The position numbers and the translations under genes are program-made. The notes beneath the pieces were generated by a model. It ran no database searches. It saw nothing but the letters and a program-made list of their open reading frames with translations, and was not told where the DNA came from. This document shows, piece after piece, positions 1-32,126 of a DNA stretch of 32,126 nt. The stretch's first letter is position 1. Every line of letters begins with the position of its first letter. The stretch is from the IMG/VR virus record IMGVR_UViG_3300028025_003819, positions 1 through 32,126 of that record. One strand, given 5' to 3'. The DNA is from a virus.

Positions 1-260
1 GTTACTGTTCCATCAATAGTTGTGCTTGTTACTAAATAGTTTCCGCCATTATCCCATCCACCTGCATCGGAATCTGTATTAAATGTTTTTGCATAAGTTG
101 GGTCGGAGCTTGTTGCCAAAATTGATATTGGATATGATCCAACAAAATCTATTTGTGTATAAGCATTTTGATTCCACTCACAAATAATTTTGTGCTCTGA
201 TTTTACTGAGCTTTGTTTTTTAAAAGAATTGTCAATGGCATCTACACCAGTAGTTAACAT
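1..260 (-). CDS. Minor tail protein, N-terminal part (runs off left edge)
   Basis: The reading frame opens with ATG at 260 and stays open to the window edge, giving the first 86 residues of a longer protein. A GGAGG ribosome binding site sits 5 nt before the ATG, and the ATG directly follows the TAA of the upstream minor tail gene, so the two are translationally linked. The visible part is rich in Ser, Thr, Asn and Asp with alternating hydrophobic residues, as in beta-rich virion proteins; no enzymatic motif is visible. Its place two genes after the tape measure gene suggests a baseplate or tail-tip protein. That role comes from gene order only, and the C-terminal part is needed to say more. 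Confidence 0.7.
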   Translation of the reverse strand, partial: MLTTGVDAIDNSFKKQSSVKSEHKIICEWNQNAYTQIDFVGSYPISILATSSDPTYAKTFNTDSDAGGWDNGGNYLVTSTTIDGTV

Positions 261-989
261 TTAAGCCTCCACCAATGTGATGGAAACATCCCAAAGATCG
301 TTATACTGTCCTCTTGTAGAAATTGTAAAATTAAATGATTCAAAGAAGACGTGGTATTTTTCTGCTGATGAGCGAACTTCTTTGTTTGAAACACCATCAT
401 ATACTGCAAGCATCCAAAAGTCACCAGGTGTATTTTCATACCAGTCCTTTATGTCTTGACCTGCCCCAAATCCATCTGAAGTTATATTGGATCCATTATT
501 TATTTTTCTAGATGGAATTTCTTTCCAAGATGTTGAAAATTGATTTTTATCTGTAACATAATGAGACCTCATTGTTCCATCAATCATTCTTCTTCTAAAC
601 TCTAGTCTTTGTGGGGTAACTTGTAGTGGGTCTCTTCCATCATCTGTAAGGTAAAGTGGAGTTGAGGTACCAAAGTCCCACTTGCTTCCCAAAACAACTG
701 CAGTACTTGTTGATCCAGTAGCTGTGCTATCAACCTTAAAGGTATTGCTTGTTACATTTGTAATAGCCTTTGGAGTAGAAAAATTATATCCAGCAGTTGT
801 TGCACCAGATACAGTAACTTGATCGCCAACTACAAAATCATGATTTGCAGTTGTTGTATACTGTACCTTTGTTCCACTATCTGTACTTGCAATAGAGGCT
901 ATATTCCAGGTTTGTTGAATTGGTTCAGTGGCTGAGAATACTAATAATGATGGTCTTAACCATACTTTGCTTAATGATGCATTAGCCAT
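261..989 (-). CDS. Minor tail protein (distal-tail-like) with inserted beta-rich FCCH-like module
   Basis: 242 residues. The ATG overlaps the tape measure stop (TAATG), indicating translational coupling. By position, directly after the tape measure gene, this should be a distal tail or tail-tip protein; the ending with FNFTISTRGQYNDLWDVSITLVEA-type beta strands fits that group. Residues about 29-102 look like a separate beta-rich module with the pattern YTTTANHDFVVGDQVTVSG...NVTSNTFKVDS, resembling the small FCCH-like domains often inserted in phage structural proteins. A clearly related module occurs in the connector protein at 11844-12992. Function is inferred from gene order; the insert is seen directly. 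Confidence 0.75.
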   Translation of the reverse strand: MANASLSKVWLRPSLLVFSATEPIQQTWNIASIASTDSGTKVQYTTTANHDFVVGDQVTVSGATTAGYNFSTPKAITNVTSNTFKVDSTATGSTSTAVVLGSKWDFGTSTPLYLTDDGRDPLQVTPQRLEFRRRMIDGTMRSHYVTDKNQFSTSWKEIPSRKINNGSNITSDGFGAGQDIKDWYENTPGDFWMLAVYDGVSNKEVRSSAEKYHVFFESFNFTISTRGQYNDLWDVSITLVEA

Positions 990-3900
990 TAATTGCCCCT
1001 ACCAAACTCTCTTCTATTTTGTTCCATAGAAATAATTTCCATAACCCTTTGTGCTGCTTTATTGGGATCATTTACACCATTAACAGAAAGATTAATGTAT
1101 GTATCTCCACCAGTTGTATTATTTATTATATCACCTACTGGTTGCCTTACCCCAGCTACCGAACTAGATGCATTTGCAACATTAAATCTAGGCTCCACTC
1201 TACTTCCTGATCCGTAAGGCATTACGATTTCTGGTCCATTTTCACCAACTAGATAAGGCTTGTTCATTGTCATAGATCCGCCAAATTGTCTTCCAGTAAA
1301 TGGTGTGTATATTGCTGCTGCACCATTAGTCATAAGATCTGTCAATTCTTCTACTGTTCCTCTTCCAGATGAGGATGCCAATTTAATAGCTTCTTCTAAT
1401 GTTCTTGTACCTTGTACTCCAGCATCAACATCTTCACCACCTATAGAAGATGATCCTGATAAATAGCTATTTGGATTTAATATAGAATCTTTGTTGAATC
1501 CATAAGGTGACTTTCTTGCTTCAAAGTGTAAGTGTGCTCCTTCTGGACCCTTAGGAATAACATTACCACTAAATCCTGCCTCTGCAACATGATCTCCTCC
1601 CTTAACTTCACCACTCTTTTTTAATATTTTACTTAAATGAGCATAGTATGTCCTAATCCCATTAGCATGTTGGATGGTCAATAAGTTTCCTAAGGCTCCT
1701 GAGAAACCTGCACCAACTATACTTCCAGATGCTACTGCTAGAATGTCATCTCCAACCTCAGCAGCGTAATCTTGACCAGTGTGGTACCCAAGAGAGTAGT
1801 AGTCTTTTTTAATTCCGTATGGATTGCCCCCCTTTCTTCCAGATCTTGTTGGATTTACAAATCCGCCATCAGCATACATTGCTACTGGCTCTCCGTTATT
1901 TAGCGAGTCAAAGGTTGCTTTTCCAAACTTTCTTACTGAACTTGCTTTTACTACATACTCGCCATTTGAAAGCATTGCTGGAATTGAATCAGAAGTTGGA
2001 GTTCCTGGTCCAGATATATATCCACCATCTGCATAACTTGCTGGAGCTTCTTTTCCAGTACCAGTAACCTTTGCCTTGTATGATGGATCTTTTTGATATA
2101 AATCATTACGAACTGCTTCAAATGCCTCTTTAACAGTAGATGCTGGATTTTTAATAAGATAATTTATAATTGCTGCTTCTTGTGCTGCTGCTGTTGCTTT
2201 GTCTTTGAATGAAGTGAGCCAGTCAACTATTACAGGATTACCTTGAATTCCTGCAATTGCATCAGATGTTTGTTGCATCTCAGCAATGGTTTTTGAAGCA
2301 TTTGTAGCCATTTGATCACGTTCTTTTTGAAGTCTAAGCATGTGTGCTTCATGACCTTCTGCTTGCTTTTCAAGTGCTTCTTGTCTTTTATCAATTTCTT
2401 CCTGAATTGCTTCAATACGCTTGTCTCTTTCAAGATCAATAGCTTCTACGGCAGCATCTCTTTTTTCTTCAATAGCTTTTATTTCTTCTGATTGTGAATA
2501 TTCTCTTGCATTTTCTTCTGCTTGTTGCTGTGCTTCTAAGAAGCCAATTACGTCTCCTTGTGCAAGTGCCCCCAAGCCACCAAGCATAGTTCCTCTTTGC
2601 TGTGACTTAAACTTTTCTGCAGCATCTTGCTTTTCAAATGCCTTTAGGTAAGCATCGGTTTGTTTTTCAATAGCATCTATTTCTTTATTTGCAGTTTCAT
2701 CAATAACCTTAATTTCTTCTTGCTTAGCCTTGATGTACTTTTGACCAGCTTTTTGACTCTTTTTAAATGCTTCTTCTTCTTTTTCAATTGCAGCATTTTT
2801 AGCTTCTATTGCAGCTTGTAATTCATTTTGCTTAATTATAATTTCTTTATTAATTTTTTCATAGTCTTCTGCAAGTTTTTCTTGATACTTAATTGTTGCT
2901 TCAATTTTTACTTGGCGATCTCTTGTTGCCTTGTCAAGTTCTTGTTCAATTTCATCTATGCTGCCTGGATCTTCTTCAATTTTTACCTGGTAGGCTTTAA
3001 GCTGTTGATCAGTGATGGCACCAGTTTCAAGTGCTGAGGTTAGTGCTGCTGTTACTTTTGTTGCTTGCTCATTGTCAATTCCACCAAAGATACCTTGACC
3101 AGATTTTATCTTTGTAAAAACATCATCATATGTAGATAAATTTTTAATGCTAAATGAGTTATTAGTTCTTTCTTGAATTGCTCTTTGAGTGTTAAATAAC
3201 TGAGACCCTTCTCCATATGTTTCTTTTGTCATATCAATGATAGATTGTTGTGCAATCTTTAACTGTCTTGTATCTAAATTTTCTATTTGAGTTAGTAAGG
3301 TTTTTAGTCCAGTATACTGATCTTCTGGCGGAAGTAAATTAATTTGTTCTACAACAGATTTAATTCCTGCTGCAAATCCAGCCCTTTCTCCTTGATCAAG
3401 AATACCTCCGATGTTTTGGAATGTTTTAACACCTTCCATTTGAGCTTTAATAATTGATGCAGGATCATCTGCCTTTATCATTCCAAACTTATTTACAGAT
3501 TGTGCATAGGCATCCATAGCACCTGATGCCTTGGCTAAAGTTCTAACCATTACATTTGCATCGTCCTCTGAGAATCCTTGTTGCAATAGCGATGCATACT
3601 TTGCAGTTAATAGTGATGCTCCTTGAGCAGATCTATCTCCACCCAAACCTACTGTTGTTCCTAATCTAGTTTCAGAAAGGTTTCTTAATCTTTTTGTAAG
3701 ATCTTGATTTGCACCAAGGACTGCTGCTTCTTTTTCTGGATCTAGCCTCATTGAGGTAGATTGTGACTGTTGTGCCTGTGCACCAATTGTTTTTGTATAT
3801 TCTTGATTAGCCTTTATTGTTTCACCAATATTTTTAAGCTCTACTCCAAACGCTTCTGCTTCTGCTTTACTTGCACCAAATGTTTGCTCTGCTGCTTTTT

Positions 3901-6900
3901 TAGCAGAATCTAAAGATTTTTTATAGGCAACAACTGCACTAGTTACTGCTGTTACGGCAAGTATTGCCCATCCAACTGGGTTTGACAATAATCCAACCGC
4001 AGCACCAGCACCTCTTAAAGCCATGCCCTTTCCTATGGAGGACACGCCACTTCCAAGCCTAGAAGCACCTCTTGTTGCTCCCTTTGCCAAAGACTTTGCT
4101 TTATTATCACCAGCTAGCTGTGAGGCAGCAAATCCTCTGGATGCAGCAATTTTTGTGCCACCCATTTTCTTTTTTCCTATGTCTAAAAGACTTGTTGCTG
4201 AATCTATTATCTCTGATCCCCTTGAGCCTGGTTTTGGAGTCATTAGTCCAGAAAGGCTTTCTCCAATTCCGCCACCCATTCTTCCACCCAAAACTTGCAA
4301 GGCAGAAAGAATTCCAGTAAATGCAGATAGCCCCATAATAGCTTTATTAAGAGCGTCAGTAAAATTGTTTACTGGAAGCATCATTGATGTAGCCATACTT
4401 GCTGCCATCAATCCACCTGAAACTGCACCAGTTGCCATTCCTGGCATTTGCCCAGTTCCTTGCATTTGTCCCATTGGAGGTGTACCTCTCATAAACCTTG
4501 GAGCTATATTCCAGTTCATATCTTCAAGCATTCCGCCATATTGTTTAGCTGCTTTCTTATTTACAACAAACTCTCCTGGCTCAAGTAGGGCAGGTACTCT
4601 GTCTCCCTCCCCCTTTCCAGGAACCCAAGCACCAGTTTGCATTGCCCATGCTGGATAACCTGCTTCTAGTGCAGATTGTCTTTCTTCACGGTCTAATATT
4701 TTTTGCTGTTCTTTCTTTGCTATTGCTGCTTCGGTAGGTGGCTTCTTAACCTTTGGAGTAACTGTTCTAAGATGAGCAATAAATGGACCTAAATCAGAAG
4801 AGAGTATATCATCTAAATCCCTTACCATGTATGCAAAGTCCTCTGGAATATCTGCTGTACTTAGTTTTGACTTTGCTTCTTGGGCAGCCTTTTTAATTCC
4901 TGCAGCAATTTGTTCGTCTGTCATTTTTGCAGTTGTTGCATTCCATCCCTCTGCACCGTGACTTCTTGCTCCACCTTTAACCATTCCAAGATTAATTGCT
5001 AACTGTTCTAATACGCTATTAGTTACGCCTGTCTTAGTTCTAGGCTGTGAAGCCCTGTTCATAATTCCAGCTTGACCAACATCTGCAACTACGTTATCCC
5101 ATAGGTTTCCTGGCTGAAGATCCTTGTCTCTTCTTACGGCTGCTGCAACAATTTGACCAAATACCGATCCTTCAGAAAATGTTCCAGTTGAACTTGCAAA
5201 AGCATCATCGTATGGAGAGCGAACGGCAAACATTAGATCTCCAGTTTCTGGATGCCTAATTCTAATCACTTCTTGATTTGGAGTTTGTAGTCCAAATACT
5301 TCTCTTGTAATTCTTGCCATGTCTGCTTCTGCTCTTGCAGAATCTTCCGTATCGTGACCCTTTACAACATAACGCTGACCATTTATTTCATAAACTCCAT
5401 TTACGCCAGGAATAGCAGAACTATGTCCACCAATTCTTGACTGTCTTGATCCAAGTTCTGCCAATGGAACATTAGATGACATGGCTTCTTTATTTGCATT
5501 AGCCATTGACTGCCTGATTGTGCCAAGTTTTGTAGCATAAGATTCTGGCATTTTGACACCACGAATTGCTCTAATTGGTCCACCACTTTGTCTTCTTATC
5601 ATTCTTATACGACCAAATTGAGCAAATCTTGATCCATGAGAGGCATTCCTAGTCCCCCTTCTTCTAATTGAAGGATCTTCTAAAGATGAACCAAAATATA
5701 TTTTTGCTAAATCATCTGGGATGCCAAGCCTTCTAGCCTCTTCAATTGCACCAGTAGGAAGCCTTGAAGCAATATCAAATTGATCAAAAGCTGATGAATA
5801 GCTTGAAGATCTTGCTCTATCTCCAGCGTTAACGCCACCAATTTTATCATCTACCCATGGATGCTTTCTTCCCCCAACTCTTGTTTCAAGACTTGGATCA
5901 ACTTCTTTAAAGGACATAACATCCCTAGATCTAAGTTTTGGAAGAACTCTCATTGCAGCTATTCTAGCTTTCATGGTTGGTGATGTAATAGCTTTCATTT
6001 CTGGTGAATCGGAAAGATTGTCAAGTACCTGAGCTATAACCAATTGTGACTGAAGATCTGCTGGGCTAACTCCACTATTAAGATTTTTTATTATAAAAGA
6101 TCTTTGTCTTGGATCAATATCCATTGATCCAATTTCTGACAAAATTTTATTTCTAAGGTTAATATATTCTGTCTTTCTGTTTCCATCTGGTTTTCCAAAA
6201 CCAAGATCGTTTATAAACTCATTTTCTCCCTTAGAAAGACCAAATACAAATTTAGGATTCCATCTTTTAACATCAGCATTCGGGGCTGGTCCTCTTCTTG
6301 CTTGCTCTCCTCTAGGCATTTGTTCAATAGCATCTATTTCTGCTTGAAGCCTTGAAGCTCTATCTCTTTCTTGCTGGTCTGCAAGTTCTGTATTACCAAG
6401 ACGATATCCAGGAATTTTACCACCAGTAGCAAATCTTGGAACACCATTATTCATATCTTCTAGTACGCCACCATATTGTTTAGCAGCATTACGATTTATT
6501 ACAAACTCACCAGGTTCTAGTAGTGCTGGAATTTTATCTCCACTACCAGATCCTGGAACCCATGCTGCACCACCCTTTTGTCGTTTAATTCTTCTTATAA
6601 CAGGTCTGGCACCACTTTGTGCTGCAGGTGCAGCAGCCTGAACTGGAGCATTAAATAGGTTTGGTGTTTTTGCAGCTTGCTTATTAAGTAATGCATAGTA
6701 ATCCATCATTACCCTGTTTAAGCCAACCATTGCTGCTTTTTGTTTCTCAATAGATATTGTAACTATGTCTGTTGCTTTAGCTGCTGCAATTTGTGCATCA
6801 TCCATAAGTGCAAACTTTTCAGTTGGTAGTCCACGAATTGTTCTTCCAAGGTTTACAAATGCCATTGCACCCTTAACAATGTATCCAAGGAAGTTTCCAA

Positions 6901-8587
6901 GAACACCTGTCATCATAATGAGTGGACCAGCAATTGCTGTAATTCCAGTCACTACTTTTAGAAAACTTTTTACTGGACCTGGAAGATTTTGTGCAAAATT
7001 AATTACTCTATCAAGGACTCCTGCAAACTTTTCCATGAATGGAAGAACTGAATTAACAATAGCCTCACCAACTGGTAATAGGGCTGCTTTAATTGACTCC
7101 ATAGATCTTTGGAATCTCATAGATGCAGATTCCGTAAGAGTCTTAATTTCTTCATTTGCAACTCTTGCAAGGTCAGAGTTTGATGCAGACATAAGCTCAA
7201 TAACCTGTTTTGTTTGTGATCCTGCTGTATTTAAGTTATCAAACAGTGCAGAGATACGAGCAAATTGATATTTACCAAACAGTTGCTCAATAATTTTTGC
7301 TTTACCAAGATCATCAAGGGTTTGCATGCTTTTTTGGAATTCAAGGACGGTGGGTAGGAGCTGACCCTTATTTCTTTTTACAATATCTTCAAGGTCAATA
7401 CCATACTGTTTGGCAACTTCAGAACCTGCTTTTGTTGGATTAATAAGAGAGGCTAAACCAGACTTTAATGCATTTGCACCTTCTGCTGCATTAATTCCTC
7501 CTTCTTTCATTGCAACCATAAGTACAGAAAGATCTTTTACGTCTCCACCAAGTGCACGAACAACTGGACCAACTTTTGGAATTGCTTCTGTTAAATCTTG
7601 CAAAGACAAAGAGGTTTGGTTTTCAACTGCGTTAAGGAAGTTAATTGATTCTGCAAGTTCTTGTGTGCTCATATTAAAAGCATTTTGCAAAGACAGCGTT
7701 GTCTTCATTGCGTCTTGTCTATCAATTTCACCAAGTACAGAAAGCCTTGTTGTTTGTTTAATTGAGTCAAGGAGTTTTTGTCCTTCAAGACCAGTTGCTG
7801 CTAAGTCTGCTGCTAGTCCTGCTGTTTCTTTTGCTGCAATACCATAAGATCCAGCAATATCTACTGCAAGAGCCTGTACTTGTGCTCTAATAGCATTTGT
7901 TGCCTGAGTTGTAGCACCAACTAAATCTGATCCATAAACTTTTTGGAACCTTGTAAGTTCTCTATCAACATCGTTGAATGCTTTTATAGTTGCTGTTGCA
8001 AACATGGTCATAGGGACTGTCAGACCTACTGTGAGCTGTCTACCTGCCCATTGGGTATTCTTACCCCAGTTAATAAGTTGCGTAGCACCATCATTAACAA
8101 GTTTATTAAATATAGAAAACTGTTTTCTTGCTACTTCCATTTGTGTCTGCATATCAGACATGTCAAGGCGTAGTGGGGTTACAAGAATTCCCTTACGTCT
8201 TCCATTGGCATCCATACCTAGATCAACTAGGTCTGCCTTTGTTCTTCTTACCTGGTCTTCTGCCAGTTTTCTGGTATTGCTATTTGCCTGAAAAGCCCTT
8301 GTTGCTTCACGGGCATATTCACGAAGTTTAAGTTTGTTTCTGTCTAGTGCTTTTCCAAAATTATCCATATTGGAAGTAATGTCTACGGTCCTTGCACTGA
8401 AGGCACCAAGATCTCCAACATCTGCCTTAAATACTTCGGCAAACCGATCTCTTACTTTTCTTGCATCTTTATCTAGTGAGTTAAATGAGTTATTAAGAAC
8501 ACTAAGCTCTCTTGAAAGTAAACGAGTTTGAGAAATAGCTGATGTAAAATCTGCATCATATACAAATGTGGCATTCACATCAGCCAT
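989..8587 (-). CDS. Tail tape measure protein with M23 peptidase domain and kinase-like insert
   Basis: 2532 residues, the largest gene here. It sets tail length and helps DNA delivery; at the usual ~0.15 nm per residue it would imply a tail up to ~380 nm, less if inserted domains fold globularly. Residues ~225-400 match the TP901-type tape measure core. Hydrophobic stretches lie near 545-590 and 1520-1550, and a charged coiled coil near 1880-2090. A motif of the type WVPGxGxGDxxPALLEPGEFV recurs from ~675 and ~1320, with a diverged third copy from ~2185. Residues ~2262-2365 form an M23 metallopeptidase with H2269, D2273 and H2352-L-H2354, probably for local peptidoglycan cutting. Residues ~1045-1260 carry kinase-like motifs (K1076, E1087, D1156-LQPG-N1161, D1169-V-G). 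The start overlaps the previous stop (TAATG). Confidence 0.95.
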   Translation of the reverse strand: MADVNATFVYDADFTSAISQTRLLSRELSVLNNSFNSLDKDARKVRDRFAEVFKADVGDLGAFSARTVDITSNMDNFGKALDRNKLKLREYAREATRAFQANSNTRKLAEDQVRRTKADLVDLGMDANGRRKGILVTPLRLDMSDMQTQMEVARKQFSIFNKLVNDGATQLINWGKNTQWAGRQLTVGLTVPMTMFATATIKAFNDVDRELTRFQKVYGSDLVGATTQATNAIRAQVQALAVDIAGSYGIAAKETAGLAADLAATGLEGQKLLDSIKQTTRLSVLGEIDRQDAMKTTLSLQNAFNMSTQELAESINFLNAVENQTSLSLQDLTEAIPKVGPVVRALGGDVKDLSVLMVAMKEGGINAAEGANALKSGLASLINPTKAGSEVAKQYGIDLEDIVKRNKGQLLPTVLEFQKSMQTLDDLGKAKIIEQLFGKYQFARISALFDNLNTAGSQTKQVIELMSASNSDLARVANEEIKTLTESASMRFQRSMESIKAALLPVGEAIVNSVLPFMEKFAGVLDRVINFAQNLPGPVKSFLKVVTGITAIAGPLIMMTGVLGNFLGYIVKGAMAFVNLGRTIRGLPTEKFALMDDAQIAAAKATDIVTISIEKQKAAMVGLNRVMMDYYALLNKQAAKTPNLFNAPVQAAAPAAQSGARPVIRRIKRQKGGAAWVPGSGSGDKIPALLEPGEFVINRNAAKQYGGVLEDMNNGVPRFATGGKIPGYRLGNTELADQQERDRASRLQAEIDAIEQMPRGEQARRGPAPNADVKRWNPKFVFGLSKGENEFINDLGFGKPDGNRKTEYINLRNKILSEIGSMDIDPRQRSFIIKNLNSGVSPADLQSQLVIAQVLDNLSDSPEMKAITSPTMKARIAAMRVLPKLRSRDVMSFKEVDPSLETRVGGRKHPWVDDKIGGVNAGDRARSSSYSSAFDQFDIASRLPTGAIEEARRLGIPDDLAKIYFGSSLEDPSIRRRGTRNASHGSRFAQFGRIRMIRRQSGGPIRAIRGVKMPESYATKLGTIRQSMANANKEAMSSNVPLAELGSRQSRIGGHSSAIPGVNGVYEINGQRYVVKGHDTEDSARAEADMARITREVFGLQTPNQEVIRIRHPETGDLMFAVRSPYDDAFASSTGTFSEGSVFGQIVAAAVRRDKDLQPGNLWDNVVADVGQAGIMNRASQPRTKTGVTNSVLEQLAINLGMVKGGARSHGAEGWNATTAKMTDEQIAAGIKKAAQEAKSKLSTADIPEDFAYMVRDLDDILSSDLGPFIAHLRTVTPKVKKPPTEAAIAKKEQQKILDREERQSALEAGYPAWAMQTGAWVPGKGEGDRVPALLEPGEFVVNKKAAKQYGGMLEDMNWNIAPRFMRGTPPMGQMQGTGQMPGMATGAVSGGLMAASMATSMMLPVNNFTDALNKAIMGLSAFTGILSALQVLGGRMGGGIGESLSGLMTPKPGSRGSEIIDSATSLLDIGKKKMGGTKIAASRGFAASQLAGDNKAKSLAKGATRGASRLGSGVSSIGKGMALRGAGAAVGLLSNPVGWAILAVTAVTSAVVAYKKSLDSAKKAAEQTFGASKAEAEAFGVELKNIGETIKANQEYTKTIGAQAQQSQSTSMRLDPEKEAAVLGANQDLTKRLRNLSETRLGTTVGLGGDRSAQGASLLTAKYASLLQQGFSEDDANVMVRTLAKASGAMDAYAQSVNKFGMIKADDPASIIKAQMEGVKTFQNIGGILDQGERAGFAAGIKSVVEQINLLPPEDQYTGLKTLLTQIENLDTRQLKIAQQSIIDMTKETYGEGSQLFNTQRAIQERTNNSFSIKNLSTYDDVFTKIKSGQGIFGGIDNEQATKVTAALTSALETGAITDQQLKAYQVKIEEDPGSIDEIEQELDKATRDRQVKIEATIKYQEKLAEDYEKINKEIIIKQNELQAAIEAKNAAIEKEEEAFKKSQKAGQKYIKAKQEEIKVIDETANKEIDAIEKQTDAYLKAFEKQDAAEKFKSQQRGTMLGGLGALAQGDVIGFLEAQQQAEENAREYSQSEEIKAIEEKRDAAVEAIDLERDKRIEAIQEEIDKRQEALEKQAEGHEAHMLRLQKERDQMATNASKTIAEMQQTSDAIAGIQGNPVIVDWLTSFKDKATAAAQEAAIINYLIKNPASTVKEAFEAVRNDLYQKDPSYKAKVTGTGKEAPASYADGGYISGPGTPTSDSIPAMLSNGEYVVKASSVRKFGKATFDSLNNGEPVAMYADGGFVNPTRSGRKGGNPYGIKKDYYSLGYHTGQDYAAEVGDDILAVASGSIVGAGFSGALGNLLTIQHANGIRTYYAHLSKILKKSGEVKGGDHVAEAGFSGNVIPKGPEGAHLHFEARKSPYGFNKDSILNPNSYLSGSSSIGGEDVDAGVQGTRTLEEAIKLASSSGRGTVEELTDLMTNGAAAIYTPFTGRQFGGSMTMNKPYLVGENGPEIVMPYGSGSRVEPRFNVANASSSVAGVRQPVGDIINNTTGGDTYINLSVNGVNDPNKAAQRVMEIISMEQNRREFGRGN

Positions 8588-8904
8588 TACTCACCACTCC
8601 TTATAATATCGTATTCAACACCCATGTCTGGGGTAAATCCGTACTGTACTGCTGATGATGCCTTTTCGTTATCACCAGAAAGTCTTGCCATAGCTTTCGC
8701 CTGTATATCTTTTAATGTTGATGGCTGCTTTTCAGAATTGTCATCGCTATCAGAAGAATCTAAATTTACACCTTGGAGGGATGCCATAAATTTATTTTTT
8801 CTTGATTCTGCACTGTACATAGCTTTTAATGTTGCTGTTAGTTCTGGCATTGATAAACTATTTTCAAGTTCATCATAGTCTTTCCAATGCCCAAGCAAAA
8901 ACAC
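8587..8904 (-). CDS. Tail assembly chaperone, frameshifted C-terminal part (gpGT-like)
   Basis: This open frame can be read alone from GTG at 8904 (105 residues), but it is more likely made as a -1 frameshift product of the upstream chaperone gene. The -1 frame is open without a stop from the slippery heptamer CCCAAAC (minus strand 8973-8967) through to 8587. The fusion would be join(9263..8967, 8967..8587), about 225 residues, and reads ...LNDPNPRSDGSGTGWNELDL across the junction. The added part is polar, with an acidic Ser/Asp stretch. In lambda-like phages the G/GT pair binds the tape measure protein and recruits tail subunits; the gene order major tail protein, chaperones, tape measure matches. 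No good ribosome binding site precedes the GTG, which supports frameshifting. Confidence 0.8.
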   Translation of the reverse strand: MFLLGHWKDYDELENSLSMPELTATLKAMYSAESRKNKFMASLQGVNLDSSDSDDNSEKQPSTLKDIQAKAMARLSGDNEKASSAVQYGFTPDMGVEYDIIRSGE

Positions 8905-8927
8905 TTCTGCCTCTAGCTCCGCAAGAT

Positions 8928-9263
8928 CTAGTTCGTTCCAACCAGTTCCTGAGCCATCGCTACGAGGTTTGGGTCGTTAAGCTTGATTTCAGCAGCCACC
9001 TCCAAGATTTTGTACATTGTTTGAATATCAAGAGCATTTTCCAATGCGTCACGATCTTCAGCAAGACTAGCATCATACTGCTTGAAAGCAATCTGAGTAC
9101 AGCTAATTAGAGTATCAAGAAACTCGTCCTCTGTCTTAGCTTCTTGGGCTTTTGCCCATTCTTTCATTACTTCTCTTAAGTTTTTTAGATTTAGGGGCTT
9201 GATGTTTACTACTTTGCCGTCTAGAAGCTCTAGCTCAACACTTTCATATACTTTAGTTGCCAT
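8928..9263 (-). CDS. Tail assembly chaperone (gpG-like)
   Basis: 111 residues, starting at ATG 9263 behind an AAGGAG site 7 nt upstream. It is a soluble, mostly helical, acidic protein with the order typical of siphovirus tail chaperones: just after the major tail gene and before the tape measure gene. The N-terminal pattern VELELLDGKVVNIKPLNLKNL resembles the tail chaperone family found in phages of Gram-positive hosts. A CCCAAAC heptamer in the right phase (C CCA AAC) lies 13 codons before the stop and lets a fraction of ribosomes continue into the next frame. The role is inferred from gene order and the frameshift arrangement, and is well supported. Confidence 0.85.
   Translation of the reverse strand: MATKVYESVELELLDGKVVNIKPLNLKNLREVMKEWAKAQEAKTEDEFLDTLISCTQIAFKQYDASLAEDRDALENALDIQTMYKILEVAAEIKLNDPNLVAMAQELVGTN
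8967..8973 (-). promoter_or_regulatory. Programmed -1 frameshift slippery heptamer CCCAAAC
   Basis: On the minus strand the zero frame reads GAC CCA AAC CTC, so the heptamer has the X XXY YYZ phase needed for simultaneous -1 slippage (CCC AAA). The zero frame ends at TAG 8930-8928, while the -1 frame is open for 127 codons, to 8587. Tail chaperone frameshifting is a conserved feature of dsDNA phages. No pseudoknot was modelled downstream. Confidence 0.75.
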
Positions 9264-9315
9264 TAAATTCTCCTTTGTTCCCTTTAATTATATCCTATAT
9301 TTTATTTATTATAGC

Positions 9316-9347
9316 AATAATGGGCAGGATTTCTCCTGCCCATTATT
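9316..9347 (-). terminator. Strong hairpin after the major tail gene (attenuator or terminator)
   Basis: A perfect 14-bp stem (9316-9329 with 9334-9347, core TGGGCAGGA) with a 4-nt loop lies between the major tail gene stop (9363) and the chaperone start (9263). No clean U-run follows on the minus strand, so it may be a partial terminator or an mRNA-stabilising hairpin, lowering downstream expression relative to the abundant tail subunit. Confidence 0.55.
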
Positions 9348-9362
9348 AATATTTAGTTATAT

Positions 9363-10049
9363 TTACGGAGTGAATACTCTGTCAATGATCTTTCCATATG
9401 ATGCGTTTCCGCCAATAGAATTATCGGTTGAGCCAAGTAGACGGAACGAAGCAGGGAAAACCGTTGCTTCATTTCTACGAACACCAACTGTTACTGTGTC
9501 CATTGAAAGTGCACGATAAGCAACGTAGATTCTTTCTACCTTCTTACCTGTGGTTGCCTTTTCTTCAGGTCCTGGACCTACCAAGCAAAGACTTCTTTCA
9601 ATTGGGGAAACACCTAGCGATCCTGCATTGATGTTGAAAACATCTAGGTCTGCACCTGATGCTGTCAAGTCACCTGCTGCACCTCCAACGACTACAAGAA
9701 GATTCTCAAGAGTAGCTTCTGTAAGAGTTGTGTTAAGCATAACTCTTTGACCTTGCTTGAAGATCTTAGCTACGTCAAGAAGTTGATCAACCTGTACTTC
9801 GCCGTAATCTGGTTCAAAAGAAAGTTCAGCACCTTCTGATGTATAACCAACTGACTCCCACTTAGAGCTTGCTACCAGATTATCTGGATTCTGAAGACTC
9901 TTAACGGTTGTTGCTGCCTGAAGAGAACCCTTAACGCCTGTTGCGTTAACCAAGTGCTCTTCTGTAAGTTCTGTATCTACTGCTGATGAGTTGCCTACAT
10001 AGAGAGCACCTGCACCAACAATAATATTATTTGCATTACCAATTGCCAT
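9363..10049 (-). CDS. Major tail protein
   Basis: 228 residues, forming the tail tube. Position between the tail terminator and the chaperone pair, size, and a beta-rich composition all fit. The N-terminus (AIGNANNIIVGAGALYVG) and the stretch GYTSEGAELSFEPDYGEVQVDQLLD are typical of major tail proteins of actinobacterial and Firmicute siphoviruses. The ATG at 10049 is 14 nt from an AGGAGG site, an unusually long spacing, with the perfect palindrome GTGTAAATTTACAC in between. A strong hairpin follows the gene. As expected for an abundant product, there are putative expression signals both before and after it. Confidence is high on context, moderate on family detail. Confidence 0.88.
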   Translation of the reverse strand: MAIGNANNIIVGAGALYVGNSSAVDTELTEEHLVNATGVKGSLQAATTVKSLQNPDNLVASSKWESVGYTSEGAELSFEPDYGEVQVDQLLDVAKIFKQGQRVMLNTTLTEATLENLLVVVGGAAGDLTASGADLDVFNINAGSLGVSPIERSLCLVGPGPEEKATTGKKVERIYVAYRALSMDTVTVGVRRNEATVFPASFRLLGSTDNSIGGNASYGKIIDRVFTP

Positions 10050-10050
10050 A

Positions 10051-10069
10051 GTGTAAATTTACACCTCCT
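10051..10069 (-). promoter_or_regulatory. AGGAGG site separated from the start by a palindrome
   Basis: On the minus strand AGGAGG (10069-10064) is followed by the perfect palindrome GTGTAAATTTACAC (10064-10051) and then the major tail ATG (10049). A 5-bp stem with an AATT loop would loop out the spacer and bring the ribosome binding site to a normal distance. Confidence 0.5.
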
Positions 10070-10128
10070 GTCATTTTAAACGATTTGACTTTCGTGGCTT
10101 GCTTCCTCTAGATAATAATACCACGAGT

Positions 10129-10134
10129 ATTATA
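10129..10134 (-). promoter_or_regulatory. Candidate -10 box (TATAAT) for the major tail gene
   Basis: A perfect TATAAT on the minus strand overlaps the stop of the tail terminator gene and would give a ~70-nt leader before the major tail ATG. A 7-bp hairpin (10115-10133) overlaps it. No good -35 box is visible, so this could be chance in AT-rich DNA. Confidence 0.3.
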
Positions 10135-10672
10135 CCTTAGTATAGTCGTATGTAAGGACTAAAGAAGTAACAAATTTAGGCTTAAAACTGTCAATTCTCT
10201 TTTCATCAAGTATATAATTAGCCTGATCGCATTTAACATACTTAAACTTAATTTCTGAATCTTGGGCAAAATCATTAATTTCCTGAGCAGATACATCAAA
10301 CTTACTTAGTGCCTCATGTATAAAACTTCTTACATAGTAAATCTGAGACATTTCTCCAATTATAGTTAAAACTGCTTTTTCACAGTTAATAAACCATTTA
10401 GTATCTGATGATGGAGAATATAGAAAGTCATATATTACAAATGGGGTAACATCTGTACTAGCTGCCTGAGTTTCAGATACTGGAAAAAATGGTGTAAAAT
10501 CTGGATATTTATGAGGAGACCAAATGCAAATTCCAGCAATTCTAGTCTCATAGGCTGCATCTGTTTCTCCACTATTTTTTGGGTTTGCTGCTTTGGCTGC
10601 AAGGTAATCTTTATTAAACTCATCCCAAAGATATTCTGTAATAATCTTAATTGGAAGTTTTTTATAATTCAT
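10130..10672 (-). CDS. Tail terminator protein (probable)
   Basis: 180 residues. It lies just before the major tail gene, the usual place of the tail terminator that caps the tail tube and joins it to the head. The N-terminus is helical (KLPIKIITEYLWDEFNKDY), followed by a region with strands around TPFVIYDFLYSPSSDTKWFINCEKAVLTIIG and a C-terminal strand FVTSLVLTYDY, a layout compatible with the lambda gpU and SPP1 gp17 fold. The start codon overlaps the stop of the previous gene. Function is inferred from gene order and general shape, not from a diagnostic motif. Confidence 0.65.
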   Translation of the reverse strand: MNYKKLPIKIITEYLWDEFNKDYLAAKAANPKNSGETDAAYETRIAGICIWSPHKYPDFTPFFPVSETQAASTDVTPFVIYDFLYSPSSDTKWFINCEKAVLTIIGEMSQIYYVRSFIHEALSKFDVSAQEINDFAQDSEIKFKYVKCDQANYILDEKRIDSFKPKFVTSLVLTYDYTKV

Positions 10673-11397
10673 TACTTTAGCCTCCTAACAATGCTACTAG
10701 CGGATTTAGCTGCTTCTTGTGCCATACCTTCTATTTTACCAGCAGATACCCTAGCAAGTGCAATCTTTGATTCATTTGCTATTCCACGCTCAATTTTTTG
10801 GAAGAATCCTAAGTCTCTTAAAGCATCATCTGCCATTGAAGTCATAAATGCATTAAAGGTTTCTGTAAATGAGTTCTCAACTTCTGTGCCTCCAGGGTTT
10901 GCCACATATACCTGTTTCTTTGAGTAGAACTCTCCTTCATACTCAAATTTAAGATATTCTGAATCTTGTGCTTTAATATTTAGCGGTATTCCGTTTTCCA
11001 TTACAAAGGCTCTATTTTCAAAAACATATCCACTATCTCCAGGAAGAACAGATTGGGTAAAATTATAAGTTAGCACTGGCTTTGTTCTATTGTTTACAGA
11101 TCCTTCAAAAAGTCTTGATCCTTTATTTCCAGTTCTTCCTGGCTCATAAAGGTGATGAAAGCTATTGTTATTCATTCTTGCCAAGTTGTCCACATATGCT
11201 TCAAAGTATTTAGCTATGAGTTTTAAGCCCTGCTCTTGTATTCTTGGTTTTTGCTCATTGTTTATTTGATTAATAAGTTCTGAATTAAACTTTACTGTTG
11301 CAACAATTTTTTCAACCATATTTCCAGTTCTAATATGTTTTTTCTTATTAGCCTTAGTTACGGTATCTAAAGATGAGGTGTTTATCCTTCTAGCCAT
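10672..11397 (-). CDS. Neck or tail-completion protein (HK97 gp10-like position)
   Basis: 241 residues. It starts at ATG 11397, overlapping the stop of the head closure gene, and its stop overlaps the next start, so it is part of a tightly coupled neck operon. The N-terminus is basic; the middle contains FNSELINQINNEQKPRIQEQ and a helix-rich stretch, and the C-terminus is Ala/Ser/Lys-rich helical. In siphoviruses this slot between the stopper and the tail terminator is occupied by the HK97 gp10-like or minor capsid and tail-completion protein. No catalytic motif is seen. The assignment is positional. Confidence 0.55.
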   Translation of the reverse strand: MARRINTSSLDTVTKANKKKHIRTGNMVEKIVATVKFNSELINQINNEQKPRIQEQGLKLIAKYFEAYVDNLARMNNNSFHHLYEPGRTGNKGSRLFEGSVNNRTKPVLTYNFTQSVLPGDSGYVFENRAFVMENGIPLNIKAQDSEYLKFEYEGEFYSKKQVYVANPGGTEVENSFTETFNAFMTSMADDALRDLGFFQKIERGIANESKIALARVSAGKIEGMAQEAAKSASSIVRRLK

Positions 11398-11840
11398 TAT
11401 AATGACTCCAGGGTTTGGATTTCCTGTCTTTGTAGTACTGTTTCATACTCAATTACTCTACCATCAAAATCAATAATTGGTGTGCTTCCTCTTGGCTCAA
11501 AGATTGTTGCACCATCTACACCACCCTGACTAGATATGGTATCACCCTCAGTCCATACAACACCAGATGAGTTTCTAATTGCAACCACTCTGTCTTCAGA
11601 ATTTATTGCAGCTTTTGATCTAATCTTTACAATATTACTAACTGCTGTTAGGTAGTTCTTAATATCAACCGCACTTGAATTATCTGAGATTGTATCTCTA
11701 ACTATACCTTTTGCGGAGCATAGGATTGTCCTACTATTTACCCAAGTTTTCATTACTGCACCAGTATTTTGATCCTGAGTTTTTGTTGGAACATAAATGT
11801 CTGCCTTCATGGTGTATGATGATCCAGTTAAACAAATCAT
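11397..11840 (-). CDS. Head closure (stopper) protein, probable
   Basis: 147 residues. The ATG at 11840 follows the TAATAA end of the connector gene directly. A second in-frame ATG (residue 11, at 11810) is possible and would start at MKADIYVPTKTQDQNTG, a typical beginning for head closure proteins, which often open with a short strand and a GxxxxTW-like segment (here GAVMKTWVNSRTILCSAKG). The rest is beta-rich. Position after the head-tail adaptor and before the gp10-like gene fits an SPP1 gp16-type stopper. Confidence is moderate because the call rests on order and composition. Confidence 0.6.
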   Translation of the reverse strand: MICLTGSSYTMKADIYVPTKTQDQNTGAVMKTWVNSRTILCSAKGIVRDTISDNSSAVDIKNYLTAVSNIVKIRSKAAINSEDRVVAIRNSSGVVWTEGDTISSQGGVDGATIFEPRGSTPIIDFDGRVIEYETVLQRQEIQTLESL

Positions 11841-11843
11841 TTA

Positions 11844-12992
11844 TTACACCGCCCAGATATCAAATCTCTTATAAGGAGAAATTAAATTATCAACAATTAT
11901 GTTTCCTGTTGCGGATCCTGGATTAAATTCAATTGAGTAGGCATCATTTTTAATTGACTTAACGCCTTTCTTTCTATAGCCATAGTCTGAACAAATCATA
12001 TCTGATGCTAGTTCACAGGCTGCCTGATTAATGTCAACTGGTATGTACTTCCAGCCATACTCTCCACGAATTATATATGAGCTATTTTTTTCAAAGAATC
12101 CATGATTTTTTAATACACTTACATCTGTCCATTCGCCAATGTTTTCTCCAGATAACGTAACCTTTAGATTATACTTACTTGAAGAAATTGCTAATGGATA
12201 CTCTAAAAGATTTACTGATGGGTCTTCTGTAGCATCATAAACTGTTTCATCGTCTTTTATAATCTTGTCATAAGACTCAATTCTTTGACCCAAAAATAGC
12301 AAATCAGTTCCCTGACCAATTGTTCCAACAGACTTGTATTTGAATGTAAATGAGTCATTAATAATTGAGTTAATAACTAGTCTTGCTCTTTTTTCTTCTT
12401 TTACTAATTGGGCAAGCGTTGCTTCTCCTGGACCAGGATTTGATGAAACAATGGTTATATCACCATAGTCTGCAATCTCCTGTGCAGTTGCATATGGTCT
12501 AATTAAGTTGCCGTAAAATTCATCTTCTGTATATGTATTTGCGTCAATTGCTTGTATTTCAATCTTTAATCTTCTGTCGTATGCAGTTACTTCTTGATTT
12601 AAAATTAAATTAAAGGTGTTTGTTACATGTGTAGCTGTTCCAGACTGTGTGGCAGTTGAAGTTCCAGTTGTTGTGTTTGTCACAGTAAATTGAGAATTTG
12701 ACCTAGTTGCAATTACAACATTTGATTTATTTAGGCTAGATCCAGTTGTTGTGGTTAATCCAGTAATGGTAACTACGTCTCCAACAGCAAAAGTGTTTGA
12801 TGCTGTATAGGTAATTGTTGTACCATTTCCAGAGGCTGCCGTTACTGTCGCCTTTTTTAATAAAGACTCATCAGATTGTATGTAATCTTCTAGGTCTAGG
12901 TCATATACGTTAAACACAACCGAGTCTGTTCCAGTTGGAGCAAGATATGGAATGGTTAAGGTGTCACCATCAGATCTTAGGTATTCTTTCAT
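11844..12992 (-). CDS. Head-tail connector/adaptor protein with inserted FCCH-like module
   Basis: 382 residues. The C-terminal half contains a helical adaptor-like core: TAQEIADYG, then DINQAACELASDMICSDYGYRKKGVKS, followed by the FNPGSATGNIIVDNLISPYKR ending common to connectors of this type. Residues about 49-123 are a Ser/Thr-rich beta module with the pattern ITYTASNTFAVGDVVTITGL...NSQFTVTN, strongly resembling the insert in the minor tail protein at 261-989. It sits 3 nt after the preceding gene and two genes after the capsid gene. The adaptor function is inferred from order and the C-terminal pattern; the module duplication is seen directly. Confidence 0.6.
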   Translation of the reverse strand: MKEYLRSDGDTLTIPYLAPTGTDSVVFNVYDLDLEDYIQSDESLLKKATVTAASGNGTTITYTASNTFAVGDVVTITGLTTTTGSSLNKSNVVIATRSNSQFTVTNTTTGTSTATQSGTATHVTNTFNLILNQEVTAYDRRLKIEIQAIDANTYTEDEFYGNLIRPYATAQEIADYGDITIVSSNPGPGEATLAQLVKEEKRARLVINSIINDSFTFKYKSVGTIGQGTDLLFLGQRIESYDKIIKDDETVYDATEDPSVNLLEYPLAISSSKYNLKVTLSGENIGEWTDVSVLKNHGFFEKNSSYIIRGEYGWKYIPVDINQAACELASDMICSDYGYRKKGVKSIKNDAYSIEFNPGSATGNIIVDNLISPYKRFDIWAV

Positions 12993-12995
12993 TTG

Positions 12996-13421
12996 CTATA
13001 GTTTTACCCCATAAAATCCAGCGACTTCTTCTGGGGTAGCCTCCCTTACTTCATCTTTTGCTCTTGCTAAGATATCATTTGCCTTTTCTTTTGGCATGGA
13101 CTTATATGGCTGGTCAATTGTAAAAATTACACCATTTCCAACATTTAAAGCCCCTCTTGGATGGATCATTTTCAATAGTGTAAAGTCTTGTTTGGTTGTC
13201 TTGACAGATTCTTTTTCTATAACAACAACTTCTTCTTTTACTTCTTCAACCGCATCTGTTGATGACACTTGTGACTCTAAATCATTTTCATACTGATCAA
13301 TAGTGATTCCTGAGCTTTCAATAGCCTTTAGAATATCTGCTTTTTTAGCACCAGTAGGGTACTCAACATCATACATCATGCAGATGGTTTTTAATTCATA
13401 AACTGTTTTATCTTTAAACAC
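12996..13421 (-). CDS. Small virion-cassette protein with SAP/HeH-like N-terminus
   Basis: 141 residues, starting at GTG 13421 behind AGGAGG with a 5-nt spacer, a very good site. Residues 1-40 (VYELKTICMMYDVEYPTGAKKADILKAIESSG) have the helix-extension-helix pattern of SAP, HeH or Rho-N-type nucleic-acid-binding motifs. An acidic linker follows, and then a C-terminal part with HPRGALNVGNGVIFTIDQPYKSMPKEKANDILARAK. Small proteins with a HeH domain are commonly found just after the capsid gene in siphoviruses of Gram-positive hosts, but the exact role (decoration, connector or DNA contact) is unknown. Confidence 0.6.
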   Translation of the reverse strand: MFKDKTVYELKTICMMYDVEYPTGAKKADILKAIESSGITIDQYENDLESQVSSTDAVEEVKEEVVVIEKESVKTTKQDFTLLKMIHPRGALNVGNGVIFTIDQPYKSMPKEKANDILARAKDEVREATPEEVAGFYGVKL

Positions 13422-13457
13422 AAAATCCTCCTATCATAAATTATACACTAGAAATAG

Positions 13458-13486
13458 AACAGGGGCTGCAAAAAGCAGCCCCTGTT
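13458..13486 (-). terminator. Strong hairpin after the major capsid gene
   Basis: A 12-bp perfect stem (AACAGGGGCTGC paired with GCAGCCCCTGTT) with a 5-nt loop lies between the capsid stop (13503) and the next start (13421). Read leftwards it is followed by TTCTATTTC rather than a clean U-run. It probably causes partial termination or protects the capsid mRNA, as at the equivalent site after the major tail gene. Confidence 0.6.
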
Positions 13487-13502
13487 TTTGGTAGAGAATT
13501 AG

Positions 13503-14537
13503 TTATGCCTGTTCTGCGTATGCAATAGCAGACTTCTCTTCTACAGCTACACCCATACGGACGTATACTGTGTACTCCATTGTGTCCTTCTTTGGCTTGA
13601 ATTCACGATGTACGGTTACATCACGCTGGAAGCCCCAGATTCTGTTGCTTGGGAGTGTTAGATCAATGTAATTATCTGGGTACAATGGTACTTCAAGTAC
13701 TGGAAGACCGAAGATCATGTACTGAGCTCCAGCTGGTCCACCAATTTGTGGAAGCTGTCCATCAATAACACGAGTTGCTACTGCTTCTGGTACTGTACCG
13801 ATATTACGAAGTGCCGAGATAAGCTCTTGTAGGTGCTTGGAGTTCATGTAGAACTTAAGATCCTGACGGCGAGCCTTGAACTTACGAGGTAGAGCATTGT
13901 AAACTGCTTCAATCGCTTCTAGCGATAGAGCTGTTGTTCCTGCTGCACCGTTATCCCATAGAGAAGTCATTGTAGCCTTTGCTGCTGCTGCTTCGTGTGC
14001 ACCCAAGTAGGATGTGTCACGAATCTGCTTAATGAATCCATTAAGTGTGCTCTGGTAGTAACCAGATGTTGCACCTGCTGCACCGTTGATAGCAATATCC
14101 TCAAGGTCGTTTCCGAACTGAGTTGCCATCAAGCGTACAATGTGATCTTCTAGCTGCTCGCCTTCAATGTTATCCTCTAGGGATTCTGTTGAAAGTTCGT
14201 AATCTAGACGGAACTTTGTTGTTGTAAGTTCAATCTTTGTGAACGCTGGAGCTGCATTAGTACCTGTCTGCTCAGCCTGAGTTGCCTTAGCAACCAAACG
14301 TGAACCAACACGAACCTTATCCAATTCCATTGTGTTAGCTCTCATAACGACCTTGCGACCATCATTAGCGAGAACCATTTCATCAAAGATGTAATCAATG
14401 AACTGTCGTGACTGCTCTGGGTTTAGTACACCACCATTATCATTAGAGTTACCCTGTGCTGTCATAGCACCTGGGGATTCTAGTGGGGATAGTACTGTAC
14501 CACTTGCTGCAGCCTTTTCAATAATATTATCACTCAT
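13503..14537 (-). CDS. Major capsid protein (HK97 fold)
   Basis: 344 residues. It lies immediately after the protease-scaffold gene, as expected, and is followed by a strong hairpin. The sequence has the HK97-type order: an N-terminal arm, a long helix near VLNPEQSRQFIDYIFDEM, an E-loop region around RLVAKATQAEQTGTNAAPAFTKIELTTTKF, a spine-helix region with NDLEDIAINGA, a P-domain segment (LKFYMNSKHLQELISALRN) and a C-terminal part with a FGLPVLEVPLYPD turn. Its codons look more biased to C-ending and CGT forms than those of its neighbours, suggesting high expression. Confidence is high. Confidence 0.92.
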   Translation of the reverse strand: MSDNIIEKAAASGTVLSPLESPGAMTAQGNSNDNGGVLNPEQSRQFIDYIFDEMVLANDGRKVVMRANTMELDKVRVGSRLVAKATQAEQTGTNAAPAFTKIELTTTKFRLDYELSTESLEDNIEGEQLEDHIVRLMATQFGNDLEDIAINGAAGATSGYYQSTLNGFIKQIRDTSYLGAHEAAAAKATMTSLWDNGAAGTTALSLEAIEAVYNALPRKFKARRQDLKFYMNSKHLQELISALRNIGTVPEAVATRVIDGQLPQIGGPAGAQYMIFGLPVLEVPLYPDNYIDLTLPSNRIWGFQRDVTVHREFKPKKDTMEYTVYVRMGVAVEEKSAIAYAEQA

Positions 14538-14565
14538 TTTTTTATTTCACCTGCCTTTTCATTTT

Positions 14566-16329
14566 TTAATTTAGGTATTCTGCGGAGCCGAGGAAGCGTC
14601 CACCCCACGCTGATTTTTTCATCGTGGTAGTCTTCTCTGGAGAATTTTCCAATTCACCAGACTTCTTTACTGCTGTATCCTCTTCTACAGCTTCCATTCT
14701 TCCGTTGATAGAAGAGATTGCATTTGTGATATCTGCTAGTGCCTTATTTAGGTCATCGTTGTTTGATTCAATTGTTGAGATCTTGTCAGTCAAAGCCTTT
14801 GTAACTTCTGCTACTGTATTTGTTACAGCAATCATTGTTTCATTGTTCTTTGCTACCGATCCTTCTAATGTACTTGCAACAAAATCTTTAATTTCATTTA
14901 AAGCCTTTTCAATATCAGTTGCCTCACCATCTTCGGTGGAAGGTTCTTCAGTTACTTCTTCTGTAACTTCTTCGGCTGCTTCTGCAACCTCTGCATCTTC
15001 AGAAACTTCGTCAGACTTAGCAAGTTCTTCTTCTACTACTGTATCTTCTGATACTTCAGCATCTTCAACAACTACTTCATCAACGGTTACTTCTTCTTCT
15101 ACAGTTTCTACTGTTGTGTCTTCTGTGTTTTCAGCCACTTCAACACCTCCTTTGATAATTTGGTTGGCAACTGACTGTGTTTCAATTGCCTTTTTTACTA
15201 CCTCATTTGGTAGTAAGCCTATGTTTACGCCAATGGATTTAGCAACTTTTGCTGCCCAGGATCTTAGCGTGTTCATTTTATGTCCAACCTTTGTATCTGT
15301 TGGTTTCCATGAGTTTCCTTCTTTTCTATAAACTGTTATAACTACTGCAGGATCATCTGGTGTACCAGTAACACTTACAGAAGAGTTAGGTACATTAATT
15401 TTACCATTGCTTACTACTCTTGTTATCTTTCCACGAGCAGTTCCACCTGAAGAGTTCCATTGAACAAAATCTCCAACAGAATATGAGCCTTTATGCATCT
15501 CATTATCTTCTTTTTTCTTTTTCTTGTCCTGCTCTAAATCTGACTTAAATTTCTTTTTTTGATCTGCATACTTGTTTGGAGTTTCTTCATTTGTTACAAC
15601 ATTTTGTGCCTTAATCATAGCAAATACTGCTTTAGCAACATTTTCTTGTGTAACTTCATCAATCCAACCGATTGATTTTAGGTCATCTCCACAATTTGCA
15701 CACGCATGTGCTTCATTTTCATCTGTGTATGCAAGCTCATCTGTCTCGCACCAGAACACATTCTGGATATTGGACTTGTTAAAAATACCATCTGCAATTG
15801 ATGCACCTTGTAGATCTTTTTGAATTGAAAAAATATTAGCAAGTTGATTTGCAGGTGAGTCAACAAGGGATAGCTCTACTAAGTCATAGTCTTTAATAAT
15901 TCTAACGGTAGATTGTGATTCTGCATCAAGAACTGGTTCTGAGTCTTTTACGTTACCGCCAATTGAAAAACCAGTTAGAGTGCCATCTAATACCATTTCC
16001 CAGATATCGGTAGCACCCTTTGAAATATAGGCATCAACGTATACGCCATTGTATTGCTTGTTTGTTCCTGCGTCAAAAAACGACTCTGTTCTAAAGTTAA
16101 CAACTTTACCTGCAGGAATTGGCTGATGCATGAGGCGAACATTGCCTCTAAAGTTTTCAAATGCTTTTTGGGATGCCTCAGCAGTTACTCTGTCACCCTG
16201 ACGATCAACATTATCAAGGGTCGCAAAACCAGATACGATTCTCTTTTCTACGTCCACCTTAGAGATGGGCATGGTCAAAGTTACCTGTTGACCGTTGGTA
16301 GTAAGAGATGCCTTTTGTAAATCTACCAT
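14566..16329 (-). CDS. XkdF-like prohead serine protease fused to acidic scaffold-like region
   Basis: 587 residues. Residues ~20-170 match the XkdF/S78-type capsid maturation protease: H68 in RLMHQP, S122 in LTGFSIGG, and the ELSLVDSPANQ motif at 152-162. C194, H208, C210 and C213 could bind one zinc. Residues ~281-350 (GDFVQWNSSGGTARGKITRV...TGTPDDPAVVI) resemble the HVA1/TUDOR-like domain. Residues ~396-472 are almost all Glu, Asp, Val and Thr, and ~473-552 form a coiled coil, the usual makeup of a scaffold. The protein would cut itself and the scaffold during head maturation. No clear ribosome binding site precedes ATG 16329; a TATAAT lies 9 nt upstream. Confidence 0.85.
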   Translation of the reverse strand: MVDLQKASLTTNGQQVTLTMPISKVDVEKRIVSGFATLDNVDRQGDRVTAEASQKAFENFRGNVRLMHQPIPAGKVVNFRTESFFDAGTNKQYNGVYVDAYISKGATDIWEMVLDGTLTGFSIGGNVKDSEPVLDAESQSTVRIIKDYDLVELSLVDSPANQLANIFSIQKDLQGASIADGIFNKSNIQNVFWCETDELAYTDENEAHACANCGDDLKSIGWIDEVTQENVAKAVFAMIKAQNVVTNEETPNKYADQKKKFKSDLEQDKKKKKEDNEMHKGSYSVGDFVQWNSSGGTARGKITRVVSNGKINVPNSSVSVTGTPDDPAVVITVYRKEGNSWKPTDTKVGHKMNTLRSWAAKVAKSIGVNIGLLPNEVVKKAIETQSVANQIIKGGVEVAENTEDTTVETVEEEVTVDEVVVEDAEVSEDTVVEEELAKSDEVSEDAEVAEAAEEVTEEVTEEPSTEDGEATDIEKALNEIKDFVASTLEGSVAKNNETMIAVTNTVAEVTKALTDKISTIESNNDDLNKALADITNAISSINGRMEAVEEDTAVKKSGELENSPEKTTTMKKSAWGGRFLGSAEYLN

Positions 16330-16343
16330 AACATTTTAATTAT

Positions 16344-16370
16344 ATAACACTTTCGTTATTATAGTGTTAT
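16344..16370 (-). other. Hairpin at the portal stop codon
   Basis: ATAACACT (16344-16351) and AGTGTTAT (16363-16370) form an 8-bp inverted repeat that includes the portal stop and lies just before the protease gene. It may be an RNA processing or attenuation hairpin in the head operon. TATAAT sequences within it could instead be a promoter for the protease gene. Confidence 0.35.
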
Positions 16371-17926
16371 GCTTGCTGTCTGCCTTCGCCTTGAGGAACT
16401 CTAGCACCAGTTCCAGTATCTGCAGTGTTTGCTTCTCTTTGCTGATCTCTATTTCTATTTCCTGAAGCCTGAGTTGCTTGTTCTGCACGACCTTGTGCTG
16501 TTAACTGAACAGGAACATCTCCATTTGGAAGGGCTGTCATACCTTTTCTAGACCTAACTTCATTGGGTAAAATAACCTGCATACGAAGATATCTTTCGTC
16601 AATTTTTGACTGAGTGTCTTCATCTGTAAGAGTTAATTCATTAAACTTAAGCTTAAACATGTCTGTTTTTTCAGCAATAATTCTATTCATGCTCTTTTCA
16701 AGTGCGTCTTGTTCTGGACGACATACTTGATCTTTAAAGGTTCTATCTGCTTCACGAGCATTTGCAAGTGAGATATTTTCAGCAGCACCGACCTTTGAAA
16801 TAGGAACACGATGTGCCATCAAAACTTCGCTAAGGTTTGATCTGCGATATTTATCAAACGATCCTTCCTGCACACCTGCTTCTACTGCTTCCATTTTTAC
16901 GTCAATCTTTTGACCATTTTCGTCACCAGGAATTGGAACAACAAGAGTTCTATGTGATTGACCACGAAGGTTATTTTGGAAAAATTCAAACAACTTTGTT
17001 TCTGCGTCCTTAGAAAGCTTTGCACCTTTAACCCAGAAAATGTATCTTGGAGTTGCTTTATTCTCAAAGTATTCAAGATTAAATCTTGATGCAAACTCTG
17101 TACCTGCCATGGCATTTTTTGCTGCAACAATTGCAGGAATTCCATAGTATGTATTCATTGGCGTATAGCTTTTTAGGTGAATAATTTCATTTGGTCGTGC
17201 ATCTACACCAAATGGGTTTGGCTGTGATGTGTCCTGAAAGTTTCTAAAGAATACTGCTTTACCTTGAACAATCTGAACAAATCCATCACGAAGACGGCGA
17301 ATACGAATTGTTGCTGCAGGTATGTGACCAATATAGCCAATCTCTCCAGTTACCTTACGACCAATTTCAAGGTATCCATTTCCAGTTGCTTCTTTGTCAA
17401 TATAAGCTTTAATAAGGGTTGATGTAAAGGTGTCTTCGTCATTTCTTGACTCCAACCATTCTTGAACTTCTTGCTTTACTATATCAATTCTTCTGCGTCT
17501 TTTTGACAAAAGAGTTGGATCTTCAACATCTTCAATCATCTGTAAAACTTTTAAGGTTGGCTCAAGGCTATAACCAAGACCAACAATGTTTGCAACCTTT
17601 GCGTTAATTGCAGCAAAATTAGCTGCAGAAACTTCATAAAGTTTTGCTAGTGAAGAAAGGTTATAGTTTGGTTCTACTACGTCAAATAGACCATACCCAT
17701 ACTTATCTGGAATAATCTGCTTAGAATCTGAGTTGTCTCCAGAAATGGAGTTTTGATCTGCTTTTTCTAGCTTTCTTTTGGCACTTCTTTTAAAATTTGT
17801 ATGTAGTCCACCAAGGCTTTTTAGCAATTCCTCTGAATCAAAGTTGAACTCATCTGAGGAGTTTCCAGAAATAGATTCCGATTTTGTTGTGTCCATAGAC
17901 ACCCCACTGATATTAACTTCTTCCAT
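16367..17926 (-). CDS. Portal protein (PBSX/HK97-type)
   Basis: 519 residues from the preferred ATG at 17926; a longer frame from ATG 17965 adds 13 residues but has no ribosome binding site, whereas GGAGAGAGG lies 12 nt before 17926. The dodecameric portal is the DNA channel at the head vertex. Diagnostic segments include an IWV-type middle region and MAHRVPISKVGAAENISLANAREADRTFKDQV, the typical PBSX-family portal motif where the stem and clip helices begin, plus HLKSYTPMNTYYGIPAIVAAKNA. The Gln-rich disordered C-terminus is common. The start overlaps the upstream gene by 14 nt. The terminase expected upstream is absent from this window. Confidence 0.9.
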   Translation of the reverse strand: MEEVNISGVSMDTTKSESISGNSSDEFNFDSEELLKSLGGLHTNFKRSAKRKLEKADQNSISGDNSDSKQIIPDKYGYGLFDVVEPNYNLSSLAKLYEVSAANFAAINAKVANIVGLGYSLEPTLKVLQMIEDVEDPTLLSKRRRRIDIVKQEVQEWLESRNDEDTFTSTLIKAYIDKEATGNGYLEIGRKVTGEIGYIGHIPAATIRIRRLRDGFVQIVQGKAVFFRNFQDTSQPNPFGVDARPNEIIHLKSYTPMNTYYGIPAIVAAKNAMAGTEFASRFNLEYFENKATPRYIFWVKGAKLSKDAETKLFEFFQNNLRGQSHRTLVVPIPGDENGQKIDVKMEAVEAGVQEGSFDKYRRSNLSEVLMAHRVPISKVGAAENISLANAREADRTFKDQVCRPEQDALEKSMNRIIAEKTDMFKLKFNELTLTDEDTQSKIDERYLRMQVILPNEVRSRKGMTALPNGDVPVQLTAQGRAEQATQASGNRNRDQQREANTADTGTGARVPQGEGRQQA

Positions 17927-18248
17927 TTTTTTGGAATACCTCTCTCCAGTTGTCTGTATCTCCATAAGGGGTCAGACCTTCTGCCATTCTTTGAATATCT
18001 TCTCTAGCCTGATCATCTGTTGACCTACCAACACCTGCCATAAACTCTGGTGTTCCATCTGGTTGACCATAATAGGCAGCAGCCTCTGACAACGACTTCA
18101 TCTTTGAGATATCAAACTTTACAGACGGAACGTTCAGGGTATTACCATCATCGTCTTGAAATAGCCTTCCGTTGGGCAACTTCCATACATAAATACCATA
18201 TTCTGCGTTGCTCTCTACAGGAACAACCTTTTGTTTTCTTTGTGACAT
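17913..18248 (-). CDS. Small protein of unknown function before portal
   Basis: 111 residues, directly upstream of and overlapping the portal gene, so probably co-translated. The sequence opens with a basic stretch, then EYGIYVWKLPNGRLFQDDDGN, a short strand-turn pattern, and later DISKMKSLSEAAAYYGQPDGTPEFMAGVGRSTDDQAREDIQRMAEGLTPYGD. I do not recognise a named family; short proteins in this slot are frequent in actinobacteriophages and may belong to the virion or packaging machinery. No clear ribosome binding site precedes the ATG, but a TATTAT lies 6 nt upstream, so it may be translated from a leaderless mRNA. Confidence 0.7.
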   Translation of the reverse strand: MSQRKQKVVPVESNAEYGIYVWKLPNGRLFQDDDGNTLNVPSVKFDISKMKSLSEAAAYYGQPDGTPEFMAGVGRSTDDQAREDIQRMAEGLTPYGDTDNWREVFQKNGRS

Positions 18249-18289
18249 ACCACTATAATACCATATTTAACAATAATTGGTAAGTAGTA

Positions 18290-21200
18290 TTAAAAAGTTA
18301 TTGGCTGAGTAATGTTTGGTCTTCCCTTATCATAAGAAACTATTTTAGGCTGTATTACCTGTTTTGTATAAGTGTTTGAATTCTTTTGAAAATAGTAGTT
18401 TTTATTTGAATTTCCACCCCTTACAAAAACTAAATTTCCATTAGTTGGATCAGCTTGTTTAACTAGGGTGAGGGCTGTTGAAGTTTTAGCCGTAATTAAG
18501 TATATTCCATTCTGTGATGCCGTAGACTGATTCTTAAGTAAAATTAAATCATTTAATAATATTTCAGTGTTATCCATTTTAATTAAATCTCTATTTATAC
18601 CAAAAGTGAATGAAAATGTTGATCCACTAACTGATACAATTCCTAAATTTGCAGTAGAGGCTAAATTTGGACAAGAAGAAAGCGGATGGAATCCAGTTTG
18701 TGAAAACAATGGCTGATACTTCTTAACACCATCTGACACTTCCCTATCATTTAAATTTATTGCCCCAAGATATGGAATACTTTTATTTATGCTTCCAACA
18801 ATAAATGAAGGATAACCTGCTATAACTTTTGTTGGAAAAGAACTAAAGAATTTTGCATATAATTCAGCTATTTCATTTGTTGAAAGGTTTTTTGTAAAAA
18901 CCGAAATATTGTCTAAGAAAAAAGATGCCGTTGAGTTAAATCCAAAATATATATCTGCAGGGGTTGAAACACCTGCTGTAAACTTAACAATAAAATGAGT
19001 GGCAGTTGAAAAATCATAGGTAGTTCCAGAATCATACCTTAAACCATTAATATAAAATTCTACACCCGATGGCTCAGGTGATCCTAAAGAAATTTCTACG
19101 CTTCCAATCTTTAATACTTTTATGTTTGAAACAGTTCCAGTATACGGTATTCCAGTAAACATTACACAATAAATTTTATTTGTTGGGTTGGTAGTTGAAA
19201 TATCTTTTACACTAAAAGGAATCATTGCATATGGAGATATTCCAGACTCAATTGTTCCAACAGGAAATCCAGTATAAAAAGATCTATGCATATCGGTTGT
19301 TTGATCAATCTCTGGCATATATTTAAATGGATTGTTAACGCTTGATGTTTGACCAGAGTAATATCTAATGTTTTCACCTGCATTATCAGATGAAACCTCT
19401 AAATAAGACTTTGTTCCATCTAGTTTAGTTGGGTAAGACTGAATTAAGATATAGTCCAGCACTCCTGGATAATTATTTGTATCACTTGAATATAGGGTTC
19501 CAGTAACCTTATATATAAGCTCTTCTACCTTATAGGCAGAATTAACTTTTGGAAGGTGTATATTTCTTAAATCTTTATTAGATTCAATTACTGTCTCAAC
19601 GCCATTAGAAACCCTGACTAAACTATACTTTATTTTTGTTGCTGCTGACCCAACTATTGATTTAATAGCTAAATCTATGTTATTACATAATATTCCTAAA
19701 TTTGAGTAGGTTGCCAGATCAAGCAATGATATGTTAAAGCTAAATGTTCCAGATGTTGCAATACAGTGTTTTTTAGTTTTACTATCTACATACATTTGAT
19801 ACATAGATGACTGTTGTCTTGTCGGATAGCTTGAAAAATTAGCTGTTGCCTGGTTTGAGTTATAGATATCTACCTGTAGTAATGACCCATCAAATCTTTT
19901 AATATCTGATGGCAGTATGTTTGCTGGAACCTGTGTTCCAAAAAATGCTGGTTCGCTACCAAATCTAATATACGCATCTTGCATAGGAAATAATTGATTT
20001 GCTGAAATAGACCCAGAAGCACTTGTTGAAGATCCTAATATTTTTGCGTATATAGTTCCACCGTCAACATAGTAGGAGAGAATGAAAGATGCTGCCCCAG
20101 TACCTGGCACTGTGTATGTAAATAATGCTGTTGTTGGAGCATTAGAAGTATAAAAAGAAATAACCCTGTTAACCATTCTAAATGATATATATTTAGATGG
20201 ATTTGTTCTTGAAGAAACGTGCATCAACGTCTGTTCTACGGAGGTGTTATTATGTGATGCTCCAATTGAAAGTTTTGCCTCAACCTTTTTTGTAGAGCCC
20301 CCAGTAATACCTTCATAATTTGGAATTTCAACATAAGAAAAATAGTTTTCAGGAAAGAAAATTTCGTTTGAAGAATTTATCATATCTTTTTCAGTTGGGG
20401 TGTATCCTGATCTAAATATAGAAAAATTTGGGGCATTAAATTTTTTTGTAGAAACAGTATAATCGTTTATTGATAGATTATTAAATATTACGTTATTTGT
20501 CCATGAGGCTCTATTAAAATATCTTATTTGTTTTTGTGGTAAAGTTTTTTGAAGATTTACTCCGTATTGGGTTCCAGCTAAACTTTTTATAAGAACTCCT
20601 GGAACATCCTTTCCTAACCCATAAACATAGTGTCTTTTTAATACTGAAGAATCTAGTGAATGCCTATAAATAGCAATAGTGTCATAATTTATTCTTGAAA
20701 AATTTACTGCATCTGCTGATATTTTTGATGGAAATTTAAACTCAATATTTCTTTGTTCATATGAACCTAAAGGATTATCAAAAAATATTTGCCTATTACC
20801 CTCTGTACCATTAACAATTATTTGAATTGAATCTGTATAATAAATCATTGCAATATGAAGTGGTGTATTAAAGTCTGGAACATGAACTGACGACTCATAT
20901 ATGGTTTTTCCAGTATCTCCAAACTTGAATACCAAATAGTCTAAATCTCTTATATATAAGCCAGTCTCAGTTGAACCAGTAAATCCAACAATTTTTGATT
21001 CTCCCATTCTTCCAGATATTGTATCTGGTATGGTAGTCTCATCTATTCCTAAATTCATCCAAAACTCTAATGTATATGGGGTTGTAGTTTTTGCGGAGCC
21101 AAATATATCTATTGACGGTATTGTAAATAGCGTATCTCCAGGAGTTGCTGTTGGAGAGTTATAAATTGATGCTTTGCCATCTATAGTAATTGGAACACTA

Positions 21201-21346
21201 GATCTAGATATTTTAGAGGTATTATATACTCCGTTGTATAAAGGATCTGTAACAAAATTATCTGGTAATACGTCTGTACCGCTTTGTTCCTCTAAAGACC
21301 AAATACACTCTGGTGAATCAACAAAAATAAAAGCAGAATAAGACAT
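18290..21346 (-). CDS. Large LamG/concanavalin-like structural protein
   Basis: 1018 residues, Ser, Thr, Tyr and Asn-rich, with no transmembrane segment. Residues ~85-240 (PYTLEFWMNLG...PLHIAMIYYTDSIQIIVNGTEGNRQIFFDNPLG) show the pattern of a LamG or concanavalin A-like lectin domain. Similar segments recur (KKVEAKLSIGASHNNTSVEQTLMHV; PTNKIYCVMFTGIPY...VEFYINGLRYDSG with FLDNISVFTKNLSTNEIAELY), suggesting two or three related lectin-like units. It probably binds surface glycans as a tail fibre, spike or other adhesin. AGAGG lies 6 nt before the ATG, and the gene follows the reductase gene by 16 nt, so they share a transcript. Its place before the portal is unusual for a fibre. Confidence 0.7.
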   Translation of the reverse strand: MSYSAFIFVDSPECIWSLEEQSGTDVLPDNFVTDPLYNGVYNTSKISRSSVPITIDGKASIYNSPTATPGDTLFTIPSIDIFGSAKTTTPYTLEFWMNLGIDETTIPDTISGRMGESKIVGFTGSTETGLYIRDLDYLVFKFGDTGKTIYESSVHVPDFNTPLHIAMIYYTDSIQIIVNGTEGNRQIFFDNPLGSYEQRNIEFKFPSKISADAVNFSRINYDTIAIYRHSLDSSVLKRHYVYGLGKDVPGVLIKSLAGTQYGVNLQKTLPQKQIRYFNRASWTNNVIFNNLSINDYTVSTKKFNAPNFSIFRSGYTPTEKDMINSSNEIFFPENYFSYVEIPNYEGITGGSTKKVEAKLSIGASHNNTSVEQTLMHVSSRTNPSKYISFRMVNRVISFYTSNAPTTALFTYTVPGTGAASFILSYYVDGGTIYAKILGSSTSASGSISANQLFPMQDAYIRFGSEPAFFGTQVPANILPSDIKRFDGSLLQVDIYNSNQATANFSSYPTRQQSSMYQMYVDSKTKKHCIATSGTFSFNISLLDLATYSNLGILCNNIDLAIKSIVGSAATKIKYSLVRVSNGVETVIESNKDLRNIHLPKVNSAYKVEELIYKVTGTLYSSDTNNYPGVLDYILIQSYPTKLDGTKSYLEVSSDNAGENIRYYSGQTSSVNNPFKYMPEIDQTTDMHRSFYTGFPVGTIESGISPYAMIPFSVKDISTTNPTNKIYCVMFTGIPYTGTVSNIKVLKIGSVEISLGSPEPSGVEFYINGLRYDSGTTYDFSTATHFIVKFTAGVSTPADIYFGFNSTASFFLDNISVFTKNLSTNEIAELYAKFFSSFPTKVIAGYPSFIVGSINKSIPYLGAINLNDREVSDGVKKYQPLFSQTGFHPLSSCPNLASTANLGIVSVSGSTFSFTFGINRDLIKMDNTEILLNDLILLKNQSTASQNGIYLITAKTSTALTLVKQADPTNGNLVFVRGGNSNKNYYFQKNSNTYTKQVIQPKIVSYDKGRPNITQPITF

Positions 21347-21362
21347 TATAACCTCTTATACA

Positions 21363-23297
21363 TTATACAGGCTGAGAGATATCCGTGATATCACAAGCTC
21401 CTGCAACGCAAGCTAAGTCTTGAACACTAGTAGTTCCATCAAATGTCTCATAAATCTCTAACCATTTCCAGTCAAGATCTTTTGGAGTCTCTGAAAGTAG
21501 TGCTTCATACTCTGACTTAGTAACTTCTTGATATGGGGCTTGCTGATAAGTGTGCTCTGAATAAGGCAAAAATGATACGCCTGACATTTCATCAATATGT
21601 TCAAATACCCAAGCACCTACCGCCATCCATTCATTTTCTTTTACAGATACTGTAATTGAAGGCTTATGCTCTGCCCAGTGACGTTGATATGTAAGCCAAA
21701 TATCTAAATGCTGAACTGCAGTTAAATCCTGTCTAAGTCTTGCACCTTCTGGTGCTGCAATTGGAAAAGTAAAGACCATTGTATCATTTGGCTTCATTAC
21801 ATCTGGCTCGTGCTTAATTCCCATATCAACAAGGAATGCTGTAATTGGATCTTTCATATCTCCACGAATAGTGCGAGCATAATACTGTGAATGCCAAGGA
21901 TGCATACCTGAAGAAGCGTTAACAAGTTGTGATACTGTTCCAGAAGGCTTAACACATGTAATTGCTGCTGCTGGATTAATTCCAATTTTCTTAGCCCATT
22001 TTTCATTTACTACTACAGAATATTCTCTAAGCTCATCTAGCCACTGAGATAGCTTTTCTACGCCCTGTGAGCCATTTAGAACGGGGTGTGATAGCTGACC
22101 TGTCAAAGATACACCAAGTAATCTTTCTTCCTCTGAGTTCTTCTGCCAGATTTTTCTTAGATACTTAAACCTAGTAAATGAAGACTGGAAGGTTCCAAGA
22201 ATTGTTGCAAGTTCAACTTTTTCTTTTAGTTCTTCTAGTGTGTCAGTATCTCTAACAATTACCTCTGTTAGGTTGCAAAACTGATAAGGACGAAGAATGA
22301 TTTCAGAACATGGATTTGTTCCAAAGTCTACGGCATGATCTCTACGACCATTCTTTGATGCAACTTTTTGTGCTGCTTCACGACTAAAGATACCACGCTC
22401 TCCAGACTTTGAATCATATAGTGCTTTCCATTCATCCATGAAAACTTCCATAGTTGGCTTTGTATTATATACTGCAGAGTTGTTGGCAAGTGCTCTTTGA
22501 CCGCTATATTCCCACCAGGAACCTGACTTAGCTGCTGCCATGTTTCGGTCTTCTAAGTCTGATAGCGAGATCATCGCTGAACGGCGAACACCGCCAACAA
22601 CAACTACTTCTGCAATCTTGCACATTAAGTCGTGAGCCTCTAGTGGTGTAAGTTTACGACCTGCTGCTCCCTTAATAAGCGATACAGAAAATTTAAATAA
22701 ACGATCTAGTGGATCTGGACCTGATGCACGACCACCAAATGTTTTTAGACGTGCACCTGCTGGACGAACTCCAGACATATCCCAAGATGGAACCTGACCT
22801 TGCCATAACAATGCAAGTAATTCTTTTAGGGAGCGAGCCCAACCTGCTTTTGAGTCTTCTACAACAATTGTTGTATCTGTTGTCTCAAAATGTTCTGATA
22901 CTTCTGGTAACTGATTTACATATCTAGACTCAACAGAGTAGCCTACGCCTGTTCCACACATAAGAATATACATAGCTTCATCAAAAGATCGGAGAGAATC
23001 TACTGGAAGATAGGAGCAGTTATAAAGGCATGTGCTGTCACGATCTAGTGCAGGACCTGCAGTCATAAGACCTCGCATGGATGGCATTACTTTTGTTTCT
23101 AGAATTGCCTGTCTGATGCTTGACTTAGTTTTATCATCAAGATTAAAACTATTATGCTTAGCTACTGCCTCAAAAATATAGTCAATGTATCTGTCTACAG
23201 TTTCACTCCAGTTTTCTCTACGATTTTCAGACTCCATCCATCTTGCATATCGTGTCTTGTGGATAACCTGCTGGTAGGCTGTTGGTAAAACTGTCAT
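21363..23297 (-). CDS. Adenosylcobalamin-dependent class II ribonucleotide reductase (RTPR-like)
   Basis: 644 residues. It reduces ribonucleotides to deoxyribonucleotides using a B12-generated thiyl radical, supplying DNA precursors during infection. Key residues are visible: N328-P-C330-S-E332 (radical Cys with Asn and Glu), redox Cys candidates C94 (NCSYLPVD) and C341 (YQFCNLTE), the CGTGVGYSVE segment at 114-123, and KPSGTVSQLVNASSGMHPWHSQYYARTIR typical of the monomeric Lactobacillus-type enzyme. The C-terminal C630/C635 pair could re-reduce the active site. There is no separate small subunit gene and no N-terminal ATP-cone. It is shorter than the ~740-residue bacterial enzyme. GGAG lies 10-13 nt before the ATG, and a promoter is seen at 23349-23377. 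Confidence 0.92.
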   Translation of the reverse strand: MTVLPTAYQQVIHKTRYARWMESENRRENWSETVDRYIDYIFEAVAKHNSFNLDDKTKSSIRQAILETKVMPSMRGLMTAGPALDRDSTCLYNCSYLPVDSLRSFDEAMYILMCGTGVGYSVESRYVNQLPEVSEHFETTDTTIVVEDSKAGWARSLKELLALLWQGQVPSWDMSGVRPAGARLKTFGGRASGPDPLDRLFKFSVSLIKGAAGRKLTPLEAHDLMCKIAEVVVVGGVRRSAMISLSDLEDRNMAAAKSGSWWEYSGQRALANNSAVYNTKPTMEVFMDEWKALYDSKSGERGIFSREAAQKVASKNGRRDHAVDFGTNPCSEIILRPYQFCNLTEVIVRDTDTLEELKEKVELATILGTFQSSFTRFKYLRKIWQKNSEEERLLGVSLTGQLSHPVLNGSQGVEKLSQWLDELREYSVVVNEKWAKKIGINPAAAITCVKPSGTVSQLVNASSGMHPWHSQYYARTIRGDMKDPITAFLVDMGIKHEPDVMKPNDTMVFTFPIAAPEGARLRQDLTAVQHLDIWLTYQRHWAEHKPSITVSVKENEWMAVGAWVFEHIDEMSGVSFLPYSEHTYQQAPYQEVTKSEYEALLSETPKDLDWKWLEIYETFDGTTSVQDLACVAGACDITDISQPV

Positions 23298-23325
23298 TTT
23301 TTCATCTCTCCGTTAAAATATTATT

Positions 23326-23342
23326 ACCCCAAAATGTGGGGT
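23326..23342 (-). promoter_or_regulatory. Hairpin at the predicted 5' end of the reductase mRNA
   Basis: ACCCCA and TGGGGT form a 6-bp stem with a 5-nt loop, starting where transcription from the promoter at 23349-23377 should begin. It could protect the mRNA 5' end or be an operator. It is far too small for a cobalamin riboswitch. Confidence 0.45.
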
Positions 23343-23348
23343 GTAACT

Positions 23349-23377
23349 ATTGTACATCAACTAGCGTTAGTGGTCAA
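23349..23377 (-). promoter_or_regulatory. Sigma-70-type promoter for the reductase gene
   Basis: On the minus strand TTGACC (23377-23372) and TACAAT (23354-23349) are separated by exactly 17 nt, close to the -35/-10 consensus. Transcription would start near 23342, giving a ~45-nt leader. It overlaps the divergent promoter of the small plus-strand gene at 23396. Confidence 0.65.
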
Positions 23378-23380
23378 GTG

Positions 23381-23389
23381 TGATAGAAT
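23381..23389 (+). promoter_or_regulatory. Extended -10 promoter of a probably leaderless gene
   Basis: TGATAGAAT matches the extended -10 pattern TGnTAnnnT. The ATG at 23396 is only 6 nt downstream, where transcription is expected to begin, so the mRNA would be leaderless. No -35 box is needed with an extended -10. Confidence 0.55.
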
Positions 23390-23395
23390 TATTCA

Positions 23396-23617
23396 ATGTT
23401 AACAATTCAAGAAGCACACAGATATATTAAAATAGTAGGATACGGATTTGCTAAACCCATTGTATGTTTAAATGATAAGGATCATTTAAATCTTGTATCT
23501 TGGGTTGATGAAAATGAAGATGTAGTATTTATGTGTCTAGCTTGTTCATATAAAATTAGACCAGGAGAAAAAATGTCTAAATACATAAAGCTTGTAAATA
23601 AAAAATTTATGAGCTAA
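23396..23617 (+). CDS. Small Cys-containing protein of unknown function, divergent from reductase
   Basis: 73 residues on the plus strand between two minus-strand operons. It starts at ATG 23396 with no ribosome binding site but with an extended -10 box just upstream, suggesting a leaderless mRNA. It contains FMCLACSYKIRPGEK, with C47-x2-C50 and an earlier C24, plus H30, so a small zinc site is possible. The C-terminus is Lys-rich. Its last 11 bp overlap the end of the convergent gene at 23607. No family is recognised; a small regulator is a guess from the context only. Confidence 0.65.
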   Translation: MLTIQEAHRYIKIVGYGFAKPIVCLNDKDHLNLVSWVDENEDVVFMCLACSYKIRPGEKMSKYIKLVNKKFMS

Positions 23618-23939
23618 CGTCTGAAACTACAATTATTGGACCATTAACAATAGTTTGCTTGTTACCAGCATTATTCATTTCAATATCATAAACATATTTT
23701 CTACCGCCAACAAGCTTAGATGATTCTGATGCTGGTAATGTTAAAAGTAAAATTCCATCATTAGCATCTTCTATTGTAGAGTTAAGTGTTGCTACAACAG
23801 TAGACTTTCCTTTTTCTTTGATTTGACAAATAAAAGTATGACCTGTAATGTCATATGCTGTATTACCAGCATTTAGAGTTAATCTAAATGAAAAAGTATC
23901 TCCCCTGTAAAGCTTTAATGGCTTAAAACCTGGAAGCAT
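23607..23939 (-). CDS. Tail or baseplate protein with BppU N-terminal-like fold
   Basis: 110 residues, starting at ATG 23939 and overlapping the stop of the fibre gene (TAATG). The sequence KLYRGDTFSFRLTLNAGNTAYDITGHTFICQIKEKGKSTVVA and the ending KYVYDIEMNNAGNKQTIVNGPIIVVSD match the beta-sandwich pattern of the baseplate upper protein (BppU) N-terminal domain, common in siphovirus host-adhesion modules. It likely attaches or stabilises the fibre encoded just upstream. It is the last gene of the fibre operon. Confidence 0.7.
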   Translation of the reverse strand: MLPGFKPLKLYRGDTFSFRLTLNAGNTAYDITGHTFICQIKEKGKSTVVATLNSTIEDANDGILLLTLPASESSKLVGGRKYVYDIEMNNAGNKQTIVNGPIIVVSDVSS

Positions 23940-25408
23940 TAGCCAACCACTACCGTCTTAAGGTCTGTAATTGAACTATTTGTTGTTACTGTTACGGTGT
24001 TTGCATCAGTTACTACAATTGCAGCCTCTACCTGAGCACCTGCTAACCAGCAATTAACTGTTACATCTTGAGTTGCAAGATTATGTGTAATGGTGTGAGT
24101 TGTTCCAGTTGTTGTTGTAACATACTTACGAGCAATTGCAACTTCAGCACCAGCAATACCTGCTGTCCACTTGTCAGTTGATTCGTTCCAGATAAGTGTT
24201 GCATTATCTGAAGTTCCACGCTCAACTTCAATACCTGAGTTGGTTGTTGGGCTACCTGTAACATTGCTGTTAAGAGTAACAATATTATCTTCAACTAGTA
24301 ATGTTTCTGTATTGAGTGTTGTTGTTGTTCCGTCAACCTGTAAGTCGCCACTTACTGTAAGTTTTCCAGTAATTGTTACGTTATCAGGAAGACCAACTGT
24401 AACTGCTCCAGTGTATGGACCAACTCCAGTAGCGTTTAATTGAATTTCATTTGCAGTTCCAGTAATGCTTGTTACACCAGAGTTAGTAAATGTAACTGTG
24501 TCTGATGTTGCATTTGTTGTTATATCTAATCCAGTACTTCCTGCAAAAGTTAATGTATCAGTATTGGAATCTGCAACTACGTCTGTTTGACCAGAAACGG
24601 CAATTGTCTTAAAGATATTTTGGGAAGAACCTTTATCAGTATTGGTAAAGGCTAGGGTTCCAGCACCAGCACCATCTGTATATGATACGGATACTCCATC
24701 GTGTGTAGCTGAAGTGATCATTGAGGAAGCGGTGTCTTCTACATATTCTTGGATTCCAGTTATGTTACCCGTTGTATGATCGTGTGAATTATCTGCAACT
24801 GCTGTTGTAATTTCTACGTTACCAAGATTTGTTACTGTTCCAGAACCTGAAACATCACCAGAAAGTGTGATTGAGAAATCTGCTACGTCAAAGTCCAGTG
24901 TGTTGTCATCATCTTGGTAGGTTACAGAGATTCCATTTTCGGTATTGCTTGTAACCATTGCACCAATAGTGTCTGCTACTGCTTCACTAAAGTCTGAAAT
25001 CTTACCTGATGTGATATTTGGAATGTCTGCAGCAACAAGAGATCTAAATGTTGGGATAGCTGCTGTTGATCCAGTTGATGGACCAGCAAGAACAGTGTTA
25101 ACTGCTGATGTATTCCATTCAAATGCCAGCGTACCTGATGCGTTAGCAGGGGAACCAGATACTGTAAATAGATCTGGGGCATCAAGTGAGATAGAGATTG
25201 TAGGAACGTCATCGGTGTAGGCAAGTGTTTTCCAAGCAGAGCCATTGTATACTCTAAGGTGGTTTTGATCACTACCTGTACCAGTAAAGTATATTACTCT
25301 AGCTGATTGTAAGTCTGATGAAGGATTATTTGAAAAATCCTCAAGTCTAAAATTCTTTGCCTTGTTATTACCAAGGTTAAGATCTACTGTAAACAGTTTT
25401 TCTGCCAT
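23939..25408 (-). CDS. Tail fibre protein
   Basis: 489 residues, strongly enriched in Thr, Ser, Val and Asn with repeated short beta-strand patterns and no cysteines beyond one near the end. Segments such as NTETLLVEDNIVTLNSNVTG, GIEVERGTSDNATLIWNESTDKW and IPDITSGKISDF-type repeats are characteristic of tail fibres of aquatic phages (trimeric beta-helical shafts). The C-terminal HTITHNLATQDVTVNCW region is related to the end of the neighbouring 151-residue protein (HNLG pattern). It starts at ATG 25408 behind an AGGGAA site. It probably contacts the host surface, together with the neighbouring fibre-type proteins. Confidence 0.75.
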   Translation of the reverse strand: MAEKLFTVDLNLGNNKAKNFRLEDFSNNPSSDLQSARVIYFTGTGSDQNHLRVYNGSAWKTLAYTDDVPTISISLDAPDLFTVSGSPANASGTLAFEWNTSAVNTVLAGPSTGSTAAIPTFRSLVAADIPNITSGKISDFSEAVADTIGAMVTSNTENGISVTYQDDDNTLDFDVADFSITLSGDVSGSGTVTNLGNVEITTAVADNSHDHTTGNITGIQEYVEDTASSMITSATHDGVSVSYTDGAGAGTLAFTNTDKGSSQNIFKTIAVSGQTDVVADSNTDTLTFAGSTGLDITTNATSDTVTFTNSGVTSITGTANEIQLNATGVGPYTGAVTVGLPDNVTITGKLTVSGDLQVDGTTTTLNTETLLVEDNIVTLNSNVTGSPTTNSGIEVERGTSDNATLIWNESTDKWTAGIAGAEVAIARKYVTTTTGTTHTITHNLATQDVTVNCWLAGAQVEAAIVVTDANTVTVTTNSSITDLKTVVVG

Positions 25409-25442
25409 TTTTATTCATTCCCTATTTTTTAAAATTCAGACA

Positions 25443-25898
25443 TTAAGTGAGGTAAGCTACACCACTACATGCACTGTTCATAACTATTCTAGCAGTGTTT
25501 GTATTCAAATACTCTATGTGTACTTCTAGTAATCTGTTTTGATTGTCTAGGACGGTAATATTGGGGAAAAAACCAAGGTTATGGTTAATTGTCCATTGAT
25601 TTGCTGGAGCGTTTTGCGTATAAACAAAACGTACTTGATTTACTGGGGCAGCATTTGAAGAACCATTCGTGGTTGCCCAATCTGGTGCACCAGCAATATC
25701 TGAATAGTTTATGACTACGTTACCAGTTCTACCATTTACTGATTTAACAAGGCTTGCTGGATCAACTGTTGAAAGTTCAACCACAAGATTTGGAGAGTTT
25801 TCTTCAAGTTGGATAATGGAGGTGGATTCAACAGGATCTATAGATATTTGATCTAGTGTATTTAACACCTCAATGGTTACTGAATCTAACGTAGGCAT
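25443..25898 (-). CDS. Short tail fibre-like protein
   Basis: 151 residues. The middle contains SVNGRTGNVVINYSDIAGAPDW, a classic phage fibre segment (SVNGxTGxVxLxxxDIxGAP), and the end carries WTINHNLGFFPNITVLDNQNRLLEVHIEYLNTNTARI, a receptor-binding-like C-terminal domain related to the end of the next fibre protein. It starts at ATG 25898. No ribosome binding site is visible, but a TATAAT (25910-25905) is 6 nt upstream, overlapping the stop of the glycosyltransferase gene. It may be a separate fibre tip or an accessory adhesin. Confidence 0.75.
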   Translation of the reverse strand: MPTLDSVTIEVLNTLDQISIDPVESTSIIQLEENSPNLVVELSTVDPASLVKSVNGRTGNVVINYSDIAGAPDWATTNGSSNAAPVNQVRFVYTQNAPANQWTINHNLGFFPNITVLDNQNRLLEVHIEYLNTNTARIVMNSACSGVAYLT

Positions 25899-25905
25899 AT
25901 TTAGA

Positions 25906-26850
25906 TTATACCACTAAACGGGATTCAACAGAATCAAAATGATCCTTTACGACCTTTTCCCAGCTCCAGTTTTTATGAATATTAAACGCAGTGTCATAAT
26001 GTCTATCTCTTAACATATTTATATTATTTTCTGCATACTTTATTAATTCTTTAAAGTGTTCAAAGTCAGGCTTAAACATTTTTCCAGGATGGGTTTGTTG
26101 CCAAGGATTATATGTTAGTTTTGAATTAACAACAAGATCTGGCATATAGTAATCATAGTCTGCCCATCCACTTGTAAGAATAACTGGCATACCTGTGGCA
26201 AGAGCTTGTAAAGGAATTAAGCCAAATCCCTCACCCCAAGAAGGATATAGCAAAACATCATGCTCGTGCATAATCTTAACCAGGTCATCATAGTTTGTTG
26301 TTTTTTCAATTACTTTAATATTTGGCTCATTAATTTCTGGAACACTATACCCACCATAAGATTTTATAGTTAATGTAACATCTCTGCGACCTTGATATAA
26401 ATCTAGAAATGCCTCAATAGTTTCATGAAGGTTTTTCCTAAAAGCTGGGTATCCCATATGTAAAAACTTTAATATTCCATCGTCTTCTCTTTTTTTAGGA
26501 GAAAATTTTTCATCAACACCGTGATGGAATACATACACTGGTTTGTCTATCTTAGGCTCAAATACAGATTTAGCAAATTCATTTGGTACCCATAATTCGT
26601 CAATTAAATCAAGGTGGTCTAGCCATCCCTCTTTTAGCTCAGTTGATTCCCAAGCGGTATATCCAATTTTATATGCATCAGGATTTTTAAAATTATAAAA
26701 TTGTGGGTGAGCAAATGTCATTTCAAATTGGGAGGGACGATCCATAAGAACGCTATGACCAGTCTTAGGAATATTAGATAGTAACTTTAATGTAGCATGT
26801 CCAAATCCAGTGTGAACTTTAGAGTCACAATTATTAATTGAGATTTTCAA
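25906..26850 (-). CDS. Glycosyltransferase (GT-B fold, GT4-like)
   Basis: 314 residues. The start is TTG at 26850 with AGGAAA 4-5 nt upstream; no good ATG lies nearby. The C-terminal half shows the GT-B sugar-nucleotide site: FLHMGYPAFRKNLHETIEAF (R138/K139) and LLYPSWGEGFGLIPLQALATGMPVI. In the usual E-x7-E motif the second Glu is Gln here (E207...Q215), which might weaken or change activity. It probably transfers a sugar to phage fibres, phage DNA bases or a host surface glycan; lying beside the fibre genes, virion or host-surface glycosylation seems most likely, but this is inference. A cytoplasmic enzyme is expected, as there is no signal peptide. Confidence 0.85.
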   Translation of the reverse strand: MKISINNCDSKVHTGFGHATLKLLSNIPKTGHSVLMDRPSQFEMTFAHPQFYNFKNPDAYKIGYTAWESTELKEGWLDHLDLIDELWVPNEFAKSVFEPKIDKPVYVFHHGVDEKFSPKKREDDGILKFLHMGYPAFRKNLHETIEAFLDLYQGRRDVTLTIKSYGGYSVPEINEPNIKVIEKTTNYDDLVKIMHEHDVLLYPSWGEGFGLIPLQALATGMPVILTSGWADYDYYMPDLVVNSKLTYNPWQQTHPGKMFKPDFEHFKELIKYAENNINMLRDRHYDTAFNIHKNWSWEKVVKDHFDSVESRLVV

Positions 26851-26855
26851 ATTTC

Positions 26856-27155
26856 CTACTTATTTTCTAGTTTGTCTAAGCGGTATTCAATACGACCAAT
26901 AGCATCTTTAATTGATGTGCCATGATTAGGTCTCATTTCAAAGGATATGCAAGCAATTTCTTCTTCCATAAACTTTAATCTTTCTTGCAGTCCAGGACGA
27001 CCATCAAATCCTGGTCTTTCTTCTTCTCCAAAATAATCATCAAGGAAGTGTATAAATCTTTTAACTAGTTTAGTAGCTTTATATAGACCAACAGTAATTA
27101 CTCCAATTGCTGTAATTGTAGCAGCTAACATCATTAGTATTTCGTTGGCGACCAT
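26856..27155 (-). CDS. Small membrane protein with coiled-coil tail (lysis or virion accessory)
   Basis: 99 residues. One transmembrane segment near residues 5-28 (MMLAATITAIGVITVGLYKATKLV) is followed by a charged soluble part with a predicted C-terminal coiled coil (IKDAIGRIEYRLDKLENK). Such N-in membrane proteins next to a holin are common in actinobacteriophage lysis regions and often called holin-like or second membrane lysis proteins. The ATG at 27155 has no clear ribosome binding site; TATAAT (27166-27161) lies 5 nt upstream and a terminator-like hairpin precedes that, suggesting its own leaderless promoter. The role is inferred. Confidence 0.65.
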   Translation of the reverse strand: MVANEILMMLAATITAIGVITVGLYKATKLVKRFIHFLDDYFGEEERPGFDGRPGLQERLKFMEEEIACISFEMRPNHGTSIKDAIGRIEYRLDKLENK

Positions 27156-27176
27156 ATTTAATTATACACTTCCAAA

Positions 27177-27198
27177 AAGACTACTTTGAGGTAGTCTT
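27177..27198 (-). terminator. Hairpin terminator at the end of the holin-like gene
   Basis: AAGACTAC and GTAGTCTT form an 8-bp stem with a 6-nt loop, overlapping the stop of the gene at 27181-27492 and followed on the minus strand by a short U-run. It separates that gene from the next. Confidence 0.5.
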
Positions 27199-27492
27199 CT
27201 TTGCTGTGGATTTTTTGGCTGGTGCCTTTGTTGGTGCTTTCTTTGTAGCAGCTTTAACTGCCTTAGTTACTTCAGCAGCAACTTCATCAGGAGTTGATTT
27301 TCCTGAGATCTTACCAAATGCAATATCGTTCTTATTGAAGTAACGAATAGCAACTGGTGCAATAGCAGCTACAAGAGCATTAAGATACAAGTATGGATCA
27401 GTAACGCCAGCTAAATATAGAGCAATTGCTGCACCCAAAAATGAGCGTCCATAAGACTGGATAATTGCTAGGTTTTCTTTTGATAAAGTCAT
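27181..27492 (-). CDS. Holin-like membrane protein with Lys/Ala-rich tail
   Basis: 103 residues, starting at ATG 27492 with AAGGA 8 nt upstream. Residues ~12-52 contain two hydrophobic segments (FLGAAIALYLAGV and YLNALVAAIAPVAIRYF) separated by a short turn. The C-terminus (from ~75) is a histone H1-like Lys, Ala, Pro and Thr run. This two-segment layout with a charged cytoplasmic tail is typical of putative holins of actinobacteriophages, which permeabilise the membrane at lysis. No endolysin gene is seen in the window except the M23 domain in the tape measure protein, so the call is by shape only. Confidence 0.6.
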   Translation of the reverse strand: MTLSKENLAIIQSYGRSFLGAAIALYLAGVTDPYLYLNALVAAIAPVAIRYFNKNDIAFGKISGKSTPDEVAAEVTKAVKAATKKAPTKAPAKKSTAKKTTSK

Positions 27493-27881
27493 TGACTTAT
27501 TCCTTTTCTGTTTGTATAATTTATCTATATATACGTTATATATATTATATATTAAATATATTTAATATTTAATATAAGTATAAAGAGATATTCTTTAATA
27601 ATATATATATTACATTATACACGGCTTTTTCAAAAATAAAAGATAAATTTTAAAAAATTTTTATATTGTTATAAAAAATTTATAATCGGCTTTTACTACT
27701 GATAAAAAATAATTTTATAATTGGCTTTGTTGGCTGATAAAAAATAAATTGTTTTTGGCTTTTAATAAAATAGATATATGCAGCTCGGCGGTCGTGGCGA
27801 AAAGAGAACCCACATACTCACATATATCATTAAAACTCGGTATAAAGCCACACGATGGCTATAGGAGGTATAATTGATAAC
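27493..27881. other. AT-rich divergent intergenic region with GGCTTTT repeats
   Basis: Almost pure A+T from 27520 to 27780 apart from GGCTTT-type words at 27623, 27688, 27723 and 27757. The units from 27688 and 27723 are 35 and 34 bp long and share CTGATAAAAAATAA (27699-27712 and 27734-27747); the preceding 65-bp interval looks like two diverged units. A GC-richer patch lies at 27781-27810. It separates the leftward holin-like gene from the rightward gene at 27882 and must hold their promoters. TATAAA at 27841-27846 is a possible -10 box for the latter. No coding frame is convincing here. Confidence 0.5.
27688..27763. repeat. Direct ~35-bp AT-rich repeats (GGCTTT...CTGATAAAAAATAA)
   Basis: Two adjacent units begin with GGCTTTT/GGCTTTG and contain the identical 14-mer CTGATAAAAAATAA; a third partial unit starts at 27757. 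The spacing is regular (35 and 34 bp). They may be protein-binding iterons or simple AT-rich duplication. Confidence 0.55.
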
Positions 27882-28088
27882 ATGAGTAACGATATGAATG
27901 AAAATCCAGGGCTTATAAATTACATTATGCTTGGGCGAATATATGATCTATTAATCCTATTATGTGATGCTCAAGGTAAAGGTGAAGATGCTTTGAAAAT
28001 CATGGAATTACATCGTCAAGGACATTTAATGTCTCCATTGCCATCTCTAGTAGGAGATATAGATAATCAGGATGATGTAGCCAATTAA
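27882..28088 (+). CDS. Small acidic protein of unknown function
   Basis: 68 residues from ATG 27882. The frame is open from an ATG at 27855, but AGGAGG lies at 27863-27868, inside that longer version and 13 nt before 27882, so the shorter form is preferred. The sequence MSNDMNENPGLINYIMLGRIYDLLILLCDAQGKGEDALKIMELHRQG is helical and amphipathic, with a Pro-rich acidic end. I do not recognise a family. The gene is on the plus strand, convergent with the Hsp20 gene and divergent from the holin-like gene. TATAAT also lies 7 nt before the ATG, but the ribosome binding site makes leaderless use less likely here. Confidence 0.65.
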   Translation: MSNDMNENPGLINYIMLGRIYDLLILLCDAQGKGEDALKIMELHRQGHLMSPLPSLVGDIDNQDDVAN

Positions 28089-28110
28089 AGCTATTGCTTT
28101 ATATAGGCAA

Positions 28111-28141
28111 ACAGAAGTTTTTCTGTCTACCCCGATTTTTT
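28111..28141 (+). terminator. Weak hairpin terminator between convergent genes
   Basis: ACAGAA and TTCTGT form a 6-bp stem with a GTTT loop, followed 9 nt later by a T-run (ACCCCGATTTTTT). It lies between the ends of the gene at 27882 and the Hsp20 gene. It is a weak candidate because the stem is AT-rich. Confidence 0.35.
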
Positions 28142-28185
28142 AAAAATAAAAATAAGCAGTTTATGGTCATGCTTAGGACCTCTTG

Positions 28186-28617
28186 CTATCCCTTTTTAGG
28201 ATTTTTGAAATCATTAATAGCAATAGACTTAGGTTTCTTTTCTTCTGGAATAACCTTTTCAATTGAAATAAATAGCATTCCATCAACAAGATGACATTCT
28301 TTTGTAACCATGTATTCTGCTAGAGAAAATGTTCTTGTGAACTTTCTACCAGCGATTCCTTTATGTAAGTATTCACCATCTGTATCAGGAAGCTCTCCTT
28401 CTACTGTCACACAGCAATCTTCTTCTGTAATGGTTAGATTTGACTTGTTATATCCAGCTACCGCCAATTCAATAACAAAGTTACTATCATCTATTTTTCT
28501 GACGTTATATGGAGGAAAGCTAGTTGCATTTGTCTTTGCTAAAGTTTCTAGCTTTGGGAAAAAGCTTTCCCATCCGATCATGTATGGGTCATTTGCCCAT
28601 GTTGTTGTATATTTCAT
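28186..28617 (-). CDS. Small heat shock protein (Hsp20/alpha-crystallin)
   Basis: 143 residues, starting at ATG 28617 behind AAGGAG with a ~6-nt spacer. Residues ~34-122 form an alpha-crystallin domain: FPPYNVRKIDDSNFVIELAVAGYNKSNLTIT, VTVEGELP, the RKFTRTFSLAEYM strand and VDGMLFISIEKVIPEEKK. A C-terminal I-x-I motif (I132-A-I134) mediates oligomer assembly. The family acts as an ATP-independent holdase for unfolded proteins, and phages of aquatic bacteria (for example T4-like cyanophages) carry it, probably to help virion assembly or protect proteins late in infection. The upstream region has a phased 11-bp repeat array and a CRP-like site that might control it. Confidence 0.9.
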   Translation of the reverse strand: MKYTTTWANDPYMIGWESFFPKLETLAKTNATSFPPYNVRKIDDSNFVIELAVAGYNKSNLTITEEDCCVTVEGELPDTDGEYLHKGIAGRKFTRTFSLAEYMVTKECHLVDGMLFISIEKVIPEEKKPKSIAINDFKNPKKG

Positions 28618-28633
28618 TTTTTGCTCCTTTTAA

Positions 28634-28813
28634 GCGAGTTAGATTCACATCCCATAAGGCAATGTGTATATATATTTTACCCCGATTTTTATTAAAGTTA
28701 CCATTTTGTTACCTATTTGTTACATTCCTGTTACATAATTATGTGATGTAGGTCACATATATATAATCTATCAAATGTAAATGTAATTTTATATTTTACA
28801 TAAGGTGTAGCTT
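28634..28813. promoter_or_regulatory. Control region with 4 x 11-bp GTTAC array and GlxR-type palindrome
   Basis: GTTAC occurs at 28697, 28708, 28719 and 28730, exactly 11 bp apart, giving four units GTTACnnnnnn over 28697-28740. It is followed directly by TGTGATGTAGGTCACA (28742-28757), an exact match to the GlxR/CRP pattern TGTGAnnTAnnTCACA, and then TATAAT (28762-28767). The 11-bp phasing is typical of OmpR/PhoB-family regulators binding direct repeats. The targets could be the Hsp20 gene to the left or a transcript to the right. Regulator identity is inferred. Confidence 0.55.
28742..28757. promoter_or_regulatory. CRP/GlxR-type binding site TGTGATGTAGGTCACA
   Basis: A palindromic 16-mer matching TGTGA-N6-TCACA, with the central TA of the actinobacterial GlxR consensus. 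It lies just upstream of TATAAT (28762-28767). Binding by a host cAMP receptor homologue is inferred. Confidence 0.55.
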
Positions 28814-28969
28814 ATGCTAATTTCAGATCTAACCCCCAAAATCTTATTGCAAAGTATTTGCAGGTCTTATTTTGAGAAAATGTTAATGATATTTTATTTT
28901 GTATGGTACACGTTTTTTGAAAGAATTGCAAAAAAAAGTAGTGAGCCCATAAGACTCACTAACTTTTGA
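28814..28969 (+). CDS. Possible 51-residue hydrophobic protein (or small RNA)
   Basis: ATG 28814 has AGGTG 7 nt upstream and opens a 51-codon frame: a polar N-terminus, then MLMIFYFVWYTFFERI, a hydrophobic aromatic stretch, and a basic end. A TATAAT (28762-28767) lies ~45 nt upstream behind the GlxR-like site. The 3' end of the frame runs through the bidirectional hairpin at 28934-28967, which is unusual for a coding gene; the same transcript could instead be a ~190-nt small RNA ending at the hairpin. AT-rich composition makes a chance frame possible. Confidence 0.3.
   Translation: MLISDLTPKILLQSICRSYFEKMLMIFYFVWYTFFERIAKKSSEPIRLTNF
28934..28967 (-). terminator. Terminator of the leftward early operon
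   Basis: AAAAGTAGTGAG pairs with CTCACTAACTTTT (one bulged A) around a 9-nt loop, and on the minus strand a long U-run follows at once. It lies 9 nt after the last small gene of the operon (stop at 28976). Because of the flanking A and T runs it may also act in the other direction. Confidence 0.75.
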
Positions 28970-28975
28970 AGCTTT

Positions 28976-29068
28976 TTATCTTGAGATGATTCCTAGAACA
29001 ACTAGTAACAAAATAATTCCTAGCAAGGTTTCCAAAATAATTCCTATCCAAACACTTCGCAAAGCCAA
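28976..29068 (-). CDS. Tiny single-helix membrane protein (30 residues)
   Basis: TTG at 29068 is preceded by AGGA with an 8-nt spacer and opens a frame reading MALRSVWIGIILETLLGIILLLVVLGIISR, a nearly complete single transmembrane helix with a basic end. It overlaps the end of the upstream membrane gene by 25 nt and is followed 9 nt later by the operon terminator, as expected for the last gene. It is too short for standard gene callers. The non-ATG start lowers confidence. Function unknown; small membrane peptides in phages can act on lysis, superinfection or host membrane proteins. Confidence 0.5.
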   Translation of the reverse strand: MALRSVWIGIILETLLGIILLLVVLGIISR

Positions 29069-29229
29069 GCACCGATTCCTGAAACAATTCCTAGGATAAG
29101 CGTTGCTAACATCAAGGCAGGGGTGACGAAACTAATTCCGATAACTAGTAATTGCAATTCAAGCAATAGTGCAGGTAATGAGAATACCGCAATGAATACC
29201 AATGGGGCTTGCAGGTTGAATAGAAACAT
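29044..29229 (-). CDS. Small membrane protein, two hydrophobic segments
   Basis: 61 residues, almost entirely hydrophobic: APLVFIAVFSLPALLLELQLLVIGISFV and PALMLATLILGIVSGIGAWLCEVFG, which would form two membrane helices with very short loops. It starts at ATG 29229 with GAGGA 6 nt upstream, and only 2 nt separate it from the stop of the 36-residue zinc-ribbon-like gene, so they form one operon. No family is recognised. A role in the host envelope during early infection is possible but not shown. Confidence 0.65.
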   Translation of the reverse strand: MFLFNLQAPLVFIAVFSLPALLLELQLLVIGISFVTPALMLATLILGIVSGIGAWLCEVFG

Positions 29230-29231
29230 AA

Positions 29232-29342
29232 TTAGTCCTCACACATAATGCAGATAGCGGATTCAATTTCAAACGGTGCTAACTTATCACCGCACACAAG
29301 GCAGGTTGCCTTAGTGATTTGTTCTAATGCTAATTCATTCAT
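29232..29342 (-). CDS. 36-residue zinc-ribbon-like protein
   Basis: Starts at ATG 29342 behind GAAAGG with a normal spacer and its own copy of the repeated early promoter. The protein reads MNELALEQITKATCLVCGDKLAPFEIESAICIMCED, with C14-x2-C17 and C31-x2-C34, a complete four-Cys zinc-binding set of the ribbon type. A second nearby ATG (29338) is in a frame that stops at once. Function unknown; proteins of this size usually work by binding a host protein or nucleic acid. Confidence 0.6.
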   Translation of the reverse strand: MNELALEQITKATCLVCGDKLAPFEIESAICIMCED

Positions 29343-29373
29343 TTGATTAGCCTTTCTTTTAGTAGGTAGTTTT

Positions 29374-29396
29374 AATCTAGCAGGGAGGTCTGACAG
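29374..29396 (-). promoter_or_regulatory. Repeated early promoter, copy for the 36-residue gene
   Basis: On the minus strand CTGTCAGACC is followed by TGC-TAGATT with the hexamer starting 17 nt after the block begins, exactly as in the other copies. It begins just after the stop of the upstream Cys-rich gene, and the ATG is 31 nt beyond the -10. Confidence 0.65.
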
Positions 29397-29398
29397 TT

Positions 29399-29638
29399 TC
29401 AGCAGAAACAGTCAGCACTCTCACCGCAGGTATCGCATAGGGCGTATTCGCAATCCACGCCCTCGTGTTCATACCAACCGCAATCCTCGCAGAATTCCAC
29501 GATTAGGCAATCGGTTGCCTGTAGGCAATCTACACACACATTGTGTGTGTATTCTTCAAAACCTACAACTTTTACAGTCTGTAGGGCTGATGCCATTTCG
29601 CACCATTCGCAAATTTCTTGCTTAGTAATAGTTAACAT
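29399..29638 (-). CDS. Cys-rich zinc-binding protein of unknown function
   Basis: 79 residues with 12 cysteines, mostly in CxxC pairs: C10/C13, C35/C38, C50/C53 and C68/C71, plus C44, C63, C77 and C79. This suggests two or more zinc sites. It is acidic overall. It starts at ATG 29638 behind AGAAAGGG and a copy of the repeated early promoter (29670-29692). It is the first gene of the leftward early unit. No named family is recognised; Cys-rich early proteins of phages often bind host transcription or translation factors, but that is only a possibility here. Confidence 0.65.
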   Translation of the reverse strand: MLTITKQEICEWCEMASALQTVKVVGFEEYTHNVCVDCLQATDCLIVEFCEDCGWYEHEGVDCEYALCDTCGESADCFC

Positions 29639-29669
29639 TTAACTACCCTTTCTTTTATCTAATACTCTA

Positions 29670-29692
29670 AAGTTAGCATACCCCACTGACAA
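29670..29692 (-). promoter_or_regulatory. Repeated early promoter, copy for the 79-residue gene
   Basis: On the minus strand TTGTCAG is followed by TGC-TAACTT at the standard distance (hexamer 29675-29670). The second half of the block (TGGGG) differs from the GACC of other copies. It drives the leftward unit away from the DnaA-box region. Confidence 0.6.
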
Positions 29693-29729
29693 TTTCTGCC
29701 ATTTGGGGCGTGTTTCTCTAATTATTTTT

Positions 29730-29745
29730 TGTGATGTACACCACA
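29730..29745. promoter_or_regulatory. Second CRP/GlxR-like site
   Basis: TGTGATGTACACCACA matches the GlxR-type pattern TGTGAnnTAnnTCACA with one mismatch. Its first nine bases are identical to the exact site at 28742. It lies beside the first DnaA box and upstream of the leftward early promoter. Confidence 0.45.
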
Positions 29746-29950
29746 CTACTTATCCACAACTTATACACAGACCTGTGGATAACGTTATACACATGTGTAT
29801 AACCTGTGGAAAACGTGCCCGACTGTTTCGGGCGTGTCGCAATTAAGATGCATTAAAAATCTCACTGGAAATCACGAGAATATTATAACAATTTTATAAA
29901 CTACGGCGTGTCTACTTGACAGCATAAGCTGTGGATAACCTGTGGATTAT

Positions 29951-29972
29951 TGTTAACCTAATGTTAACCTAA
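29951..29972 (+). repeat. Tandem 11-bp repeat TGTTAACCTAA x2
   Basis: Two identical 11-mers lie head to tail just after the last DnaA-like box and 24 nt before the rightward promoter block. The period equals that of the GTTAC array at 28697-28740 and the units are similar, so the same regulator could bind both. Confidence 0.6.
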
Positions 29973-29995
29973 GACACACCCCTAAATGAGCAAAA

Positions 29996-30018
29996 TTGTC
30001 AGACCTCTAGTGTATGCT
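29996..30018 (+). promoter_or_regulatory. Repeated early promoter, copy for the gene at 30052
   Basis: TTGTCAGACC followed by TATGCT (30013-30018) at the standard distance. Here the bases before the hexamer are GTG instead of TGn. AACGAAAGG precedes the ATG. Confidence 0.65.
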
Positions 30019-30051
30019 GAAAGCATAGAACAAAACGAAAGGTAGACCAAA

Positions 30052-30210
30052 ATGGCTTACACTAAATTAAAAAATTCATTCCTGCTAGTAGATGCTTACA
30101 AGGAATTAGAAATTGCTAAAGAAACTGCCCTGCAATTCCCTGCCCACCAAATTATGGTTGAGTATTGGGAAATCAAAATTAAAGAATTGACTAAGCGTGT
30201 CTACGGGTAA
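30052..30210 (+). CDS. 52-residue protein of unknown function
   Basis: ATG 30052 is preceded by ACGAAAGG with a normal spacer and by a full copy of the repeated early promoter. The protein is small, helical and amphipathic (FLLVDAYKELEIAKETALQF, then MVEYWEIKIKELTKRV), ending in Tyr-Gly. No Cys and no membrane segment. No family is recognised. It is the first gene of the rightward early region, next to the origin-like DNA. The gene is supported by its promoter, ribosome binding site and the absence of other coding frames. Confidence 0.6.
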   Translation: MAYTKLKNSFLLVDAYKELEIAKETALQFPAHQIMVEYWEIKIKELTKRVYG

Positions 30211-30212
30211 AA

Positions 30213-30235
30213 CTGTCAGACCCTTATGCTAAAGT
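30213..30235 (+). promoter_or_regulatory. Repeated early promoter, copy for the gene at 30267
   Basis: CTGTCAGACC then TGC-TAAAGT (30230-30235), an extended -10 at the standard distance. It starts 2 nt after the preceding stop codon. AAAGAAAGAGG precedes the next ATG. Confidence 0.65.
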
Positions 30236-30266
30236 AAAACTACTAAACAAAAAGAAAGAGGTCACT

Positions 30267-30476
30267 ATGACTTACTTAGAGATAATAGAGGAAGTGACTA
30301 CCCCAATGGGTAACACATTCCTAAACACCATTCGCTACTATGACGAATGTGAGATTTGCCAATCTGCTATGGCTAAAGGTGAGATGCCTTTCATCTCTCA
30401 CGATAACTGCCTTTACAAGGGTAAGCGTAGTATCGGTCATTCACTTGCACACTGTACCGCAGGGAGTTGCTACTAA
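30267..30476 (+). CDS. Small zinc-binding protein
   Basis: 69 residues. Starts at ATG 30267 behind GAAAGAGG. Cys and His are spaced as C28-x2-C31, H45-x2-C48, then H58, H62-C63 and C68, so one or two zinc sites are likely. The C-terminal pattern KRSIGHSLAHCTAGSCY looks like those of small zinc-binding proteins in other actinobacteriophages, as I recall them. The stop overlaps the start of the next small Cys-rich gene (TAATG), so the two are co-translated and may act together. Function unknown. Confidence 0.7.
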   Translation: MTYLEIIEEVTTPMGNTFLNTIRYYDECEICQSAMAKGEMPFISHDNCLYKGKRSIGHSLAHCTAGSCY

Positions 30477-30607
30477 TGAATAGATGCGAAAACTGTGATG
30501 AGTGGTCAGAGTGGAAATCCTGCCCTGCCTGTGATGAATCTATCTGTGGCTATTGTGTCTACTATGTAGAGCAAGACCTAACCAGTTGCGACAGATTAGG
30601 TCACTAA
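30476..30607 (+). CDS. 43-residue zinc-ribbon/B-box-like protein
   Basis: The ATG overlaps the stop of the preceding gene (TAATG). The protein MNRCENCDEWSEWKSCPACD... has C4-x2-C7, C16-x2-C19 and C24-x2-C27, plus C38: three CxxC pairs in 24 residues, an arrangement seen in zinc ribbons and B-box or RING-like fragments. It is acidic and too short for an enzyme. It shares the transcript of the gene at 30267. Function unknown; protein binding is the likeliest use. Confidence 0.6.
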   Translation: MNRCENCDEWSEWKSCPACDESICGYCVYYVEQDLTSCDRLGH

Positions 30608-30610
30608 AAA

Positions 30611-30633
30611 CTGTCAGACCTCTCTGATAGTAT
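30611..30633 (+). promoter_or_regulatory. Repeated early promoter, copy for the gene at 30671
   Basis: CTGTCAGACC followed by TGA-TAGTAT (30628-30633), an extended -10 at the standard distance. It begins 3 nt after the preceding stop, and ACGAAAGG precedes the next ATG. Confidence 0.7.
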
Positions 30634-30670
30634 CAACTTAACAAACTAACAAAAACGAAAGGTGGTCACA

Positions 30671-30895
30671 ATGACTACACTAAACACCAAAGACTTTCTA
30701 GAGTCTTACAAGGCTTTGCAAAGTGCAAAGTATCCAATGCTAAACACAAATGAACACGTTGTGCTTTCAGCCATTCTAAGTGTTTCAATTGAATGGGAAA
30801 AGTCAGTTGATGACGTTCAGAAATTACTAGACAAGAAAACTCAAGAACAAAAACTTGAACTACAATTCTTTCAAAATGCAAAGGCAGGAAAATAA
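30671..30895 (+). CDS. 74-residue protein of unknown function
   Basis: ATG 30671 is preferred: AAAGG lies 8 nt upstream, while the in-frame GTG at 30662 overlaps that site. The protein is helical and charged (TKDFLESYKALQSAKYPML, then VVLSAILSVSIEWEKSVDDVQKLLDKKTQEQKLELQFFQNAKAGK), with a possible C-terminal coiled coil. No Cys or membrane segment. It is the first gene of a four-gene unit (30671-31222) that ends in a strong terminator. No family is recognised. Confidence 0.65.
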   Translation: MTTLNTKDFLESYKALQSAKYPMLNTNEHVVLSAILSVSIEWEKSVDDVQKLLDKKTQEQKLELQFFQNAKAGK

Positions 30896-31078
30896 ATGAT
30901 GACACGCAAAGACTACATAGCAACTGCAAAGATTTTTAATTCTTATGCAGAAGCAGGACAAGACAACATTTTAATTTCATCACTTGTAAAAAGTATCGCA
31001 GAAGATTTTGCAGATTTATTTGCAAGCGATAATCCAAACTTTGATGAGCAAAAGTTTTTAGATGCGGTAGGTGTGTGA
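30896..31078 (+). CDS. 60-residue acidic protein of unknown function
   Basis: ATG 30896 follows the previous stop without a gap, with GGCAGGA 6 nt upstream; a second ATG follows immediately and either could be used. The sequence RKDYIATAKIFNSYAEAGQDNILISSLVKSIAEDFADLFASDNPNFDEQKFLDAVGV is acidic, helical and ends in a motif often seen in small early actinobacteriophage proteins (NPNFDxxKFLxAxG), as I recall it. Its stop overlaps the ATG of the next tiny gene (TGATG). Function unknown. Confidence 0.7.
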   Translation: MMTRKDYIATAKIFNSYAEAGQDNILISSLVKSIAEDFADLFASDNPNFDEQKFLDAVGV

Positions 31079-31152
31079 TGAATAGTTTTTATTCTTGGAT
31101 TTTAATTTTATCCCTTGCAAGTTTTATTTTTTTAATCGGACAGGAAAAATAA
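31078..31152 (+). CDS. 24-residue single-helix membrane peptide
   Basis: ATG overlaps the upstream stop (TGATG). The peptide MNSFYSWILILSLASFIFLIGQEK is one membrane helix with a short polar end. It lies between a clear gene and another tiny membrane frame, within the same transcript. It is far below the size limit of gene finders. Translational coupling and composition support it. Function unknown; similar peptides can act as small toxins or subunits of membrane complexes. Confidence 0.5.
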   Translation: MNSFYSWILILSLASFIFLIGQEK

Positions 31153-31153
31153 A

Positions 31154-31222
31154 TTGGAAATACTTTTGATGATAATTCTTAGCCTTGTTGTAATTGGTTT
31201 AGTTTCTAATTACACCGATTGA
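31154..31222 (+). CDS. 22-residue single-helix membrane peptide
   Basis: TTG at 31154 has AGGA 8 nt upstream and opens MEILLMIILSLVVIGLVSNYTD, again a single hydrophobic helix; an internal ATG (31169) would give 17 residues. It is the last frame before the strong terminator at 31240. The non-ATG start and very small size make it uncertain, but a tiny membrane frame just before the terminator mirrors the leftward early operon. Confidence 0.4.
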   Translation: MEILLMIILSLVVIGLVSNYTD

Positions 31223-31239
31223 AAATTAAAATAAAAAAG

Positions 31240-31271
31240 CTGGGGTGTCGCTTGACATTCCAGATTTTTTT
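31240..31271 (+). terminator. Intrinsic terminator of the rightward early operon
   Basis: CTGGGGTGTC pairs with GACATTCCAG (10 bp, two G-U pairs) around a GCTT loop, followed by A and seven T residues: a textbook rho-independent terminator, 18 nt after the last small frame. Confidence 0.85.
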
Positions 31272-31340
31272 GCCCGAGCCCATTTTAGCCTAGAAGTCAA
31301 TTACGACACGATTAAAATAACACTGGAAATATCACCAAAA

Positions 31341-31363
31341 TTGTCACACCCTTGTGCTAGTAT
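31341..31363 (+). promoter_or_regulatory. Repeated early promoter, copy for the gene at 31394
   Basis: TTGTCACACC followed by TGC-TAGTAT (31358-31363) at the standard distance. Here the usual CAGACC reads CACACC. The upstream CACTGGAAAT and ATCACCAAAA words recur near other copies. Confidence 0.7.
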
Positions 31364-31393
31364 CAGAGATACCTACTAAGAAATGAGAACGAC

Positions 31394-31927
31394 ATGACAT
31401 ACACAACTCTATACCGCAACATTGCTAAGACCGCAACACCTGCACAAATTGAACAAGCAACGCAATGGTATGCAGATGCAGAATTGTTGGCTAGTGATCT
31501 AATCAGAATTTACCAATCACGAGGTATTAGCGTTACATTAGAAAATACCGCTAGTGTTATTTCATCATTCTCACCACGTCAACGTTGGAATCGCAACATG
31601 GTGCAAGCGTTAGAGTTTGCTCATGGAGGTGAACCAAAAGGTTTAAAGAATAATCTACGCATGGCACAACAATCACAAGAAATTGGTTTTGATGCACTTA
31701 AAGGTCAAAAGACAAATGCATTCGCAAGAGCAATCGCAGGTGATGATGATGCCGTAACAATTGATGTGTGGATGTGTTATGCAGCAGGGCTAGACACTAA
31801 CGCACCTAACAAAACACAATACCGAGAATTATCTGAGGCTGTTAGAATTATTGCAAGCGAAATGAAAATGACACCTAGAGTTATGCAAGCCCTGATCTGG
31901 ATTATCTACAGGGGCAGTGCAGCTTGA
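31394..31927 (+). CDS. HhH-GPD-like protein (possible DNA glycosylase-related)
   Basis: 177 residues, starting at ATG 31394 with its own early promoter. The order of motifs resembles helix-hairpin-helix DNA glycosylases: a helical N-terminus, SVISSFSPRQRWNRNMVQAL (58-72), the hairpin-like ALKGQKTNAFARAIAG (101-116), then DDDAVTIDVWMCYAAGLD (117-134), where D124 occupies the place of the catalytic Asp that follows the hairpin, and a C-terminal helical part. The usual catalytic Lys and iron-sulfur Cys cluster are not evident. Small proteins with this SPRxRWxxN...AVTIDxW pattern are widespread in actinobacteriophages but uncharacterised, as far as I recall. A role in base repair or modified-DNA recognition is inference. 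Confidence 0.6.
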   Translation: MTYTTLYRNIAKTATPAQIEQATQWYADAELLASDLIRIYQSRGISVTLENTASVISSFSPRQRWNRNMVQALEFAHGGEPKGLKNNLRMAQQSQEIGFDALKGQKTNAFARAIAGDDDAVTIDVWMCYAAGLDTNAPNKTQYRELSEAVRIIASEMKMTPRVMQALIWIIYRGSAA

Positions 31928-32064
31928 CAGAGCCACCGAAAGGTGCTCGGGCGTGTCGTTGCCAAAAATTAATTAAGGTATTACTAAGAAATCACGAGAA
32001 TCACCAGAAAATTGTCAGACCCCTATGCTATGCTATGAGCATACCTACAAACGAAAGGAACACT
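31928..32064 (+). promoter_or_regulatory. Intergenic region with hairpin, repeated blocks and early promoter
   Basis: A GAAA-tetraloop hairpin (31930-31948, 7 bp with one bulge) is followed by TCGGGCGTGTCG (31947-31958) and GAAATCACGAGAAT (31988-32001), both also present at 29828-29839 and 29868-29881 with almost the same spacing. The promoter block TTGTCAGACC and TGC-TATGCT (32012-32034) follows, then ACGAAAGG before the ATG at 32065. Confidence 0.65.
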
Positions 32065-32126
32065 ATGTTCACTTTACACAACCCAATGAAAGTGATGAAC
32101 GAACGCTACGTTGTTACATCACACCC
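32065..32126 (+). CDS. N-terminus of an early protein (runs off right edge)
   Basis: ATG 32065 is preceded by ACGAAAGGA with a normal spacer and by a complete copy of the repeated early promoter. Only about 20 residues are visible (MFTLHNPMKVMNERYVVTSH...), with no stop before the window edge. The product cannot be named from this fragment. Confidence 0.55.
   Translation, partial: MFTLHNPMKVMNERYVVTSH

Follow-up and report, generated by a model that had tools for sequence, protein, structure and literature searches.

DnaA boxes lie beside short direct repeats in the iteron plasmid origins, such as those of P1 and pSC101. In bacterial oriC regions, including those of 'Ca. Planktophila' and Bacillus subtilis, TTATCCACA boxes, partly arranged as 11-bp tandems, are found near AT-rich DNA, and a DnaA-trio tract beside a box pair is a feature of the BUS (PMC8287927). 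The actinobacterial PHO box, the operator of PhoP, is built from two directly repeated units of 11 nt, whose core in S. coelicolor is GTTCACC (PMC4415409). Among phages, a predicted Ori-Finder origin with DnaA boxes has been described in a Pseudomonas phage (PMC11512268), and in cyanophage S-PM2d PhoB binds the DNA polymerase promoter (PMC10976474). Pho boxes are thus already known from cyanophages (PMC10976474), and DnaA boxes from plasmid replicons. The open-access literature searched yielded no DnaA/PHO composite in fixed register.

The locus considered here belongs to the 32,126-bp IMG/VR virus record IMGVR_UViG_3300028025_003819, which was analysed over its full length (the window; 37% GC). 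Large leftward genes, including those for portal, capsid and ribonucleotide reductase, occupy 1–29.6 kb, and small rightward genes follow from 30,052 on. The first leftward gene, 29399–29638(−), encodes a Cys-rich protein of 79 aa; the first rightward early gene, 30052–30210(+), encodes 52 aa and is kept beside the cluster in relatives. Between these divergent ORFs lies a 413-bp ORF-free gap that houses a cluster of DnaA boxes, consistent with the gene-free, divergent setting described in the initial annotation. Judging from sequence patterns and their conservation, we give an even chance to the reading that 29.69–30.02 kb is a combined replication origin and early control locus of an actinophage that employs host DnaA and PhoP. 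No tRNAs were found in the window, and the interval 27000–32126 has no Rfam matches.

Exact TTWTNCACA matches occur at seven positions in the cluster. Six of them, 29750+, 29761+, 29774−, 29785+, 29794− and 29805−, make up group A (29750–29813), which also holds an exact 18-bp palindrome of facing boxes, TTATACACATGTGTATAA, at 29785–29802. The seventh, at 29930−, forms with the near-match TAATCCACA at 29941− the tandem of group B (29930–29951, minus strand), in which TTATCCACA (29930–29938) and TAATCCACA (29941–29949) are 11 bp apart, an arrangement that recurs in relatives. The eight boxes, the palindrome and a nearby AT-rich stretch, all part of the initial annotation, are therefore present, but TTATCCACA occurs in three copies (29750, 29774 and 29930) rather than two. 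The AT-rich stretch, 29850–29899 (24% GC), lies between the box groups and is a candidate unwinding site. Over the whole window TTWTNCACA shows a mild excess (11 observed versus 6.5 expected), yet 7 of the 11 sites fall inside 190 bp, compared with a maximum of 3 per 190 bp in 1000 dinucleotide shuffles, and no comparable box density exists elsewhere in the 32,126-bp record. The cluster is genuine and lies well above anything that chance would give. Directly to the right of group A there is a GC-rich inverted repeat, GCCCGA-N5-TCGGGC (29817–29833), whose version in contig L007 keeps and lengthens the stem and has a different loop.

Relatives were gathered with the early gene 31394–31927, which is a DUF7178 gene, yielding 18 related contigs. 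Of 13 records searched, 12 have tandem boxes with a 2-bp spacer (at most two mismatches); controls with the reversed pattern gave counts close to zero. Most relatives have a single dense cluster in a gene gap, with sparser boxes in G008, G009 and G011, and boxes or the composite described below occupy the same interval, marked by homologues of the small genes at 29047 and 30052, in G000, G001, G002, G003, G004, G008, G009 and G078. In a set chosen by capsid protein, 5 of 12 records carry tandem boxes. No cluster occurs in the roughly 240 kb of three negatives of that set (G083, G084 and G085), which stop at or before the Hsp20 gene and thus lack the early region. On these comparisons, the cluster is conserved among those relatives whose contigs include the early region. 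In a four-way alignment, the proportion of invariant columns is 89% for the group-B boxes, 82% for the adjoining 11-mers and 92% for the TGTCAGACC motif, versus 32% for the rest; it is only 52% for the group-A boxes because their spacing drifts, as the spacing of binding sites is seen to do.

The best capsid-protein relatives are Streptomyces phages (Genie2 and Jay2Jay, about 40%) and the best DUF7178 relatives are mycobacteriophages, which together with the 37% GC suggests a low-GC freshwater actinobacterial host, plausibly 'Ca. Planktophila'. WhiB is encoded in 9 of 14 records, among them the nearest relative, G001, and is not encoded in the window fragment itself; these phages are actinophages. 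With a published acI probe (PMC3699509) we gathered 'Ca. Planktophila' and related genomes, whose dnaA regions carry TTATCCACA boxes, 11 bp apart in some genomes. The presumed host type of oriC thus has the same box and the same 11-bp tandem as the phage. The two also differ: a DnaA-trio tract is visible in a host oriC (TTACTACTACTACC), whereas none is clear by inspection beside the window boxes; the phage locus has no nearby dnaA gene; it has a PHO box, which the host oriC regions lack; and the phage has its own helicase and polymerase.

Every tested relative longer than 79 kb encodes DnaB_C and Pol III alpha; the pair is present in G002, G005, G006, G008, Genie2 and Jay2Jay. G002 additionally has RecA, a primase of the DnaG type and a weak match to RuvC. 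None of 13 phage records showed DnaA domain IV, no DciA-type helicase loader was found in the six phages searched, and no Rep-family initiator was among the matches listed for the G002 ORFs scanned. These phages therefore appear to bring most of a replisome without a recognised initiator. Host DnaA very likely binds the cluster, and a host-DnaA platform is well supported by the patterns described above. Of the original proposal, recruitment of host DnaA is backed by the host-type box, the failure to find a phage DnaA in phages that do encode a helicase and a polymerase, and the conservation, and the phage origin is what we infer beyond that. The boxes could instead be sites of a phage protein whose target by chance resembles a DnaA box, and the many small early proteins of unknown family offer candidates. 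We regard this as very improbable, as the 9-mer, like its variant forms (N at position 5, TTTTCCACA and TAATCCACA), agrees with the consensus for DnaA and with the boxes of the host oriC, and no DnaA-like DNA-binding domain was detected in the phage records searched.

The tandem 11-mers of the initial annotation, regarded there as part of the origin, do exist at 29952–29973 (+; GTTAACCTAAT GTTAACCTAAG), but are best read, from pattern and from host loci, as a host-type PHO box. They match the actinobacterial pattern GTTNACC-N4-GTTNACC, and two 11-nt direct repeats with a GTTNACC core likewise stand upstream of host phoU/phoR and pstS-like genes. The phage pattern was run against 11 acI-type genomes and a PHO pattern against 61 genomes of the order, and overlapping results were merged. 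The matches fell at 12 distinct places, all 12 of which adjoin phoU (10) or a pstS-like gene (2). At the ten PhoU-adjoining places a PhoR-type kinase lies on the opposite side wherever tested, and the other two precede a PstS-like binding protein. Only a minority of the host genomes match at the stringency used, so the host PHO consensus is probably looser. Other identities for the 11-mers were considered and set aside: neither DnaA-trios nor Rep iterons are supported, since the host pho loci explain the 11-mers better, and a GlnR site was rejected because all host matches are at pho genes. The locus resembles the iteron plasmid origins in having DnaA boxes that adjoin short direct repeats, and it departs from them in that there are only two 11-mers, of the same kind as the host PHO box.

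Unlike at the host pho loci, the phage PHO box abuts DnaA boxes in constant register. The composite 29930–29973 reads box-box-PHO-PHO in 11-bp register (TGTGGATAACC TGTGGATTATT GTTAACCTAAT GTTAACCTAAG) and recurs in distant relatives. Across the phage family there are 16 PHO-type repeats, versus 2 for the reversed control; an exact DnaA box is no more than 50 bp away from 15 of them and no more than 55 bp away from all 16, compared with 1.6% of random positions at the 50-bp limit, although the phage genomes are related and these are not 16 independent events. When viral sites were sought by the 11-mers alone, 15 of 23 distinct sites abutted a DnaA-like 9-mer (at most two mismatches). The PHO box is absent in G006, G010 and Genie2 and was not found in G081. 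The conserved position and register bear on whether the array merely titrates DnaA, soaking up the host protein as phage copies rise and so stopping host initiation. Many boxes per genome would suit such a role and any box arrangement would do, but titration needs neither a conserved position between the same genes nor a constant 11-bp PHO register, and we consider it unlikely.

The interval 29996–30028 (+), upstream of the first rightward gene, contains a promoter-like motif, TTGTCAGACC, with the small dyad TATGCT-GAA-AGCATA after it. A putative left-facing counterpart of its TTGTCAG motif, an inverted repeat conserved in the alignment, is found at 29680–29696 (−; CTGACAATTT on the + strand). 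In most family copies, the TGTCAGACC promoter-like motif follows the PHO box at 26–27 bp. Copies of TGTCAGACC recur in the window at 29387(−), 29997, 30214, 30612, 31342 (one mismatch) and 32013, upstream of small early genes and often with a small dyad after them; among them, a PHO box accompanies just the one at 29997. The recurring motif is probably a phage early promoter or activator motif. Folding at the early transcript start was no better than for shuffles. Because the 11-mers are best read as a PHO box whose distance to the promoter-like motif is fixed, control of early transcription is probably part of the function of the locus, and the fixed geometry of its right edge suggests that this includes control of the promoter by PhoP, perhaps with DnaA.

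It is possible, if on balance doubtful, that the locus is a transcription hub only, at which DnaA and PhoP act as transcription factors on divergent early promoters while replication starts from an unrecognised phage initiator elsewhere. The fixed box-box-PHO-PHO geometry relative to the promoter-like motif would fit such a hub, as would the composites of G004, which point outward toward both operons, and the many small early proteins of unknown family. However, 7–10 boxes in 200 bp exceed what a promoter would need, and G006, G010 and G007 have dense clusters with no nearby PHO box. The group-A boxes, loosely arranged beside AT-rich DNA, fit an origin rather than a promoter, and we therefore favor the combined origin and control locus; on these sequence features the cluster is likely to be a replication origin.

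From the cluster, its conservation, the host-box match, the failure to find a phage DnaA, the pattern-based PHO identity and the fixed geometry, we infer protein binding, unwinding, origin activity and a phosphate response at this combined locus. In such a mechanism, host DnaA would assemble on the box array and most likely open the neighboring AT-rich DNA, and phage replication would be started at the opened site by the phage's own proteins, namely the DnaB-type helicase, the primase and the Pol III alpha that long relatives encode. At the right-edge composite, host PhoP~P, alone or with DnaA, would set the strength of the rightward early promoter, so that early expression, and perhaps initiation too, would respond to host phosphate starvation. 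A stronger version, which we offer tentatively and think rather improbable as a whole, is a phosphate-gated viral origin. Host DnaA and PhoP~P would act on one composite in helical register, replication or early transcription would track both the replication state and the phosphorus status of the host, and the strategy would be common to several freshwater actinophage groups.

The cumulative GC-skew minimum of the window, at 30148, agrees with an origin in this region, but GC skew follows gene direction, as seen in G006, and does not provide independent evidence. The boxes of Genie2 and G006 coincide with a maximum of the cumulative GC skew, either global or local. GC skew was accordingly rejected as proof of an origin, given its dependence on gene direction and the opposite sign in Genie2. 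Stanwilliamsviridae such as Genie2 and Jay2Jay, the nearest isolates by capsid protein, share the DnaB_C and Pol III alpha genes with the phages of this family; they differ from the present locus in having only two boxes, no PHO box, mostly convergent genes and a GC-skew maximum. In the Streptomyces Karimacvirus phages, a facing pair of TTATCCACA-type boxes is conserved in a 0.9-kb gene-free gap (L025:6001–6033, equivalent to Genie2 118809–118841; L229–L233). The cumulative maximum in Genie2 (118918) is at most 110 bp from this facing pair. The idea that the Genie2 'glycosylase' and the DUF7178 gene are syntenic was rejected, as the two show no homology.

The acI group of low-GC actinobacteria ranks with the most abundant bacteria of fresh water, in habitats that are often phosphorus-limited. 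A locus in which host DnaA boxes and a host PHO box are combined would link lytic infection with nutrient status through DNA sites alone, and suggests that the virus senses both the replication and the nutrient state of its host at a single site. It also offers short, testable sequences bearing on where and when replication of an environmental phage starts, a question seldom answered. Like the cyanophage Pho boxes of S-PM2d and P-SSM2, it would be a case of phage DNA using the host phosphate regulator, but the host phylum and the Pho consensus are different, and the passages of PMC10976474 considered here report no DnaA boxes with the cyanophage sites.

In IMG/VR as a whole, TTATCCACA tandems occur in at least 120 stretches, versus 2 for the reversed control, suggesting that DnaA-box arrays may be common in viral contigs, some of which are perhaps prophage, plasmid or host DNA. 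Among 80 fetched viral contigs with a TTATCCACA tandem (L100–L179), 35 have at least four boxes in 300 bp, with up to 11. PHO-type repeats also precede many genes in other viral contigs, namely L252 (at least eight sites in 7.3 kb), L248 and L249, where they often comprise three units, as if the whole phage were under Pho-type control.
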